DNA of 64,000 nt, from contig NZ_CP151943.1 in the NCBI RefSeq assembly GCF_038592905.1, positions 3,236,501 through 3,300,500 on the forward strand. The letters run 5' to 3'. Positions within the stretch are counted from its first letter, which is position 1; each line of letters starts with the position of its first letter. A program made the translations under genes and the position numbers. Below the pieces are notes generated by a model. It worked only from the letters and a program-made list of their open reading frames with translations, had not been told where the DNA came from and did no database searches. The DNA is from Neobacillus sp. FSL H8-0543. Its GTDB lineage: Bacteria; Bacillota; Bacilli; Bacillales; Cytobacillaceae. Below are positions 1 through 64,000 of the stretch, one piece after another.

Positions 1-216
1 AAAAATTGAGTAACCAAAGATCTTATGATCAACAGTTTTATGTAAGGCTTCTATTAGAGGTTGCGGGACGGGTAAATCCATATCTGCCGTAAATAACGGT
101 AAGGTTTCCTCATCATATCGATCAGTAAAACCCATTTGCTTAAGTAAGTCTCCTCCGTCCCATTTTATGGAATAAGTTCCTCTTCGGTTGACGATTTCAT
201 CAAAGTTATAGATCAT
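1..216 (-). CDS. MalY/PatB-type C-S lyase (aminotransferase fold), N-terminal part
   Basis: The 72 visible codons begin at an ATG preceded by an AAAGGGGAAAA ribosome site and run off the left edge. The peptide has an N-terminal 'NRRGTYSIKWD' stretch, then 'PLFTADMDLPVPQPLIEAL' and 'HKIFGYS', which match the start of PLP-dependent cystathionine beta-lyases of the MalY/PatB family. Known members cleave C-S bonds of cystathionine or cysteine conjugates in the cytosol. The PLP lysine lies outside the window, so activity cannot be judged. It is transcribed divergently from the acetyltransferase at 392. Confidence 0.75.
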   Translation of the reverse strand, partial: MIYNFDEIVNRRGTYSIKWDGGDLLKQMGFTDRYDEETLPLFTADMDLPVPQPLIEALHKTVDHKIFGYSIF

Positions 217-391
217 TTATTTTTCCCCTTTCGAATATACCGATTTATTAAGATATTTTATGACAGTTAACATGATAAATATAGTATCATCATATTAAAA
301 ATAAATTATCAAAGGTTTCCTTAATTTTAACAGACTTTGGATTATACCTCATGTTTTTACACTTAGAGAAACTTAAAAGGAGGAGAAGCGA

Positions 392-898
392 ATGGAAATA
401 AGATTACTTGTACGCACTGATGCAGAAAGTTATTGGAAGTTGAGATTAGAGGCACTTAAGAAAAACCCGGAAGCCTTTTTAACTAGCTATGAAGATGCAA
501 TTAAAAGAGAAAACCCAATTGAACAGGTTGCCAGCAGTTTCAAAACGGAAGGAAACTATACCTTTGGGGCTTTTGATCAGGATAACTTGATTGGTATGGT
601 GACGTTACTTCAGGAAAAGGCAGAAAAAATCCAGCACCGGGCGAATATTTATGCTATGTATGTCACACCTAAGAAACAAGGTTTAGGTGTTGGAGAGGCG
701 TTACTAATAGAGGCTTTGAATAAAGCGAGGACGATTGAAGCAATTGAAAAAATCAATCTAGCCGTAATGGCCAGCAATCAAAAAGCAAAGAAGCTCTATG
801 AAAAACTAGGATTTCAAACTTACGGGCTAGAGGAAAAAGCGATGAAAATAAATAATACCTATTATGATGATGAGCACATGGTACTGCATATTAAATAG
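392..898 (+). CDS. GNAT family N-acetyltransferase
   Basis: A 168-residue protein with an AAAGGAGGAG ribosome site ending about 7 bases before the ATG. Residues ~85-100 carry the acetyl-CoA loop 'TPKKQGLGVGEALL' (Q-x-x-G-x-G/A pattern), and the C-terminal third has 'ASNQKAKKLYEKLGFQTYG', the usual GNAT beta6-alpha4 segment. Length is normal for a single-domain GNAT. The substrate cannot be told from sequence. It stands alone, followed by a hairpin shared with the convergent DUF454 gene. Confidence 0.88.
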   Translation: MEIRLLVRTDAESYWKLRLEALKKNPEAFLTSYEDAIKRENPIEQVASSFKTEGNYTFGAFDQDNLIGMVTLLQEKAEKIQHRANIYAMYVTPKKQGLGVGEALLIEALNKARTIEAIEKINLAVMASNQKAKKLYEKLGFQTYGLEEKAMKINNTYYDDEHMVLHIK

Positions 899-904
899 AC
901 AACG

Positions 905-940
905 AATAAATGCATGGTGACTTAGCACCATGCATTTATT
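905..940. terminator. Bidirectional terminator
   Basis: Inverted repeat AAATGCATGGTG / CACCATGCATTT (908-919 and 926-937) between the convergent acetyltransferase and DUF454 genes. Confidence 0.7.
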
Positions 941-1310
941 GAGGAACCGTTTTTATTTTATAGATGAAATAATAATATTTATAGATAACGATCGCTAGAA
1001 GCGTGACCCTTACTAGTAAATTATTAACCAGGAAGAAGGCGATCGCTATCATTACATCTGCAAATAATAAAATGGTCAGTTTCTGTTTTAATGTCATCGA
1101 CCGTTCTTTGACGAAGCTTTCCAAATGGCGCTTATAAACATTTGTCCCTTTAAACCATATCTCAAATCGTTCAGATCCTTTTACAAAGCAGAAGGATGCT
1201 AACAGTAATAGAGGAGTTGTTGGCAATAACGGAAGTACAATTCCCAAAATCCCGAGGCCAAGGGAGATAAAACCAATGATGATATATAGAAGTTTAATGA
1301 CCTTCTTAAT
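936..1310 (-). CDS. DUF454 (YbaN-like) inner-membrane protein, probable ATT start
   Basis: The protein reads 'GFISLGLGILGIVLPLLPTTP' near its N-terminus, followed by 'LLLLASFCFVKGS', the hallmark of DUF454/YbaN membrane proteins, with two further hydrophobic helices at the C-terminus. No ATG, GTG or TTG lies in frame before the conserved first helix; the first usable one is a TTG at 1247, which would remove half of that helix. An AAAGAGGGGG ribosome site (1328-1319) sits 8 bases ahead of an in-frame ATT at 1310, giving 124 residues. A G-run frameshift from an ATG in another frame is the alternative. Function of the family is unknown. Confidence 0.7.
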   Translation of the reverse strand: MKKVIKLLYIIIGFISLGLGILGIVLPLLPTTPLLLLASFCFVKGSERFEIWFKGTNVYKRHLESFVKERSMTLKQKLTILLFADVMIAIAFFLVNNLLVRVTLLAIVIYKYYYFIYKIKTVPQ

Positions 1311-1476
1311 GATGATTGCCCCCTCTTTAGCTTTTGTGTCATACTGATTTTTCTCTATTATAACATTTTTAATGTGAAAAAATTATGTCTGAAAATCCAC
1401 AATAACTGTTTTAAATCACTTAAAGGAAACTAGGTTTATGATAAAATGGGAAGGCAGAGAATGGAGGTTGCAGCTC

Positions 1477-1932
1477 ATGAGTACTCTTTATCAAGTTCTT
1501 GTAGTCATACATATTTTTTCAGCTATTTTAGGCATGGGTCCTGGGTTTATTTTAATGACGGTTGTGAAAGGGTCGAAAACAATGACCGAATTAAGACATT
1601 CCCATGCAATAAGGCATTCCCTACATATTTTTGTCATGATTGGCGGTACCCTTTTATTAATTACTGGTTTAATCATGGGTTCCATAAATCTAAATCTATT
1701 TAAAATGGGCTGGTATGTAACAAGTCTCGGACTCTTTTTGGCAGCACTTGCCATGGGACCGCTCGTTTTGTCACCAAGGTCAAAACCTATTAAAGCATTA
1801 TTACATTCCCACCAAGGCGATGACATTCCTGAAGAATACAATCGATTATCAAAAGAACTTTTTCGCTATGAATCCCTTGAAAATATAATTTTCCTGATCA
1901 TTATTGCGTTAATGATTCTAAAACCATTTTAA
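1477..1932 (+). CDS. DUF2269-like integral membrane protein
   Basis: Start chosen at ATG 1477 because GGAGG lies 9 bases upstream; a longer frame from 1438 has no ribosome site. The 151 residues hold four hydrophobic helices, with 'VVIHIFSAILGMGPGFI' in the first, an H-S-H/R-H-S-L-H histidine-rich turn before the second, and a charged segment before the last. This pattern fits DUF2269-type bacterial membrane proteins, whose role is unknown. It appears monocistronic and ends in its own hairpin. Confidence 0.65.
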   Translation: MSTLYQVLVVIHIFSAILGMGPGFILMTVVKGSKTMTELRHSHAIRHSLHIFVMIGGTLLLITGLIMGSINLNLFKMGWYVTSLGLFLAALAMGPLVLSPRSKPIKALLHSHQGDDIPEEYNRLSKELFRYESLENIIFLIIIALMILKPF

Positions 1933-1938
1933 TATAAA

Positions 1939-1971
1939 GGGTATGGCTAATGAACAGCCATTCCTTTTTTT
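1939..1971 (+). terminator. Rho-independent terminator
   Basis: ATGGCT / AGCCAT stem with a T-run follows the DUF2269-like gene. Confidence 0.55.
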
Positions 1972-2086
1972 ATTTGTATAAATATGAATTACCTTAATTT
2001 TAATAAAAATGATCATGTAAATATTTCTTTGTGCGTGTGAATATACATACGATAATCATTATTTATTGAAATGGGGGGATCAGGTC

Positions 2087-2410
2087 TTGAAATTCAAGAT
2101 ACATCGCTGTAATTGTCGCAATATTTGGTCCGTTCAAAACAGAAAGACGAAGTTGATTGTATCGAGTATCCTTCTAAATGGGAAATGGAGTACGGAAATA
2201 AAACCAGAAAGGATACGTAATCCAAAAGGATTTGTTACAACAACAAGTAGTCAAGATATTATACTGAATCCTGCCTTGGAATTAGTGGAACAATATATTA
2301 AGGTCGAACAATTAATTTATGATAAAAGAAAGGTAAACTTTAACTTGAAAGAAGGGGAAAATTTATATTTTGCTGATGATGGTAGCTGTTACGTGGTTAA
2401 AAAGGGTTAA
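2087..2410 (+). CDS. Hypothetical protein
   Basis: TTG start at 2087, 6-7 bases after a GGGGGGAT ribosome site; 107 residues. The N-terminus is basic with 'HRCNCRNIW', the middle is beta-rich, and the C-terminus reads 'GENLYFADDGSCYVVKKG'. No transmembrane helix or known motif was recognised. The two N-terminal cysteines and the late cysteine could bind metal, but that is a guess. It ends in a clear terminator and has no obvious partner. Confidence 0.6.
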   Translation: MKFKIHRCNCRNIWSVQNRKTKLIVSSILLNGKWSTEIKPERIRNPKGFVTTTSSQDIILNPALELVEQYIKVEQLIYDKRKVNFNLKEGENLYFADDGSCYVVKKG

Positions 2411-2415
2411 AGATT

Positions 2416-2452
2416 GAGAGCTGTCCCTGTGGTAGCTCTCTTTCGTTTTTTT
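2416..2452 (+). terminator. Rho-independent terminator
   Basis: GAGAGCT / AGCTCTC stem followed by TTTCGTTTTTTTT. Confidence 0.75.
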
Positions 2453-2546
2453 TGCTGAACATCAGGTTTAGTTTTTGAAGGAATTTGCCAAACTGATAGG
2501 GAACTAAGTTAGTTAAATAGATTATTAGGAAGGGAGATTGGTTTGG

Positions 2547-3224
2547 GTGAAGAAATATAATGTTCATACATATGAAGAAGCGATCGAGGTAATTAAGGAA
2601 ATTGGTTTTCTGCCACTTGCGTCGCTTATTCCTGGGTATCCTTCTTTGGACAGCATGACTGCCAAAGAGCAGTGGCATACAGGCACAGAATTCGATCCAT
2701 GGTTATGGCGTGCGAAGTTCCCGGTTGATGGTGCCGCAGCTTACGGTAAATTTGTTAAAAAGAAATCGGTGTTAATCTCTAGTGAATGGCTGCCGATGGT
2801 TAAGGCAGTCTTGGGATCCCGTCATTCATTAAAGCAGCGCTATCAAGATGGATTAGTTTCTCGTGAGGCATTGGAGCTATTTGAGTTAATTCGTGAGAGT
2901 GAAGGAATCGACACGAGATTATTGAGAGTGCAGGCCGGAATGAAGGATAAGGAAAAGAAAAAGTCATTTGATAACGCTTTGCTGGAATTGCAAGGTTCGA
3001 TGGATATAGTCGTTGCTGGCACCAAGGCGAAAACAAACGACCAGGGTGAGAAAAATGGCTGGAGCAGTACCGCTTTCGAAACAATGTTGCACTGGACAGA
3101 GCATAATCGTATCGCTGAAACCCCGATCGAAATGGAAGATGCAAAAATGATGCTTAAGGATCACTTTGCAAGCTTTTGTAGTGAAGAGACAATGAAGGCT
3201 TTTGCGAAAATATTTAAGTTTTAA
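2547..3224 (+). CDS. AlkZ-related protein
   Basis: GTG 2547 is preferred because AGGAAGGGAG ends 10 bases before it; the in-frame TTG at 2538 is too close. The 225 residues open with 'YEEAIEVIKEIGFLPLASLIPGYPSL', continue through 'WHTGTEFDPWLWR' and 'YGKFVKKKSVLIS', and later 'LELQGSMDIVVAGTK'. I recognise this as the Bacilli family usually named AlkZ-related, a distant relative of winged-helix DNA glycosylases. The catalytic Q-x-Q/D features of AlkZ were not identified, so a glycosylase role is unproven. Confidence 0.68.
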   Translation: MKKYNVHTYEEAIEVIKEIGFLPLASLIPGYPSLDSMTAKEQWHTGTEFDPWLWRAKFPVDGAAAYGKFVKKKSVLISSEWLPMVKAVLGSRHSLKQRYQDGLVSREALELFELIRESEGIDTRLLRVQAGMKDKEKKKSFDNALLELQGSMDIVVAGTKAKTNDQGEKNGWSSTAFETMLHWTEHNRIAETPIEMEDAKMMLKDHFASFCSEETMKAFAKIFKF

Positions 3225-3254
3225 GAGGAATCCATTGTGATTTCCTCTTTTTTC
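3224..3254 (+). terminator. Rho-independent terminator
   Basis: AGAGGAA / TTTCCTCT hairpin with a T-run directly after the AlkZ-related gene. Confidence 0.65.
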
Positions 3255-3456
3255 GTTTAAAAGGAGTCAATTAGTGTAATTTGCTGAAAAAACAGCTGAA
3301 ATTCTCTGGTCATATATTATAGGAAGGTCAGATATATCCGCGAAACAGATATTTGCGGAAAATTAATTATATCCGAGAAACCCCGAAATTAGCCTGTCCC
3401 ATCTGGAGCCAATCTCCATATTTATATAGTAAGAAACTTCAAGGTGGTGTAGTAAA

Positions 3457-3747
3457 GTGAGAAGAAAGAATAAAAAGCTGGCACTCTGCATCTTTCCCAA
3501 TTATAGATGGTGTGGACCGGGTTGTAGTGGACCAGGAGCACCTATAAATGATGTAGATGCCTGTTGTTATCGACATGACCGATGTCTTAGTCGAGGGAAT
3601 TCGTCTTGTTACTGTGATAAACAATTCATGGATTGCCTCTACTCAAAAATGAATCGGCGAACACAAAAAGGTAGACATGCAGCCCTTATGTATAATTTCA
3701 TGAAATTGAAAAGTTCGTTCACTTGTAACCATCCCAAAAATTATTAA
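3457..3747 (+). CDS. Phospholipase A2-like mini-protein
   Basis: A 96-residue, cysteine-rich protein starting at GTG 3457 behind AAGGTGGTG. It holds the two hallmarks of the PLA2 fold: a calcium-loop-like 'YRWCGPGCSGPG' (res ~16-27) and the active-site helix 'DACCYRHDRC' (res ~34-43) with the His-Asp pair, followed by 'CYCDKQFMDC', where the Asp corresponds to the third catalytic residue. This resembles the parvovirus VP1-type PLA2 domain. There is no signal peptide, so the cell compartment is unclear; a spore or lysis-released role is possible. Its stop overlaps the stop of the convergent gene by four bases. Confidence 0.72.
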   Translation: MRRKNKKLALCIFPNYRWCGPGCSGPGAPINDVDACCYRHDRCLSRGNSSCYCDKQFMDCLYSKMNRRTQKGRHAALMYNFMKLKSSFTCNHPKNY

Positions 3748-4220
3748 ACTTTCCTTAAGAGTGCCTTATTTTCTAGAATACAAACCCACCTATAATATCC
3801 TAACAATATAAGCAGAAGAATAGGATTTACGATTGCTGCATGCCAAATTTCCCACCAACCGTAATGAAAATATCCCCAAGGCTCAGGCAGTAAAGTAAGG
3901 TATTCGTAAATTAACATAAAAATCTCAAAGATGATTATGAATACTAGCTTTTGTATAAATTTGCCTTTATGAGGATACCAATTTAGAAAGAATATATTCA
4001 CAGGTGGTATTAATATCGTATGCGGAAGTATCCCCCTCCAATTTGGCTCATGATCGAAATACCAATAGCCGTGGTATTTATAATCAATAAAAGTATCGAA
4101 GAGTGTTTGGAAAGCAATTGTAAACATCCAAATATGAAGGATCTGGTTCCCTGATAGTTTTTTATTTGTTTTAAAGCCAATGATGTTAAATAAGATAATA
4201 GCAATCAAAAGTCCAATCAT
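3744..4220 (-). CDS. Four-helix membrane protein, CBO0543-like
   Basis: 158 residues with hydrophobic helices near residues 1-15, 28-42, 88-108 and 128-148, and aromatic-rich loops ('YKYHGYWYFDHEPNWRG', 'PWGYFHYGWWEIWHA'). This resembles the CBO0543 family of Bacilli and Clostridia membrane proteins, of unknown role; the assignment is from memory of the pattern only. A start is taken at ATG 4220, which follows AAGAGGATTACTT on the minus strand. It converges on the PLA2-like gene with a 4-bp stop overlap and no separating terminator. Confidence 0.6.
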   Translation of the reverse strand: MIGLLIAIILFNIIGFKTNKKLSGNQILHIWMFTIAFQTLFDTFIDYKYHGYWYFDHEPNWRGILPHTILIPPVNIFFLNWYPHKGKFIQKLVFIIIFEIFMLIYEYLTLLPEPWGYFHYGWWEIWHAAIVNPILLLILLGYYRWVCILENKALLRKV

Positions 4221-4442
4221 AAGTAATCCTCTTTTTTATTTTAAAATCCCCTAATAAAAAATGAACTATACCCAGAAAATTTCCTATTAGCTAAATGTCT
4301 TCTTTGGTATAATATTTATATTAGAATATTGTTATATGAACTGCAGTATTCTTTCAATGGATTTCTGTATTTTTAGTTAACTGTTTAAAAATAGGGCGAT
4401 TAGCATTTCATTTAGCTACTACAACTAACGTGATTTCGAACT

Positions 4443-4480
4443 AAAAAAACGTTGAGACAAATGCAGTGTCTCAACGTTTT
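4443..4480 (-). terminator. Terminator of the bioY-yhfT-yhfS operon
   Basis: Twelve-base stem AACGTTGAGACA / TGTCTCAACGTT (4448-4459, 4467-4478), with a T-run on the minus strand just after the thiolase stop. Confidence 0.85.
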
Positions 4481-4488
4481 TTCTTTTC

Positions 4489-5586
4489 TTATCGAACGGT
4501 TTCAAATAAGACAGCAACCCCGATGCCGCCGCCGCTGCCGATCGCAGCAAGGACGTATTTTGCTTCTTTTTGACGTTGTACTTCGTAGAAAAGCCGTGTA
4601 ACCAAAATGGCCCCAGATGCTCCGTAAGGATGACCGATGGTTAGAGCTCCGCCGCTAACGTTCAGCTTTTCGTAAGGAATCGAGAGCTCCTGTGCACAGG
4701 CGACGATTTTCGAGGCAAAGGCTTCATTGATTTCAATGAGATCGATGTCCTGAATTGTCAACCTGTTTCGTTCAAGTAAGGTTTTAATGGCTGGAATAGG
4801 TGCTGATCCTGGATAGTGAGGATGAACAGCTGCGACCTGACTGTCGACGAATCGGAGGATTGGCTTGAGGCCGAGACGTAATGCAGAGTTTTCTTCCATC
4901 ACCACGGCCGCTGCCGCACCATCTTGAATTCCACAGCTGTTGGCTGCCGTAACTGTATTGTTTTCTCCAGAAAGTATTGGTTTTGCCCGTTTAACAAGTG
5001 CCTCCATGTTCCGCTTTTTATGTAATCCTTCATCCTGGTACCATTGTGCTACAGGAAGGATTTCCTCCTTGAAAAAGCCTCTTTCAAAAGATTCCCAGCT
5101 GCGTCGATAACTTAAGAGGGCATAATCATCCTGTTGGTCTTTTGTTATTCCATATTTCGTGGCAACAAATTCTGCAGCCTCGACCATATCCGGGTCGCCA
5201 AGGCTGTCCGGTGAAAAGCGGGCGCGCTTCAGGTATGGGGAGGTGCTCGTGCTTTCGACTCCGCCCGCAATGTAGCACTGACCGGCGCCTGCCTGAATCA
5301 AGCAGCATGCGATTCGAATGGCTTCGAGTCCGGCGCTGCATTGACGGTCAATCGTTAATCCTGGTATAGAAAGCGGAAGACCAGCTTCCAAAACTGATAA
5401 CCTGCCAATGTTTCCTCCGGGACCAGTGACATTTCCTACTATCACATCATCCACTTTGGCTTCAATGCCACTGGCTAATTGACGAAGAAGAGGGGCAACC
5501 AGTTCATGTGGTTGAAATGTCTGCAGTATCCCATTCTTTTTTCCAATTGGCGTACGTTTTGCTTGGACAATTACGGCTCTGCTAAT
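4489..5586 (-). CDS. yhfS: Thiolase (acetyl-CoA C-acyltransferase, YhfS-like), ATT start
   Basis: Read from an ATT at 5586 this gives 365 residues opening '(M)SRAVIVQAKRTPIGKKNG', exactly where thiolases begin. An in-frame TGA at 5595-5593 excludes any earlier start and no ATG/GTG/TTG occurs before 5454, which would delete 44 conserved residues. The ATT overlaps the ligase stop (CATTAG) and has AAGGTGA six bases ahead. Motifs: nucleophile Cys in 'DRQCSAGLEAI', 'NEAF', and 'GGALTIGHPYGASG'. The usual second catalytic Cys near the C-terminus is absent ('AAIGSGGGIG'). Last gene of a biotin-linked operon; substrate unknown. Confidence 0.85.
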   Translation of the reverse strand: MSRAVIVQAKRTPIGKKNGILQTFQPHELVAPLLRQLASGIEAKVDDVIVGNVTGPGGNIGRLSVLEAGLPLSIPGLTIDRQCSAGLEAIRIACCLIQAGAGQCYIAGGVESTSTSPYLKRARFSPDSLGDPDMVEAAEFVATKYGITKDQQDDYALLSYRRSWESFERGFFKEEILPVAQWYQDEGLHKKRNMEALVKRAKPILSGENNTVTAANSCGIQDGAAAAVVMEENSALRLGLKPILRFVDSQVAAVHPHYPGSAPIPAIKTLLERNRLTIQDIDLIEINEAFASKIVACAQELSIPYEKLNVSGGALTIGHPYGASGAILVTRLFYEVQRQKEAKYVLAAIGSGGGIGVAVLFETVR

Positions 5587-7039
5587 GGCTCTTCACCTTG
5601 CTTTCGATTAATGCTTTTAGTTGTGACCGGGCTATTTTACCGCTTGTGGTGTGCGGTATTTCCGTCAAGAAAATCCACTTCCTCGGGACTTTATAGGGAG
5701 ATAAATTCACTTTACATAACCTTTTTAATTCCTTTGTTGTGGCGGTACCTTTAATAACAGCAGTGGCAATCTGCCCCCAGTATGGGTCTCTGATGCCAAT
5801 AACCGCTACTTCCTCTACGTTTGGATGAGTTCCGACTACTTTTTCAATCTCTTCTGGAAAAATATTAATACCTCCGTATAAGATCATGTTTGCCTCACGT
5901 CCAGCAAGATAGAGAAAGCCATCTTCATCGAAATAACCCATATCGTCAACAGTCATCCAGCCATTTTCATCCTCGATGGTCTGGATCCCTAGCCCATTAT
6001 TTTCAAGGTACCCATTAAAGAGCATGTTACTTCTAACATATATTTTCCCTGTTTCCATTGGCTTTGCAGCTTGGAAATTGTCCCGGCGAATTTGAATTTC
6101 GACGTTATGACAAGGTCTGCCAACCGAACCAGGTTTTCGTGCATTTTCTACGTTCGTTAAGACCGTAATAAAACTAAGCTCACTTGCACCATAAAATTCG
6201 TACATCGAGAAATGCGGGAACAAGGTTTGAAGATGCTCCTTAGAATGATCTTCCCACTTCGCACCAGAAGAGAGGAGTTTTACGGGTTTCTCAATTGAAC
6301 GCTCCTCCATTAGCAAGGCAGCTATCATTGTCGGGACCAGATATACAACCGTGATTGGATGTGTTTCGATTAACGATAGTGTTCGGTTTGGGGAGAATTT
6401 TTCAAGTAGGTAGACGGTTCCTCCCAGGTACAAGGTGCTGATGACCCCATATAAGAAATGGGAATGAATCAAGGCTCCAGGAATGAGGACATGATTGTTT
6501 TCATCGAGCTGAAAATCGATTTTGGTACAATCAAAACTAGCAAGCCAGGAATCATGGGATCGGATAAATGCCTTCGGATCACCAGTTGTACCTGAGGTAA
6601 AGCCCATATAAAAGGGCTGCTTTCCATCGATATCCACTTTTCTTACCCAAGTGGTTTGGTCGATTTCCAGTTGGCACTCCTCATAGATGATAACCCTTGG
6701 ATGGAGGTGCTTGACCTTCGGAAACAGTTCCCTTGTTGTGATAAAAATGGAGGGGCGGGATAGGGTCAATCGAGTTTGCCATTCTGTTTCTGTCCACTTT
6801 ATATCAAAGGGAACAGAGGTCCAGCCAGCGGTGGCAGCCCCCGTGAAAAGCTGGAGGAAGGGAATTCCGTTTGGAAGCAATATTCCTACTATTTGATTTG
6901 TCGGTTTTAGTGAATCAAGCCAATTAGCCGTTTTCCAAACCCGCTCCTGCCAGGTTCGATACGTAATTCTTTCCTTTAGTGTGTGAATGGCGACTTTATC
7001 TGGGGAATGGTGTAAATAGGTTTCAGTAATAGAAGCCAA
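5582..7039 (-). CDS. yhfT: Acyl-CoA ligase / AMP-binding enzyme (YhfT-like)
   Basis: 485 residues from a TTG at 7039 with AAAGGAGAAA upstream. The adenylation P-loop 'MGFTSGTTGDPKAF' is at ~145-158, 'YEFYGASE' (A5) at ~275, 'MTVDDMGYFDEDGFLYLAGR' (A7/A8) at ~365-385, and the A10 lysine in 'PHTTSGKIARS' near the end. It should activate a fatty or other carboxylic acid as an acyl-adenylate and then acyl-CoA. Order after bioY and before yhfS is the same as yhfU-yhfT-yhfS of B. subtilis, whose operon is known to answer to BirA. It overlaps the thiolase start, implying translational coupling. Confidence 0.88.
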   Translation of the reverse strand: MASITETYLHHSPDKVAIHTLKERITYRTWQERVWKTANWLDSLKPTNQIVGILLPNGIPFLQLFTGAATAGWTSVPFDIKWTETEWQTRLTLSRPSIFITTRELFPKVKHLHPRVIIYEECQLEIDQTTWVRKVDIDGKQPFYMGFTSGTTGDPKAFIRSHDSWLASFDCTKIDFQLDENNHVLIPGALIHSHFLYGVISTLYLGGTVYLLEKFSPNRTLSLIETHPITVVYLVPTMIAALLMEERSIEKPVKLLSSGAKWEDHSKEHLQTLFPHFSMYEFYGASELSFITVLTNVENARKPGSVGRPCHNVEIQIRRDNFQAAKPMETGKIYVRSNMLFNGYLENNGLGIQTIEDENGWMTVDDMGYFDEDGFLYLAGREANMILYGGINIFPEEIEKVVGTHPNVEEVAVIGIRDPYWGQIATAVIKGTATTKELKRLCKVNLSPYKVPRKWIFLTEIPHTTSGKIARSQLKALIESKVKSH

Positions 7040-7055
7040 GGTATTTCTCCTTTCT

Positions 7056-7083
7056 TAAAAAAATGAGACACCTAAAGTGTCTC
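7056..7083 (-). terminator. Intra-operon terminator overlapping the bioY stop
   Basis: GAGACAC / GTGTCTC stem (7077-7083 and 7065-7071) with the bioY TAG in the loop and a T-run on the minus strand, placed between bioY and yhfT. It should lower expression of the enzymes relative to the transporter. Confidence 0.65.
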
Positions 7084-7635
7084 AGCGTTTTTATATAGGT
7101 TGCGTTTAATAACAGGTGATTTCAATAGCCTGAAAGTGAGTATTGAAGCAATGGTCGCTTTCAATACGTCACCTGGAATATACACAAGGCTGACTTTGAT
7201 TGCTTCTACTAATTTTAAATCCAAAACAAAGGCTTGTACAGGAATACCAATTAAATAGATAATAAAAATTCCGGCTGTCAAATTTACGAGCAATATATTG
7301 CGTAATCGTAAGGTGCGGAAGCGGTGAATTAGAAAACCGATAATAAAAGCGGCTAAAGGATAGGAGAATAAGTAGCCGGCACTTGGTCCGACAAATACTC
7401 CGATTCCGCCACGGCCTCCGGATAATAACGGTGCTCCGGCAGCAACAACTAACAAGAAAATCGTCATGCTCCATGCCCCTAATCGTGCTCCTAATACCCC
7501 ACCTGCGAGTAGTACCCCTAATGTTTGCAGGGTAATTGGAACAGGTGTAAAAGAAAGCATAAGCGGCGGAACAAAACCCAGTACCCCCATAAAAGCGGCA
7601 AGTAAAGCAACATATGTAATGTCTAAAACCTTCAT
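7072..7635 (-). CDS. bioY: BioY biotin transporter (ECF S component, YhfU-like)
   Basis: 187 residues, ATG with GAGGAG 8 bases upstream. Six hydrophobic segments and the BioY signatures 'TPVPITLQTLGVLLAGGVLGARLGAWSM' (split around res 31-56) and 'GGRGGIGVFVGPSAGYLFSYPLAAF' fit the S component that binds biotin in the membrane. BioY works with a shared EcfA/A'/T module; no such genes adjoin it here, but two ECF modules lie further along the window. A BirA-like operator covers its promoter. Confidence 0.92.
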   Translation of the reverse strand: MKVLDITYVALLAAFMGVLGFVPPLMLSFTPVPITLQTLGVLLAGGVLGARLGAWSMTIFLLVVAAGAPLLSGGRGGIGVFVGPSAGYLFSYPLAAFIIGFLIHRFRTLRLRNILLVNLTAGIFIIYLIGIPVQAFVLDLKLVEAIKVSLVYIPGDVLKATIASILTFRLLKSPVIKRNLYKNAETL

Positions 7636-7691
7636 ATTTCCACTCCTCTATTATTTTCTTAATTTTCATTTTATATTGAGCGTAAACCATA

Positions 7692-7720
7692 TGTCAACAT
7701 GTTTTTGTATTTGGTTAACA
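7692..7720 (-). promoter_or_regulatory. BirA-like operator and promoter of bioY-yhfT-yhfS
   Basis: On the minus strand TGTTAACC and GTTGACA are arranged as a 29-bp inverted repeat, matching the layout of the Bacillus BirA site (TTGTTAACC-N13-GGTTAACAA as I recall it). The right half doubles as a TTGACA -35 box, followed after 16 bases by TATAAA, so bound BirA would block the polymerase. A spare GTTAAC half-site lies at 7729-7734. Confidence 0.75.
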
Positions 7721-7760
7721 CAATGAAAGTTAACATTAAAAGTACCTATGGAAGGTTAGA

Positions 7761-7788
7761 GGAAAACCTACATAAGTATGGTTTTTCC
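7761..7788 (+). promoter_or_regulatory. Inverted repeat upstream of hpaB
   Basis: GGAAAACC ... GGTTTTTCC, an imperfect 28-bp palindrome in the 310-bp gap between bioY and hpaB. It is a candidate site for the regulator at 10201; no better promoter could be fixed. Inference only. Confidence 0.4.
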
Positions 7789-7945
7789 CAATTATCCATC
7801 AGGGTAAAGATAGTATGCGTTGAATTGATAGCTTACCTGACTAACAGAAGTGGGTAGTGAATGGGAAAAACTCTATCAGTTCCTGTTATTGTATAGAATT
7901 TTCAGATTAATTAGAATTAGAGAAGAAGTAAAAAATCACATAGAA

Positions 7946-9469
7946 ATGGAGATGGTTAAAATATATACTGGTAAAGAATATTTGGAGAGCCTGAAAGATG
8001 GCAGAGTTGTTTATTTAAATGGCGAGAAAATTGATGACGTGACTACACATCCAGCCTATCGAAATTCCGCTCGCTCTTATGCAAGAATGTATGATGCCCT
8101 GCATGACCCTAAGACTAGTGAGATTTTAACTACGACAACAGAATACGGAGATAAAACACATAAATTTTTTAAAACACCTAAAAGTGCGCAGGATCTTTTG
8201 GAAGCAAGAGATGCGATTGCGGAGTGGGCAAGGCTTAGCTACGGGTTTATGGGACGTACTCCCGATTACAAGGCCTCTTTTATTGGCCATCTAGATGCTT
8301 TTTCCCATTACTATGTAGGATTTGAAGATAACGCTAAGGCATGGTACAGAAAGGCAACAAAAGAAGTCCCATTTGTTAATCATACGATTATTAATCCACA
8401 AATGGACCGTTCTAAATCACTCCATGAGAATAAAGATGTATTCGTACGTGCAGTGGGGGAAAGGGATGACGGGATAATTGTAAGCGGTGCCAAGATGGTG
8501 GGAACAGCGGCTGCCTTGACTCATTATAACTTCGTTGCTAACTATGGAACAATTGATTTGGGTGATGGTGATAAGAGCCATGCATTGATTTTCTTTGTGC
8601 CAATGAATGCACCAGGCTTAAAAATGATCAGTCGCCAATCTTATGAACTTCAGGCGGCAACAAACGGTTCACCGTTTGATTACCCATTATCAAGTCGTTT
8701 CGATGAAAATGATGCGGTGATTGTTTTAGATAATGTATTTATTCCTTGGGAAGATGTGCTTTGCTATAGGAATTTAGATATTTCTAATAGATTTGCACCA
8801 GAAAGTGGTTTTATTCCACGTTATACCTTCCATGGTTGCACGCGTTTTTCTGTTAAACTAGATTTCATGACTGGTTTATTATTAAAAGCAACAGAGGCAG
8901 CAGGAACAAAGAATTTCAGAGGGGTACAGGCAAAAATTGGCGAGGTAGTAGCCCTTAGGAATATGTTCTGGGGTCTGTCCACAGCGATGGCTGCAGATCC
9001 TGAACCAGGACCAAACGGATTAGTTATTCCAAACGCATTCTCAAGTGCTGCTTATCGCGCTTTGGCACCATTGGCCTGGGTTAAAGTGAAAAATATTTTT
9101 GAGCAAGTCGTTGCTGGTGGTTTAATTCAATTACCTTCTAGCTCGAAGGATTTCCTCAATCCAGAATTAAGACCTTACTTGGATCAGTATTACAAAGGAT
9201 CAGGCATTAATGCTGAGGATAGGGTCAAATTATTGAAAATGGTCTGGGATACGATTGGTACTGAGTTTGGTGGTCGCCATGAACTTTATGAAGTTAATTA
9301 TGGAGGCAATCATGAAAATATAAATATGGAGGCATTATTCCATACAGAAGCTACAGGTGCAGCCGATCGTCATCGTGCATTAGTAGATTCTGCATTAAAT
9401 GATTATGACTTAAACGGTTGGACGAACAACACGTGGATTAATGTATCAAAAGAGATGGTAAAACAATAG
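7946..9469 (+). CDS. hpaB: 4-hydroxyphenylacetate 3-monooxygenase-type oxygenase (HpaB)
   Basis: About 507 residues. After 'TGKEYLESLKDGRVVYLNGEKI' come 'YGFMGRTPDYKASF', 'FVNHTIINPQMDRSK', 'DDGIIVSGAKMVGTAAALTHYNFV' and 'FDENDAVIVLDNVFIPWEDVL', all typical of the flavin-dependent HpaB/phenol hydroxylase family. It uses FADH2 from a partner reductase to hydroxylate a phenolic ring to a catechol; the next gene supplies that reductase. The start is uncertain: ATG 7946 or 7952 fits the family N-terminus, but neither has a well-placed ribosome site, and a GTG frame extends to 7850. The exact phenol substrate is unknown. Confidence 0.88.
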   Translation: MEMVKIYTGKEYLESLKDGRVVYLNGEKIDDVTTHPAYRNSARSYARMYDALHDPKTSEILTTTTEYGDKTHKFFKTPKSAQDLLEARDAIAEWARLSYGFMGRTPDYKASFIGHLDAFSHYYVGFEDNAKAWYRKATKEVPFVNHTIINPQMDRSKSLHENKDVFVRAVGERDDGIIVSGAKMVGTAAALTHYNFVANYGTIDLGDGDKSHALIFFVPMNAPGLKMISRQSYELQAATNGSPFDYPLSSRFDENDAVIVLDNVFIPWEDVLCYRNLDISNRFAPESGFIPRYTFHGCTRFSVKLDFMTGLLLKATEAAGTKNFRGVQAKIGEVVALRNMFWGLSTAMAADPEPGPNGLVIPNAFSSAAYRALAPLAWVKVKNIFEQVVAGGLIQLPSSSKDFLNPELRPYLDQYYKGSGINAEDRVKLLKMVWDTIGTEFGGRHELYEVNYGGNHENINMEALFHTEATGAADRHRALVDSALNDYDLNGWTNNTWINVSKEMVKQ

Positions 9470-9487
9470 AACGAGAGGGGGTTCACC

Positions 9488-9970
9488 ATGGATGATCGTA
9501 AATTCCGAAGTGCAATGGGGAAATTTGCTACGGGTGTAACTGTGATTACGACGGAGATTGACGAAGAGCCACATGGCATGACCGCCAATGCATTTATGTC
9601 CGTATCCCTTAACCCGAAACTTGTTGTCGTTTCCATTGGAGAAAAAGCTCAAATGCTTGAAAAAATAAAGAATAGCAAACGGTTTGCCGTGAATATTCTC
9701 TCAGAATCGCAACAGGAAGTTTCAATGATTTTTGCAGGACAGATAAAGGAGAAAAGAGATATTAGCTTTGAACGTTTAGCTGGTTTGCCTGTTTTAAAGG
9801 GTGCTGTCGTACAGGTGGCATGTGAAGTCGTAAATGAACATGTAGAAGGCGACCATACACTCTTCATTGGCAGAGTACTCGATATACAACTTCAAGATGT
9901 TGAACCCCTTCTATTCTTTAACGGGCGATATCGTTCGTTACTAAATGAAGAAGTTTTGGCAAACAATTAA
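9488..9970 (+). CDS. hpaC: Flavin reductase, HpaC-like
   Basis: 160 residues, 18 bases after hpaB with GAGAGGGGG ahead of the ATG. Flavin reductase-like fold: 'FATGVTVITTEIDEEPHGMTANAFMSVSLNPKLVVVSI' (split by beta strands, res ~11-50), 'FAVNILSESQQEVS', and 'GDHTLFIGRVLDI' near the C-terminus. Members reduce FMN or FAD with NADH and pass it to the oxygenase by diffusion. Co-transcription with hpaB is likely. An imperfect terminator follows. Confidence 0.88.
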   Translation: MDDRKFRSAMGKFATGVTVITTEIDEEPHGMTANAFMSVSLNPKLVVVSIGEKAQMLEKIKNSKRFAVNILSESQQEVSMIFAGQIKEKRDISFERLAGLPVLKGAVVQVACEVVNEHVEGDHTLFIGRVLDIQLQDVEPLLFFNGRYRSLLNEEVLANN

Positions 9971-10053
9971 GGTGAAATTTTTAAATAGTATCGTTTCCTA
10001 AATAATATTAGATGCCAATGATATTTACAGTGCACTAAAATAGTCAAAAAACG

Positions 10054-10092
10054 AAGGCGCCCTGCTTAAAAAACAGTAAAGCGTCTTTTTTT
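10054..10092 (+). terminator. Probable terminator after hpaC
   Basis: Imperfect stem AAGGCGC-cCTG / CAGtaaaGCGTCTT followed by a T-run. Confidence 0.5.
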
Positions 10093-10200
10093 ATGTGGCT
10101 TTAAAATACCATTTGTCGAAATATTCAATTATAATGAAAGGGGTTACATACATTTTAAAAAATTGTCATCGATTCTAATAGAAGTGAAGGTGCGAACCTA

Positions 10201-12069
10201 TTGAAAAACCAATATCTGCTATTAAATGACAAATTATCAATTTCGCAAACCGATGAACTATTGTATGTCAATAACAAAAGATCCTTAATGATTCCCACGA
10301 AAGCATTTGGTATTTTGCAGCGTGATTTAATAAATAATATTGGAATCAAACGGATGAAGGCGTTCTTCTTTCGATATGGATGGCAATTAGGAAAAGAGGA
10401 CTCAAAAGAAATAGGAATGGACCAGTCTATGACTATGCTGGAGAAAATTCTTCACGGTCCTTTCTTTCATGCCTTAAAGGGGCATGTCAGAGCGAAGGTT
10501 ACTCGACAGGATCTCCAAATAGAGGATGGGATAATTAATACTCTCCGCTTTATGGGTACTTGGGAAAATTCCTATGAAGCCGAACAGCATATTCATAATT
10601 TAGGTCATTCGGATAATCCTGTTTGTTTTACGCTAACTGGCTATGCGAGTGGCTACGTTTCCACATTACTTGGCGAAGAAGTCTTTTTTAAAGAAATACA
10701 ATGTGCTGGGACAGGTGCTCCGTGTTGTATTTGGGAAGGCCGTCTGCTTACGGATTGGCAGGAGGAAGCCAACGATTTGCTTTTCTATAGCAGGGAATTG
10801 CCAATTCTTCAGGAGCTTGAACAGACGAATGAAAAACTATTAATTGAAAAAAATAACCTGGCGATGGTTACGAAAATTAATACAGAACTTACCGCAGAAA
10901 TCATAAAAGGAAATAATATTGATACCATTCTAGATATTGTTTATCGGCAAATAAAACACCCCGTCGTTGTCGAGGATATTCATTTTCAGGTGCTCGGTTT
11001 AAAGGGGATATCCATTGAAGGCTATGAATCTTCTAAGAAAGATTTTATTAATTACTTGAAAACAAACAATTCGATAATAAATCCGACTGTTACCTATCTA
11101 GACAATAATACTAGACTAGTTGCACCGATATTTTTACAAGATAAAAGAATTGGCTATTGTTCGTTTTTATATGAGGACAGTACAACCTCAACCAATGAAA
11201 TAGATACGATGATTATTGGACGGCTGTCCTCTATCTGTTCTATGCTTATCTTAAATGAAAAGACAAAACTAGAATCAATGGAACGGATTAAAGGGCACTT
11301 TTTGGAAGAGATCATTAGTGGAAAGTATCCTTCGAAACAAGAAATTATCAAGAAGGCAGGTTATATTCAGTTAAATTTGTCAGGGGATTATTATGTTGTC
11401 CTGCTTTCCTACACCTTTACGGATCATTATGTTGAAAATAAACTCACTGTTCACACACATGCCTACGAAACTGTTGCCTCTTATTTTACTGAAAAGAATA
11501 TAAATGTCTTAATTGGTCAACGACCGGATAGCCTGATCATACTCTTGCCTAATAATCAATTGGATAAGAAAAATATCGAGCATTCTATTCATTCACTTTT
11601 ATCCTTTCTTAAAAGGAAGGTAAAAAACGCATTATTTCTTGCAGGAATTAGTTCGAAAAACAGTAACATTACGGAAGCGGGTATCTCCTTCGAAGAAGCC
11701 CGTTCAGCTTTACGACTTTCAAGGAGTGAGGTACCAATAACAACATTTGACGATTTAGGCATTATTGGTGTTCTAATTACTGAACAAAATGAAAAGGCGA
11801 TTCAAAAGATTATAAGAGGTACCCTTGGGAATCTCTATGAAAATACTGATCATAATAAAGTTGAGCTAATCGAAACACTCTACAATTTCCTTATAAATGG
11901 CGGTAATTTGGAACAAACGGCAGAAAAGTTGGCGTTATCAGTAAGTGGCCTTCGCTATCGATTAAATAAAATAATGGATCTTCTCGGTCGCCGTGACATA
12001 CGTGAACCTGAAGTCCAGTTTCAAATGATGCTAGCCCTTAAAGCATTAAAAATAATTGGCAATGGATGA
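10201..12069 (+). CDS. XylR_N/V4R sensor fused to PucR-type HTH regulator
   Basis: 622 residues from a TTG. Residues ~20-110 resemble the XylR N-terminal aromatic-sensing domain; ~135-205 is a V4R domain with 'CAGTGAPCCIWEGRL', the cysteine cluster of aromatic sensors; a linker coiled region follows; the middle part (~240-480) has GAF and CdaR-like character; and the C-terminus 'LEQTAEKLALSVSGLRYRLNKIMDLLGRRDI' is the PucR helix-turn-helix. In proteobacteria the same sensor drives sigma-54 activators; here it is coupled to a sigma-A-type output. It lies just after hpaBC and probably controls it in response to an aromatic ligand. Confidence 0.82.
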   Translation: MKNQYLLLNDKLSISQTDELLYVNNKRSLMIPTKAFGILQRDLINNIGIKRMKAFFFRYGWQLGKEDSKEIGMDQSMTMLEKILHGPFFHALKGHVRAKVTRQDLQIEDGIINTLRFMGTWENSYEAEQHIHNLGHSDNPVCFTLTGYASGYVSTLLGEEVFFKEIQCAGTGAPCCIWEGRLLTDWQEEANDLLFYSRELPILQELEQTNEKLLIEKNNLAMVTKINTELTAEIIKGNNIDTILDIVYRQIKHPVVVEDIHFQVLGLKGISIEGYESSKKDFINYLKTNNSIINPTVTYLDNNTRLVAPIFLQDKRIGYCSFLYEDSTTSTNEIDTMIIGRLSSICSMLILNEKTKLESMERIKGHFLEEIISGKYPSKQEIIKKAGYIQLNLSGDYYVVLLSYTFTDHYVENKLTVHTHAYETVASYFTEKNINVLIGQRPDSLIILLPNNQLDKKNIEHSIHSLLSFLKRKVKNALFLAGISSKNSNITEAGISFEEARSALRLSRSEVPITTFDDLGIIGVLITEQNEKAIQKIIRGTLGNLYENTDHNKVELIETLYNFLINGGNLEQTAEKLALSVSGLRYRLNKIMDLLGRRDIREPEVQFQMMLALKALKIIGNG

Positions 12070-12097
12070 GAGTATAAGGGCTTATGCTTTAAAAAGG

Positions 12098-12121
12098 GAA
12101 ATCAGCTGATTTCTTTTTTTT
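12098..12121 (+). terminator. Rho-independent terminator
   Basis: Palindrome GAAATCAGCTGATTTC followed by eight T bases. Confidence 0.6.
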
Positions 12122-12253
12122 ATAGATTTAATAATTTAACATAAATATCTTTGTTATCGTTAGAACTAAATGAAATTGAATGAAAGTTAACCGAAGCGGA
12201 GGTTATGGTAACAAATCGAATTTCAAGCGAAAAGAGTGGAGAGTGATGGAAAC

Positions 12254-12916
12254 ATGATCAAGGCTGTTCTTTTTGATTTAGATGGAACGTTGCTAAATAG
12301 AGATGCCTCAGTAAAAATGTTCATTGATAGACAGTATGATAGATTGAATAGTTTTGTCGGTCATATTACTAAAAGGCAGTTTGTGAAAAAATTTATAGAA
12401 TTGGACAACCGTGGGTATGTTTGGAAAGATAAAGTGTATCAGCAATTAGTCAATGAATTTGCTATTGAACGGATCACTTGGGAAGAACTCCTTCAAGATT
12501 ATATTCATGAATTTAAGAATAACTGTGTTCCTTTTCCTAACCTTATTGAAATGTTAGAGGAATTGAAAAGTAGCAATCTTAAAATAGGAATGATCACAAA
12601 TGGATTCGGGAAATTTCAGATGGATAATATAAAGGCTTTGGGTATTGAAAAGTATTTTGATGTTATTTTAGTTTCGGAGTGGGAAGGAATAAAAAAGCCA
12701 GACCCGCAAATATTCCAGAGAGCAATATCGAAACTTGATGTTTTGCCTTATGAAAGTCTATTTATGGGTGACCACCCAGAAAATGATGTGAAAGGTGCTC
12801 AAAATATAGGAATGAAGGGCATTTGGAAAAAGGACTATCAATGGCATAATGTAGATGCAGACTATATAGTCGATGATCTGGCACAATTGCCTGCTATTAT
12901 TGGAAGGAAGGGTTAA
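12254..12916 (+). CDS. HAD-IA family hydrolase
   Basis: 220 residues from ATG 12254 (GAGAGTGATGG upstream). Motif I 'LFDLDGTL' at ~6-13, motif II Thr/Ser in 'IGMITNG' (~110), motif III Lys in 'EGIKKPDPQIF', and motif IV 'LFMGDHPENDVKGA' all present, with a helical cap of the IA type between I and II. It should be a soluble phosphatase or dehalogenase-like enzyme; the substrate is not deducible. First of six same-direction small enzyme genes. Confidence 0.85.
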   Translation: MIKAVLFDLDGTLLNRDASVKMFIDRQYDRLNSFVGHITKRQFVKKFIELDNRGYVWKDKVYQQLVNEFAIERITWEELLQDYIHEFKNNCVPFPNLIEMLEELKSSNLKIGMITNGFGKFQMDNIKALGIEKYFDVILVSEWEGIKKPDPQIFQRAISKLDVLPYESLFMGDHPENDVKGAQNIGMKGIWKKDYQWHNVDADYIVDDLAQLPAIIGRKG

Positions 12917-12979
12917 ACCATATATGGTGTAACTAAGGAGAACATTCTGAGTGTTATTATAAAAAAGGGGATCGGAATT

Positions 12980-13444
12980 ATGGGATATAAATTCAAAATA
13001 ATGAAACAAGAGCAGGCAGAAGAAATAGCTTACAAGTGGCATTATGATGGTAAATATTCTTTTTACGATATGGAATCAGATAAAGAAGATTTAGTCGAGT
13101 TTCTTGACCCTGAAAAACGCGGGCATTCTTACTTTGTTGTGATTAATGAGAAGGAAGTTATTGGCTTCTTTAGTTTTAATAAAGTAGCTAATAATACAAT
13201 TGATATAGGGTTAGGGTTGAGACCAGATTTAACTGGTAGTGGTAATGGATTGGAATTTCTAAAGGCAGGTTTAGAGTTTGCGAAAGCAAAATACAAACCG
13301 GAAAAAACAACATTATCAGTAGCAACTTTTAATCAAAGAGCGATAAAGATATATAGGAAAATCGGATTTGAAGAGCTTGAAACTTTTATTCAAGATACAA
13401 ATGGCAGTAGTTTTGAATTTTTGAAAATGGTTAAATATTATTGA
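12980..13444 (+). CDS. GNAT family N-acetyltransferase
   Basis: 154 residues behind AAAAGGGGATCGG. The segment 'IDIGLGLRPDLTGSGNGLEFLKAGLEFA' (split at G) is the acetyl-CoA binding loop with a G-x-G pattern, and 'VATFNQRAIKIYRKIGFEELE' is the conserved C-terminal motif. The pattern is that of RimI/YjcK-like small-molecule or protein acetyltransferases. Substrate unknown. Confidence 0.85.
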   Translation: MGYKFKIMKQEQAEEIAYKWHYDGKYSFYDMESDKEDLVEFLDPEKRGHSYFVVINEKEVIGFFSFNKVANNTIDIGLGLRPDLTGSGNGLEFLKAGLEFAKAKYKPEKTTLSVATFNQRAIKIYRKIGFEELETFIQDTNGSSFEFLKMVKYY

Positions 13445-13461
13445 ATTGGTGGGAATGATAA

Positions 13462-14079
13462 ATGGAACCTAAATGGCTTGATTGGGCAAAACAACTGCAA
13501 TCAATTTCACAGGCAGGATTAACATATTCTAACGATGTTTATGATTTGGAAAGATTTGAATTAATAAGAAATATTAGTGTTGAAATATTATCGCAACACA
13601 CAGATATGGATGAGACAGCTATAAGGGATTTGTTTGCAAATGAAACTGGTTATGCAACACCTAAAGTAGATATTAGGGCTGTTGTATTTAAGGATAATAA
13701 AATATTAATGGTCAGAGAAAATACAGATGGTGATTGGTCGTTACCTGGAGGTTGGGGTGACATTGGACTAACACCAAGTGAAGTTGCAGTCAAAGAAGTA
13801 AAAGAAGAATCAGGGTTTGATGTGAAGGTAATCAAATTGTTAGGTGTTCTTGATAAAAAGTGCCATCCACACCCTCCTTCTCCATATCACGTATATAAAA
13901 TATTTTTCAGATGCGAAATAATTGGCGGGCAGCCAAAGGAAGGAATTGAAACGAGTGCAGTTGAATTTTTTGCTGAAAATGAACTACCATCTTTATCGAT
14001 AGCAAGGAATACAGAATCGCAAATTCAATTGGCTTTTAAACATTTACATAATCCACAAGAACCTGTCTATTTTGATTGA
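13462..14079 (+). CDS. NUDIX hydrolase with NUDIX_N_2 domain (YjhB-like)
   Basis: 205 residues. Residues 1-65 form the helical N-terminal domain seen in ADP-ribose/CDP-choline-type NUDIX enzymes ('WLDWAKQLQSISQAGLTYS', 'YDLERFELIRNI'). The NUDIX box runs from 'GGWGDIGLTPSEVAVKEVKEES' (res ~93-114; G-x5-E-x7-R-E-x2-E with Lys in place of Arg in 'KEVKEE'). It probably hydrolyses a nucleoside diphosphate linked to another group. It is 17 bases after the GNAT gene, so one transcript is likely. Confidence 0.82.
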   Translation: MEPKWLDWAKQLQSISQAGLTYSNDVYDLERFELIRNISVEILSQHTDMDETAIRDLFANETGYATPKVDIRAVVFKDNKILMVRENTDGDWSLPGGWGDIGLTPSEVAVKEVKEESGFDVKVIKLLGVLDKKCHPHPPSPYHVYKIFFRCEIIGGQPKEGIETSAVEFFAENELPSLSIARNTESQIQLAFKHLHNPQEPVYFD

Positions 14080-14134
14080 TATTATAACAAATATATTATC
14101 TAGATTTTTTTAGAATCTATAAGGGGGAATGGGA

Positions 14135-14815
14135 GTGTCACAATCTCTTATTTTTGATATGGATGGAACGTTATTTCAAACGAACACAATTTTAGAAATT
14201 TCACTTCAAGAAACATTTAATCATTTAGAAGCTTTGGATTTATGGGATAAAGAAACACCTATTGAAAAGTACCGTGAAATTATGGGCGTACCTTTACCCG
14301 TAGTATGGGAAACTTTATTGCCTGATCATTCAAATGAGGTTCGACAACGAACAAATGAATTTTTTCACGAACAACTACTAGCTAATATTAACAGAGGTAA
14401 TGGTGCTCTCTATCCAAATGTTAAAGAAGTCTTAAGCTATTTAAAAGACAAAAACTTTTCAATATACATAGCAAGCAATGGCCAAATAGAATATTTAAAT
14501 ACAATAGTAATATATTACAAATTAGATAAATGGGTTACAGAAACATTCAGCATCCAACATTTGCAAACTCTAAATAAAACTGATTTAGTCCGCACAATCG
14601 TAACCAAATATAATATTGAGAATGGTGCTGTAATTGGCGACAGATTATCAGATATAAACGCAGCAAAAAGCAATGGACTACTTGCGATTGGTTGTAATTT
14701 TGATTTTGCCCAGGAAGATGAACTTTCTCAAGCGGATATAATAATTGATAGCTTACTTGAATTAAAAATAGTATTAGCTAAATTAAATGCTGAGTATACA
14801 AAAGTTAATAATTGA
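14135..14815 (+). CDS. HAD family hydrolase
   Basis: 226 residues. GTG 14135 is preferred since AAGGGGG ends 8 bases earlier; the ATG at 14129 is too near it. Motif I is 'IFDMDGTL' at residues ~6-13, motif II 'IYIASNGQIEY', and motif IV 'AVIGDRLSDINAAKSNGL'; a Lys for motif III is in 'NKTDLV'. Phosphatase of the PGMB/Gph type by general shape. Distinct in sequence from the HAD gene at 12254, so not a recent duplicate. Confidence 0.82.
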   Translation: MSQSLIFDMDGTLFQTNTILEISLQETFNHLEALDLWDKETPIEKYREIMGVPLPVVWETLLPDHSNEVRQRTNEFFHEQLLANINRGNGALYPNVKEVLSYLKDKNFSIYIASNGQIEYLNTIVIYYKLDKWVTETFSIQHLQTLNKTDLVRTIVTKYNIENGAVIGDRLSDINAAKSNGLLAIGCNFDFAQEDELSQADIIIDSLLELKIVLAKLNAEYTKVNN

Positions 14816-14847
14816 CTAATTAATTTAGTTTTAAGGAGCAAAAAGAT

Positions 14848-15216
14848 ATGAAGGGTTTAATAATTAAATCACCTTGGATTGAACTAATTCTAGAAGGGAA
14901 AAAGACTTGGGAAATAAGAGGATCGAATACAAGAATAAGAGGCACTGTTGCGCTTATTAAAAGTGGGTCTAGCAAGGTATTCGGAGAAGTTAATATTGTA
15001 GAGAGTAGAGAACTTTGTTTAGTTGATTATCGAGAAGGTGAAAAATTCCACTTTGTTGATAGTGAGTGTTCTCTTCAGTTACCTTATAAGAAAACATATG
15101 CTTGGGTTTTAGAAAACCCAGTAATATATAAAGAGCCTATTCCTTATAAACATCCGATGGGGGCGGTTATCTGGGTTAATCTAGTTAGTGAAGGAAAGGA
15201 TTGTAAAAATGAATAA
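14848..15216 (+). CDS. ASCH domain protein
   Basis: 122 residues, ATG behind AAGGAGC. Opens 'GLIIKSPWIELILEGKKTWEIRG', the ASCH/PUA-like signature, with 'VALIKSGSSKVFGEVNI' and 'YAWVLENP' following. ASCH domains are proposed to bind RNA or modified nucleosides and some hydrolyse N4-acylcytidines. The 8-bp overlap with the methyltransferase suggests translational coupling. Confidence 0.82.
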   Translation: MKGLIIKSPWIELILEGKKTWEIRGSNTRIRGTVALIKSGSSKVFGEVNIVESRELCLVDYREGEKFHFVDSECSLQLPYKKTYAWVLENPVIYKEPIPYKHPMGAVIWVNLVSEGKDCKNE

Positions 15217-15961
15217 AATTTTAGTTCAAAATAAGAAAAGCTGGGATAAGGTAGCGCATCATTTCAACGGAATTGATGCTTTACCCAGTTATGGCCCTTT
15301 TACGCAAACAGAAGAGGAACTTCAATTGTTTGGAGATCTTAACAATAAAAAAGTACTAGATATAGGCTATGGAAGTGGACATTCTTTACGCTATATGGCG
15401 GATAAGGGTGCAAGTGAGCTATGGGGCGTCGATATTTCCGAATCACAAAAGGCAGCTGCAGAGGAAACGCTTAAGGGGTTACATCCGCGCTTATATTGTT
15501 CACCTATGGAAATTGACTGCAATCTACCAAATTACTATTTTGATTATGTTTACTCAATTTATGCTATTGGTTGGACGACGGACTTAGCGTCTACTTTTAA
15601 CCTAATTTACTCATACTTGAAATCAGGAGGAGTATTTATCTTCAGTTGGGACCACCCATTATATCCTTATTTGCAATCAGAAAATGGAGTGATAACTCTC
15701 GATGGGTCATACCAAGAAGAGGGATTTACGACCTTTAATCGATTTAAAGGGGAAAACGTCTCGATGAGTATTCCTAAAAGAAAGATGGCAACTTATCTTA
15801 ACGAATTGATTCGGGCAGGATTTTCCATACATTCAGTGATAGAGAGTGATGTACCTAATTATTATGAGAATCATGAAGAAGTCATTTCTGATCGATATTA
15901 TTCTTTATATAAAGCTAGAAGATTTCCAACAACAATGATTATTAAAGCGGTAAAGGATTAG
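15209..15961 (+). CDS. Class I SAM-dependent methyltransferase
   Basis: 250 residues; ATG 15209 follows AAGGAAAGGA by eight bases and overlaps the ASCH stop. Motif I is 'VLDIGYGSGHSLRYMA' (~res 46-61), then the acidic end of beta2 'LWGVDIS', and 'FDYVYSIYAIGWTTD' as motif IV. The C-terminal part is long enough for small-molecule methylation. Substrate unknown. A strong terminator closes this six-gene run. Confidence 0.85.
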   Translation: MNKILVQNKKSWDKVAHHFNGIDALPSYGPFTQTEEELQLFGDLNNKKVLDIGYGSGHSLRYMADKGASELWGVDISESQKAAAEETLKGLHPRLYCSPMEIDCNLPNYYFDYVYSIYAIGWTTDLASTFNLIYSYLKSGGVFIFSWDHPLYPYLQSENGVITLDGSYQEEGFTTFNRFKGENVSMSIPKRKMATYLNELIRAGFSIHSVIESDVPNYYENHEEVISDRYYSLYKARRFPTTMIIKAVKD

Positions 15962-16002
15962 AACGTTCTTAATAAGGCCTCTTAATGAATCTATTGGTGT
16001 TT

Positions 16003-16044
16003 AACAAGGACACCTTTGCTTAGGAGGTGTCCTTGTTTTTTTTT
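16003..16044 (+). terminator. Strong rho-independent terminator
   Basis: AACAAGGACACC / GGTGTCCTTGTT stem with a run of T after the methyltransferase. Confidence 0.9.
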
Positions 16045-16064
16045 AGAGAGGCAAATCTTAAACT

Positions 16065-16691
16065 TTAAATCTCCTTTGAAGAAACTGGTAAAAATAGCTT
16101 GATGCCACGTTTATTAAACGGTAATAGTTTTATATCCGCAATTAAGTGACTAATGTAAGCTGCAAGGCAGGTATAGAAGACGCCTTCAATTCCGATGGAC
16201 GCTTCAAATTTGGAAGCAATGATGCCGAAGAAAATGATCCCTACAATCGAATGGGTATAGCTGCGGTGTGAAATAAAAGACGCGATTAAAATATAAATCC
16301 CAAGTAGAAACAACCAGGTTTCTTGTAATGTGAATCCTCCAGCTAGTACCCCGATCCCTGTGATTGTTAACATATGCCTTTGCTTAATCAATGACGATAC
16401 GACGATTATCGCTAAACCAATTCCGATACCAATCCATTTTTCTTTAGTCGTTCCCTCATAAAAGCTATAAAAAATCATCATAGTCCCAATCAACTGGGCA
16501 ACTGTACGAATCAACTCATGCGATAGAGTGATTTTGTCACGAAGTTTCCCATCAATGTCGAGGTCGGGAATTAAACCTGATATGCAGCCTAATCCAACTA
16601 AAAAGAGTGTCGTAGAAGGAGTTGTATTCATCGTGTTTGCAACGACAAATCCTGTTGCTGCGCCAATTGCTGCGTGTGCCGTCCCATTCAC
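16065..16691 (-). CDS. YdjM/YvsG-type membrane-bound metal-dependent hydrolase
   Basis: 208 residues, several hydrophobic helices. The N-terminal 'THA/GTAHAAIGAATGF', the 'GLIPDLDID' Asp pair, and 'SHRSYTHSIVGIIFFG' with 'AAYISHLIADI' give the His/Asp set of the DUF457 (YdjM) family of putative membrane metallohydrolases. The physiological substrate is not known. It is transcribed away from the upstream enzyme cluster and converges on it. Confidence 0.78.
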   Translation of the reverse strand: MNGTAHAAIGAATGFVVANTMNTTPSTTLFLVGLGCISGLIPDLDIDGKLRDKITLSHELIRTVAQLIGTMMIFYSFYEGTTKEKWIGIGIGLAIIVVSSLIKQRHMLTITGIGVLAGGFTLQETWLFLLGIYILIASFISHRSYTHSIVGIIFFGIIASKFEASIGIEGVFYTCLAAYISHLIADIKLLPFNKRGIKLFLPVSSKEI

Positions 16692-17012
16692 TTATTTTCA
16701 CCTCAATAAAGAAATTTAGGTATTTTCATAAAACACCACCATAAAGAGTTTACACCAAAACACTCGTTCTGTTTATAGGTAATTTCGGCTATTATACTAG
16801 CTAAATAAGATTAAGCGTAAAGTCGGATTTTATGCCTGGGCATTTATGGGAAATAACTAGAGTAGAAATGTCCGGAGCAATGACTTATTCAATTTATTAG
16901 GGCAAAAGAAAAAGGGTAACACTAAATAAATTACGAATTATCAGTCTTTAATTTTCCTTTAGTATTGATAGATTTGTATGGAGTAATTGAATGGGAGTAG
17001 CGAGGAAAACAA

Positions 17013-17132
17013 ATGGGAAAAGGTGTCCCTTATAATAACTACTATCTTTGGTTTCACGTAAAGGAGGACGAAATTAGCCATCGCGGGCAGATAAGATCAA
17101 TTAATCGATTGTTGTTATATAATGAAATCTAG
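17013..17132 (+). pseudogene. DinB-family C-terminal remnant
   Basis: A 39-codon frame in the 467-bp gap between 16691 and 17159 contains 'WFHVKEDEISHRGQIRSINRLL', which matches the C-terminal helix of DinB/YfiT-type proteins with the metal-binding His of 'HRGQ'. No N-terminal part precedes it in any frame that I can see, so it looks like a decayed gene. The rest of the gap holds nothing recognisable. Confidence 0.55.
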
Positions 17133-17158
17133 ATCACTGTTAGCTCAAGGAGAGTTTT

Positions 17159-17728
17159 ATGGAAATTTCATTGATTAGACATGGAAAATCAAAACTTACT
17201 GAAAATGAAAAAATAACTTGTATCGAGTTTAAGAAGTGGGTTGAAAAATATAACAATAACGGAGTGTTTAAAGAGTCAAGCTACCCTGCAGTGGCGCTTA
17301 AAAAAGTAGCAGCCTCAAATATTGTTTTTACCAGTGATTTACAAAGGTCTGTCGAATCAGCAAGGTTATTGAATCCAGGAACAAAAATAATTTCAGACCG
17401 CATATTTCGAGAAATTGAGTTACCTTCAAATCCCACCAAATTAGTTGGAATAAAATTAAAAGCCAGTATCTGGGCAGTGATTTTAAGAGTATTTTGGTTT
17501 AGTGGTTATTCTAACGAATGTGAGTCTTTTAGTCAGGCAAAATTGCGGGCAAGTAAGGCATCCCAACAGCTAATTGGTTATGCAGATGTTCATAAAAAGA
17601 TAGTTTTAGTTGGTCATGGTTTTTTTAATATGTTGATTGCTAAGGAATTGCAGAAATTGGGATGGAAAGGTAAAAGAAAACCAGGGGCAAAACATTGGAG
17701 TTGTACTACATATACCCTGACGAACTAA
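17159..17728 (+). CDS. Histidine phosphatase family protein
   Basis: 189 residues after a CAAGGAGAG site. The catalytic 'LIRHGKS' is at residues 5-11, 'FTSDLQRSVESARLL' supplies the second Arg, 'EIELP' the acid region, and 'VLVGHGFFNMLI' the second His near the C-terminus. This is a phosphoglycerate-mutase-like phosphatase, acting on a small phosphoester. A Lys/Arg-rich tail follows. Substrate unknown. Confidence 0.85.
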   Translation: MEISLIRHGKSKLTENEKITCIEFKKWVEKYNNNGVFKESSYPAVALKKVAASNIVFTSDLQRSVESARLLNPGTKIISDRIFREIELPSNPTKLVGIKLKASIWAVILRVFWFSGYSNECESFSQAKLRASKASQQLIGYADVHKKIVLVGHGFFNMLIAKELQKLGWKGKRKPGAKHWSCTTYTLTN

Positions 17729-17813
17729 GGGGTAGCGTGGCCAATGAAAAATCTAGCTATTCCATTCTTTTTTAAAAATATTTATGAAATTTATTAAAAG
17801 GGAGATTTAGATA

Positions 17814-18023
17814 ATGACTAAATTAAAAAATAAGTACCTTAATGGTATTCCATGGGTGTTAATTACTCTTTTATTAGTTGTTTGCTTTTTAATTATTGCA
17901 TCCAGTTATTTCAATACCAAAGAAATTAGTTCAGTTACTTCTCAGTGTTATGAAAATGGTGGAGAAGCCATATTAGAAATACATAACAACATCACAAATA
18001 AATATTCTTTTGAATGTAAATAA
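17814..18023 (+). CDS. Small membrane-anchored hypothetical protein
   Basis: 69 residues with GGGAGA ahead of the ATG. One hydrophobic helix at ~14-31, then an outward-facing domain 'SVTSQCYENGGEAILEIHNNITNKYSFECK' (two Cys). The two cysteines could form a disulfide outside the membrane. No function recognised. Confidence 0.65.
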   Translation: MTKLKNKYLNGIPWVLITLLLVVCFLIIASSYFNTKEISSVTSQCYENGGEAILEIHNNITNKYSFECK

Positions 18024-18108
18024 TTTCTACAGTTGAAGACAAAAGCGCTCAGAAACCATTTTACAAATTGTAATATCAACTAAGTTAATTCCCCGAGGTG
18101 GTGGAAAT

Positions 18109-18966
18109 TTGAAGAAAAAATCTAAAAAGAGATGGGTATTTTTTTTCCTCGGACTTATTTTACTAGCCTATTTTTTCTACTTTCAAAACAATTTAATCGT
18201 AACAACTGAATATGACTTTAGTTCAAAAAAGATTCCAAAAAGCTTTGGTGGATATAAAATAGTGCAGTTGTCTGACCTACACAGTAAATCCTTTGGTGAT
18301 AACCAAAACGACTTAATTGAAAAGGTGAACAAAGTTAACCCCAATCTAATTGTATTTACCGGGGATTTGGTTGATTCGGAAAGATATAATGAAGGTAGTA
18401 GTCTCGTGTTAATGGAAAAACTAGTTCAAATCGCTCCGGTTTATTATATAACAGGAAATCACGAGTGGTGGTCGGGAAAATTTAATTCATTAGAGGGTGA
18501 ATTAAAAAATGTAGGTGTGCATGTTATGCGGAATACAGTTGAGGAACTAAACAACGGAAAAGAAAATATTCATCTTATAGGAATTGATGACCCTGCAAAT
18601 TTAACTGAATCTTACACTGAGCAAGTGATATCAGAAGAAGCTATAAGGAATACAATTAAAGAAGTTAAAGATGATGGAAGTATTAATATATTATTAGCGC
18701 ATAGACCTGAATTAGTATCTTTGTATTCAAAATTTACTATCGATCCCGTTTTCTCTGGTCATGCCCATGGCGGGCAGTTCAGAATCCCCTTTGTAGGGGG
18801 ATTAGTTGCACCAAATCAAGGACTGTTCCCAGAATATACTTCTGGAAAACACGTTGTAGGTCTAACAACAATGATTGTAAGTAGAGGTCTTGGTAATAGT
18901 ATAATTCCTATAAGGATTTTTAATCGTCCAGAAATCGCTGTTGTGACATTGAAAAGAATAGAGTAA
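18109..18966 (+). CDS. Membrane-anchored metallophosphoesterase (YkuE-like)
   Basis: 285 residues from a TTG behind CGAGGTGGTGG. One N-terminal helix (~9-26) anchors it. Metal ligands appear as 'LSDLHSKSFG' (D-x-H), 'VFTGDLVDS' (GD), 'ITGNHEWW' (GNHE), 'LLAHRP' and 'FSGHAHGGQFR' (GHxH). This is the calcineurin-like fold of the YkuE/YaeI type, which is known to act on lipid or phosphodiester substrates at the outer membrane face. No partner gene. Confidence 0.85.
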   Translation: MKKKSKKRWVFFFLGLILLAYFFYFQNNLIVTTEYDFSSKKIPKSFGGYKIVQLSDLHSKSFGDNQNDLIEKVNKVNPNLIVFTGDLVDSERYNEGSSLVLMEKLVQIAPVYYITGNHEWWSGKFNSLEGELKNVGVHVMRNTVEELNNGKENIHLIGIDDPANLTESYTEQVISEEAIRNTIKEVKDDGSINILLAHRPELVSLYSKFTIDPVFSGHAHGGQFRIPFVGGLVAPNQGLFPEYTSGKHVVGLTTMIVSRGLGNSIIPIRIFNRPEIAVVTLKRIE

Positions 18967-19010
18967 AAAATTGTGTATTAATTAGATTAATATGCACCTT
19001 TAAAAGATAG

Positions 19011-19057
19011 GCTGAAAAACACATTGAATTGGGGAATTCAATGTGTTTTTCATCAGC
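19011..19057. terminator. Bidirectional terminator
   Basis: Long stem GAAAAACACATTGAATT / AATTCAATGTGTTTTTC between the convergent metallophosphoesterase and PAS genes. Confidence 0.85.
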
Positions 19058-19081
19058 TTCTCAATTGAGAAAGGTATTTTT

Positions 19082-19558
19082 TTATTCAGGCTTAACAGCA
19101 ATAAATTCGTCAATCGTTTCAGGAGTGTTTTTACCTTCTTTTCCTTGGAAAAGGTCGATATTAACGGTCACATCCATACAGCCAAGGTATTTTCCATTTT
19201 CATCACGTACTGCCATGAATTTTTGGTAAATTTGACCGGTCTCACCATGGCGTTTTGGGAACCAAAATTCCCATTCGTCACGTGCTCCTGAACGGAAATC
19301 ATTCAACAATTTTTCAACGTGGTGAGCCACTTTTGGGTGAAGCTCAAGCACAGGGAGACCAATTGCTTCTTTACGACGACCATGCACGCGGTTTGGATTA
19401 TTTGAATACCAGCGGAAAATATCGTTGGCATCGCAAAAGCCCATTTCAAATGGCAAAAGATTGATGATTGAATCTAAAGTGCTTGCTTTAATCGCTCCAG
19501 TTTCAAAATTAATTACAGCTTCAGGACTAATTAAATCAGACAATTTTTCTTTAGACAT
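19082..19558 (-). CDS. Single PAS-domain protein (DUF438-type PAS)
   Basis: 158 residues from ATG 19558 with AAAGGAG upstream. 'LPFEMGFCDANDIFRWYSNNPNRVHGRRKEAIG' (res ~40-72, interrupted loops) and 'EFWFPKRHGETGQIYQKFMAVRDENGKYLGCMDVTVNI' form a complete PAS fold like that at the C-terminus of DUF438 proteins. No kinase or DNA-binding output is attached, so it may sense heme, redox or a ligand and bind a partner. Its promoter carries an Fnr-like palindrome and a Fur-like box, which suggests response to low oxygen and iron. Confidence 0.75.
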   Translation of the reverse strand: MSKEKLSDLISPEAVINFETGAIKASTLDSIINLLPFEMGFCDANDIFRWYSNNPNRVHGRRKEAIGLPVLELHPKVAHHVEKLLNDFRSGARDEWEFWFPKRHGETGQIYQKFMAVRDENGKYLGCMDVTVNIDLFQGKEGKNTPETIDEFIAVKPE

Positions 19559-19630
19559 ATATAAAACTCCTTTATGAGAATAATATAATACAAATATTAG
19601 GTAGAAAAACGTATTATGGTTCCTAATTAA

Positions 19631-19673
19631 ATGATAATCATTTTCAATGATATTTGTTGTGATATATATCACG
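19631..19673 (-). promoter_or_regulatory. Fnr-like activator site, -10 box and overlapping Fur-like box
   Basis: TGTGATATATATCACG at 19658-19673 fits the TGTGA-N6-TCACA Fnr/Crp pattern. Its centre lies 29.5 bp before the first base of a minus-strand TATCAT (19636-19631), the same spacing as at the globin gene, i.e. about -41.5. TGATAATCATTTTCA at 19632-19646 differs at one position from the 7-1-7 Fur consensus and overlaps the -10 box. Confidence 0.6.
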
Positions 19674-19735
19674 GAAAAGAATGTATATTATTTATTTGGT
19701 TAGTATGAAAATAATTGGACGAAAGGAGGTTCAAA

Positions 19736-19945
19736 ATGGAAGTAATACTAATTAGTCTCTTCTCAGCTATAATAATTTTTATGACGGTTTACTCCATTAT
19801 TAAAGTAATAATTATTGCCTATAAAAGAAAAGAAATAACGCTTCGAAGATTTGAAGTTTTGGTAACCTTGTCTATCTTAATAGGTTTATTCGTAGCTTCG
19901 ATATTGCCCTTTGGTTATCAAAAAATATTTGAAGCAATCCTCTGA
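19736..19945 (+). CDS. Small two-helix membrane protein
   Basis: 69 residues; AAAGGAGG lies seven bases before ATG 19736. Two hydrophobic helices (~2-26 and ~42-62) with a basic loop 'AYKRKEITLRRFE' between them. It is divergent from the PAS gene, so it may share the regulatory gap. No family recognised. Confidence 0.62.
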   Translation: MEVILISLFSAIIIFMTVYSIIKVIIIAYKRKEITLRRFEVLVTLSILIGLFVASILPFGYQKIFEAIL

Positions 19946-20019
19946 CCCTTTTTGTAGTAATTTGGTAGATGGTTAATACCCTTATGTGAATAAGGATCAA
20001 AACTAGGGAGCTGGCTTGA

Positions 20020-21438
20020 TTGTTAAAAGAAGAATTACAGAAACGAGCATTATCGATAATTCCAATTTCTGTAAATTTCCAACCTGTCATAGAGGAATAT
20101 ACTGAGGGAGAGGCCATGTTTTCATGGACAAACGAAGAAAAAGATGAAGATATTACGATAAATCTGGACATTAACGGTAATTTGCTTAGTTTATCGATTG
20201 ATAAGAACGACAAAACTCGGGATATAATTCCTTTAAACTTCGAGGAGAGTAAAGAACGAGCAGAGCGGTTTTTACTTAGTCATTATCCGAATGCATTAAA
20301 TGATTTAACCCTCTACAAATCTAAAAAACTTACATGTGTACACCGTTTTTATTATGAACAAATTGTCATGGACTTACCATTAGAGAATGCTGGATGTTAT
20401 ATCGATATTGACCCTTTGGGGGAAATTGTTGGGTTTACATACCAAGGTGTGAAACGGAACCCAGAAATACCAGCCATGCTGATTTCAAAAGAAAAACTGA
20501 TTGAACACGTACTAAATAGAGTGGATTTTCAGCTATTGATTACATATTTGTATTCCGATATTCATAATGTTGCGGAAGATGGACTCCATCTTGTGTACGA
20601 CCTTGATCCATATTTCATGGAATATAAAGCAGACGTTTTGGAACCAACGTTAACAATTATACATGAAGAAGATTCTACACAATCGTATGTCACCCTTGCC
20701 CCTCCTACTAGTACGATTATACGCAAATATTTATCTAATGAAGAAATCATTGGTATTACTGAACAGATGGAGGTTATTCGTGAAGTAGATATGGGAGAAG
20801 AGATTGGCATCGTGTGGCGTGAACGGGACTGGGAGATGAAGGAAGAGGATTTATCCATAAACGGCTTTTTTACTAGACAAACAGAAGATACTGTTAAAGC
20901 CTTCATTTCTAAGAAAACAGGTAAAGTCAGAAGTTATATTTGGTTTAAGGAACGAAGTGGCGACCTTCAACTAAATCGCAAAGAATGTTATCAGAAGGCA
21001 ATTGATTTTCTGCAAATGCTTGATCCAAATTATTATCAGTATCTTCAACTGATTGTTTGGGTAGATGAGGAGGAAGAGGATGAGACTAGAATGAAAGAAT
21101 CATTCACATTCCACCTGCATAACGGTCAGGACATACCAGTTCAGTTAGCATTAGTAATGGTTGTTGTTAATCCTAAAACAGGGGAAATTGATCATTATTC
21201 TGGACCAAGTTTTGACTTGGAACAACTAAGCCAAATTTCCGCTAAACCAGCTATTTCTAAAAAAGAAGCAAGGGAAATATTTAGCAATCATCTGGATTTT
21301 GAACTAGCGTGGAGCAAAAATTATGATAGTGAAACGGACTCCTATTCCCTTGTTTATAAAGCGTGTGATCGTTTTTCTAGAAACCCAATCCGATACATTG
21401 ATGCCATGAATGGTTCAGTTATTATAAATAAAGAATAA
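20020..21438 (+). CDS. YcdB/YcdC-repeat (DUF4901-like) cytoplasmic protein
   Basis: 472 residues from a TTG behind CTAGGGAG. There is no signal peptide. Two PepSY-like halves can be seen: 'NFEESKERAERFLLSHYPN ... YIDIDPLGEIVGFTY' and 'NRKECYQKAIDFLQMLDPNYY ... NPKTGEIDHYSGPSF', followed by a third shorter one ending 'IDAMNGSVII'. This is the YcdB/YcdC-type repeat, usually secreted in Bacilli; here it would stay inside the cell. Function unknown. Confidence 0.65.
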   Translation: MLKEELQKRALSIIPISVNFQPVIEEYTEGEAMFSWTNEEKDEDITINLDINGNLLSLSIDKNDKTRDIIPLNFEESKERAERFLLSHYPNALNDLTLYKSKKLTCVHRFYYEQIVMDLPLENAGCYIDIDPLGEIVGFTYQGVKRNPEIPAMLISKEKLIEHVLNRVDFQLLITYLYSDIHNVAEDGLHLVYDLDPYFMEYKADVLEPTLTIIHEEDSTQSYVTLAPPTSTIIRKYLSNEEIIGITEQMEVIREVDMGEEIGIVWRERDWEMKEEDLSINGFFTRQTEDTVKAFISKKTGKVRSYIWFKERSGDLQLNRKECYQKAIDFLQMLDPNYYQYLQLIVWVDEEEEDETRMKESFTFHLHNGQDIPVQLALVMVVVNPKTGEIDHYSGPSFDLEQLSQISAKPAISKKEAREIFSNHLDFELAWSKNYDSETDSYSLVYKACDRFSRNPIRYIDAMNGSVIINKE

Positions 21439-21499
21439 CATGTTGAACTTTTGATGTTCTTAGTTTAAGATATATAGAAATATTCTAAAATTAAATATT

Positions 21500-21735
21500 C
21501 AAGTAATGATAGGAATTAGTAGTATCTTATCTCCCTGTTTTTAGAGAGCTGATGGTTGGTGGAAATCAGTACATAGATAAGTGCGAATTACTCCCTTGAA
21601 CTTTCTTTGCGAAAAATGAGTAGTAAAGAACGGACGAACCGTTATTCGATTGAGTGGAAGAGAAATCTTCAACAAGGGTGGTACCGCGTTAACCACGTCC
21701 CTTTTTTAGGGGCGTGGTTTTTATTTTTTTAAAAA
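21500..21735 (+). promoter_or_regulatory. Tyrosyl T-box leader of tyrS
   Basis: The 312-bp gap before tyrS holds the T-box core AAGGGTGGTACCGCG at 21674-21688, an AGAGAG/GGTTGGTGGAAA stem I region, and a UAC tyrosine codon at 21589-21591 in the expected specifier loop (GAATTACTC). The terminator stem AACCACG.CCC / GGGGCGTGGTT with a T-run lies at 21691-21730. Uncharged tRNA-Tyr should bind and prevent termination. Confidence 0.92.
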
Positions 21736-21750
21736 GAAGGGGGAGAAGGT

Positions 21751-22998
21751 TTGGGACAATTTTTAGAACAACTATCAAATGAACAATTAGCTGAAGTAAA
21801 GAGGCAATTCGATATTTATAGCAATGGCGTAAAAGAGATAATTCCCGAAAGTGAACTGAAGAATAAGATTGCAAAATCATTGGTAACAAACCGTCCGCTA
21901 AAAATAAAGTTAGGACTAGATCCATCTGCTCCAGACGTTCATTTAGGGCATACAGTGGTCTTAAACAAACTGAAACAGTTTCAAGAGAATGGTCACACGA
22001 TCCAGCTTATTATTGGAGATTTTACAGGAAAAATTGGTGACCCTACAGGAAAATCAGCAGTAAGAAAGCAGCTGACAACTGAAGAAGTAACTCAAAATGC
22101 AAAAACATACTTTGAACAATTCAGTAAAGTGTTAGATATGGAAAAGGTTGAGTTGCATTATAACTCGAAATGGCTAAGCAAGCTTGCGCTTGAAGACATG
22201 ATTCATTTATCTTCAAGTATTACGGTCGCGCGGTTACTTGAAAGAAATGATTTTTCAGAGAGGCTAGCAACAGGAAAGCCGATATCTTTACATGAATTTT
22301 TCTACCCGTTAATGCAAGGATATGATTCTGTTGAACTTGAAAGTGATATCGAACTTGGTGGAACCGACCAACATTTCAATGTCTTAATGGGTCGACACCT
22401 ACAAGAACATTACGGAAAAGAAAAACAAATCGTGATTCTATTGCCATTACTTGAGGGTCTTGATGGAGTAGAAAAGATGTCAAAATCAAAAAACAATTAC
22501 ATTGGTGTAGATGAGGATCAACATTCAATGTACGGCAAAACAATGTCTATACCTGATGAATTAATTTCAAAGTATTTTGATCTTGTTACGGATTTGCCGG
22601 TGGACCAGAAGAATCAAATTAAAGAAGATCTCGAACAAGGAAAACTTCATCCTAGAGACGCCAAAATGTTCTTAGCCCGAACGATTGTAAGAATCTATCA
22701 TGATGTTGATGAGGCTGAGAAGGCAGAAGCAGCTTTTAAAGCAGTATTTCAAAGAGGTTCACTGCCTGATGATATTCCTGTAATAAAATGGCAAGGGGAC
22801 AGAGAAGTTCCATTAGTCGATTTACTCGTTGAATTAAAACTACAAAAGTCAAAAACGGAAGCCCGGAAAATGATTCAAAATGGTGGGATAAGAATTAACG
22901 AGGTCAAGGTGAATGACATCCATCTACACGTTAACATGATGGATGAACCTATTATCCAAGTAGGAAAAAGAAAGTTTGTAAGGGTGGAAATAAAGTAA
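21751..22998 (+). CDS. tyrS: Tyrosyl-tRNA synthetase (TyrZ-type)
   Basis: 415 residues from a TTG after GGGGGAGAAGG. Class I signatures: '[11 protein letters not shown]' (HIGH-like HLGH, ~47-57) and '[13 protein letters not shown]' (KMSKS, ~233-245). '[14 protein letters not shown]' and 'GGTDQHFN' bind tyrosine and ATP; an S4 RNA-binding domain ends the protein ('[20 protein letters not shown]'). The KMSKS form and HLGH mark it as the TyrZ branch rather than TyrS of B. subtilis. Controlled by the T-box directly upstream. Confidence 0.93.
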
Positions 22999-23051
22999 TA
23001 CTAAATACTTTTTATAACCCAACCCTTAAAAGGGTATTTCAGAATTAGACA

Positions 23052-23078
23052 AAAGCCAAGGATATGTTCCCTGGCTTT
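23052..23078 (-). terminator. Weak hairpin at the convergent end of tyrS
   Basis: AAAGCCAAGG / CCcTGGCTTT, overlapping the stop of the small minus-strand gene. T-runs are poor. Confidence 0.4.
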
Positions 23079-23253
23079 AGTCGATATATCCCTTGTCTTT
23101 TAAGCATACAAGAGCTGCGTTTTCATTTTCTTCTTTGATTTGATACTCCAATGTACCATCCACAATTTTGGCACAACGACCACCAAATGGCTTGAGGGCG
23201 TCCTTGATTTCCTTAACATCAACCTTGCTACTAATTGGATAAAATACTTTCAC
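23077..23253 (-). CDS. Small hypothetical protein
   Basis: 58 residues. GTG 23253 is chosen since GGAGGT lies seven bases ahead. 'VFYPISSKVDVKEIKDALKPFGGRCAKIVDGTLEYQIKEENENAALVCLKDKGYID' broken down shows an alpha/beta mini-domain with a cysteine pair separated by over 25 residues; no transmembrane segment. Family not recognised. Confidence 0.55.
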   Translation of the reverse strand: MKVFYPISSKVDVKEIKDALKPFGGRCAKIVDGTLEYQIKEENENAALVCLKDKGYID

Positions 23254-23389
23254 CAAATCCACCTCCAAGGATAACTATAAGAAAATGAATGAGGTTATGC
23301 AGTGATCAATATTACAGCAAGGGAGTGTTGATTTCTTTTATTATCCATAATTTAGGTTCTGAAATGTTTATATGATGGTGTCCTTTGTC

Positions 23390-23683
23390 TTATTCCGTAT
23401 TGGAGAGATCTAACGAATCCGCAGTTATTCTTCCATCTCGGACATCAATATTTCCTTGTATTGTCCCATCCTTAGTAATCACGTTTACAATATATGTTCC
23501 TTCACCAGGATAGTAACCAATGCCGTTAATTTGAAAGGACTCTTCCGGGTAATGTGTCTTCAGGTACTCAGTAACAATCTCTTTACTTTCTGACCTTTTA
23601 ACCGGGTTTCCGTTGAGAAAAAGGTAAATAAAACCGACAAGTAGCAACAGAACTACCGCAAACGAAATTGGCCTAACTCTCAT
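23390..23683 (-). CDS. Membrane-anchored small protein with PepSY-like domain
   Basis: 97 residues with AAGGGGTAA ahead of the ATG. Hydrophobic helix at ~8-24, then an extracytoplasmic segment: 'SKEIVTEYLKTHYPEESFQINGIGYYPGEGTYIVNVITKDG' resembles a PepSY/DUF3139-type fold. No neighbour suggests a role. Confidence 0.6.
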   Translation of the reverse strand: MRVRPISFAVVLLLLVGFIYLFLNGNPVKRSESKEIVTEYLKTHYPEESFQINGIGYYPGEGTYIVNVITKDGTIQGNIDVRDGRITADSLDLSNTE

Positions 23684-23778
23684 ATTTTACCCCTTCTTTC
23701 ATGTCATCTTTTCATTCTATTTTATAGTGATTTAGTGTAAAGTTACACTATTTTATAAATAATATTTAATAAAAGAAC

Positions 23779-23892
23779 AAAAAAGGAGCCTGGTACAAAA
23801 CGTACCAGGCTGAAATTATGGGAAGTTTTAAGAGTAAGTCCCTAAAACCGATTAACTAATTAAGTTACCTTTATAATAAGCTACACATGTGT
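23779..23892 (-). ncRNA. Candidate small RNA, copy 1
   Basis: Minus-strand promoter TTCACA (23926-23921), 18-bp spacer, TATAAG (23902-23897). Start expected near 23890-23892; end at terminator stem AGCCTGGTAC / GTACCAGGCT (23811-23802, 23796-23787) plus six U, so about 112 nt. An internal stem pairs AAGGUAA with UUAC-U-CUU; compared with the other copies' AAGAUAA/UUAUCUU this is a compensatory change. A single-stranded CUUCCC precedes the terminator. Confidence 0.68.
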
Positions 23893-23949
23893 AGAACTTA
23901 TAGTGAACTTGTGTGGAAGTTGTGAAGATAATTGCTTGATAAAAAAAGC

Positions 23950-24063
23950 AAAAAAGGAGCCTGGTACAGATTGTACCAGGCTAAAATTATGGGAAGTTTT
24001 AAGATAAGTTCTCAAAACCGATTTAACTAATTAAGTTATCTTTATAATAAGCTACACATGTGT
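23950..24063 (-). ncRNA. Candidate small RNA, copy 2
   Basis: Promoter TTCACA (24097-24092), 18-bp spacer, TATAAG (24073-24068). Start near 24061-24063. Internal stem AAGAUAA/UUAUCUU, unpaired CUUCCC, then terminator AGCCTGGTAC / GTACCAGGCT (23982-23973, 23967-23958) with a U-run. Length about 112 nt. Confidence 0.68.
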
Positions 24064-24118
24064 AGAACTTATAGTGAACTTGTGTGGAAGTTGTGAAGAT
24101 AATTGCTAAAAAAAAGAC

Positions 24119-24233
24119 AAAAAAGGAGCCTGGTACAGATTGTACCAGGCTAAAATTATGGGAAGTTTTAAGATAAGATCTCAAAACCGGTTTAACTAAA
24201 TTAAGTTATCTTTATAATAATCTACACATGTGT
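24119..24233 (-). ncRNA. Candidate small RNA, copy 3
   Basis: -10 box TATAAG (24243-24238) with an 18-bp spacer to TTCATA (24267-24262); the -35 box is one base weaker than in copies 1 and 2. Same internal stem, CUUCCC and terminator (24151-24142, 24136-24127). About 112 nt. Confidence 0.62.
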
Positions 24234-24360
24234 AGAACTTATAGGGAAGATGTGTGGAAGTTATGAAGATGAAAACTTTTGATCATAAACCATTTGAAAA
24301 ACTTCGTGGAGAAACATGGAGTAAAAATGAATAAATAATCTAATAATAAATTTGCATGTA

Positions 24361-25038
24361 ATGAATGATGAAAAGGGGACGATTTGTTTTAGTAAATATC
24401 TAACGAAGATGGTGTTATTGTTTCTTTCCTTTGCGTTGATTTTTCCAGCATTCACAAAAGTGGAGGCAAACGAAACAGTCGTCACGCAAAATGCGCATTT
24501 AAGTGAAAAAGCTGTACAGTTTAAGTGGGACATGCGTAAGCTATGGCTTGACCACTCATTATGGACAGGAAGGTATGTAGTAAGTGCATTAGCGGGTCTT
24601 GAGGATCAAGAAAAGGTGTTGGCAAGACTCCTAAAAACCATGGATGATACAGGGAATCTGATAAAGCCTTATTATGGAGAAGAAGCAGGTAACAAGCTGG
24701 GGCAATTATTACGTGAGCATATCCTGCTTGCTGGAAAAGTGGTGGCAGCTGCCAAGAGCGGAAACCAAGCAGATCTAAAAAAATTCAATAAAGAATGGTA
24801 TAAAAATGCAGATGATATTACAGATTTTCTAGCCAAAGCCAATCCGAATTATAATAAAAATGAATTAAGGGAAGCACTACACATGCATTTGAAAATGATA
24901 ACAGATACTGTAGTAGCAAGGCTTAAAAAGGATTGGGATGCTGATATTCTTGCCTTTGATAAAAATGAAGATCATTTAATCAAACTGGCCGATACGTTAT
25001 CAGAAGGAATCATCAAGCAGTTTCCTAATAATTTCTAA
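24361..25038 (+). CDS. Secreted alpha-helical protein of unknown function
   Basis: About 225 residues. A basic n-region and hydrophobic core 'MVLLFLSFALIFPAF' end in 'VEA|NETV', a good signal-peptidase I site. The mature part is nearly all helix, with repeated 'LREHILLAGKVVAAAKSG', 'LHMHLKMITDTVVARLKKDWDADILAFDKNEDHLIKLADTL' segments containing spaced His residues, like a four-helix bundle that could bind metal. ATG 24361 lacks a ribosome site; AAAAGGGG at 24371-24378 lies after it, so the true start may be an unusual codon further in. No family name recalled with confidence. Confidence 0.7.
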   Translation: MNDEKGTICFSKYLTKMVLLFLSFALIFPAFTKVEANETVVTQNAHLSEKAVQFKWDMRKLWLDHSLWTGRYVVSALAGLEDQEKVLARLLKTMDDTGNLIKPYYGEEAGNKLGQLLREHILLAGKVVAAAKSGNQADLKKFNKEWYKNADDITDFLAKANPNYNKNELREALHMHLKMITDTVVARLKKDWDADILAFDKNEDHLIKLADTLSEGIIKQFPNNF

Positions 25039-25075
25039 AAAAGGTGTCCCATCACATTGTTGGGACACCTTTTTT
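25037..25075. terminator. Bidirectional terminator
   Basis: AAAAAAGGTGTCCCA / TGGGACACCTTTTTT between the convergent secreted-protein and purine-permease genes. Confidence 0.9.
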
Positions 25076-25084
25076 AGAAAAATA

Positions 25085-26386
25085 TTAATGTGGCAGAAAT
25101 GCTAACTGAAAGAAAAATAGTACAGCGAACACGTAAAGAAGCGGATGAACCTCACGCCATTTACCTTTAGCAATTTTCAAAAGCGGATAGCTGATGAAAC
25201 CTAGAGCGATACCTGTTGAAATGCTTGACGTTAGTGGCATACTTAGGATTGTTAAGAAGGCAGGAAAGGCTTCATCCAACTCATCCCAACGGATTTTTGC
25301 AATATTACCCATCATCATACTGCCGACTATGATCAATGCAGGGGCAGTAATTGCAGCAATACCAGACACTGCGCCAACAAGTGGACCAAAGAATGCAGAG
25401 ATGATAAACAGGATTGCAACCGTTAGTGACGTTAAACCTGTCCGCCCCCCAGCGGCTACACCTGAAGATGATTCAATATAGGCAGTTGTTGGGCTTGTAC
25501 CAAATATTGAACCAATCGTTGTCGCTATTGAGTCTGAAAGCAAGGCTTGACGGGCACGCGGCAATTTGCCACCTTTCATTAAACCTGCTTGATTCGCAAC
25601 ACCGACCATTGTTCCGGTTGTGTCAAAGATGGTTACAAGAATAAAAGAAAAGACAACTGCATATAGACTGTGCTGAATGACATCTGTCAGAGCAGTAATT
25701 GGGTTCGCTACAATTAGTCCATCTGGAAGGGAAGGAAGCGATACAAAGCCTTGAGCAAAGGAAAGTTGACCAGTAAAAAAGGCGATTAACCCAGTAATGA
25801 TCATTCCAAAAAACAGTGCCCCATTAACTCGAAGTACCATAAGAATAAGCGTAATCGCTAACCCTACTATTGCCAAAAGAGCGGCTGGAGATTGAAGGTC
25901 ACCAAGTCCAACAAGGTTGGAAGGATGCGCAACAATAATTTTTGTTTGACGTAATCCGATAAAAGCAATAAATAACCCGATTCCCGCTGAAATCCCGTAT
26001 TTAAGGTTATCAGGAATGGCATCAATTAGTTTTTCTCTAAAAGGAGTTAACGATAATATTACAAAGATAATTCCGGCAATAAACACAGCTGCAAAGGCTG
26101 TTCGATAATCAATTCCTGGATTTGCGCCGACAACTGAATAGGCAAAGTAAGCGTTAAGTCCCATTCCAGGTGCGATCGCGATTGGATAATTTGCAAACAG
26201 CGCCATCCAAAGCGTTCCGATAACAGCGGAGATGATGGTTGCGGTGAAGACTTGTTCAAACGGTACACCAGCATCAGAGAGGATAACCGGGTTAACAACA
26301 ACAATATAAACCATTGTAAAGAATGTTGTAATTCCCGCGATCATTTCTGTTTTTGTATTTGTATTATTTTCTTTTAATTTAAACAT
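25085..26386 (-). CDS. NCS2/AzgA-type purine permease (PbuG/PbuO-like)
   Basis: 433 residues from ATG 26386 behind GGAGGAGC. Twelve or more hydrophobic segments; 'ITTFFTMVYIVVVNPVILSDAG' near the start, 'ANYPIAIAPGMGLNAYFAY' and 'FDTTGTMVGVANQAG', and 'GTSPTTAYIESSSGVAAGGRTG' are signatures of the AzgA branch, which takes up hypoxanthine, guanine or adenine by proton symport. Closer to PbuO than PbuG by its N-terminus, from memory. No purine riboswitch was found; two weak PurR-like boxes lie upstream. Confidence 0.88.
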   Translation of the reverse strand: MFKLKENNTNTKTEMIAGITTFFTMVYIVVVNPVILSDAGVPFEQVFTATIISAVIGTLWMALFANYPIAIAPGMGLNAYFAYSVVGANPGIDYRTAFAAVFIAGIIFVILSLTPFREKLIDAIPDNLKYGISAGIGLFIAFIGLRQTKIIVAHPSNLVGLGDLQSPAALLAIVGLAITLILMVLRVNGALFFGMIITGLIAFFTGQLSFAQGFVSLPSLPDGLIVANPITALTDVIQHSLYAVVFSFILVTIFDTTGTMVGVANQAGLMKGGKLPRARQALLSDSIATTIGSIFGTSPTTAYIESSSGVAAGGRTGLTSLTVAILFIISAFFGPLVGAVSGIAAITAPALIIVGSMMMGNIAKIRWDELDEAFPAFLTILSMPLTSSISTGIALGFISYPLLKIAKGKWREVHPLLYVFAVLFFFQLAFLPH

Positions 26387-26655
26387 AGTAGCTCCTCCAA
26401 AAAACACGAACGATTTTTTAACAACTTTTATATAATATTCGTTTTCGATGAAAAATACAAGGTGATTTTATTAAAAAAATATAAAAGGTTGAGATTGTTT
26501 GCGTAGTTATATTTTCCCTCTTATGACTAAAACCATCCTCATAATCATGTATAAATTTACGACAAGTACTATTATGGAAAAAAGTCCCTTTTCTGAGGAA
26601 CAATATAAGGGTACACATCAAAAAAACAACATGGTCGCATGTTGTTTTTATTTAC

Positions 26656-27450
26656 TCAGTCCCAAACTTCTACTAATGTTTCGCGAAAAAGTTGGTTAAG
26701 CTGCTTTGTTGGATTAGGAATTTCTATGTTTAATGATTTTGCGTAGGCTTCCAAATGGACAATCTCTTTATCTAGGAACTGATTAATAACCTCGATCCTC
26801 GGTTCAAGATCTAGTTCATCGCCTGCCATCTTTCTTTTTAATAATGTACTAATTGAGTCTTTCAGTTCGCTCGCTGGCAGCACATCCTCCAATAGATCTT
26901 TAAACTCAATCGGTGGAATCGTATTATATTTTTCAATCCATTTGGCTGCCAAAATCGGACGCAACACATAGAAATACTTTTTAATTTTAACGTCTTGACC
27001 CTGAAGATAATCACGGTAATTTCCTTTGGCCATATTTAAGTAATGATACAAACAAGATTCTGGGGAAAAAATATTTCCTGCTAAATCCTTTATTTTATCG
27101 ATTGTGCTATATGCCTGGTAATAAACAATGCTAGAATGCAGCCATTCTAAAAGTGGAGGATTCGATTTACGGAAAAGCTTGAGAGCCTTCGTAAGCTCCC
27201 AGCCGCTGACATCTAACAATTCATCCATCGGAATCGAAATTTTATCATGCTTCGGAACCTCAAGAACATCGCGCATTTGATCTATCGACAGATACCAATT
27301 CTTTTTATGAACATATATAAACCTAACGTCATAATCGCTATCCTTTGACGGAAATCCCCACGCCCGGCTCCCAGACTCACAGGCAAATAGGATTTTAACC
27401 TCATACTCTATTTCAATTTGTTTAAGCACATCTAAAATGTGTTCTTTCAT
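26656..27450 (-). CDS. RlaP/YcgL-type nucleotidyltransferase
   Basis: 264 residues. The polymerase-beta nucleotidyltransferase motif 'ESGSRAWGFPSKDSDYDVRFIYV' is at residues ~26-48 (G-S ... D-x-D-V-R), followed by 'SGWELTKALKLFRKSNPPLLEWLHS' and a helical C-terminal domain with 'LRPILAAKWIE'. This is the COG3541/RlaP family (B. subtilis YcgL), linked in some phages and bacteria to RNA repair; nucleotide and target are unknown. It is divergent from the sigma factor, with the 52-bp array between. Confidence 0.85.
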   Translation of the reverse strand: MKEHILDVLKQIEIEYEVKILFACESGSRAWGFPSKDSDYDVRFIYVHKKNWYLSIDQMRDVLEVPKHDKISIPMDELLDVSGWELTKALKLFRKSNPPLLEWLHSSIVYYQAYSTIDKIKDLAGNIFSPESCLYHYLNMAKGNYRDYLQGQDVKIKKYFYVLRPILAAKWIEKYNTIPPIEFKDLLEDVLPASELKDSISTLLKRKMAGDELDLEPRIEVINQFLDKEIVHLEAYAKSLNIEIPNPTKQLNQLFRETLVEVWD

Positions 27451-27530
27451 TTTAATAACCCCATTTATAATTGTTTATATTAGATATTTTATAATAATTT
27501 CCTGTATATACCTAATGAAAATAGTAGTGC

Positions 27531-27810
27531 CTTTCCATTTGCCCGAACGGGTGCTACTTTTCGATTCAAGGGCAAATGGGGCTTCGCCATTTACCCGAAC
27601 GGGTGCTACTTTACGAATTACGGTCAAATGGAACCTCGCCATTTGCCCGAACGGTACCCCTTTACGAATTACGGTCAAATGGGGCCACGCCATTTGCCCG
27701 AACGGGTGCTACTTTACGAATTACGGTCAAATGGAACCTCGCCATTTGACCGAACGGGTACCGCTTTTCGATTTAGGGGCAAATGGGGCCAAGCTATTTG
27801 CCCGAACTAC
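27531..27810. repeat. 52-bp palindromic tandem array A
   Basis: CC(A/G)TTTGCCCGAAC-like blocks recur at 27535, 27587, 27639, 27690, 27742 and 27794, i.e. every 51-52 bp. Each unit carries an inverted repeat CCATTTGCCC ... GGTCAAATGG around a CCCGAACGGG core. It occupies most of the 456-bp divergent gap 27451-27906. The unit is not a multiple of three and open frames through it are not coding. Confidence 0.9.
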
Positions 27811-27906
27811 GGTTCTCTCAAAATAATAAATATCTTTAAAACTTTTTTTCATCTTGTTAGTCTAATATGTAACACGGCAGGAAGTTAGGTTAGGGGGTAG
27901 GGAAAC

Positions 27907-28431
27907 TTGAGTGAAGATCATCAATTAGTCAAAGATGCCATCAAAGGTGATGATGCAGCGTTTTTAAAACTGATTCACTTATACAAAATAGATTTATATA
28001 AAACGGCTCTTTCTTTTTTTAGAAACGAAGAAGAGGCTTTAGAAGCAATACAGGAGGTTACCTATAGGGCCTTTAAGGGTATTCGGTCCATTAAAGAGCC
28101 ATCTTATTTTAAGACCTGGCTTATACGTATCATGATTAATTATTGCAACGATCAGCTTAAAAAGAAAAAGCGTACGGTGTTAGGTGACGAAATCATTAGC
28201 CAACAGGGCATATCAGAGAATCATACGGAAATGGAACTAAAAGATGCGATGTTAGGATTGGATGATCGTTCCCGTGAAATCCTGACACTGAAATATTTTA
28301 ATGATATGAAGATATCTGAAATCGCGGCGACGATGCAATGCCCGGAAGGCACGATAAAGACCTGGATTTACAAAGCCTTAAAGTCACTTCGAGAAAAGTT
28401 GGAGGAGAGGAGCGGTAATCTTCATGTTTGA
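27907..28431 (+). CDS. ECF-type RNA polymerase sigma factor
   Basis: 174 residues from a TTG behind GGTTAGGGGGTAGGG. Region 2 is 'FLKLIHLYKIDLYKTALSFFRNEEEALEAIQEVTYRAFKGI' with the expected aromatic-rich end, and region 4 is 'SREILTLKYFNDMKISEIAATMQCPEGTIKTWIYKALKSLREKL', a canonical sigma-70 r4 helix-turn-helix. The next gene encodes its membrane partner. A self-type promoter (AAC near -35) could not be found with confidence; the palindromic array lies directly upstream. Confidence 0.9.
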   Translation: MSEDHQLVKDAIKGDDAAFLKLIHLYKIDLYKTALSFFRNEEEALEAIQEVTYRAFKGIRSIKEPSYFKTWLIRIMINYCNDQLKKKKRTVLGDEIISQQGISENHTEMELKDAMLGLDDRSREILTLKYFNDMKISEIAATMQCPEGTIKTWIYKALKSLREKLEERSGNLHV

Positions 28432-29740
28432 AAAAGAAGAAGAAAAGTTAACCAACCATAAAAACAGCTATGACAATATTGATATTCCGTTAAAATTATT
28501 GGATGATGCGATAGTAGCCGGTTTTCAGAAAGCGAAATCAGAGGAAAAGCAGAAACCACGCACAAAAAAGTGGGTGCTTAGCTTAGCTACTGCCGCCATC
28601 CTATTTATTGGTTTTTTCACCTCGGTTCGACTTTCACCAGCGTTTGCTGACTATGTCACCGTCATCCCTGGAATGGAAAAATTGGTAGAACTTATTCGTT
28701 CCGACAAAGGAAAATTGCAGGCAATCCAAAATGATTACTATGAAGAAATAAATGTGTCGCAAGAGAAGGATGGCTTAACGTTTACGGTGGATGGAGTCAT
28801 AGCCGATGAGGATGGCCTAGTCCTATTTTATTCTTTGGAAGCGGAGGAAAAGCAGAAGGAGTTACTCATAGAAGAAGTACATTTAGAAGGTTTAGAGAAT
28901 GAGAAGCTTGATTTAGGCTCCTTCTCATCTGGAAAACAATTTATCTCTGAGGATGGTGAAACAACTTTTAATGACATGTTCGAATACCATTTTCAAACGC
29001 CTTTAAAGGCAAGAAGTTTTGAACTAACTGTAAAGGTAAAAGGAGAGCAGCAAACAAAGATGTACCAAATCCAATTTGAACTGAAAAAGGATATTCAGAA
29101 GAAAAAGACCATCACATTAAACAAAACTGTAAATATTGAAGAGCAAAAAATTACATTCTTGACTGCCGAAATTTACCCATTAAGAATAGCAGTACATGTA
29201 AAAATGGACCCTAAGAATACAAAGAAACTTCTTGATTTTGAAGACCTCCGTCTTGTTGATGAAAAGGGAGAAATCTGGAATAAAATCGCAAATGGAGTGA
29301 CAGCAAGTAGGATTTCTGATGATGAAGTGATCATTTATTTGCAGAGCAATTATTTCCATGATCCAAAAGAATTGTATCTTGTGTTAAATAAGATTCAGGC
29401 CATCGATAAAGAAGATGCCTCAATCGTGATTGATACCCAAAATAAAAAAATTCTTAAGCAGCCTAAGGGGAATATAGTAAGTGATCTAATTGTTGAAGGG
29501 GAACATGTAGGTTTTGATATGCATATAATAGATGAATTTCATTACTTTCCGTTTGCTGCAGTGAAGGACAAGAATGGTAAGCAAATTGAGAGTCCTGAAC
29601 AATCTACCGCTTCTCATGATGGGAATACAGAAGTAGGCCTGCGAATCCCGGGACTAACAGCTGAAATGAGTCCCATCTCTTTAGAGCTTTCCTTCTACCC
29701 TAGCTGGATTAAAGGAGAAGGAAAAATACGGATAAGGTAA
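28424..29740 (+). CDS. Anti-sigma factor, DUF4179 family
   Basis: 438 residues overlapping the sigma gene by 8 bp. The first ~45 residues would face the cytosol and bind the sigma factor; one membrane helix follows ('WVLSLATAAILFIGFFTSV', ~48-66); then a large extracytoplasmic DUF4179 domain 'SPAFADYVTVIPGMEKLVELIRSDKG' and a DUF5643-like C-terminal region. Release of the sigma factor by regulated proteolysis is the common scheme for this family. The signal sensed is unknown. Confidence 0.85.
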   Translation: MFEKEEEKLTNHKNSYDNIDIPLKLLDDAIVAGFQKAKSEEKQKPRTKKWVLSLATAAILFIGFFTSVRLSPAFADYVTVIPGMEKLVELIRSDKGKLQAIQNDYYEEINVSQEKDGLTFTVDGVIADEDGLVLFYSLEAEEKQKELLIEEVHLEGLENEKLDLGSFSSGKQFISEDGETTFNDMFEYHFQTPLKARSFELTVKVKGEQQTKMYQIQFELKKDIQKKKTITLNKTVNIEEQKITFLTAEIYPLRIAVHVKMDPKNTKKLLDFEDLRLVDEKGEIWNKIANGVTASRISDDEVIIYLQSNYFHDPKELYLVLNKIQAIDKEDASIVIDTQNKKILKQPKGNIVSDLIVEGEHVGFDMHIIDEFHYFPFAAVKDKNGKQIESPEQSTASHDGNTEVGLRIPGLTAEMSPISLELSFYPSWIKGEGKIRIR

Positions 29741-29788
29741 TAATGGACATAGTCTAAGGCCCATAAATAATTAAAGCTATTCTTCATA

Positions 29789-29830
29789 AAAATCACTGCC
29801 ACACACCCTGAATGTGTGACAGTGATTTAT
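29789..29830. terminator. Bidirectional terminator
   Basis: AAATCACTG.CACACA / TGTGTG.CAGTGATTT between the convergent anti-sigma and Ger genes. Confidence 0.8.
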
Positions 29831-29847
29831 TTAAATTTTCGCTGTAA

Positions 29848-30963
29848 TTACTTGATAGCTCCCCTAGAAATTATTTCTATTTTTACAGATACATTGATAT
29901 CGGATTTAGCAAATGCGTTTCCCCAATTGTCTTCTACCTTTTTATATTCCTTATAATGGTACGCTCGAGCATATAGGCCAAATCCGATAGGATCAATTTT
30001 ATTTCTTTGGGTTTTTTTTATAAGGTTCTCAAATTGTTGTTGCAGTTCTTGTTCAATTCTCTTGATTAACTCTACCTCTTTCATCTTGTCCTTTGGAAAT
30101 AAACGTTCGACGATATTAATGCTCATTTTAATCTTAATATCAAAAGAAAATTTATTCTGCCTGAATCCAGTTTTTACCTTCGTCTTCACTCGCCTGGCGG
30201 AAAAACTCAAATCATTTTTATGAAAGATGTCATCTTCATTTTCTATTTTAAAAACTGGAATAGTAAAGGTAACTTCGTGTTTCTTTTCATCTTTTAATAT
30301 AAGAAGTAATGTAGATTCGGGAATAGTTAGAAAGTCAGCGTATTTCCCTTTATTATCCAGGAGGGACATTCCGCTTAATACCAGATTTTTACCCTTTTTT
30401 ACTTCCGAAATAAAAGGGGTCATTCCCTTCTCATATATCTCCCTGTGCAGTTCTTGCAGAGTACCTTTTGCTGTTCTCGTTCGATCATAGTTTTTATCAA
30501 TGATTGCCTTCAAATGTAAAGACAATTCCGGTTTATCTGGTGATTGATTAAAAATAACTTCTGAAACAGGACCATCCACTGTTACTACTCTTGTATTCAT
30601 TGAAAATGTAGGATTCCGATATACTGTATCTAATATTGAATACCAGTCATTATGCTCCAAAACACGTTTCCCTACTAACAAAACCTGAATTTTCGCTGCT
30701 GTTACTTCGCCAGTTGTCAACATATCAAACAATCTTCTAGAATCTCGAATAGTTTTCGCCTTTACCTCATAAATTTCATACGTTTTCTTGGCTCCTTTAC
30801 TAAAGACTGGGTTTAATTCAAAAAAGATTAGATTATTTTCATCATCTAAATCAACTCCAAGGATCAAGGCTAGTGTCAAATCCTCTAGAGGGGCTTTACT
30901 TCCACAGCTAGAAAGGATAACGATAAGGATTATGGAAAGAATCGCTTGAATCCAACGCTTCAT
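29848..30963 (-). CDS. Ger(x)C family germinant-receptor lipoprotein
   Basis: 371 residues; signal peptide with lipobox 'LSSC' and lipidated Cys20. 'SKAPLEDLTLALILGVDLDDE' and 'AKTIRDSRRLFDMLTTGEVTAAKIQVLLVGKRVLEHNDW' are the domain-1 signatures of GerAC-type proteins, and the C-terminal half has the usual mixed alpha/beta domain 3. Third gene of the A-B-C germinant receptor operon, overlapping the B gene by four bases. It would sit on the outer face of the spore inner membrane. Confidence 0.92.
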   Translation of the reverse strand: MKRWIQAILSIILIVILSSCGSKAPLEDLTLALILGVDLDDENNLIFFELNPVFSKGAKKTYEIYEVKAKTIRDSRRLFDMLTTGEVTAAKIQVLLVGKRVLEHNDWYSILDTVYRNPTFSMNTRVVTVDGPVSEVIFNQSPDKPELSLHLKAIIDKNYDRTRTAKGTLQELHREIYEKGMTPFISEVKKGKNLVLSGMSLLDNKGKYADFLTIPESTLLLILKDEKKHEVTFTIPVFKIENEDDIFHKNDLSFSARRVKTKVKTGFRQNKFSFDIKIKMSINIVERLFPKDKMKEVELIKRIEQELQQQFENLIKKTQRNKIDPIGFGLYARAYHYKEYKKVEDNWGNAFAKSDINVSVKIEIISRGAIK

Positions 30964-32060
30964 TTTAGGCCTCTCCTTTTAAAGCGGCTATAAAGCCAGC
31001 CATATACCCATAAGCATATGGGAAACATACACACAAGTATCAGAACAAAAGGTTCTACTACTTTTTGAAGCTGCTCATTGCTTTTAAATGATGGGGGTGA
31101 TAGAAAAACATAACAAATGTTAAGCAGTAAAAACCAAATCACATATTTACTGTGATCCTGATTACCGAATAATTGACTTGTACAAATTACAGTCATAAAT
31201 AAAAGCGGAAGGACACTCGTCGAAATCACAAATAAATACAAAGAAAAAAAGACAATTTCTATTCTTTCAAAAAATCTAAACTCAATTATTTTTAAAAGAT
31301 TAATGGTTGGTTCCCTATATTGAGTGATTTCATCTGGACTATAAAAAGCAAAGGCAACTAGTGTTATAAATAAAAATACGATTAGTGTAAGTGTGTTGGC
31401 TATCACAAAACCGACGGACGCTTTTTGTTTATTTTGCAGAAATGGATGGAGGAAAAATACAATCTCAAAGCCCATATAGGAAAAAATAGTTGTTTTGACA
31501 GTTGTAAGGATTGGTTTCCAGCCCTCCTTAATGACAGGTAGCAGGTGAAGCAAATGTGCTTCCTTCAATGGAACTACATAAAAGAAAATCATCCATCCTG
31601 TCATAAAGAAAATTAATTCAGAATATCTGCCCAATATACTGATATTATTTCGAACAATAAGATAACTAGGAATGGATAACAGTAACAACAATAACGCAAG
31701 ATCTATTTGTGGTAAAATCCAAAATTGGATAAAGAGCCCTTCCCTAATAAAAATGATCGATGTCAAAAAGGAAAAATACAAAATGAAAATTACAGCTGAA
31801 ATCTTCCCGACCCACTTTCCAAAATAATGGGTCAAAAGATCAAGGATCGTTCCATTGGGGTATTTTTCCAAAACCTGTATAATAATTAATCCTGCCAGTG
31901 TGGATAGCAGCCAGCCAATGATGATGGCAATCCAGCCATCCGTCCCTGCTTTTTCAGCAACTTCACGTGGAAGTGTTAACACTCCAATACCAATTTGTAC
32001 ACCATGAATCAAAAATATATACTGCATGAACGTTATTTGATGTTTTGAATATTTATTCAA
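30960..32060 (-). CDS. Ger(x)B family germinant-receptor permease
   Basis: 366 residues with ten hydrophobic helices. 'ITFMQYIFLIHGVQIGIGVLTLPREVAEKAGTDGWIAI' is the standard start of GerAB-type amino-acid/polyamine transporters, with 'GIGVLTLPR' unwinding the first helix. It is thought to hold the nutrient-binding pocket, typically for an amino acid. Four-base overlaps with both neighbours show tight coupling. Confidence 0.92.
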   Translation of the reverse strand: MNKYSKHQITFMQYIFLIHGVQIGIGVLTLPREVAEKAGTDGWIAIIIGWLLSTLAGLIIIQVLEKYPNGTILDLLTHYFGKWVGKISAVIFILYFSFLTSIIFIREGLFIQFWILPQIDLALLLLLLSIPSYLIVRNNISILGRYSELIFFMTGWMIFFYVVPLKEAHLLHLLPVIKEGWKPILTTVKTTIFSYMGFEIVFFLHPFLQNKQKASVGFVIANTLTLIVFLFITLVAFAFYSPDEITQYREPTINLLKIIEFRFFERIEIVFFSLYLFVISTSVLPLLFMTVICTSQLFGNQDHSKYVIWFLLLNICYVFLSPPSFKSNEQLQKVVEPFVLILVCMFPICLWVYGWLYSRFKRRGLK

Positions 32061-33604
32061 TGTTCGTCACCCTCTGGACGATTAGAGTTAGCCTTTTTTA
32101 TTTGAATGGATCTGGTACTTTTAGGGCGCTTTAAGATAGACCACTGTGGAAAACGAATAAATACATCCTTCCAATCTGTGAATCGTAATGGTGCTATTGG
32201 GCTGCCAAAGGGAGTACCTAAAGATTCAAGTGCAATCATATGTGCGATTAAAGTCATTAATCCGACTGTAAGTCCCACAAATCCAAATAACGAAGCACCG
32301 ATCATCATCGGAAATCGGAGCATTCGAATGGCAGCACCCATATCATAATTAGGAATAATAAAAGAAGCAATTGCAGTCAAGGCTACGACAATCACCATGA
32401 TATTACTTACGATACCTGCCTGCACAGCTGCCTGACCAATGACAATACCTCCAACGATTCCGACGGTTTGACCTATCTTGGCTGGCAGGCGTATTCCTGC
32501 TTCACGCAGCATTTCTAGTGTGATCTCCATAATAATTGCTTCAATGAAAGGCGGGAAGGGAACACGTTCTCTGGATGCAGCAACCGACATAAGCAACTTT
32601 AAAGGAATGACTTCAAAGTGAAAGGAAATAACAGCTATATAGGTAGCCGGCATAAATACTGCGACGAAAAAACCAAAATATCTTAAGAGACGTATAAAAG
32701 AAGCAACAATCCAACGTGAACTATAATCATCAGTACTCTTGAAAAAAGCTTCAAATGTGGTTGGACCGATGATGACATTGGGTGACCGATCCACAACCGT
32801 AACGATTCTCCCATGTAGAATTTCAAAAGCTGCATAATCAGGACGTTCCGTGAGAAACAATTGCGGGAAAGGAGAAAAAGGATTGTCCTCAATGTATTCT
32901 GCTAATACTGCCGCATTTAATATACTGTCAACATCCAGTTGTTTAATTCTATCTACTAACTCCTTTAATACTTCAGGATTTACAACATCGGCCAAATACA
33001 TAATTGAAATTTTCGTATTTCCTCTTTCGCCAACTGTTAGCTCCTTAATTTTCAGTTCACGGTTGGGAATATGCCTGCGAATTAAAGCAATATTATTGCC
33101 TCCTGATTCGGTAAATCCTTCATGCGCTCCCCGTAAGGAAGACTCAACAGAAGAATCTTCAACTGCCCTTTGCGGCCATGCCTGCGTATCAAATATATAC
33201 GCCTCAAACCGTCCATCAACAAATAACACACTGTTGCCCTGTAAAATAGCACTTTCAATTTTCCTCCATGTATTGGTTTCTTTTACAAGACCAAGTGATA
33301 CCTTAATATCAAAGTAGTTGTCATCTTGATCGGCCTTAAATAATAGAGGGTTCAACACATTATTATTAATAGCCGTTTTATCTGTAAGACCACTCAAATA
33401 GACGAGTGCAGCTGAACTTGTTGTTTGCTTTATGATAAACTGCTTCACAATTAAATCAGGGGTGTCATTAAACTTGTCTTGTATACCTGAAAGATTCTCC
33501 AATAAGACCGAACTTATAGGGTTTTGGCTGAGGACATCGTGTTGGTTTTTTAAAGATGAATGATTGTGCCTCTTTTTTCTATTGTATCTTCGAGAAAAAA
33601 GCAT
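32057..33604 (-). CDS. Ger(x)A family spore germination protein
   Basis: 515 residues. N-terminal soluble domain with 'DLIVKQFIIKQTTSSAALVYLSGLTDK' and 'ILQGNSVLFVDG', then 'SLRGAHEGFTESGGNNIALIRRHIPN', the conserved GerA block, and five membrane helices near the C-terminus ('AKIGQTVGIVGGIVIGQAAVQAG'). The subunit is believed to form the oligomeric ion channel that opens on nutrient binding. A sigma-G-type promoter is readable upstream. Confidence 0.93.
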   Translation of the reverse strand: MLFSRRYNRKKRHNHSSLKNQHDVLSQNPISSVLLENLSGIQDKFNDTPDLIVKQFIIKQTTSSAALVYLSGLTDKTAINNNVLNPLLFKADQDDNYFDIKVSLGLVKETNTWRKIESAILQGNSVLFVDGRFEAYIFDTQAWPQRAVEDSSVESSLRGAHEGFTESGGNNIALIRRHIPNRELKIKELTVGERGNTKISIMYLADVVNPEVLKELVDRIKQLDVDSILNAAVLAEYIEDNPFSPFPQLFLTERPDYAAFEILHGRIVTVVDRSPNVIIGPTTFEAFFKSTDDYSSRWIVASFIRLLRYFGFFVAVFMPATYIAVISFHFEVIPLKLLMSVAASRERVPFPPFIEAIIMEITLEMLREAGIRLPAKIGQTVGIVGGIVIGQAAVQAGIVSNIMVIVVALTAIASFIIPNYDMGAAIRMLRFPMMIGASLFGFVGLTVGLMTLIAHMIALESLGTPFGSPIAPLRFTDWKDVFIRFPQWSILKRPKSTRSIQIKKANSNRPEGDEH

Positions 33605-33638
33605 AGGGGAATCCCACCTAGTTAGGAATAAGATAGTT

Positions 33639-33669
33639 TAGTGTGTGTCTTGGAATGGGGAGATATGCA
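33639..33669 (-). promoter_or_regulatory. Sigma-G-like promoter of the ger operon
   Basis: Minus strand: TGCATA (33669-33664), 18-bp spacer, CACACTA (33645-33639), close to the forespore consensus TGAATA / CATACTA. The following ger genes fit this control. Confidence 0.65.
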
Positions 33670-33721
33670 TAAACATCCATTTTTAGCTAAAATCATAAAA
33701 CGGATTAAGGTTATGTAGGTA

Positions 33722-33750
33722 TTGTCAGGTGTCATGACAGTGTATATACT
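33722..33750 (+). promoter_or_regulatory. Promoter with palindromic spacer for ECF transporter operon 1
   Basis: TTGTCA, 17-bp spacer, TATACT; the spacer holds TGTCATGACA (33730-33739), a perfect 10-bp palindrome placed for repression. Confidence 0.6.
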
Positions 33751-33766
33751 AATATTGAACAGGAAA

Positions 33767-33822
33767 CCGACAAGTACTGGTCAGGGAAAGGTATTTTTTG
33801 CCATGAATATGCAAATTGTTGG
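33767..33822 (+). promoter_or_regulatory. Structured leader candidate upstream of the ECF S component
   Basis: CCGACAA (33767-33773) can pair with TTGTTGG (33816-33822) around a ~42-nt loop with a smaller hairpin, followed by C-T5-G. It does not match a riboswitch class that I can recall. It lies within a ~115-nt 5' leader. Confidence 0.35.
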
Positions 33823-33873
33823 CTTTTTGTTCGATTATCCTAATTCTAGAAAATTAGTAGGGGGGTTTTATCA

Positions 33874-34479
33874 ATGAAAAAACAAAGCATGTGGTCGTTT
33901 CGCTTTTCAACTGCGGCATTAGTCATGATACCAGCAGCGGTAGGAATTAACTATATCGGTAAACTATTTGCCGGTTTGTTAAAGCTACCATTATGGTTGG
34001 ATTCAATCGGAACGGTTTTAGCTAGTATGCTCGCAGGTCCAGTCATTGGTGCATTGGCAGGGGCGATCAATAATATTATTTATGGATTAACCGTTGATCC
34101 GATTTCATTCGTCTATGGAATTACCAGTGTCGCCATTGGTTTAGGGGTAGGGATTTTATTTTACAAGGGTTATATTTCGAGTTGGGGAAAGGCGGCACTC
34201 GCTGGAATCATAATCGGACTTGTTGCGACGGTTGTTTCCACACCTATTAATATTGCTTTCTGGGGTGGACAAACGGGGAACGTCTGGGGCGATGCATTAT
34301 TTGCAGTAGTTCTAGCAAACACTGATTCTATTTGGCTAGCATCCTTGCTTGATGAAATCGTTGTGGATGTCCCGGATAAGTTAATGGTCGTTCTCATTAG
34401 CTACGGTATTTTCAAAGGATTACCGCGTAATGTTGCTCAATTATACAATTACAATAATAAGATAGAGACTCTTGATTAA
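33874..34479 (+). CDS. ECF transporter S component, substrate unknown
   Basis: 201 residues behind TAGGGGGG. Six hydrophobic segments; 'AAVGINYIGKLFAGLLKLPLWLDSIGTVLASMLAGPVIGALAGAINNIIYGL' (res ~20-71) is a typical S-component core with small residues for docking to the T subunit. It has no clear resemblance to ThiT, RibU, BioY or PanT. First gene of a four-gene ECF operon; a GC-rich repeat separates it from the T gene. Confidence 0.78.
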   Translation: MKKQSMWSFRFSTAALVMIPAAVGINYIGKLFAGLLKLPLWLDSIGTVLASMLAGPVIGALAGAINNIIYGLTVDPISFVYGITSVAIGLGVGILFYKGYISSWGKAALAGIIIGLVATVVSTPINIAFWGGQTGNVWGDALFAVVLANTDSIWLASLLDEIVVDVPDKLMVVLISYGIFKGLPRNVAQLYNYNNKIETLD

Positions 34480-34510
34480 GCCTTATTGAAAGTCTGTGTT
34501 AAACTTGGTT

Positions 34511-34702
34511 GTTGATTTGCGCTCCAGGTACTTCGTTTTCCGCGGGCGTGCCGGGGAGCCTCCTCGGCGCTGAAGCGCCTGTGGGGTCTCCCCAGCCCCG
34601 TACTCCCGCAGGACATTGAATAGGCTTCCTTGAATTAGCACCGCACGAAGGAAATGCGGTAGCATTTTCGAGGAGTTCTTCGTGCCTTCCGCTCCAATCA
34701 AC
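34511..34702. repeat. GC-rich interspersed repeat, copy A
   Basis: 192 bp bounded by GTTGATT and AATCAAC, rich in GC in an AT-rich region. It shares CTCCAGG.ACTTCG, TTTCCGCGGGC, GGGTCT.CC and TTCGTGCCTTCCGCTCCAAT with the block at 62910-63039. It fills the gap between the S and T genes of ECF operon 1. Such elements are common in Bacillaceae genomes but I cannot name a defined family. Confidence 0.8.
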
Positions 34703-34728
34703 AATGAAAAAGAAAGATGGTGTAGCCT

Positions 34729-35496
34729 TTGAAATCAATAAGCTTATATACAGAACGAGCCTCCATCGTTCATGATATTGATCCAATAACAAAGCTCTAT
34801 TATATTGTTTTTGTAATTATGGTTCCTATCATTCTTCCATCGTTCACGATATCGTTTATCTGTGTGGGAATTAATATTCTATTATTACTCGTAGCAAAGG
34901 TTTTTAGAAAAACACTCCCCGTATTTGGATTTGTCCTTTTGGTTCTAATCACAGTCGTCATCATTCAAGGCATGTTTCGACCTGAAAATGAAACGGTCCT
35001 TTTTACATCAGGACCTGTCATCATGTATGAGGAAGGGTTGCTCTATGCTCTAAAGATTACGCTTCGGGTGATTAGTATCGTAGGTTCGTTCATGATTCTT
35101 GTCCTAACGACCAAACCGTCAGATTTGGTGGAATCACTCGTTCGAAAAGGGTTATCGCCTCGAATTGGCTATGTTATCATTTCGGTCTTTCAAATCATTC
35201 CGGAAATGGTTGCGATGATGGGGACGATTATGGATGCACAAAGGGCTCGAGGGATGGAGACTGAGGGAAACTTGCTAGTCAGGATCAAAGCGTTTTTACC
35301 GTTGTTAGGTCCTGTTGTTTTAGGTTCGCTGATTAATACACGGGAAAGAGCGATGGCATTGGAGGTAAGGGGCTTTAATTCACAAGCCCCGAAAACCTAC
35401 TTATATGAGGAAAAGACGTATGTTCATAGTAAAGCCCTTCAGTTTGGATTGTTTGTAATAATGGTTGGTGCTTTAGCCTGGAGGTTACTATCATGA
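34729..35496 (+). CDS. ECF transporter T component (CbiQ/EcfT family)
   Basis: 255 residues from a TTG with a weak GATGGTG site. Hydrophobic helices at ~25-65 and ~95-125, then the coupling helices carrying 'AQRARGMET' and 'ALEVRGF' (the two A-R-G-type motifs that contact the ATPases). It should link the two ATPases to the S component. It overlaps the next gene by four bases. Confidence 0.85.
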   Translation: MKSISLYTERASIVHDIDPITKLYYIVFVIMVPIILPSFTISFICVGINILLLLVAKVFRKTLPVFGFVLLVLITVVIIQGMFRPENETVLFTSGPVIMYEEGLLYALKITLRVISIVGSFMILVLTTKPSDLVESLVRKGLSPRIGYVIISVFQIIPEMVAMMGTIMDAQRARGMETEGNLLVRIKAFLPLLGPVVLGSLINTRERAMALEVRGFNSQAPKTYLYEEKTYVHSKALQFGLFVIMVGALAWRLLS

Positions 35497-36335
35497 AGAA
35501 AATTATCATTGAAGGTTTGAAGTACAAATATCCCTCTTCTGAAATATTTGCCCTTGATAATATCTCCTTTGAGGTGGAGAAAGGGGAATTTATCGGCATT
35601 ATCGGGAAAAATTCAACTGGGAAATCAACTCTGTGTCAAGCGATTGTTGGTCTTGTTCCGCATTTTTACAAAGGGGCATACGGTGGAAAGGTTCTGGTTG
35701 ATGGATTAGAAGTGAAAAATCACTCGCTTGCAGAGACTTCGTTAAAGGTGGGAATGGTTTTTCAAAATCCGTTTACACAGGTAACGGGGTCAAAGATGAC
35801 CGTTTATGAAGAAATTGCTTTCGGACTTGAGAATATCGGTGTACCTCGAACGGAAATCATTGAACGAATTGATAATGTGTTAAAGTTGTTAAAAATCGAG
35901 CATGTGAAGGACCATAATCCATTTGACTTGTCAGGCGGGCAAATGCAAAGGATGGCAATCGCGAGTATTATCGCCATGAAACCGGATGTGTTGGTGTTCG
36001 ATGAACCGACTTCACAGCTTGATCCCGAAGGTTCGGAGGAGGTATTCCAAGCGATTCAAAGCTTGAGCCATCAGGGGATAACCGTAATTATGGCGGAACA
36101 CAAAATGGAGAAAATTGCCCAGTTTTGTAATCGCGTACTACTGCTTGATAATGGGAAAATGGTTGATTTTGATACACCAGAAAGAATATTCTCAAGAGAA
36201 GATTTGGAGGAGTACGGTGTGGTTGCACCTGTATTTACCCGAGTCTGTAAGGCCTTGGGAGTTAAAAAAGGTGAGTTTTATCCCGTTACACTAGAGGACG
36301 CACTTTCAGTATTGGGGGGTAGGAGAAATGATTAA
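35493..36335 (+). CDS. ECF transporter ATPase (A component 1)
   Basis: 280 residues. Walker A 'GKNSTGKST' (~38-46), Q-loop 'VFQNPFTQVTG', signature 'LSGGQMQRM', Walker B 'VLVFDEPTSQLD' and switch His 'MAEHKMEK'. The Walker A has Ser-Thr in place of Gly-Ala/Ser, still compatible with nucleotide binding. C-terminal tail of ~60 residues is typical for ECF A subunits. Stop overlaps the start of the second ATPase. Confidence 0.9.
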   Translation: MKKIIIEGLKYKYPSSEIFALDNISFEVEKGEFIGIIGKNSTGKSTLCQAIVGLVPHFYKGAYGGKVLVDGLEVKNHSLAETSLKVGMVFQNPFTQVTGSKMTVYEEIAFGLENIGVPRTEIIERIDNVLKLLKIEHVKDHNPFDLSGGQMQRMAIASIIAMKPDVLVFDEPTSQLDPEGSEEVFQAIQSLSHQGITVIMAEHKMEKIAQFCNRVLLLDNGKMVDFDTPERIFSREDLEEYGVVAPVFTRVCKALGVKKGEFYPVTLEDALSVLGGRRND

Positions 36336-37119
36336 TGTTTCCCATCTCTCTTTTTCTTATGAAATAGGAACCCCGATCCTTTCGGAAATTAATTTAGCAT
36401 TTGACCAACGGACGACTGCGATTATCGGCCAAAATGGTGCAGGTAAAACGACGCTTGTTAAGTTGCTTAAGGGTTTATTGAAACCTTATAACGGAGAAGT
36501 TTTAATAAAGAATATTGATGTGAAGACTGTGACTGCGGCTGAACTTGCGAAAACAGTTGGACTCGTCTTTCAAAACCCAAATGATCAAATTTTTAAACAA
36601 AAGGTTTTAGATGAAGTAATGTTCGGCCCGCTGATGATTAAAATGAATAAAGAAGTGGCGAGACAGAAGGCCCTTCAGGCATTGGCGATGGCTGGACTCT
36701 CAGATAAAGCCGAAATGAATCCCCATGATTTAAGTTTATCGGAGAAAAAACTGCTTTGTATCGCCTCTGTTGTTGCCATGGATACTGATATTATTATTTT
36801 GGATGAGCCTACGATTGCGCAGGATCAAGCAGGAAAAGAGAAGATTCGCCATATAATCAACTTTTTAAAAACGAAAAGGAAACTGGTCATGACAATCATT
36901 CACGATATGGACTTTGTCGCTGAGAACTTTGAACGGACAATTGTCTTAAGTGAAGGGAAGGTACTTCTTGATGGAGATACCCGTTATGTTTTTTCACAAA
37001 AGGATATATTGCGAGAGGCACATGTCGAAGCACCTGGAATAACACAATTGGCGCAGGAATTGGGAATAAAGGAAACTGTTTTATCAATAGAAGAGTTTAT
37101 TAATACTAAGAAACGTTAA
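36328..37119 (+). CDS. ECF transporter ATPase (A component 2), degenerate signature
   Basis: 263 residues. Walker A 'GQNGAGKTT', Q-loop 'VFQNPNDQIF', Walker B 'IIILDEPTIAQD' and His 'TIIHDMD' are intact, but the ABC signature reads 'LSLSEKK' instead of 'LSGGQ(K/R)'. The partner ATPase keeps a normal signature, so one of the two composite ATP sites may be weak or inactive. Last gene of the operon; terminator follows. Confidence 0.88.
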   Translation: MINVSHLSFSYEIGTPILSEINLAFDQRTTAIIGQNGAGKTTLVKLLKGLLKPYNGEVLIKNIDVKTVTAAELAKTVGLVFQNPNDQIFKQKVLDEVMFGPLMIKMNKEVARQKALQALAMAGLSDKAEMNPHDLSLSEKKLLCIASVVAMDTDIIILDEPTIAQDQAGKEKIRHIINFLKTKRKLVMTIIHDMDFVAENFERTIVLSEGKVLLDGDTRYVFSQKDILREAHVEAPGITQLAQELGIKETVLSIEEFINTKKR

Positions 37120-37149
37120 CAGCCTTCACATCATTGTGAGGCTGTTTTT
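37118..37149 (+). terminator. Terminator of ECF operon 1
   Basis: AACAGCCT-CACA / TGTGAGGCTGTT with an eight-T run just before the insertion sequence target site. Confidence 0.85.
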
Positions 37150-37249
37150 TTTGAAATGGCTTTGTTAAAGAATAATGTTGTTATTTGATTTTCTCGAACG
37201 GTTGTTCTATAACGGGTGGACTAAAATTACCGAGAGCGAGTGAGTTTTA

Positions 37250-38291
37250 ATGGTGTTAGCGGACATAATTAACCAAATCAGAAATCTTAGCCGAAGAGAC
37301 CAGCAGCGATTGAAGGAGTTCTTTACAAACTCATTAGGGAGTGCAGCAGAAACAGAGTCTGTATTCAAAGATGTATCAGAACAGAAACACAAAGACGGCT
37401 ACACCTGCACTCATTGTCAATCCACTAACGTCATTCGTTTCGGTAAATACCAAGTTAAAACTTACAATCAATACCATTGAACGCCAAAGATACCGCTGCA
37501 AAGAGTGCTGTAAAACATTCACAGATATGACGAACACTCCTCTTCACAGAACACATATGCCGAGTAAATGGCTTCAGTTTATCGAATGTATGATTGAGGG
37601 GTATTCCCTTCGAAAATCAGCTAAACTCATTGGTGCTCATTATGTGACGCTTTTTTATTGGAGGCATAAAATTCTAACTGCATTAAAGCAGATGGATTTT
37701 GAACTTTTTGAAGGCATAGTAGAAATGGATGAAACCTATTTTCTCTATTCCGAGAAAGGAAAACGGAATATCCAAGGACGAAAACCAAGGTTACGCGGTG
37801 GGAGTTCAGAGTTTAGAGGAATAAGCAAGGACCAAGTATGCGTTCTTGTAGCTAGAGACCACCAAAAGAGAACGTTTTCCAGAACAATTGGAAAAGGGCG
37901 GATTATAAAAAAGAGTTTAGACGAAGCGTTAGGTTCCAAGCTATCAATTCAAAATGTTCTATGTACGGATGCTTGGCGGGCGTTTATGACTTATGCCAAA
38001 GAAAAAGGAATTGAGCATCATCGCTTTAAAGCAAATGGTAGGGAGCGAGTTAAAGGGATTTATCATATCCAGAATGTAAATAGTTATCACAGCCGTTTAA
38101 AGAGCTGGATGGAGCGTTTTAATGGTGTAGCGACTAAATATCTAGACCATTATTTGAGCTGGTTCCAATTCTTAGACACCATCAAACATATAAAAGATAA
38201 CTTTACGATAACCAAAATGGTTTTAGACAGTTGTTCTTTCTCAGTTAACATAACTTATGATAAACCAACGTTATCAGCATTTTCCGATTAA
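37250..38291 (+). pseudogene. IS1595-type (ISXO2-like) transposase, frameshifted
   Basis: From ATG 37250 the frame reads a zinc-ribbon half 'CTHCQSTNVIRFGKYQV' and then stops at 37480; the +1 frame resumes with 'LTINTIERQRYRCKECCKTF', the other half of the ribbon. One extra A in the AAAA run 37457-37460 accounts for it. The rest is intact: 'EMDETYF' and 'LCTDAWRAF' for the catalytic Asp pair and 'HSRLKSWMERFNGVATKYLDHYLSWF' for the third acidic region. Probably inactive in cis unless the shift is rescued or is a sequencing error. Confidence 0.88.
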
Positions 38292-38402
38292 TAGGAAGTT
38301 TATTGTTCCGTTAAAGGGCAGGTTAATTCAATAATCGGAAGGAAAAAGGTATATAGAAAGGGAACTATTTGATATACCAGATTAAATAAAGGAGAGAAGG
38401 CT

Positions 38403-38774
38403 ATGAGTAAATCATTTATTGAACAAGTACATTATATTAGAATTCCTGTAAAAGATTTAGAACTGTCTGCACAATGGTATAGAGATGTATTAGGGCTCCA
38501 GTTACTAAACAATACTGAGGAACTTGCAATTTTAAAAGTAAATGAAGGACCTTTCTTACTTATCTTAGTTCCTACCGAAGATGAAACATTTGCACATTTT
38601 ACAATTGATAATGAACAAGAATTTAGCATTGGCTTTACAAGTCCAGAATTATCTAAATTTCATCAACACTTAATTGATAATCAAGTTAAGGTCGAGGATA
38701 TAAAAGAAGATAATGGTCATGCCTTTTTCCACTTTTATGACCCAAATGGTAATAAACTTCAAGTCCACTGGTAA
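38403..38774 (+). CDS. VOC/glyoxalase-fold protein carried inside the IS
   Basis: 123 residues with AAAGGAGAG before the ATG. 'VHYIRIPVKDLELSAQWYRDVLGLQLL' and 'NGHAFFHFYDPNGNKLQVHW' are the two beta-alpha-beta halves of a vicinal oxygen chelate domain, with possible ligands His in the first and Glu/His in the second half. The family includes glyoxalases, dioxygenases and fosfomycin/bleomycin resistance proteins; substrate unknown. It lies between the transposase and the right inverted repeat, so it moves with the element. Confidence 0.88.
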   Translation: MSKSFIEQVHYIRIPVKDLELSAQWYRDVLGLQLLNNTEELAILKVNEGPFLLILVPTEDETFAHFTIDNEQEFSIGFTSPELSKFHQHLIDNQVKVEDIKEDNGHAFFHFYDPNGNKLQVHW

Positions 38775-39077
38775 GATTATAATAAATAAATTACCTTATT
38801 TCATTAACGGGTGCTTTAACGGAATAAGAACGGGAACGTCCAAATCAGACGTTCCCATATTTTTTGCCTGAAAAACAACAATACTATTTAACAAAGCCTT
38901 TGAAATAGAAAAGTATTTCGGTTCTATAAAACAATTTTATGCTTATTAGTTGTTGTTTACACAATATTTGCAATATAATTAGGATAGAGTAGTTCACAAA
39001 ATAGACATATTTATATCGTTGAAATATTTGCCAAAGGGATTAACAAGTTAATTGGGAGAATATGGAGGGATAAGAGA

Positions 39078-39308
39078 ATGATAAGGATGGCTGTTGCGGG
39101 TGTTTTAGGTTTTGTTCTTATTGTTATTGAATCGATGATTGTGATTAAACTAAAAGGGTATCATGGCATTGAATTCGGGGGAATTGCTCCTTTTGTCAGC
39201 GTGTGGGCGATGAATTTCTTCCTTGTCTTTTCCATACTCACCCAAGTAACGAATTGGTACCAAAATCGAGAAGGTTTTGAAAATGGTGAAGAAGATAATA
39301 TCTATTAG
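39078..39308 (+). CDS. Small two-helix membrane protein
   Basis: 76 residues behind TATGGAGGG. Helices at ~2-24 and ~36-58, acidic C-terminus 'ENGEEDN'. No family recognised. The 38907-39077 stretch before it shows only AT-rich sequence. Confidence 0.6.
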   Translation: MIRMAVAGVLGFVLIVIESMIVIKLKGYHGIEFGGIAPFVSVWAMNFFLVFSILTQVTNWYQNREGFENGEEDNIY

Positions 39309-39322
39309 AAAACGAAAAAAAT

Positions 39323-39347
39323 TGCCCCAATCATTATGATTGGGGCA
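39323..39347. terminator. Bidirectional terminator
   Basis: TGCCCCAATCA / TGATTGGGGCA between two convergent genes. Confidence 0.85.
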
Positions 39348-39354
39348 TGTTTTA

Positions 39355-39867
39355 TTATGCGTGTTGCTTTGCAGTAGTTTTTCCTTTAAATACAGTTTTA
39401 CGAATGAATGGAACCACCCAGCGATCAAGACCAATGCGGCCGGCATTATAACCAGCGAACAAAATGATTGCGCCGATGAAAAGGTCAGTCGGAATATGAG
39501 ATACCGTTCCTGCAAGGAAGAAAGAAAAGTTCATAACAAGACCGAAAAACGCTGCTGCTGTTGTTAAACAACCAAGAATAAGACCTAATCCGATTAAAAA
39601 TTCTCCAAGTGGAACGATTGTGTTGAAAATATCTATATTTGGAATAGCAAAGCCTTCTAAGAAATTAACATACCAACTATAAACCATACCGCCATCTGGC
39701 CCTTTTACTGGATTTGCAACTGCATTTGCTAAATATCCAGAAGCGTCAAAACTACCGCCTGTAAGTTTTCCCCATCCAGCTGTTAACCATGAATATCCGA
39801 GATATAAGCGAAGAACTGTCAATATGCCCGCTGCAACTTTGTTTTCTCTTAACCAATTTACTACCAT
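39355..39867 (-). CDS. DoxX family membrane protein
   Basis: 170 residues, four helices. 'LRLYLGYSWLTAGWGKLTGG' and 'FFGLVMNFSFFLAGTVS' with 'AGYNAGRIGLDRW' are DoxX features. Bacillus DoxX proteins such as CatD work with quinone or thiol-stress enzymes, but no partner is next to this one. A clear paralogue is at 63130. The upstream region has two GTTCAC direct repeats at 39951-39964. Confidence 0.85.
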   Translation of the reverse strand: MVVNWLRENKVAAGILTVLRLYLGYSWLTAGWGKLTGGSFDASGYLANAVANPVKGPDGGMVYSWYVNFLEGFAIPNIDIFNTIVPLGEFLIGLGLILGCLTTAAAFFGLVMNFSFFLAGTVSHIPTDLFIGAIILFAGYNAGRIGLDRWVVPFIRKTVFKGKTTAKQHA

Positions 39868-40136
39868 TTAAAACATCCCCTTGTTAATTAAGTTTTATAT
39901 AATAAGTACATTGCTAATATAACAGATTTAGTTTGAATTGAGGGTATATTGTTCACTAGTTCACAATTCTGTAAAAAAGAATTGAACACTTTTTGAACGC
40001 GGGCAGTACGAACGAAAGGAACTCTTTTTAAAAATTTACTAAAGAATGGTATGATATCTGTATTCACAGAACGTTTTATTTGGGGACGGACTGTATAAAA
40101 TGATAAGAAGATTATTAAATTTGATAGGATGAAATC

Positions 40137-41333
40137 ATGAAAAAAGAAGTCAGTTTAAAAGTAAAATCAAAATTTGCAAATAAGTATAAAAGCGGCTATC
40201 CGTTAATTTCTAAAGAATCAATTAGCAATCCAAATGAATTAAGTGAGGAAGGCAGTATTATCAAGCTTGTTGATGAACAGCTCAGGTTTATCGCCAAGGG
40301 CTACTATGGCAAGCAAAATAAAGGTCTCGGTTGGGTACTAGGTAAAGATGAAAGAGAAGTGTTTGATCAAGAATTTTTTTCGAAAAAGCTAAAAAGAGCC
40401 TTTGAACAAAGGTCTTCTTTTTATAAAAGCTCGGATACGACTGCCTTTCGGGTGTTTAATGGTGAAGGGGATGGGGTCGGTGGGTTAACCATCGATTACT
40501 TTGATGGCTATTATTTGCTTACCTGGTACAGTAAAGGCATCTATCATTTTCGGGAATATATCATTAATTCACTTAAGGAACTGGTTGATTTTAAAGGGAT
40601 TTATCAAAAGAAACGCTTTGATGAGAGTGGTAAATACATTGAAGGCGATGACTTTGTAGCTGGCGAACGTGGCGAATTTCCGATTATTGTCAAAGAGAAT
40701 GGTGTGAACATTGCTGTTTATTTAAATGAAAGCGCGATGGTCGGTGTTTTCTTAGATCAACGGGATGTAAGAAGAACGATAAGAGATGGTTATGCCAAAG
40801 GAAAGCGGGTATTAAATACGTTCTCCTATACGGGTGTTTTTTCAGTGTTTGCAGCTGCAGGAGGCGCGGTGAAAACAACGAGTGTCGATCTGGCTAATCG
40901 AAGTAAGAGCAAAACGGTAGAGCAATTCAGTGTAAATGGAATCGATGCACAGACTCAGGATATTATTGTAGAGGATGTATTCAAATACTTTAAATATGCT
41001 GTTAAAAAGGGACTGAAATTCGACACGGTCATACTTGACCCGCCAAGCTTTGCCAGGTCAAAGAAATTTGTATTTAGTGCGGAAAAGGATTATACAAACC
41101 TGTTGAAGGAAGCCATTGCGATTACCGAGGATAATGGGATTATTGTCGCTTCTACAAATAGTAGTTCGTTTGGGATGGGGAAATTTAAAGGGTTTATTGA
41201 TACAGCTTTTAAAGAATTAAATAGTCAATATAAAATCATGGAGGAATTCTCACTTCCTGTAGACTTTAGGACGATTAAAGAAATTCCAGAATCCGATTAT
41301 CTTAAGGTAGTTTTTTTGAAAAAAGTAAAATAG
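40137..41333 (+). CDS. RlmI/YwbD-type rRNA large-subunit methyltransferase
   Basis: 398 residues. N-terminal PUA-like domain (~1-75), a middle linker with 'FRVFNGEGDGVGGLTIDYFDGYYL', then the Rossmann methyltransferase: 'MVGVFLDQRDVRR', 'VLNTFSYTGVFSVFAA' (motif I), 'SVDLANRSK', and 'FDTVILDPPSFARSKK' (motif IV, D-P-P-S-F). RlmI-like enzymes make m5C in 23S rRNA, but the Cys needed for m5C chemistry was not assigned. Acts in the cytosol on ribosomal RNA or precursor. Own terminator follows. Confidence 0.88.
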   Translation: MKKEVSLKVKSKFANKYKSGYPLISKESISNPNELSEEGSIIKLVDEQLRFIAKGYYGKQNKGLGWVLGKDEREVFDQEFFSKKLKRAFEQRSSFYKSSDTTAFRVFNGEGDGVGGLTIDYFDGYYLLTWYSKGIYHFREYIINSLKELVDFKGIYQKKRFDESGKYIEGDDFVAGERGEFPIIVKENGVNIAVYLNESAMVGVFLDQRDVRRTIRDGYAKGKRVLNTFSYTGVFSVFAAAGGAVKTTSVDLANRSKSKTVEQFSVNGIDAQTQDIIVEDVFKYFKYAVKKGLKFDTVILDPPSFARSKKFVFSAEKDYTNLLKEAIAITEDNGIIVASTNSSSFGMGKFKGFIDTAFKELNSQYKIMEEFSLPVDFRTIKEIPESDYLKVVFLKKVK

Positions 41334-41356
41334 AGTGAGTTCTGCCGCCAGTTTCA

Positions 41357-41385
41357 CCTCAATCAATTAGGATTGAGGTTTTTTT
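41357..41385 (+). terminator. Rho-independent terminator
   Basis: CCTCAATC / GATTGAGG with eight T bases. Confidence 0.85.
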
Positions 41386-41405
41386 GGATACTTTTTCAAA
41401 AGCGG

Positions 41406-41452
41406 TTGATAAAACTAATGTTATTAGTTAAAATAAAACTAACGACATTAGT
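41406..41452 (+). promoter_or_regulatory. Promoter with two TetR-type operators
   Basis: TTGATA, 17-bp spacer, TAAAAT. The spacer is almost wholly ACTAATGTTATTAGT (41414-41428, perfect arms); a second copy ACTAACGACATTAGT is at 41438-41452, 24 bp further on. Placement argues for autoregulation by the TetR protein at 42188. Confidence 0.75.
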
Positions 41453-41469
41453 CAAAGGGGTTGATCAAA

Positions 41470-42186
41470 ATGAGAGTGATCATAAACGGATTTTTAACTC
41501 AGGTGACATTTATGGCAAATGTTTTTCCAGTAAATTGCTATTTGGTGGAGGAAGAGGAGGGTTTGACCCTGATTGATGCAGCACTCCCATATAGTTCAAA
41601 AGGGATATTAATGGTAGCGGAATCCATTGGAAAGCCCATAACAAAAATTGTTTTAACACATGCGCATGAGGACCATCTAGGAGCACTTGATTCAATTAAA
41701 AAAGTACTACTCGATGTTCCGGTTTATATTTCAGTACGTGATAACAGATTAATGAATGGGGACCTCTCGCTTGATTCGCATGAGAATCAAATACCGATTA
41801 AAGGCGGCGTGCCGAAAAAACTAAAAACGAGAGCGAATATCTTGTTGAAAGAAGGAGATTTAGTCGGTTCTTTAGCAGTCATTGAATCTCCAGGTCACAC
41901 ACCGGGATCGATCTCATTCTATGACACTCGGTCACATGCTTTGATTGCGGGTGATGCCCTTCAAACGAGAGGGGGAGTGGCTGTGGCAGGGGAGATAAAG
42001 CTTCGGTTTCCGTTCCCTGCATTCGGCACCTGGAGTAAGGAGACGGCATTAAAAAGTGCTAGAAAACTAGTGGGATATGGTCCGAAGCTGTTAGCAGTTG
42101 GCCATGGTGAAATGATAGAAAATCCCGTGAAAGCCATGGAACAGGCAATCTCAAATTTAGAGAAAAAAATAGATAGGAGTAAATAG
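41470..42186 (+). CDS. MBL-fold metallohydrolase
   Basis: 238 residues; ATG 41470 is nine bases after AAAGGGG. Metal site 'THAHEDHLG' (H-x-H-x-D-H, ~60-68), 'ESPGHTPGSISFYD' (His), 'LIAGDALQ' (Asp) and 'LLAVGHGEMI' (His) are complete. The glyoxalase-II/lactonase-like type. It is two bases before a TetR regulator, so it may act on a compound that the regulator senses. Confidence 0.88.
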   Translation: MRVIINGFLTQVTFMANVFPVNCYLVEEEEGLTLIDAALPYSSKGILMVAESIGKPITKIVLTHAHEDHLGALDSIKKVLLDVPVYISVRDNRLMNGDLSLDSHENQIPIKGGVPKKLKTRANILLKEGDLVGSLAVIESPGHTPGSISFYDTRSHALIAGDALQTRGGVAVAGEIKLRFPFPAFGTWSKETALKSARKLVGYGPKLLAVGHGEMIENPVKAMEQAISNLEKKIDRSK

Positions 42187-42187
42187 G

Positions 42188-42757
42188 ATGTCACCTAGAC
42201 CGAAAATTGGACTGGAATTAACAACAATACTAGAGGTAGCAGGGGAAATAGCGGATCAATATGGAATGCAAGAGGTTACTTTAGCGAATCTGGCCAAGAA
42301 GCTAAACATTCGCCCCCCGTCACTATATAACCATTTTGATGGATTAGCTGACCTTAGGAAGAAGCTAGCGATTTATGGAATGGAGAAACTCTACATTGCG
42401 ATGGCTCCTTCAGCTAATATAGTATCAGGTATGGAAGCCATTCAAGCAATTAGTATGGCATATGTTAATTTTTCACGGTTGCATCCTGGCATTTATGAGG
42501 CAACGTTACTTGCACCTGATATGGAAGATGATGATGTCCAGCAAGCGGGGGCAAAAATTGTTGAGCTTTCTGTTCGTGTGTTACAGTCATTTCACCTAGA
42601 AGGTGACCGTGCATTACACGCTGTAAGAGGATTACGCAGCATCCTGCATGGCTTTTCATCCTTAGAACAAAACGGAGGGTTCAAATTAGCCTTGGACTTA
42701 GATGAGAGCATAAACATAATTGTAAAAGCATTTATTAATGGGATGAAGGATGTCTAG
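42188..42757 (+). CDS. TetR/AcrR regulator with WHG-type ligand domain
   Basis: 189 residues. Helix-turn-helix at ~22-45: 'YGMQEVTLANLAKKLNIRPPSLYNHFDGLADLRKKLA'. The C-terminal domain 'AYVNFSRLHPGIYEATLL' and 'RGLRSILHGFSSLEQNGGFKL' fits the WHG-type TetR domain. Its likely operators are the two ACTAAY-N3-ATTAGT boxes in front of the MBL gene with which it forms an operon. Confidence 0.88.
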   Translation: MSPRPKIGLELTTILEVAGEIADQYGMQEVTLANLAKKLNIRPPSLYNHFDGLADLRKKLAIYGMEKLYIAMAPSANIVSGMEAIQAISMAYVNFSRLHPGIYEATLLAPDMEDDDVQQAGAKIVELSVRVLQSFHLEGDRALHAVRGLRSILHGFSSLEQNGGFKLALDLDESINIIVKAFINGMKDV

Positions 42758-42793
42758 CTATTTAGTTTATGGTTGGAAAATTTTTTCACTGAG

Positions 42794-42822
42794 GACTCGT
42801 TCAGTAGGCGAGTCTTATTTGT
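42794..42822 (+). terminator. Probable terminator
   Basis: GACTCG / CGAGTC hairpin followed by TTATTTG. Confidence 0.45.
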
Positions 42823-42871
42823 ATAAGTGATGTTATAATAGGAATAACTTAGAATTAAAGGGTGGTTGAAT

Positions 42872-43480
42872 ATGCGCAATCAGGAAAAATTGGGATTAGT
42901 TGTTGACGTTGAAACAACAGGGTTAGGGCCAACGACAGATGAAGTAATCGAACTCGCATTAAAATTATTTTCTTATCGCACGGATACCGGAGAGGTCATC
43001 GATATTCTTGAAGAAGATTCCTTTTTGCGTGAGCCACTTTCAAATACAGCAAGGAACAACTATGACAACGCCTATAGAGTCCACGGAATTCCTTACGAGT
43101 TAGTAAGAGGGAAAAGCTTTTATGATGTGAAAATAAAAACGTATTTCCATCGTGCTGATTCTGTATTTGCTCACAATGCCTCCTTTGACCGTAGCTTTCT
43201 GTACCAGATGTATCCTGAGGTCAACGACTTGAAATGGTATTGTACGATGCGGAGTATTCAGTGGAAAAACTACGGCTTTGCGAATGGGAAACTGCTCACG
43301 CTTTTACAAGCACATAACATAACCAATTACCAAACACATAGAGCGCTTGATGATATTACATACTTGATGGACCTGATGAAAAAAACAAGTCCAAACGGAA
43401 ATCTTTATCTTCAAGAAGTACTCGAAAAAGGACCAATGAGAAAATACCAACCAGCCGCCTCGCGTACAAAATTGGGGTAA
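42872..43480 (+). CDS. DnaQ-like 3'-5' exonuclease
   Basis: 202 residues, ATG 42872 after AAAGGGTGG. ExoI motif 'VVDVETTGLGP' (D-x-E), ExoII 'FAHNASFDRSFL' (N-x3-D) and ExoIII 'YQTHRALDDITYLMDL' (H-x4-D) are all present, so the DEDDh active site is complete. Related to the epsilon-subunit proofreading fold. Likely a stand-alone DNA or RNA exonuclease. Followed by the 52-bp array B. Confidence 0.9.
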   Translation: MRNQEKLGLVVDVETTGLGPTTDEVIELALKLFSYRTDTGEVIDILEEDSFLREPLSNTARNNYDNAYRVHGIPYELVRGKSFYDVKIKTYFHRADSVFAHNASFDRSFLYQMYPEVNDLKWYCTMRSIQWKNYGFANGKLLTLLQAHNITNYQTHRALDDITYLMDLMKKTSPNGNLYLQEVLEKGPMRKYQPAASRTKLG

Positions 43481-43529
43481 AATGCACGTTGCGAGGCGAC
43501 TCCGTAGAACAAAACGCGGTTGAAAAGTA

Positions 43530-43815
43530 GGAGAATGTTTCATAAAGATGATGAAAGACAAAAGAAGGTTGGAAAGTAAGTGAAATGTCTTTCATCAAGG
43601 GAATGAAAGACAAATGCAGGTTGGAAAGTAAGGGAAATGTCTTTCATCAAGGGGATGAAAGACAAATGCAGGTTGGAAAGTAAGGGAAATGTCTTTCATA
43701 AAGGGTATGAAAGACAAAACCCGGTTGGGAAGCAAGGGAAATGTCTTTAATAAAGAGGATGACAGACATAACCAGGCTGGGCAACTAGGGAAATGTCTTT
43801 CATTTACGCCCTTGG
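43530..43815. repeat. 52-bp palindromic tandem array B
   Basis: GAAATGTCTTTCAT blocks recur at 43582, 43634, 43686, 43738 and 43790 (period exactly 52), with a diverged unit from 43530. Each has an inverted repeat around a short loop: TGTCTTTCATC ... GATGAAAGACA, then a ~19-bp GGTTGGAAAGTAAGG linker. It fills the 357-bp gap between convergent genes. Sequence unrelated to array A but same period. Confidence 0.9.
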
Positions 43816-43837
43816 TCCCTGTCACCATTTCTCTCCC

Positions 43838-44935
43838 TCATCCGTTTTTGAAAAAAGGTCCAATATATTCAGACTCTGGTCGGTAGATGGTGTTGTTTTG
43901 GGATTGTTCTATGACGTGTGCGGTCCAGCCAACGATTCTGCTGGCGGTGAAGGTTGGTGTGAATAGTTCTGGTTCCATGTTGATGGCTTTCATGATGGCG
44001 GCAGCATAGTACTCTACGTTAGTATATAGAGAGCGACCAGGCTTAAATTGCTCCAATAATTTAATTACCGTATCTTCTGCATCGATGGCGAGGTCAAGCC
44101 ATTCGTCTTCACCGACTAACTCCATTAACTTCGCCTTCAAAGCCATTGCCCTAGGGTCACGAGTTTTATAGACTCTGTGTCCAAAACCCATTAATTTTTC
44201 ACCTCTAGTTATCTTCTCTTTTATGACCTTCTCCGTTTCTCCAACACTTGCAAGCTCATTTAACAGTTCGATTACTCCTGAAGGAGCACCGCCATGAAGT
44301 GGGCCTTTCATTGTACCAATTGCTGAGGTGATGGCTGAAACTAAATCGGATTCAGTGGATACTGTCACTCTTGCAGAAAATGTTGACGCATTCATTCCAT
44401 GCTCTAAAGTTAAAATCATATACGTTCCAAGTGCTTTAACGTGAGCGGGTAATGGAACTTCCCCTGTAATCATATACAGATAATTTTCAATATGGTCTAA
44501 GGCAGGTTGAGGAGGAACAAACATCTTACCCGCCAACTGCCTGGTTCGGTAGGCGATAATTGTTGGCAATAGAGCGGTCAACCTGATCGCTTGTGGAACA
44601 GTGGGCTTCCAAGCATAATTGAAATTCCCCCCTTCAGCAGAAATGGCGGTACGAATGACTGCCATTAAATCCATACTTTTAGGAAGATGGTCTATGATCA
44701 CTCTAATATTTTCAGGCAGGTTCCGGTTATTTTTCAGCTGATTTTGAAGTTCATATAACTGCTCTGCATTAGGGAAAACACCAAACCAAAGTAAGAAAGC
44801 AACCTCCTCAAATGTAAATCTATTCGTAATCTCTCTTATTTCATGCCCTCGATAATATAACTGACCTTTTTCGCCATCAATATGACTGATTAAAGTTTCA
44901 GTTGCAATAATTCCCTTCAATCCTTTTGGTATCAC
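43838..44935 (-). CDS. citA: Citrate synthase (CitA-type)
   Basis: 365 residues; GTG 44935 follows AAAGGGTGA by five bases. 'GLKGIIATETLISHIDGEKGQLYYRG' begins it; catalytic residues are His in 'ILTLEHGMNAS', His in 'MGFGHRVYK' and Asp in 'TPTFTASRIVGW' region. It condenses acetyl-CoA and oxaloacetate in the cytosol. The divergent LysR gene reproduces the citR/citA arrangement of B. subtilis, where CitA is the minor citrate synthase. Methylcitrate activity cannot be excluded. Confidence 0.9.
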   Translation of the reverse strand: MIPKGLKGIIATETLISHIDGEKGQLYYRGHEIREITNRFTFEEVAFLLWFGVFPNAEQLYELQNQLKNNRNLPENIRVIIDHLPKSMDLMAVIRTAISAEGGNFNYAWKPTVPQAIRLTALLPTIIAYRTRQLAGKMFVPPQPALDHIENYLYMITGEVPLPAHVKALGTYMILTLEHGMNASTFSARVTVSTESDLVSAITSAIGTMKGPLHGGAPSGVIELLNELASVGETEKVIKEKITRGEKLMGFGHRVYKTRDPRAMALKAKLMELVGEDEWLDLAIDAEDTVIKLLEQFKPGRSLYTNVEYYAAAIMKAINMEPELFTPTFTASRIVGWTAHVIEQSQNNTIYRPESEYIGPFFKNG

Positions 44936-45045
44936 AAGAATCACCCTTTCTTTTGTTATTTATATCTTATAAAATAAACACAATTAAGAATATTGAATAA
45001 TTTTAAAGTAATTGATTATAAAATTTAATAAGGGGCTAGGGTTAT

Positions 45046-45924
45046 ATGGAATTTCAGTGGTTAAATACATTTGTCACAGCTGCTGTGTGTGGGAATTTTA
45101 GAAGAACAGCAGAGCTCTTATACATCTCTCAACCATCGGTAACGGTACATATCAAACAGTTAGAAAACGAGCTTGGGGTTCAGTTGTTTCATCGAGAGGG
45201 GAGAAAAGTAAAATTGACAGAGGCGGGGATAAGGTACTTGGGGCACGCGAAGCGTTTACTAGAGGTGTATCAACGTGGGTTAGAGGATTTGTCTTCCTTT
45301 AGTCAAGGATATACAGCGAAATTAACACTGGCCATTTCGCCGCTGATTGCAGATACAATCTTGCCATATGTGCTAAAAAGATACACAGATCAGCATCCAG
45401 AAGTGGAGATATCTGTGAAAATATTAGAATCAGTCGATATAGAACAGGCGGTATTAAGCGAAGAAGTGGATATCGGATTGTCGTGCTTAAATAGCTTACA
45501 TCAGGAATTACTGTGTGAGCTTTTATATCGTGATCAAGTCGTCTTGATTGCCCCGCATGATGGAAGAGATTCAGAATTCGCACCACCAATAGATGAAGAA
45601 GAAGTGCTTACAAACAATTATCTACTCACACATAACCATCCTGGTTATTGGGACTTACTATGCCGTGTGGTAAAAAGTAAATATCCAAGTATACGAATGA
45701 TGAAGGTTTCACAGGTTCATATTACCAAAAGATTTATTGTTGAGGGGCTAGGAGTTTCCTTCCTCCCAACATCAACGGTTAGAAGAGAGCTTTTAGAAGG
45801 CAGATTACTAGAGGTAAATTGTCATTCCATAAGCCTACCTGAAGCAAATACGTATGCCATCATGAAGTATGATCATACCAAGCAGAAGGAGTTTTTAACG
45901 TTCATTTCAAATTATAGAATATAG
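45046..45924 (+). CDS. citR: LysR family regulator (CitR-like)
   Basis: 292 residues. N-terminal winged helix 'TFVTAAVCGNFRRTAELLYISQPSVTVHIKQLENELGVQLFHREGRKVKLTEAG' (res ~7-60) and a substrate-binding-like C-terminal domain. It is divergent from citA across a 110-bp AT-rich gap, as for citR in B. subtilis, which represses citA. The ligand is unknown. Confidence 0.85.
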   Translation: MEFQWLNTFVTAAVCGNFRRTAELLYISQPSVTVHIKQLENELGVQLFHREGRKVKLTEAGIRYLGHAKRLLEVYQRGLEDLSSFSQGYTAKLTLAISPLIADTILPYVLKRYTDQHPEVEISVKILESVDIEQAVLSEEVDIGLSCLNSLHQELLCELLYRDQVVLIAPHDGRDSEFAPPIDEEEVLTNNYLLTHNHPGYWDLLCRVVKSKYPSIRMMKVSQVHITKRFIVEGLGVSFLPTSTVRRELLEGRLLEVNCHSISLPEANTYAIMKYDHTKQKEFLTFISNYRI

Positions 45925-45929
45925 ATAAA

Positions 45930-45964
45930 AAAGAAAACCCCCATAGGGTAAAAGTATGGAGGAA
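45930..45964 (-). terminator. Probable terminator of the DinB gene
   Basis: Minus strand CCTCCATA / TATGGGGG stem followed by TTTTCTTTTTT. Confidence 0.45.
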
Positions 45965-45975
45965 TTCCAATATTT

Positions 45976-46497
45976 CTACATTATTGAAAGGTAGCGTTCC
46001 GTGATGATTGTACGGTGGTGAATGGCATGGCCAGCAATAATATAGGCAATGGCCTGTGTAGTGATTTCTGCAACGTTTGCAACTCCTACTTTTGCCCAGG
46101 CATCCGTAGGCATGTTATGGATTAAAGTTAGTGTAGCTTTTCTGGTCGCAATAAAGTCGTCAAGGATATCCCTGATCGGAAGCTGGTTTATTTGTGAGCT
46201 GACCACATAATCATTCTCATTAAAACCTGACAATGAAGTTTGATCACCGCGGCCGATCCGCATCAGCCGATAGCTCATAATTCTTTCAGTATCCGTCATA
46301 TGGCCAAGCACTTCCTTAATACTCCACTTCGTAGGGGCATAACGGAAAAGTCCCTCTATTTCGGAAATACTCTCAAAGAGTTGAACCGTTTCTTGAAGAT
46401 TTTCGTTTAATAACTGCACCAAATCAGTATCGGGCACTAAACTTACATAAGGTTGATAATACGCTGGGTACTCATTTTCTGTTGGACGTTGAATCAT
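45976..46497 (-). CDS. DinB family protein
   Basis: 173 residues. 'WSIKEVLGHMTDTERIMSYRLMRI' gives the first metal His, and 'IIAGHAIHHRTIITERY' the C-terminal H-x3-H pair of the DinB/YfiT four-helix bundle. Members are metal-binding and some are thiol-S-transferases (bacillithiol). No partner gene. A DinB remnant elsewhere (17013) is a different sequence. Confidence 0.85.
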   Translation of the reverse strand: MIQRPTENEYPAYYQPYVSLVPDTDLVQLLNENLQETVQLFESISEIEGLFRYAPTKWSIKEVLGHMTDTERIMSYRLMRIGRGDQTSLSGFNENDYVVSSQINQLPIRDILDDFIATRKATLTLIHNMPTDAWAKVGVANVAEITTQAIAYIIAGHAIHHRTIITERYLSIM

Positions 46498-46782
46498 TTT
46501 ATTTTCTCCTCCCTGAGCAACTATTTACTATTCGAAATAATCTAAAAAATACCTTTATATTTATTATAACTTATTGCTCAACAATCGACGATTTGAATTC
46601 CTTTCATTAACACGGATAAATGTTTAATATAGACACTAGGGGAAAATTTTTTACGAGTCACATAGTTCCACCGAGGAGTGGGAAAATAAGTTATATGGAA
46701 AACATTGGTTTAGAATGCTGCAATCATATTCCGTATTTCTACAAGCTGTCTATTTGGAAAAAAGAAAGGAAGAGGGATACAT

Positions 46783-48195
46783 ATGTCTAAACAACAAATT
46801 GGCGTGGTCGGTTTAGCTGTTATGGGGAAAAATCTTGCCTTAAATATTGAAAGCCGGGGCTATTCGGTTGCTGTTTTTAATCGTTCAAATGATAAAACAG
46901 AAGAGTTTTTAAAGCAGGAAGCTGAAGGTAAAAATTTTGTCGGTGCTTCAACCATCGAAGAATTTGTTCATTCATTAGAAACACCGAGAAAAATACTATT
47001 AATGGTAAAAGCAGGTGCAGCGACAGACGCTACTATCGATTCATTAAAGCCCTATCTTGAAGAAGGTGATATTCTTATTGATGGAGGAAATACCTTCTTC
47101 CAGGATACCATCCGCCGGAACAAGGAGCTAGCAACAGCAGGATTTCATTTTATCGGCACGGGTGTTTCCGGTGGGGAAGAAGGCGCATTAAAAGGTCCTT
47201 CGATTATGCCTGGCGGTAAACAAGAAGCCTATGATCTTGTAAAACCAATTTTAGAAGCCATCTCTGCTAAGGTCGATGGAGATCCATGTTGTACATATAT
47301 TGGACCAAATGGTGCAGGTCATTATGTAAAAATGGTGCATAACGGAATTGAATATGGCGATATGCAATTGATTTCAGAGTCTTATTTTATCTTAAAACAC
47401 GTCTTAGGTTTAGATGCAGATGAATTACATAAGGTATTTGCAGAGTGGAATAAAGGTGAATTAGATAGTTATCTAATTGAAATTACTGCAGATATTTTTT
47501 CAAAGAAGGATGAAGAAACAGGTAAACCACTTGTTGACTTGATTCTTGATACGGCTGGCCAAAAAGGAACAGGTAAGTGGACTAGTCAAAATGCATTAGA
47601 TTTAGGAGTACCGCTGCCAATTATCACAGAATCTGTATTTGCTCGATATATTTCAGCAATGAAGGACGAGCGTGTAAAAGCAAGCAAGATTCTAAATGGA
47701 CCAGAAGTGAAACCATACGAAGGTGATAGAGCTGAGCTAATTGAAGCAGTGCGTAAAGCCTTATATATGAGTAAAATTGTTTCTTATGCACAAGGCTTTG
47801 CACAAATGCGTGCGGCATCTGAAGAATACGACTGGAATCTTCGCTTCGGTGATATTGCGATGATTTTCCGCGGTGGCTGTATCATTCGTGCGCAATTCTT
47901 ACAAAAAATAAAGGATGCTTATGACCGTGAGTCAGAATTAGCGAATCTTTTATTAGACCCTTACTTTAAAGAGATTGCGGAAAGCTACCAGCAGTCGTTA
48001 CGCCACGTCCTTGCTGTTGCGATCGAACGTGGAATTCCTGTGCCTTGCTTTGCGAGTGCAATTGCCTACTATGACAGCTACCGGACAGAAACACTCCCAG
48101 CTAATCTGTTACAGGCTCAACGTGACTACTTCGGTGCACACACCTATCAACGGATTGACAAAGAAGGAGTCTTCCATACAAATTGGATGAAATAA
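46783..48195 (+). CDS. gndA: 6-phosphogluconate dehydrogenase (decarboxylating)
   Basis: 470 residues behind AAAGGAAGAGGG. NADP-binding '[29 protein letters not shown]' at the N-terminus, '[21 protein letters not shown]' (substrate loop), '[14 protein letters not shown]' with catalytic Lys/His/Asn set, and a dimer-swapped C-terminal tail '[14 protein letters not shown]'. Oxidative pentose phosphate pathway, making ribulose 5-phosphate and NADPH. Monocistronic with a strong terminator. Confidence 0.95.
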
Positions 48196-48198
48196 AAG

Positions 48199-48241
48199 AA
48201 GAGCTGTTGCTTGATTGAAACCAAGCAACAGCTCTTTTTTT
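48199..48241 (+). terminator. Strong terminator after gndA
   Basis: GAGCTGTTGCTTG / CAAGCAACAGCTC stem with a T-run. Confidence 0.9.
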
Positions 48242-48242
48242 G

Positions 48243-48728
48243 TTAAACCATCTTTTCAAAGTTAACCCGTTTGTTGACGAAATACATGACAGGCATTCCC
48301 ACTGCCATCACGACAAATTCGCCAATTGCAACAGTTAGCCATGTGAATAAGAATGGAAAACCTAATGCAAGATTTAGTTCAATGGCAATTAAGAACATCG
48401 TAACCGTGAAGACTACGGTGTTTACTGCCATTCGAGTCCAAATTCCTTTAATATAGCGGGACGATACAATCGTAATTGTTAAGGCAAGCAACGACTGACC
48501 GACGCCAAAGATAAGGTCATAGGCGACCATGGGTGAAAAGAATAAGTTTGTTAAAAACACACCTAATATGATCCCAAAGATATACTTCTTGTTGAACACA
48601 ATTAGATGGTTAAACATTTCAGAAATCCGGAATTGGATATTGGTGAATCCAAAAGGCGCAATCACTGCCGATACAGCAATGTACAAGGCGGCCAAAATCG
48701 CATTTCCGACAATCGTCTTAATATTCAT
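48243..48728 (-). CDS. queT: QueT-type queuosine precursor transporter (ECF S component)
   Basis: 161 residues, five or six hydrophobic helices. 'IAPFGFTNIQFRISEMFNHLIVFNKKYIFGIILGVFLTNLFFSP' (res ~24-67) is the QueT signature. It binds a queuosine precursor in the membrane and needs an EcfAA'T module. The preQ1-I riboswitch directly upstream supports the substrate. Confidence 0.9.
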   Translation of the reverse strand: MNIKTIVGNAILAALYIAVSAVIAPFGFTNIQFRISEMFNHLIVFNKKYIFGIILGVFLTNLFFSPMVAYDLIFGVGQSLLALTITIVSSRYIKGIWTRMAVNTVVFTVTMFLIAIELNLALGFPFLFTWLTVAIGEFVVMAVGMPVMYFVNKRVNFEKMV

Positions 48729-48735
48729 ATGAAAT

Positions 48736-48776
48736 TCTCTCCTTAGTTTTTTTGCGTGGGAGGTTCTCGAACCACG
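48736..48776 (-). promoter_or_regulatory. preQ1-I riboswitch
   Basis: Minus strand CGTGGTTCG-A-GAACCTCCCACG followed by CAAAAAAACTAAGGAGAG. This is the small class-I aptamer with its A-rich pseudoknot tail, where the CTAAGGAG tail overlaps the ribosome site of queT. Translational shut-off by preQ1 is expected. Confidence 0.85.
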
Positions 48777-48909
48777 GTTAACTCACGAACTACAATACTA
48801 ATGTATATGAATCTTCTAGTCAATATATCTTTTTTAAAAAATATTGGATAAAAATGCAATTTATTCTATGTTCACCTTGTTCATTTATTTACCATATGCT
48901 AAACTATAG

Positions 48910-48976
48910 CTATATTGTATTGCAAGGTAATGGCGATGCATTTTATTTTTGTCAGCTATATTGCTTTGCAATATAG
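48910..48976 (+). promoter_or_regulatory. Two PadR-type operator copies
   Basis: CTATATTGC-TTT-GCAATATAG (48956-48976) is a perfect 9-bp-arm palindrome; CTATATTG-TATT-GCAAGG (48910-48927) is a partial copy 46 bp upstream. Both precede padR within ~100 bp. Confidence 0.6.
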
Positions 48977-49005
48977 TTCAAGTCCTTTAAAAGGAGGGCC
49001 ACCTA

Positions 49006-49332
49006 TTGTCATCAAGTCAAATGTTAAAAGGCATTTTAGAAGGCTGCTTACTAGCTGTCATTGCGAAGGGTGAAACGTATGGATATGAAATGATTGAAAA
49101 ACTAGAATCATACGGTTTTACGATGGTAAGTGAAGGAAGCATCTACCCATTGCTGCTTCGGATGAAAAAAGAAGATCTTGTTACAACGAGAGTGATCAAA
49201 TCTTCAACAGGACCAAAGAGAAAGTATTACACATTAACCCCAAAAGGGTTAGAAGCTCTCGAAGAATTCCGTAATCGATGGACTGAGTTGTCTGTGAGTG
49301 TTTCAAAATTAATGTATAGAAATGGGGAATGA
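49006..49332 (+). CDS. PadR family transcriptional regulator
   Basis: 108 residues from a TTG behind AAAGGAGGG. Winged helix 'LKGILEGCLLAVIAKGETYGYEMIEKLESYGF' and 'SEGSIYPLLLRMKKEDLVTTRVIKSSTGPKRKYYTLTPKG' fit PadR. The following gene, overlapping by ATGA, encodes a membrane protein, a pairing common for PadR/HAAS systems. It probably binds the palindromes upstream. Confidence 0.92.
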   Translation: MSSSQMLKGILEGCLLAVIAKGETYGYEMIEKLESYGFTMVSEGSIYPLLLRMKKEDLVTTRVIKSSTGPKRKYYTLTPKGLEALEEFRNRWTELSVSVSKLMYRNGE

Positions 49333-50111
49333 AGTTGGAACGAAGAGAATTGTCGGTACAGAGCAAGGATTTCCTTGAAAATTTACGCATGTATTTATTT
49401 TCAAGTGGCAAAAAAGAGAAAGAAATAGACGAGGTTGTTGAGGAATTGAGTGACCATCTAGAAGAAGCAGAACAAGCTGGTAAGAATGTTGAGCATATTA
49501 TTGGTCAATCTCCGGAGCATTATATGAAGCATCTATCAGAGGAGATGAGCACGGATTATAAAGGGTGGACTAAATTTGTCCCTATTTTCATTATTGGTGT
49601 AATGGCGTATTTTCTCTTAGAAGATGCTCTTCAGGGGACGATTCACTATTCGTTATTAGACCTTATTGGTTTTCCAATCGTATGCTTAATACTACTGAAA
49701 GTCTATATGATGACTTTTAAATATTTGTCAAAAAGAAAAACCTCCATCTTAAAGGAATTTGCTGTTTTTTATGGAGTTGGCTTGCTATCCATCTCATTAT
49801 TTATAGGACTATTATTGGTGAAGAAAAATTTTGGAACCCCGTTTATCATAGTGGATAGCATGCTGGGAAGAATGATCATCGGTTCATTGGCAGTCTGTAT
49901 TTTTGTCGGGATGGCACTCTGGAGCAAAACATGGTTCTCAATTTTCATTCCGCTTATCATATTTGTGCCTCAGTTCGTCACACAGTTCTTACAAGTAAGT
50001 GATAAAACGGAAATCCTGTTAAATTCATTTCTCATTTTTGTAGGAATAATCATTTTTGGTATTTTCGAGTTAATAAAACTGAAAAAATTAAAAGCTAAAT
50101 CTATATATTAA
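49329..50111 (+). CDS. HAAS-domain membrane protein paired with PadR
   Basis: 260 residues. The first ~85 residues are helical and charged, 'DFLENLRMYLFSSGKKEKEIDEVVEELSDHLEEAEQAGK', matching the HAAS-type signalling domain; six hydrophobic helices follow ('FVPIFIIGVMAYFLLEDAL' first). It may relay an envelope signal to the PadR regulator. No enzyme motif. Confidence 0.78.
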   Translation: MKLERRELSVQSKDFLENLRMYLFSSGKKEKEIDEVVEELSDHLEEAEQAGKNVEHIIGQSPEHYMKHLSEEMSTDYKGWTKFVPIFIIGVMAYFLLEDALQGTIHYSLLDLIGFPIVCLILLKVYMMTFKYLSKRKTSILKEFAVFYGVGLLSISLFIGLLLVKKNFGTPFIIVDSMLGRMIIGSLAVCIFVGMALWSKTWFSIFIPLIIFVPQFVTQFLQVSDKTEILLNSFLIFVGIIIFGIFELIKLKKLKAKSIY

Positions 50112-50166
50112 TCCGGTTAAAATTTTTCCATCTGTACACTCTAAAAATAAAAAGGGATGGGTAATC

Positions 50167-50208
50167 AGAGTCAGACTCCAGTACAGGAGGTCTGACTCGA
50201 TTTTTTTG
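50167..50208 (+). terminator. Rho-independent terminator
   Basis: GAGTCAGAC / GTCTGACTC with a T-run. Confidence 0.85.
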
Positions 50209-50340
50209 AACACTTTTATAAAAAAATTTGCTAAAATGTGCTGGATGATTGCTATCGTGCTATTATATTTCTTGATGAGAATTGAATAGGCTTGTTAATT
50301 ATTCTGAATATTATTAAAATAGAGAGAGAGGGGGATCTAA

Positions 50341-51201
50341 ATGGAACCGATTATTCGCGTGGAAAATGTTTCATTTTCCTACAAAATCAATGAAAAAACG
50401 ACTGTTCCTGTTCTAAAAGAGGTTTCCTTTTCTATTTATCCAGGAGAATATGTTGCCATTATTGGACACAATGGTTCGGGGAAATCAACATTATCCAAGC
50501 ATTTAAATGGCTTATTAACCCCAGCTTCCGGTGATGTTTGGGTTCACGGCATCAATACCAAAGATGATAGTAAAAAATTAGATATTCGAAAAGCCGTGGG
50601 CATGGTTTTTCAGCATCCTGACAATCAAATTGTAGCAACCATTGTCGAGGAAGACGTGGCGTTTGGATTAGAAAATATCGGAGTGCCTCGTGATGAGATG
50701 AAGAAGAGAATTGATGACTCTTTAGCTGTCGTTAACATGTCAGAGTTCAGAAACAGACCGCCCCATCATTTGTCAGGCGGTCAAAAACAACGGGTAGCCA
50801 TCGCAGGTGTATTAGCGATGCAGCCTGATTGCATTGTCTTTGATGAATCAACGAGTATGCTAGATAGTTTCGGTAAAGACGAAGTACTTGAAGTGATGCA
50901 CGAAATGAATCGCAAAGGGATGACGATCATTACTGTTACCCATCGGATGTCTGAAGCTGCGGAGGCCGATCGAATTATCGTTGTGGAGGACGGGAAAATC
51001 GTGAGGGATGGGACGCCGCGTGAGATTTTTAAACATAGGAAAGAGCTGGAAGAATTACAATTAGATGTCCCGGCTGTGAGTCAAATGGCGGAACATGTAC
51101 ATAATCAGTTAGCCGATTTTCCAAAGGAGTTAATCCATGAGGATGAGCTAATTACTGAGATAGAAAATTATAGCAAAGCAAAAGCTGAGGAGGTGCGGTG
51201 A
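50341..51201 (+). CDS. ECF transporter ATPase EcfA1-like
   Basis: 286 residues after GAGAGAGAGGGGG. Walker A 'GHNGSGKST', Q-loop 'VFQHPDNQIV', signature 'LSGGQKQR', Walker B 'CIVFDESTSMLD' and switch 'VTHRMSEA'. The Ser in 'DEST' and the sequence 'LDSFGKDEV' are typical of EcfA1. It begins a full A1-A2-T-S cluster. Such a complete EcfAA'T set normally sits beside ribosomal protein genes in Bacilli, so this may be an extra module. Confidence 0.9.
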   Translation: MEPIIRVENVSFSYKINEKTTVPVLKEVSFSIYPGEYVAIIGHNGSGKSTLSKHLNGLLTPASGDVWVHGINTKDDSKKLDIRKAVGMVFQHPDNQIVATIVEEDVAFGLENIGVPRDEMKKRIDDSLAVVNMSEFRNRPPHHLSGGQKQRVAIAGVLAMQPDCIVFDESTSMLDSFGKDEVLEVMHEMNRKGMTIITVTHRMSEAAEADRIIVVEDGKIVRDGTPREIFKHRKELEELQLDVPAVSQMAEHVHNQLADFPKELIHEDELITEIENYSKAKAEEVR

Positions 51202-52079
51202 TGACTCCTATAATCGAGATAGAGAATTTATCGCATACCTACATGAAAGGAACGCCGATGGAACATGCAGCCTTAAAGGGAACAAGCATGGTTGTCGAAG
51301 AGGGCGAATGTATCGCGATAATCGGCCATACTGGTTCAGGGAAATCAACCCTCATTCAACATTTCAATGGCTTAATTAGACCGGATTCAGGAAAAGTGTT
51401 CATTGATGGTGAGGATTTATCAAAGAAAAAGATCGATATGAAAACACTTAGAAGAAAGGTCGGACTTGTTTTTCAAAATCCTGAGGATCAGATTTTTGAA
51501 AAATTAATTGGTGATGATATAGCTTATGGTCCGTTTAAATTGGGATTGCCGTTAAAAGAGGTGCGTGAACGAGTTAAATGGGCAATGGGTGTTGTCGGTT
51601 TGGACTTCGAGGAAATGAAGGATAGACAAACCTTCGCCTTAAGTGGCGGGCAGAAGCGGAAGGTAGCGCTTGCTGGTATTCTAGCATTAAAACCGAAGAT
51701 ATTGGTTCTTGATGAACCAACTGCAGGACTTGACCCTAGGTCGCGTAATGAATTGCTAGAAAAAATTAAAGTTCTAAATAAAGTAGAAAAGTTAACCGTC
51801 ATTTTTGTTTCACACAATATGGAGGAAGTGGCCTATCTTGCTGATAGGGTTTATGTTATGGCAGGTGGAACGGCAAGGTTGACAGGAACTCCAGAAGAGA
51901 TTTTTACCAACAAGGAAAAATTGCAGCAATTCAAAATTGGAACGCCAGAAACAGTTCAGGTGCTCTACCGACTCAGTGATCTTGGCTACAAGGTAAATAC
52001 AGCAGCTTTCTCTATTAGAGAAGCTTCAAATGAAATTAGTAAGATTCTTACCGGAGAAGAGGGGAAGAATCTTGGCTAG
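51201..52079 (+). CDS. ECF transporter ATPase EcfA2-like
   Basis: 292 residues; ATG 51201 is seven bases after GAGGAGG (a GTG at 51198 is also possible). Walker A 'GHTGSGKST', Q-loop 'VFQNPEDQIF', signature 'LSGGQKRK', Walker B 'ILVLDEPTAGLD', switch 'VSHNMEEV'. C-terminal extension ~60 residues. Pairs with the preceding ATPase. Confidence 0.9.
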   Translation: MTPIIEIENLSHTYMKGTPMEHAALKGTSMVVEEGECIAIIGHTGSGKSTLIQHFNGLIRPDSGKVFIDGEDLSKKKIDMKTLRRKVGLVFQNPEDQIFEKLIGDDIAYGPFKLGLPLKEVRERVKWAMGVVGLDFEEMKDRQTFALSGGQKRKVALAGILALKPKILVLDEPTAGLDPRSRNELLEKIKVLNKVEKLTVIFVSHNMEEVAYLADRVYVMAGGTARLTGTPEEIFTNKEKLQQFKIGTPETVQVLYRLSDLGYKVNTAAFSIREASNEISKILTGEEGKNLG

Positions 52080-52914
52080 CGAATTTGAATTATCCCGAAA
52101 TATTACCATTGGGCAATACGTTCCAACTGGTTCGTTTATTCATCAATTGGATCCAAGAATTAAGCTGTTTGTGTTTACCATTCTTGTTGTTGCCATTGCT
52201 CTTAATACGAGTTATTTAGGAAATGCCATTGGTTTGCTCTTATCTATTTATTTATTCCTAGCATCGAAAATTCCGATTAGTTACGGGTTATCAGGAGTGA
52301 AGCCTGCGATTCCCTTTATTATCCTACTGGCTGTTCTTCAGCTGCTGTTCCAGGGCAGGATATTTTCAGGCGGTACGGTTTACTTTGACTATGGATTTAT
52401 CCTGGTCACAAGTGAAAGTATCCGTTTAGTAATTGTATCTGCTGTTCGATTTGTGGAGATTATTTTCTTAAGCAGTGTGCTTACACTCTCTACATCAACA
52501 ACGGCACTAACACATGCAATTCAAGGCCTGTTAAACCCATTAAAAAAAGTAAAATTCCCTGTTCATGAACTGTCATTAATTATTACCATTGCGATTCGGT
52601 TTGTCCCAACCTTTGCGATGGAGATGGAAAAAATGATGAAAGCTCAGGCATCCAGAGGTGCGGATTTTGGGTCTGGAAGCTGGTGGAGAATAATCCAGCG
52701 GACAAAAGATATGCTTCCCATCATCATTCCGTTATTTAATATTGCGCTGTCAAGAGCAGAGGATTTAATTCTGGCAATGGAATCACGCTGCTACACACCA
52801 GGAAATGACCGAACTACGTTTTCTGTTTATAAAGCGCTAGCGAGGGATTATCTGGTACTAATTATTGGACTTTTATTTTCGGTGCTATTACTTTTTTATC
52901 CGTTTCCGTATTAG
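52072..52914 (+). CDS. ECF transporter T component EcfT-like
   Basis: 280 residues from TTG 52072, eight bases after GGAGAAGAGGGG and overlapping the ATPase stop. 'GSFIHQLDPRIKLFVFTILVVAIAL' is the classic EcfT start; the coupling helices carry 'QASRGADFG' and 'AMESRCYTPG'. It should form the energising module with the two ATPases. Confidence 0.9.
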   Translation: MASEFELSRNITIGQYVPTGSFIHQLDPRIKLFVFTILVVAIALNTSYLGNAIGLLLSIYLFLASKIPISYGLSGVKPAIPFIILLAVLQLLFQGRIFSGGTVYFDYGFILVTSESIRLVIVSAVRFVEIIFLSSVLTLSTSTTALTHAIQGLLNPLKKVKFPVHELSLIITIAIRFVPTFAMEMEKMMKAQASRGADFGSGSWWRIIQRTKDMLPIIIPLFNIALSRAEDLILAMESRCYTPGNDRTTFSVYKALARDYLVLIIGLLFSVLLLFYPFPY

Positions 52915-52937
52915 ATAGTATAAAGGGGAGAAGTTTT

Positions 52938-53489
52938 ATGAAAAGCTCATTAACGGTTCGAAGTATTGTTATCGCAGGAGTACTTGGTGCTGTTGCAATT
53001 CTATTGGGAGTCACGCGCTTAGGGTATATTCCTGTGCCAACGGCGGCTGGAAATGCAACGATTATGCATATCCCTGCTATTATCGGCGGAATCATGCAAG
53101 GTCCGGTAGTCGGTTTTATTGTAGGCCTTATTTTTGGAGTATCATCTTTCCTGAATGCCACGGTTCCGCTATTTAAAGATCCGCTGATTGCCATCTTACC
53201 GCGTCTGTTTATTGGGGTTGTTGCTTGGCTTGTCTACGTAGGGATCCGCCGCAGGAGTGAGTATCTCGCGGTTGGTACAGCTGCGTTTTTAGGCACATTG
53301 ACAAATACAGGTCTAGTTTTAACAATGGCGGTAATTAGAGGGTATTTGTCCGCTGAGGTAGCATGGACGGTTGCCGTTACAAGTGGCATTCCAGAAGCAA
53401 TCGTCGGTACGATTGTCACATTGGCCGTTGTTCTAGCTTGGAAGCAAATAGGCAAAGGCAAAAAATCAAAGATATCCGAAGAATTGTAA
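52938..53489 (+). CDS. ECF transporter S component, substrate uncertain
   Basis: 183 residues behind AAGGGGAGA. Six helices; 'GAVAILLGVTRLGYIPVPTAAGNATIMHIPAIIGGIMQGPVVGFIVGLIFG' (res ~14-64) is an S-component core close to the pantothenate/DUF3816 type by pattern, not a firm call. No riboswitch precedes it. It completes the second ECF operon. Confidence 0.82.
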   Translation: MKSSLTVRSIVIAGVLGAVAILLGVTRLGYIPVPTAAGNATIMHIPAIIGGIMQGPVVGFIVGLIFGVSSFLNATVPLFKDPLIAILPRLFIGVVAWLVYVGIRRRSEYLAVGTAAFLGTLTNTGLVLTMAVIRGYLSAEVAWTVAVTSGIPEAIVGTIVTLAVVLAWKQIGKGKKSKISEEL

Positions 53490-53561
53490 TCATTCGACCA
53501 TTTGCTGTTGTAAAGGGAAACCTACTTTTTGCAAATTATGAAAATTAAGCGGGGAACCAAA

Positions 53562-53951
53562 ATGCTGCATCATGTTGAAATTTATGTATCTGATTTAGAA
53601 AAATCTAAAGATTTCTGGGAATGGTTATTGTCAAAGCTAGGATACGAACAGTATCAAGAATGGGAACACGGAATCAGTTGGAAGTTTAAAGAGACGTATC
53701 TTGTGTTTGTCCAAGCTGAGAAAAGATTCCTGGACCTCCCCTTTCATCGATCAAGAGTAGGGCTGAACCATCTTGCCTTTCATGCAAAGTCGAAAGAGCA
53801 GGTTGATGAAATAACTAAAGAACTAGACAGTAAAGGAATAAACATTTTGTACAAGGACAGACACCCGTATGCTGGTGGAATAGACTACTACGCTGTTTTC
53901 TTTGAAGACCCTGATCGTATAAAAGTTGAATTAGTTGCACCAACTAACTAA
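53562..53951 (+). CDS. VOC/glyoxalase-fold protein
   Basis: 129 residues; ATG 53562 follows AGCGGGGAACC. 'HHVEIYVSDLEKSKDFWEWLLSKLGYEQY' and 'GLNHLAFHAKSKEQVDEITKELDSKG ... YYAVFFEDPDRIKVELVAP' supply two His and one Glu as metal ligands. Substrate unknown. Different from the IS-borne VOC protein. Confidence 0.85.
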   Translation: MLHHVEIYVSDLEKSKDFWEWLLSKLGYEQYQEWEHGISWKFKETYLVFVQAEKRFLDLPFHRSRVGLNHLAFHAKSKEQVDEITKELDSKGINILYKDRHPYAGGIDYYAVFFEDPDRIKVELVAPTN

Positions 53952-54007
53952 GACCCTTTGATTTATTTGGTAGTAATTTGAAAAAATATGTCTAAATAAT
54001 GTACGAG

Positions 54008-54050
54008 TGTGATTTATATCACGAAACGCAATCTGTTTTAACTTTATAAT
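54008..54050 (+). promoter_or_regulatory. Fnr-like activator site and -10 box of the globin gene
   Basis: TGTGATTTATATCACG (54008-54023) and TATAAT (54045-54050). With a start about seven bases after the -10 box the palindrome is centred at -41.5, the class II activator position. Confidence 0.65.
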
Positions 54051-54079
54051 CAAAGGAAAAATAAAAGCGGGTGAGCATA

Positions 54080-54472
54080 ATGTCATACAATTTTAAATCC
54101 CTTTACAGTGAAATAGGCGGTCAAGAAACAATCGATAAACTTGTTGAGGCGTTTTATCCAAGGGTTTACGATGATCCGGAATTAAAACCGCTATTTGAAG
54201 GAGATATGGAAGAAATCAAACGAAAGCAACGGATGTTTCTTCCGCAATTTTTAGGGGGACCTGCCCTATACAGTCAGGAATTCGGACCGCCAGCGATGAG
54301 AGATCGACATCTCCCGTTTGAGGTAACTCCCAGAAGAGCTCAGTGTTGGTTACGCTGCATGAAGGAAGCCTTTCATGAAATTGGTCTGGATCAGAATCCG
54401 GCAGGGTTAGCCTTTTATGATCGTTTAACACAGGTAGCAGGAATTATGGTAAATAGCCCTGATAAGGACTAA
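54080..54472 (+). CDS. yjbI: Group II truncated hemoglobin (YjbI-like)
   Basis: 130 residues from ATG 54080. 'FKSLYSEIGGQETIDKLVEAFYPRVYDDPELKPLF' (B/A helices), 'QFLGGPALYSQEFGPPAMRDRHLPFEVTPRRAQCWLRCMKEA' (E-F-G region with distal Trp and proximal His of 'DRHLPF'). Binds heme and oxygen or NO. The Fnr-like promoter indicates expression at low oxygen. Confidence 0.9.
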   Translation: MSYNFKSLYSEIGGQETIDKLVEAFYPRVYDDPELKPLFEGDMEEIKRKQRMFLPQFLGGPALYSQEFGPPAMRDRHLPFEVTPRRAQCWLRCMKEAFHEIGLDQNPAGLAFYDRLTQVAGIMVNSPDKD

Positions 54473-54489
54473 TTGAAGGTTTCTCAGTG

Positions 54490-54530
54490 AAAATAGACCC
54501 GTGCTCCAGTGAGGAGCACGGGTCTATTTT
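54490..54530. terminator. Bidirectional terminator
   Basis: AAAATAGACCCGTGCTCC / GGAGCACGGGTCTATTTT between convergent globin and glycosidase genes. Confidence 0.92.
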
Positions 54531-54535
54531 CTTGA

Positions 54536-56296
54536 TTAATATTCTATTATGGCAAACCCTTTGCTCTCCAACAGGATTGTCCATGTATCACTTGCAACCT
54601 CAGTCTTTTCTAGATTCCAAAGATTTCTGACTGTTTTTCCGCTCATATTGGCTGGTACGGTGTATTCCATTTTATTACTCGAGGTATTAAGAATAACCAT
54701 TACTGTCTTTGTGCTATTTGATTTTGTAAAGGCTAAACACTTGTCTTGAGGATCAGCAGGTATAAAAGAAAGTTCTCCCTTATTCGCAAGCAAAGGATAC
54801 TCCCTGCGCAAGTGAATCAATTTTTGGATATGCTCAAAAAGCTCTGTATTCTGCTTTTCTTTATTCCATTCCATACATTTGCGACAGAAGGGGTCCTGTT
54901 CCCCAGTTATGCCAATTTCATCACCATAATAGAGGCATGGTGTCCCAATAAAGGTTAATAGCAGGGTAAAAACTTGCTTTACCCGTTCCATGTCCTCAGC
55001 GCATTCTGTCAATATTCTTGGTGTGTCATGGCTGCCGACAAGGTTAAAGGCAAATTCATTCACATTCTTGGGGTACATGTGAATCACACTTGTCATATTA
55101 TCCACAAATTCTTTTACTGTAATCTTTTGCTTAGCAAAAAGGTTAAGAATATTTGTTGTAAGAGGATAATTCATCACCGCATCAAACTGATCTCCACGCA
55201 GCCATGGCATAGAGTCATGCCAAATCTCACCGAGAATATACAAATCAGGCTTGATTGCTTTTACCTCTTTACGAAAATCACGCCAAAATGCATGATCTAC
55301 TTCATTGGCGACATCAAGTCTCCAGCCATCGATATTAAACTCGCGAACCCAGTAGCGACCAACCTCTAGTAAATATTCCTTCACTTCCGGATTTTCTGTA
55401 TTTAATTTTGGCATAAACGGAGTATAAGCAAATGTATCATAGTTTGGTTTTGGTTCGGTAACTATCGGAAATTGATTGATATGGAACCAATTTTTAAATC
55501 GTGAATTCTCTCCGTGTTTAAGAACATCCTGAAACTGAGGGAAGTAATAGCCGCTATGATTAAATACTGCATCCAGCATTACCTTAATACCGTTCTTATG
55601 ACAAACCTCTATTAGTTTTCTAAAGGTTTCCTTCGTTCCAAATTGTGGATCAATATCTAGATAGTCTATCGTGTCGTATTTATGATTGGAATGTGCTTTA
55701 AAGATTGGGGTAAAGTAAATCCCGTTTACACCCAGATCCTTTAAGTAATCTATATTTTGAATGACACCCTCCATATCACCGCCAAAAAAGTTTGTTGGTG
55801 ATGGATTCGCGCTGCCCCAAGGAAGGACATCTTTAGGATTATTCTCGTTGTTCCCGTTTGCAAATCGCTCAGGGAAAATTTGATACCAGACAGTATTTTT
55901 AACCCATTCGGGAGCGGTGAATATGTCAATTTTATTCATAAATGGGAAGCAGAAATAATAGGCAACATCATCTACTGGAGGCTCGGGATAAAATCCTTTT
56001 TCGGTAAAGCAAATGGATTCCGTCCCATCATTTAAAATAAAACCATAGCGCAGCCTTCTGAAGGGAGGCTGCACCGACACGAACCAATAATCAAACAGTT
56101 GATCAGAGCCGCTCTTGCTCATAGGTGTGGTCTTTGCTTGCCATTGTTCATTGTTCCAATCATATGGATCTCCATGGACGAGCTTTGCCTCTTTTATATC
56201 ATCCCTTTTCGTGCGAATCCGAATGTGTAATTCATCATCTGCGCAAACGTATGCATAATTGTCCTTTGGTCGGTGGTATATTGCTTCCTTTAACAA
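54536..56296 (-). CDS. GH13 alpha-glycosidase (cyclomaltodextrinase/neopullulanase, YvdF-like)
   Basis: 586 residues; TTG 56296 is nine bases after AGGAG, while the TTG at 56305 abuts it. N-terminal beta-sandwich domain, then the (beta/alpha)8 barrel: 'DAVFNHSG' (region I), 'GWRLDVANE' with nucleophile Asp (II), 'LGEIWHD' acid/base Glu (III), 'NLVGSHDTPR' Asp (IV), and 'FGGDMEGV'. It splits maltodextrins, cyclodextrins or pullulan, intracellularly (no signal peptide). Divergent from mdxE and likely under the same sugar control. Confidence 0.9.
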   Translation of the reverse strand: MLKEAIYHRPKDNYAYVCADDELHIRIRTKRDDIKEAKLVHGDPYDWNNEQWQAKTTPMSKSGSDQLFDYWFVSVQPPFRRLRYGFILNDGTESICFTEKGFYPEPPVDDVAYYFCFPFMNKIDIFTAPEWVKNTVWYQIFPERFANGNNENNPKDVLPWGSANPSPTNFFGGDMEGVIQNIDYLKDLGVNGIYFTPIFKAHSNHKYDTIDYLDIDPQFGTKETFRKLIEVCHKNGIKVMLDAVFNHSGYYFPQFQDVLKHGENSRFKNWFHINQFPIVTEPKPNYDTFAYTPFMPKLNTENPEVKEYLLEVGRYWVREFNIDGWRLDVANEVDHAFWRDFRKEVKAIKPDLYILGEIWHDSMPWLRGDQFDAVMNYPLTTNILNLFAKQKITVKEFVDNMTSVIHMYPKNVNEFAFNLVGSHDTPRILTECAEDMERVKQVFTLLLTFIGTPCLYYGDEIGITGEQDPFCRKCMEWNKEKQNTELFEHIQKLIHLRREYPLLANKGELSFIPADPQDKCLAFTKSNSTKTVMVILNTSSNKMEYTVPANMSGKTVRNLWNLEKTEVASDTWTILLESKGFAIIEY

Positions 56297-56432
56297 ATGG
56301 ATCAACTCCTATAAATTTGTTTATTTTAAGGTTAATTTACATAAAAACACATGTCAATCATAAACTTGCGCTCCTGTTATGTAAAAAAACAGTTGAATTT
56401 TTAAATTTTGGGATTATAATAAAAGTAAGTTG

Positions 56433-56469
56433 TGCAACCGTTTTCGCAAATGTGAGCGCTGTCTATAAT
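56433..56469 (+). promoter_or_regulatory. LacI-type operators at the mdxE promoter
   Basis: TGCAACCGTTTTCGCA (56433-56448), a near palindrome of the MalR/CcpA type, and TGTGAGCGCTGTCT (56450-56463) sit directly before TATAAT (56464-56469). Binding of MalR or CcpA would block transcription. Confidence 0.6.
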
Positions 56470-56531
56470 TAACACATTTGAGAAGTGGGTTGGACGGCAA
56501 AATATTCCTACATTTTATAGGAGGAGAAAAA

Positions 56532-57803
56532 ATGAAAAAAGCACTTTCGATTTTTATGTTGTTTGTTCTTGTTCTTGGTGTACTCTCTGCTTGTGGCCCA
56601 GACAGAGAAGAATCAAAAGGTACAAAAGACACGGATAAGAAGGAAGAAGAAACAACAAAACCTGAAAAACTTGTTATATGGGAAGATAAGGACAAATCTG
56701 GTTGGCTTGAAAAGGTAGCCGCTGATTTTGAAAAAGAACATGGTATTAAAATTGAGTATAAAGAAGTTGAAATGGCTTCAAAAATGCAAGAGCAGTTCCG
56801 TCTTGATGCTCCCGCTGGGACAGGCCCAGATATCTTAACATTGCCACACGACCAAATTGGTCAAATTGCAACAGAAGGACTTCTTGCTGAGCTTAAAGTG
56901 GACAAAGCAGTTACAGATAAATTTGCACAATCGTCGATTGATGCACAAAGCTACGATGGAAAATTATACGGACTTCCTAAATCTTCTGAGACACCAGTTC
57001 TTATCTATAACAAGGACTTGATGAAAGAAGCTCCAAAGACAATGGAAGACCTTTACGCTTTTTCTAAGGATTTCACGAAAGATGGAAACTACGGTTTCTT
57101 GGCATTATGGGATAACTTCTATTTCGCCCACGGAATAATCGGCGGTTTAGGCGGTTATGTATTCCAAAACAACGATGGAGCACTTGATGCGAATGATATC
57201 GGTTTAAATAATGCTGGTGCAATTGAAGGTACAGAATACATTCAAAAATGGTACACAGACGGTTTATTCCCTAATGGAATTATCGGTGAAAATGGCGGAT
57301 CTGCGATGGATGGTCTTTTCACAGAAGGTAAAGTAGGCGCAGTTATGAATGGACCTTGGTCATTCCAGCCTTACAAAGATGCAGGAATTAACATTGGTAT
57401 TGCAGCACTTCCAACACTGCCTAACGGCGACAATGTAAAGACATTCATGGGTGTAAAAGGTTGGCATGTTTCTACTTATTCTAAAAATCAAGAATGGGCA
57501 ACAAAATTCTTAGAATTTATGACAAATGATGAAAATGCAAAATACCGCTTTGAACAAACTGCAGAGGTTCCAACAAATATTGCTTTAATTGATGATCCAA
57601 TCATTAAAGATAATGAAGGGGCAAAAGCAGTTGCTGAGCAATCACAATATGCTGTTCCAATGCCAAACATTCCAGAAATGGGTCAAGTTTGGGATCCAAT
57701 GGCTAAATCTCTTCAAACAGTTGTAACTGGAAAAGCTGATCCAAAGTCAGCGCTTGATTCAGCTGTTGAACAAATTAAAGCAAATATTGCAGCTACAAAA
57801 TAA
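56532..57803 (+). CDS. mdxE: Maltodextrin-binding lipoprotein (MdxE)
   Basis: 423 residues from ATG 56532 after AGGAGGAG. Signal peptide with lipobox 'LSAC', lipidated Cys21, then a charged linker and the extracellular solute-binding family 1 fold ('APAGTGPDILTLPHDQIGQIATEGLLAEL', 'AVMNGPWSFQPYKDAGINIGIAALPTLPNG'). It captures maltodextrins outside the membrane and hands them to MdxF/G. Confidence 0.92.
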   Translation: MKKALSIFMLFVLVLGVLSACGPDREESKGTKDTDKKEEETTKPEKLVIWEDKDKSGWLEKVAADFEKEHGIKIEYKEVEMASKMQEQFRLDAPAGTGPDILTLPHDQIGQIATEGLLAELKVDKAVTDKFAQSSIDAQSYDGKLYGLPKSSETPVLIYNKDLMKEAPKTMEDLYAFSKDFTKDGNYGFLALWDNFYFAHGIIGGLGGYVFQNNDGALDANDIGLNNAGAIEGTEYIQKWYTDGLFPNGIIGENGGSAMDGLFTEGKVGAVMNGPWSFQPYKDAGINIGIAALPTLPNGDNVKTFMGVKGWHVSTYSKNQEWATKFLEFMTNDENAKYRFEQTAEVPTNIALIDDPIIKDNEGAKAVAEQSQYAVPMPNIPEMGQVWDPMAKSLQTVVTGKADPKSALDSAVEQIKANIAATK

Positions 57804-57811
57804 TAAAATAC

Positions 57812-57905
57812 GAGCAGTACCTCAAGTGATTTGGGGTACTGCTCTCCAATACTATCAAAGCTTTGATGCTTTATGAAGGAAAAATCTCTTTTTCCTTGAT
57901 AAAGC
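57812..57905 (+). promoter_or_regulatory. Two hairpins between mdxE and mdxF
   Basis: GAGCAGTACC / GGTACTGCTC (57812-57844) lacks a T-run; GCTTTAT.AAGGAAAA / TTTTCCTT.ATAAAGC (57868-57905) follows. They probably protect the mdxE message or cause partial readthrough so that the binding protein outnumbers the permease. Confidence 0.55.
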
Positions 57906-57946
57906 CTCTGCGCTTATAAATTGCCATTAAGAGAGGAGTGTTTAGG

Positions 57947-59233
57947 ATGCCTGATAAAATATCCTATACAACAAGTCATCGTAAGAAAGCATTAACCCTT
58001 TCCATTATTCCAGGGCTGGGTCAATTTTATAACAAACAATTTGTCAAGGGAGCCGCCTTTCTTATTATGAGTGCAGCTTTCTTCTATGTATTTAAAGATT
58101 TATTAGACATCGGATTATGGGGTTTAATAACCTTGGGAGAAATTCCAATGGAAGATCACTCCGTCTTTTTACTAGTATATGGAATTCTTGCGATTATTGT
58201 CCTTGTTTTTGGAATTGGCTTTTATTTGTATAACTTGCGAGATGCTTATAAAGTTGGGAAAAATCGCGATAATCATGAACCAGTTAGCACAGTAAAGGAA
58301 CAGTATCGAAATCTTGTGGATAATGGATTTCCATATTTAATCATGTCTCCTGGATTTTTGCTCATGGTGTTTGTTGTTATTTTTCCAATTATTTTCGTTC
58401 TATTACTATCTTTCACAAATTATGATCTTAATCATTCTCCGCCAGCTAAGCTGGTTGATTGGGTGCTATTTAAAAACTTTGTTGATATCTTTAAAGTGGA
58501 TATGTGGCGTGAAACCTTTTTCTCCGTCTTATCATGGACACTGGTTTGGACATTCGTTGCGACTACCTTCCAGGTAGCTCTGGGAATTTTTCTTGCTATC
58601 ATTGTCAATCAGAAGGATGTTAAGGGTAAGGCCATTATTCGTACGGTCTTCATTCTGCCTTGGGCAGTACCTGCTTTTGTTTCCATTTTAGTATTTGCAG
58701 GTATGTTTAATGAATCCTTTGGGGCGATAAACAGAGATATTCTCGGATTCTTCGGTATGGATGGGCTGCCGTGGATGACGGAACCGATTTTTACAAGGAT
58801 TGCCTTGATTTCCATTCAAACTTGGTTAGGCTTTCCGTTCATTTTTGCGATGACAACGGGTGTCCTGCAATCCATTCCGCAGGATTTATATGAAGCTGCA
58901 ACAGTGGACGGGGCATCCAATTTTCAGAAGTTCAAGAATATTACGCTTCCGCTCGTGTTGTTTGCAACAGCACCAGTAATCATTACCCAATATACGTTCA
59001 ATTTTAATAACTTTAATATTATCTATTTGTTTAATGGCGGAGGGCCAGCAATGCCTGGACAAAACGCTGGTGGTACGGATATCTTAATTTCTTGGATTTA
59101 CCGCTTAACGATGAGTTCAGCCCAATATTCGAAGGCAGCAACACTTACCCTGCTGTTATCTGTGATTGTTATTACAGTTGCCATTTGGCAATTTAAAAAG
59201 ACAAAATCATTCCAAGAAGAGGATATGATGTGA
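57947..59233 (+). CDS. mdxF: Maltodextrin ABC permease MdxF (MalF-like)
   Basis: 428 residues; ATG 57947 is eight bases after GAGAGGAG. Two extra N-terminal helices, then the MalF core; the EAA loop reads 'EAATVDGASNFQKFKNITLPLV' (residues ~320-341), which docks the ATPase. 'FNGGGPAMPGQNAGGTDILISW' is typical of MalF. No ATPase gene is present here, so a general MsmX-type ATPase is expected elsewhere. Confidence 0.92.
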   Translation: MPDKISYTTSHRKKALTLSIIPGLGQFYNKQFVKGAAFLIMSAAFFYVFKDLLDIGLWGLITLGEIPMEDHSVFLLVYGILAIIVLVFGIGFYLYNLRDAYKVGKNRDNHEPVSTVKEQYRNLVDNGFPYLIMSPGFLLMVFVVIFPIIFVLLLSFTNYDLNHSPPAKLVDWVLFKNFVDIFKVDMWRETFFSVLSWTLVWTFVATTFQVALGIFLAIIVNQKDVKGKAIIRTVFILPWAVPAFVSILVFAGMFNESFGAINRDILGFFGMDGLPWMTEPIFTRIALISIQTWLGFPFIFAMTTGVLQSIPQDLYEAATVDGASNFQKFKNITLPLVLFATAPVIITQYTFNFNNFNIIYLFNGGGPAMPGQNAGGTDILISWIYRLTMSSAQYSKAATLTLLLSVIVITVAIWQFKKTKSFQEEDMM

Positions 59234-59234
59234 T

Positions 59235-60071
59235 ATGAAAAAACAAAACTTCACTAGACTTGCACTGACGTATTTAGTCGTTCTGATTATGTTTGCAATT
59301 ATATTGTACCCATTAGCCTGGACTATTGGGTCATCGTTTAACCCTGGTCAAAGCTTATCCGGATCGAGTATTATTCCGAAGAATGCTACATTAGCCCATT
59401 ATAAAGAATTATTTGATCCGAACCAAAGTGATTATATTTTCTGGTATATGAATTCATTGAAGGTTAGTATTCTAACCATGCTTTTTACCGTCCTTTTGGT
59501 ATGCTTCACTGCTTATTCCTTTTCACGGTATCGCTTTGTCGGCAGGAAAAACGGGTTAATGACCTTTTTGATTTTACAAATGATTCCAAACTTTGCAGCC
59601 TTAATTGCCATTTATATTTTAGCAACACTAACTAATTTAATTGATACTCACTTAGGTTTGATCCTTGTGTATGTTGGCGGGCAAATTCCGATGAATACAT
59701 GGTTGATGAAAGGGTATCTTGATACCATTCCGAAGGAACTTGATGAATCAGCTAAGATTGATGGGGCAGGACATTTAAGAATCTTTTTCCAAATTGTTAT
59801 GCCGTTAGCGACGCCGATTATTGCCGTTGTTGCGTTATTCTCTTTCATTGCGCCATTTGCGGATTTCATTATCGCAAGTATTTTACTAAGAACAGAGAAA
59901 AATTATACGTTAGCAGTTGGTCTTTATGAATTGGTAGCCAAACAGTTTGGAGCGGAGTTTACGACATTTGCTGCTGGTGCTGTATTAATAGCCGTTCCGA
60001 TAGCCATTCTCTTCTTGTCCTTCCAACGCTTCTTTGTTTCTGGATTAACTGCAGGTGGAACAAAGGGATAA
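59235..60071 (+). CDS. mdxG: Maltodextrin ABC permease MdxG (MalG-like)
   Basis: 278 residues, one base after mdxF. Six helices; EAA loop 'ESAKIDGAGHLRIFFQIVMPLATP' (~res 173-196). C-terminus 'FQRFFVSGLTAGGTKG' is the usual MalG end that reaches the binding site. Completes the importer. Confidence 0.93.
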   Translation: MKKQNFTRLALTYLVVLIMFAIILYPLAWTIGSSFNPGQSLSGSSIIPKNATLAHYKELFDPNQSDYIFWYMNSLKVSILTMLFTVLLVCFTAYSFSRYRFVGRKNGLMTFLILQMIPNFAALIAIYILATLTNLIDTHLGLILVYVGGQIPMNTWLMKGYLDTIPKELDESAKIDGAGHLRIFFQIVMPLATPIIAVVALFSFIAPFADFIIASILLRTEKNYTLAVGLYELVAKQFGAEFTTFAAGAVLIAVPIAILFLSFQRFFVSGLTAGGTKG

Positions 60072-60082
60072 AACCTTTTGGG

Positions 60083-60112
60083 GAGGCAGAAAGAATCTGC
60101 CTCTTGATTTTT
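60083..60112 (+). terminator. Terminator after mdxG
   Basis: GAGGCAGA / TCTGCCTC stem followed by TTGATTTTT. Confidence 0.7.
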
Positions 60113-60172
60113 ATGAAATCGAATATAATAGTTATAAAGTTAATTAAATCCCTTTGAAAGGGGAGAATTTTA

Positions 60173-61198
60173 ATGGCAGTTACGATTAAAGATGTAGCAA
60201 GGCTTGCGAATGTTGCTCCTTCAACAGTTTCAAGAGTTATTGCAGATAGCACAAGAATTAGCGAAGAAACAAAGCAAAGAGTTAGAAAGGCCATGGAGGA
60301 GCTTGGCTACCATCCAAACCTTAATGCACGAAATCTTGCAAGCCAATCTACAAAGTCACTTGGTTTGGTTATGCCGAGCTCCAAAGATGTTGGCTTTCAA
60401 AATCCCTTTTTTCCTACTGTATTACAGGGAATCAGTGAAGGAGCGCAAGAGAAAAATTATGCTTTGCACTTAACAACAGGAAAATCGGATAAGGAGATTC
60501 TTGATGCTGTTATACAAATGGTGCAGGGGCAAAGAGTTGATGGTGTTATTCTTCTAAATTCGAAGGTCGATGATCGTGTTATTTCCTATTTAAAAGAAAG
60601 GAATTTCCCTTTTGTTTTGATTGGAAAGCCTTATAAAGATATAGAGGAAATTACCCATGTTGATAATGATAATCTCCGTGCGATGAAAGAGGTAACGGAG
60701 TATTTAATAGGCTATGGTCATCAGGAAATTGGTTTTATCGGCGGAAGTTTGGAATTTATGGTAACGATTGATCGTTTACAGGGGTATAAACAGGCATTAC
60801 AGAATGCTGGCATAGAAATTAAGTCTGAATACATCATTCATGAGGAATTTTTGCGTGAAGGCGGTCAGGATGCTGTCCGTGAAATCATGGCACTTGACAA
60901 ACCTCCGACTGCACTGGTTGTTGCAGATGATTTTATGGCCTTGGGTGTGTTAAATACACTCGATGAATTAGGTATTAAGGTTCCGGATGACTTATCGATT
61001 GTAAGTTTTAATAACCTTCTTCTAGCGGAAATGTCAAAACCTCCGTTAACATCAGTTGACATTAATATATTTGATCTTGGATTTCAGGCATCAAAAAATT
61101 TAATTGTTTTGGTAGAAAATAAGAATGAACCAACGAAACGCTTGATTATTTCGCATCGGTTGATTGAACGTTTATCCTGTTCACGGCCAAAACAGTAA
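60173..61198 (+). CDS. malR: LacI family maltose regulator (MalR-like)
   Basis: 341 residues behind AAAGGGGAG. LacI helix-turn-helix 'TIKDVARLANVAPSTVSRVIADSTRISEETKQRVRKAMEELGYHPNLNARNLA' (res ~3-56), then a periplasmic-binding-like domain with 'RVDGVILLNSKVDDRV' and 'GFIGGSLEFMVTIDRLQGY'. Its likely operators are at the mdxE/yvdF region. It lies between the permease and the glucosidase genes. Confidence 0.88.
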   Translation: MAVTIKDVARLANVAPSTVSRVIADSTRISEETKQRVRKAMEELGYHPNLNARNLASQSTKSLGLVMPSSKDVGFQNPFFPTVLQGISEGAQEKNYALHLTTGKSDKEILDAVIQMVQGQRVDGVILLNSKVDDRVISYLKERNFPFVLIGKPYKDIEEITHVDNDNLRAMKEVTEYLIGYGHQEIGFIGGSLEFMVTIDRLQGYKQALQNAGIEIKSEYIIHEEFLREGGQDAVREIMALDKPPTALVVADDFMALGVLNTLDELGIKVPDDLSIVSFNNLLLAEMSKPPLTSVDINIFDLGFQASKNLIVLVENKNEPTKRLIISHRLIERLSCSRPKQ

Positions 61199-61218
61199 GG
61201 ATTGGAAAGGATTTAAAT

Positions 61219-62886
61219 ATGAAAAGATTATGGTGGAAAGAAGCAGTAGCATATCAAATTTATCCTCGTAGCTTTATGGATTCAAATGGGGATGGCATTG
61301 GTGATATTCAAGGGATCATCTCTAAATTGGACTATCTAAAAGAATTAGGAATCGATGTCATTTGGGTTTCCCCAATGTTTGAATCACCTAATGATGATAA
61401 TGGTTATGATATCAGTGACTATCAGGAAATCATGGCCGAGTTCGGTTCAATGGCTGATTTTGATCAGCTATTAAAGGAGACACATCGTCTTGGAATGAAG
61501 CTAATCTTAGATTTGGTCATCAACCATACAAGTGATGAACATCCATGGTTTATTGAATCAATCTCATCTAAAGAGAGTCCTAAGAGGGATTGGTATATTT
61601 GGCGTGACGGTAAAGACGGCAAAGAACCGAATAATTGGGAAAGTATATTTGGCGGTTCAGCTTGGAAATATGATAAAAAGACCGACCAATATTTCATGCA
61701 TATTTTTTCAAAAAAACAACCGGATCTTAATTGGGAAAACCCAGAGGTTCGAAAATCTCTTTTTGAGATGGTCAACTGGTGGCTTGATAAAGGGATTGAT
61801 GGCTTCCGTGTCGATGCAATCAGCCATATCAAGAAGGAAGAGGGCCTCGCGGATATGCCTAATCCTGAAGGGTTAAAATATGTCCCAAGTTTTGATAAGA
61901 TGATGAATGTCGATGGAATACATACATTCCTAAAAGAATTAAAAGAAGAGACATTCTCTCACTACGACATTATGACTGTTGGCGAAGCAAACGGAGTAAC
62001 GGTTGAAGATGCTTCAGATCTTGAACATTGGGTCGGAGAAGAAAAAGGAAAGTTCAATATGGTGTTTCAGTTTGAGCATCTTGCTCTTTGGGATGCAGAG
62101 GCGAAAAAAGAATTGGATATTATTGAACTGAAGAATGTACTTACACGCTGGCAAAAGGGATTGGAAAACAAAGGCTGGAATGCCCTTTTTATTGAAAATC
62201 ATGACAAAGCTCGTGTAGTTTCCACCTGGGGCAACGATCAGGAGTATTGGCGTGAGAGTGCGACCGCCTTTGGCGCAATATATTTCTTAATGCAAGGCAC
62301 ACCGTTTATTTATCAAGGTCAAGAAATCGGGATGACCAATGTGCAATTTGATTCGATTGATGATTATGATGATGTTTCAGCAAAAAATATGTACCGATTG
62401 AAAGGTGCTGAGGGAGTATCACATGAAGAAATCATGGAGATTATTTGGGCTTCTGGCCGTGATAATTCCCGGACGCCAATGCAGTGGTCTGAAGAAATGA
62501 ATGCTGGTTTCACAACTGGCAGCCCATGGCTCAAGGTAAATCCAAATTATAGAGAAATAAATGTTGCCCATCAACAACAAGATGCTGGGTCAATATTAAA
62601 CTTTTATAAGAAAATGGTTCAACTTAAAAAGTCAAACGAAGTATTTACTTATGGAACCTATGAGCTGCTTTTAGCCGAAGATCCACAGGTTTATGTCTAT
62701 ACCCGGACTTTAGGCGAGGAAAAAGTAATAGTGATTGCAAATCTTACAATAAAACCTGCCGAGATTGCGATAGATACATCTTGTAAATATGAAAATTTAT
62801 TATTAAATAATTACAGTGTTGCAACACATCCAGCTAACAAAACGCTATCACTAAAGCCATATGAAACAAGAGTGTACCGTATTTAA
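61219..62886 (+). CDS. malL: GH13 alpha-glucosidase (MalL/oligo-1,6-glucosidase type)
   Basis: 555 residues after GGAAAGG. 'WWKEAVAYQIYPRSFMDSNGDGIGD' start, 'DLVINHTSDEH' (region I), 'DGFRVDAISH' (nucleophile), 'TVGEANGVT' (acid/base Glu), 'FIENHDKAR' (region IV) and the 'GRDNSRTPMQWS' loop of GH13_31. It hydrolyses maltose, isomaltose or short malto-oligosaccharides to glucose in the cytosol. Co-oriented with malR at 20 bp. Confidence 0.93.
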   Translation: MKRLWWKEAVAYQIYPRSFMDSNGDGIGDIQGIISKLDYLKELGIDVIWVSPMFESPNDDNGYDISDYQEIMAEFGSMADFDQLLKETHRLGMKLILDLVINHTSDEHPWFIESISSKESPKRDWYIWRDGKDGKEPNNWESIFGGSAWKYDKKTDQYFMHIFSKKQPDLNWENPEVRKSLFEMVNWWLDKGIDGFRVDAISHIKKEEGLADMPNPEGLKYVPSFDKMMNVDGIHTFLKELKEETFSHYDIMTVGEANGVTVEDASDLEHWVGEEKGKFNMVFQFEHLALWDAEAKKELDIIELKNVLTRWQKGLENKGWNALFIENHDKARVVSTWGNDQEYWRESATAFGAIYFLMQGTPFIYQGQEIGMTNVQFDSIDDYDDVSAKNMYRLKGAEGVSHEEIMEIIWASGRDNSRTPMQWSEEMNAGFTTGSPWLKVNPNYREINVAHQQQDAGSILNFYKKMVQLKKSNEVFTYGTYELLLAEDPQVYVYTRTLGEEKVIVIANLTIKPAEIAIDTSCKYENLLLNNYSVATHPANKTLSLKPYETRVYRI

Positions 62887-62909
62887 TAACATGCTGTGTT
62901 AATTAGGCT

Positions 62910-63039
62910 GTTGATTGGAGCTCCAGGCACTTCGCTTTCCGCGGGCAGTCCGGGAGTCTCCTCGTCGCTTCGCTCCTGCGGGGTCTTCCGTGACTTGCTC
63001 TTCTGAGCAGGAGTCTTCGTGCCTTCCGCTCCAATCAAC
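62910..63039. repeat. GC-rich interspersed repeat, copy B
   Basis: 130 bp bounded by GTTGATT and AATCAAC, with CTCCAGGCACTTCG, TTTCCGCGGGC and TTCGTGCCTTCCGCTCCAAT shared with the 34511 copy. It lies between malL and a DoxX gene and is shorter in the middle than copy A. Confidence 0.8.
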
Positions 63040-63077
63040 AGAGTTATAATTCAACAATTCCCCATAACCTAGCTTAG

Positions 63078-63117
63078 TAAAAAAAGACGATTCCAGTTTT
63101 TCGGATATCGTCTTTTT
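63078..63117 (-). terminator. Terminator of the DoxX gene
   Basis: Minus strand AGACGATATCC / GGAATCGTCT stem with a T-run. Confidence 0.75.
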
Positions 63118-63129
63118 GCTCTTATGAAG

Positions 63130-63636
63130 CTAAACGGTTTCTCTTGAGGTTGGACCTGTTCTGGTAATTTTGCGTACGGCTGGAATGACCCAACGGTCTA
63201 AACCAATTCTCCCGGCATTATAGCCCGCAGTCAGGATAATGAAACCAAGGAAGATATCAGTTGGATTGTGTGATACCGTTCCCGCTAAGAAGAACGAGAA
63301 GTTCATTACTAATCCAAAGAACATTGCTGCCGTCGTTAAACAACCTAATATAAGTCCTAGGCCGATTAAGGTTTCGCCCCATGGGACGAGAGTGTTAAAG
63401 ATACCAATATTCGGTAAGGCAAAGTTCTCAAGGAAGTTTACATACCAGCCATAAACCATGCCACCATCTGGGCCTTTAACGGGATTAGCGATTGCCCCTT
63501 TCAAGAAGCCAGAAGCATCGAACCCGCCAGTAAGTTTATGGATGCCTGCGTTAAACCAAGCGTACCCTAGGTATAAACGAATGACTGTTAAAATAACAGC
63601 TGCAACCGTACTTTCTCTTAAAAAATTAATAAACAT
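63130..63636 (-). CDS. DoxX family membrane protein (paralogue of 39355)
   Basis: 168 residues, four helices, with AAAGGGGAA before the ATG. Long blocks are identical to the copy at 39355 ('NPVKGPDGGMVY', 'LIGLGLILGCLTTAA', 'FFGLVMNFSFFLAGTVS', 'AGYNAGRIGLDRW'), so the two are recent paralogues. 'AGIHKLTGGFDASGF' differs in the first loop. No partner is adjacent. Confidence 0.85.
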   Translation of the reverse strand: MFINFLRESTVAAVILTVIRLYLGYAWFNAGIHKLTGGFDASGFLKGAIANPVKGPDGGMVYGWYVNFLENFALPNIGIFNTLVPWGETLIGLGLILGCLTTAAMFFGLVMNFSFFLAGTVSHNPTDIFLGFIILTAGYNAGRIGLDRWVIPAVRKITRTGPTSRETV

Positions 63637-63908
63637 AAATCATTCCCCTTTCATTTTATAAGTAGGTTCATACATTGTTTGTTCCAAGTAAGATTAGTAT
63701 TCCTACGCTTAAGTGAAAAATACAAAAGAGTGTATTTAGGATCAAACACAAATAACCCCATTGTGTTCTTTACGGTACAATCATCATCCAGTAAGTATGA
63801 TTTTCAGCATATCGTAAATGGAAAACTAATAATAAGATTGTTATCATACCTAATATTTGATATTTTTGTATTATGTTAATCCAGATGATAAGGGGAAGGG
63901 GGCTAGAT

Positions 63909-64000
63909 ATGAATATAAAAAGCAGCAGATATCGGTATATGTTTATCTTTGTCGTGAGTATATTAGTTTTTAGTGCAATAATCGATGCTTTATTCCCTTC
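63909..64000 (+). CDS. Membrane protein, N-terminal part only
   Basis: ATG 63909 follows AAGGGGAAGGGGGC. Thirty visible residues 'MNIKSSRYRYMFIFVVSILV' and onwards form one hydrophobic helix before the window ends. Possible start of a sensor kinase or other membrane protein; not enough is visible. The 272-bp gap before it holds no feature I can support. Confidence 0.5.
   Translation, partial: MNIKSSRYRYMFIFVVSILVFSAIIDALFP

Follow-up and report, generated by a model that had tools for sequence, protein, structure and literature searches.

Three tandem units on the minus strand

The window analysed here, a stretch of 64,000 nucleotides from Neobacillus sp. FSL H8-0543, contains at positions 23769-24270 three units of ~171 bp each, arranged head to tail on the minus strand. 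TRF reports the same span as a repeat of 3.0 copies with 92% matches and, when the units are aligned, the mean column identity among the three is 89%, in agreement with a preliminary description of this DNA in which three tandem minus-strand units of ~170 bp were proposed. A DNA search of the whole genome matches only these three units. To the left of the array lies a short minus-strand gene with a YfjL_N domain (23390-23683) and to the right, running divergently on the plus strand, a gene for a 228-aa protein (24352-25038) that no Pfam or NCBIfam model matches at the thresholds applied.

The copy furthest upstream, copy 3, starts with four 11-bp direct repeats, which together with a -10 element make up a BaeR-like box at 24212-24271 (row L001:1762-1821 of alignment A3, half-site count, and a model match at G000:C1:3260712-3260770 with an E of 1.3e-15). 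The -10, TATTAT, is at 24219-24214. The predicted small RNA (sRNA) of ~89 nt extends over 24119-24207 from a putative start to a T-run (row L001:1669-1769 of alignment A2, fold and match to the model R1 described below). It carries CUUCCC in its linker at 24160-24165, as seen in the sequence and in an alignment of 64 units, and ends in an intrinsic terminator at 24119-24151, for which both-sided changes are found at 6 of the 8 stem pairs, with 99.5% of cells paired, across 52 units. Copy 2 has its repeats and -10 at 24042-24101 (A3 row L001:1592-1651; box model E 5.8e-17), with TATTAT at 24049-24044, a predicted sRNA of ~88 nt, again with a putative start, at 23950-24037 (A2 row L001:1500-1599; fold), CUUCCC at 23991-23996 and the terminator at 23950-23982. 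In copy 1, furthest downstream, the corresponding features are at 23871-23930 (sequence and three-unit alignment; box model E 5.8e-17), 23878-23873, 23779-23866 (~88 nt from a putative start; A2 row L001:1329-1428; fold), 23820-23825 and 23779-23811. The linker motifs of these two copies are identified from the sequence and the 64-unit alignment, and their terminators from the fold and the both-sided changes in the aligned units; all of the features are on the minus strand. Both the rho-independent terminator and the CUUCCC of the preliminary description are therefore present in all three copies, the motif lying between two predicted hairpins.

Elsewhere in the window there are two unrelated tandem arrays with 52-bp units, at 27535-27807 (5.3 copies) and 43509-43803 (5.7 copies). 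An Rfam search also identifies a T-box leader at 21497-21705 (plus strand), ahead of a gene that is presumably tyrS, and a PreQ1 riboswitch at 48737-48781 (minus strand).

The units form a conserved family

The units cannot be put down to chance, nor are they confined to one strain, as the preliminary description had allowed that they might be, since unit DNA is matched in 55 of the 61 Neobacillus genomes. We built the covariance model R1, a type of search that the same description had suggested, from 52 aligned units (alignment A2) with the structure named by hand. With this model the RNA is found in 63 of the 193 genomes of the family and in 5 of its 25 genera, the matches comprising the 55 Neobacillus genomes and 8 genomes of four other related genera. 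Outside the family there were none: of 397 genomes from the order two were matched, both of them Neobacillus. Among the 55 matching Neobacillus genomes, many of which are drafts, 13 have one copy, 37 have two, 3 have three and 2 have four. The copies are often in tandem or flank a single gene such as bioB, and the genes around them vary from species to species, which fits a trans-acting RNA. In a tree of the 52 units the window copies group with the copies from genome G046, while other two-copy genomes are partly split by copy.

No Rfam family matches the units above its gathering score. Relaxing the search to E ≤ 10 gave nine sub-threshold matches, of which the best was suhB with 19.4 of 41 bits and none was named LhrC, which we take to be one of the Rfam families. 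Among the matches listed in a literature search, outside which most subscription journals lie, none dealt with the sRNA of these units or with a BaeR-like sRNA regulator in Bacillales. Judged by sequence and predicted structure, the units are a real multicopy sRNA family, with no Rfam counterpart and LhrC-like in plan.

A nearly invariant linker between two predicted hairpins

Each unit would give an RNA of ~90 nt, made up of a 5' hairpin (hairpin 1), the nearly invariant linker AAAACUUCCCAU and the terminator. Over the 64 aligned units, one of which is present twice, mean column identity rises from 0.42 ahead of the box to 0.86 within it and 0.90 from the -10 onward; hairpin 1 has 0.69, AAAACTTCCCAT 0.99 and the terminator 0.79, and beyond the terminator the value drops to 0.45. 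An exact CTTCCC is present in 60 of the 64.

The covariation score of the whole structure exceeds those of all 500 shuffles. For the folding energy of the 5' part the mean z is -2.26 relative to dinucleotide shuffles, with 40 of 52 units below -1, and at least 13 pairs are predicted in all 52. Both-sided change is seen at 1 of the 9 alignable pairs of hairpin 1. In other genera the sequence of this hairpin differs yet, by eye, can still pair with itself, as AAAGAGTT/AACTCTTT in locus L104 illustrates. RNAalifold on A2 recovered the terminator alone, because hairpin 1 is too variable to align; the hand-named structure of R1 also served for counting the pairs. The helix AAGAUAA/UUAUCUU of the preliminary description did not hold up: it is complete and bulge-free in 3 of 52 units, and complete in 19 if one bulge is allowed, and in single-sequence folds its 3' strand pairs locally. 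The UUCCC is predicted to be unpaired with a mean probability of 0.78, a value that is above 0.8 in just 30 of the 52 units and falls as low as 0.08.

We propose that the CUUCCC of the linker would pair with G-rich Shine-Dalgarno regions and so lower the translation of target mRNAs. Sites with extended complementarity to the linker are not enriched in the strain's own genome, where there are 108, three antisense self-sites included, as against 175 for the reversed pattern. Two of 27 linker-complement sites with 1-2 mismatches are just before a possible start codon and we have not counted these as targets. As the long complement is not enriched, targets, if any, would pair by a short seed. The same lack of enrichment, and the presence of one invariant motif in several copies, would also be in keeping with the RNA being a sponge for another RNA or a protein, or with the tandem boxes serving mainly to titrate the regulator, with no silencing of mRNAs. 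This seems unlikely, as the body of the RNA is conserved as well as the box, and UCCC motifs have been described as the sites of mRNA pairing in LhrC, RNAIII, RsaE, SprD and FsrA (PMC4132741).

The upstream box and a BaeSR-like two-component system

The block upstream of each predicted RNA consists of TCTTCACAA, TCCACANAA, TCTCTATAA and TCTACANAA, which start 11 bp apart. At the sequence level these four direct repeats resemble TCTNCANAA, the consensus published for E. coli BaeR (Yamamoto et al, 2008, quoted in PMC3799227). In 50 aligned boxes, half-sites with at most one mismatch from TCTNCANAA occur at offsets 2, 13, 24 and 35 in 49, 46, 20 and 49 boxes, respectively. In total 77 sites are exact and 92 have one mismatch, whereas mononucleotide shuffles give 1.55 and 14.65 and the opposite strand 0 and 2. 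A plain scan of the genome for the repeats gave four overlapping hits within the three units plus two elsewhere, and the box at the genome's own two-component locus, described below, was detected solely by the box model.

This model, R2, was built from sequence alone (alignment A3) and covers the box together with its -10. At E ≤ 0.01 it matches 107 of the 193 family genomes and 20 of the 25 genera, well beyond the range of the sRNA, and at E ≤ 0.001 it matches 24 of the 397 order genomes, 20 of these outside the family. We inspected 48 loci, 40 of them hand-chosen stretches and 8 from other families, which hold 52 box sites of at least 14 bits without the tandem sRNA; the loci were chosen, not sampled. 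At 35 of the 52 sites a divergent OmpR-type response-regulator gene, with at least 67% identity to the one in the genome of the window, is located within 400 nt. In that genome the regulator gene (L187:4336-5055, about G000:C1:1426335-1427054) adjoins the kinase gene (L187:2985-4373), and the neighbouring box gives a weak match that covers only model positions 4-48 (25.5 bits, E 7.0e-5). Whereas several relatives have a gene for a second kinase, none was seen in the 10-kb stretch of this genome.

The kinase is found at E ≤ 1e-80 in 92 of the 193 family genomes. All 92 have the box at E ≤ 0.01, compared with 15 of the 101 kinase-free genomes. Of the 61 Neobacillus genomes, 53 have both kinase and sRNA, 6 have neither, 2 (G005 and G025) have the sRNA alone and none has the kinase alone, a co-occurrence with a Fisher p of 5e-7 when the lists are compared by hand and genomes are counted regardless of relatedness.

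The regulator has the Pfam domains Response_reg and Trans_reg_C and the kinase HisKA and HATPase_c, with HAMP at 22.6 of 25 bits just below its cut-off, so that the adjacent genes have the make-up of an OmpR-type regulator with a HAMP/HisKA/HATPase kinase. We use BaeR-like to denote a resemblance, since the regulator scores 210.8 of 380 bits with the NCBIfam BaeR model and slightly higher with RpaB, CreB, MtrA and PhoB, all below their cut-offs. The kinase likewise remains below the cut-offs of the BaeS models (233.4 of 500 and 216.9 of 603 bits); its best NCBIfam model is WalK, through the kinase domain, while the BaeS model aligns over residues 15-446 of 462. The closest solved structure to the regulator is E. 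coli BaeR (4b09, E 5.6e-51). Taken with the position and distribution of the box, this suggests that the sRNA family is probably part of the regulon of the BaeSR-like system.

That the box instead belongs to another regulator or a repressor, with the BaeR-like system no more than a frequent neighbour, could be argued from the sub-cut-off scores of both proteins, the slightly better fit of the regulator to other OmpR-family models, the box matches in kinase-free genomes and the weakness of the box at the genome's own two-component locus. Such an arrangement would sit poorly with a regulator gene beside 35 of the 52 box sites, the co-occurrence of box and kinase, the agreement of the repeats, spaced by 11 bp, with the BaeR consensus from the literature and the finding that BaeR is the best solved relative, and we regard it as rather unlikely. 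CssR/HtrA was also considered for the regulator and rejected, as by eye there is no such box upstream of the genome's four Trypsin_2 genes.

Several of the two-component loci have genes nearby with names linked to tungstate. TupA is the best name in L203 and L160, TupB is among the matches of a permease in L189 and an ATPase in L187 is closest to WtpC, all of these scores being below the equivalog cut-offs. Because of these neighbours, and because tungstate resistance in Salmonella requires BaeR (PMC3160322), our guess is that the signal may be tungstate or some other metal-linked envelope stress.

The -10 element and the predicted start

Two positions in the box region resemble TATAAT. TATAAG, which the preliminary description had paired with TTCACA across 18 bp as the promoter, agrees with it at 5 or all 6 bases in 37 of the 50 aligned boxes and at no more than 3 in 9. 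TATTAT, 24 bp downstream, matches at 4 or 5 positions in all 50 and at 5 in 33. TTCACA-N18-TATAAG also sits inside the array of four 11-bp repeats. TATTAT is thus the likelier -10, which would place the start ~7 nt after it and make the RNAs ~90 nt long rather than the 112 nt first estimated. The palindrome CTACACATGTGTAG, formerly assigned to the start site, would on this reading be upstream of the transcript; just 3 of the 50 boxes contain it in exact form, and these come from two genomes, that of the window and G046. The original scheme, a 112-nt RNA starting at CTACACATGTGTAG with the palindrome as an operator or 5' hairpin, draws on the good TATAAG matches in most boxes, but is in our judgement improbable given that the downstream position never falls below 4 matches, that TATAAG is in register with the 11-bp repeats and that the palindrome is exact solely in those two genomes.

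A role for the units as small-peptide genes or as the leader of a downstream gene is very improbable, for although 10 of 52 units have a closed frame of 13-16 codons (16 being the longest), 28 lack any closed frame, each aligned unit has a terminator of its own at the end and the neighbouring genes vary between species.

Other possible outputs behind the box

A C/U motif, counted as YTCCC or CTCTCT, with a predicted terminator after it is found within 360 nt downstream at 31 of the 52 box sites; when 600 random windows were drawn from these loci, 5% had such a module. It was found at none of the 8 box loci from other families. In other genera a second, longer and conserved putative RNA of ~190-310 nt is seen behind the box (L153:2065-2375, L154:2102-2415, L203:4499-4790, L144:2014-2240, L151 and others; alignment A4). 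In several genera it has the elements GGNTCGGAAAANCC and GAAAATCG...CGATTTTC, with AAACTTCCC or AAAACCTCYC motifs ahead of the terminator, and it has no Rfam match in the loci scanned. At the two-component locus of the window's genome the box is likewise followed by a possible further RNA, with CUCCC, CUCUCU and a strong terminator, at L187:5145-5290 (about G000:C1:1427144-1427289).

At 10 box sites (5 in the family and 5 of the 8 outside it) the box is just ahead of a gene whose small product looks secreted and carries a CHGxxGMM-like motif. Examples of ~80-95 aa are at L204:1195-1482, L198:4364-4618, L162:3776-4012 and L238:1575-1823; the L204 protein belongs to no Pfam family. At L200:4145 a box match precedes a NapC/NirT-type multihaem cytochrome gene, with CXXCH-rich ORFs around it. 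As both the C/U-plus-terminator modules and the CHGxxGMM-like protein genes follow the box, it seems that a single box serves several outputs, with small RNAs prominent within the family.

A proposed regulatory pathway

We consider it probable, from sequence evidence on conservation, structure and the box, and from the linkage and co-occurrence of the box with the two-component genes, that each unit is a gene for a ~90-nt trans-acting sRNA that is activated by a BaeR-like regulator and silences mRNAs through its CUUCCC. The regulator, encoded elsewhere in the genome beside the BaeS-like kinase, would bind the four 11-bp direct repeats and, from its position upstream of the TATTAT, activate transcription, with the 5' end of the transcript just downstream of TATTATAAAG. 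The RNA would then fold into the 5' hairpin and the 3' terminator, leaving the linker AAAACUUCCCAUAAUUU exposed, and the tandem copies would raise the dose. On a broader view, which we hold to be evenly balanced, a BaeR-type stress regulator of Bacillales would run a translational-silencing arm in which the box is fixed and drives C/U-rich anti-Shine-Dalgarno RNAs from two or more unrelated families: the tandem RNA of the window and the longer RNA of ~190-310 nt, in many cases within the divergent promoter of the regulator. Between genera the switch would have been retained, and the RNA behind it exchanged or evolved anew.

If the proposed pathway is correct, the units would add an RNA family absent from Rfam, together with most of its circuit, namely a sensor kinase, a response regulator, a DNA site and a multicopy sRNA. 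The LisRK-LhrC design would then exist in soil bacilli with an unrelated RNA and a different regulator, and the convergent evolution of two-component/sRNA stress control would become directly testable. The box model also provides a ready means of listing candidate targets of the regulator across 20 genera of the family.

Comparison with known systems

The likeness to enterobacterial BaeSR is in BaeR as the closest solved structure, in the alignment of the kinase with the BaeS model and in the resemblance of the repeats to TCTNCANAA, whereas the scores fall below the NCBIfam cut-offs and here there is often a second kinase across the box. RsaE and FsrA share with the window sRNA a C/U-rich single-stranded pairing motif (PMC4132741). 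Unlike RoxS/RsaE and FsrA, the C-rich anti-Shine-Dalgarno sRNAs of low-GC Gram-positive bacteria, the window sRNA is without an Rfam match. RoxS is a single-copy RNA under ResD.

The closest parallel in plan is with LhrC1-5 of Listeria monocytogenes, which depend on LisRK and exist as several nearly identical genes, each with a separate promoter and terminator (PMC4132741), as is predicted for the window copies. In both, a UCCC motif is exposed between two hairpins, by prediction in the window sRNA, and pairing with Shine-Dalgarno regions is proposed; the UCCC motifs of LhrC recognise that region of the lapB mRNA (PMC4132741). Two-component control has been demonstrated for LhrC (PMC4132741) and would apply to the window sRNA by inference, through a BaeR-like box and regulator in place of LisR. 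LhrC is 111-114 nt long with three redundant C/U motifs, in loop A, the linker and the terminator loop, whereas the window sRNA is predicted to be ~90 nt and each window copy has one CUUCCC, in the linker. The central idea of the preliminary description, an LhrC-like multicopy plan with a C/U motif, thus stands, with conservation in both sequence and structure, and our best reading is that the window encodes an LhrC-like but unrelated multicopy anti-Shine-Dalgarno sRNA, putatively activated by a BaeSR-like system.
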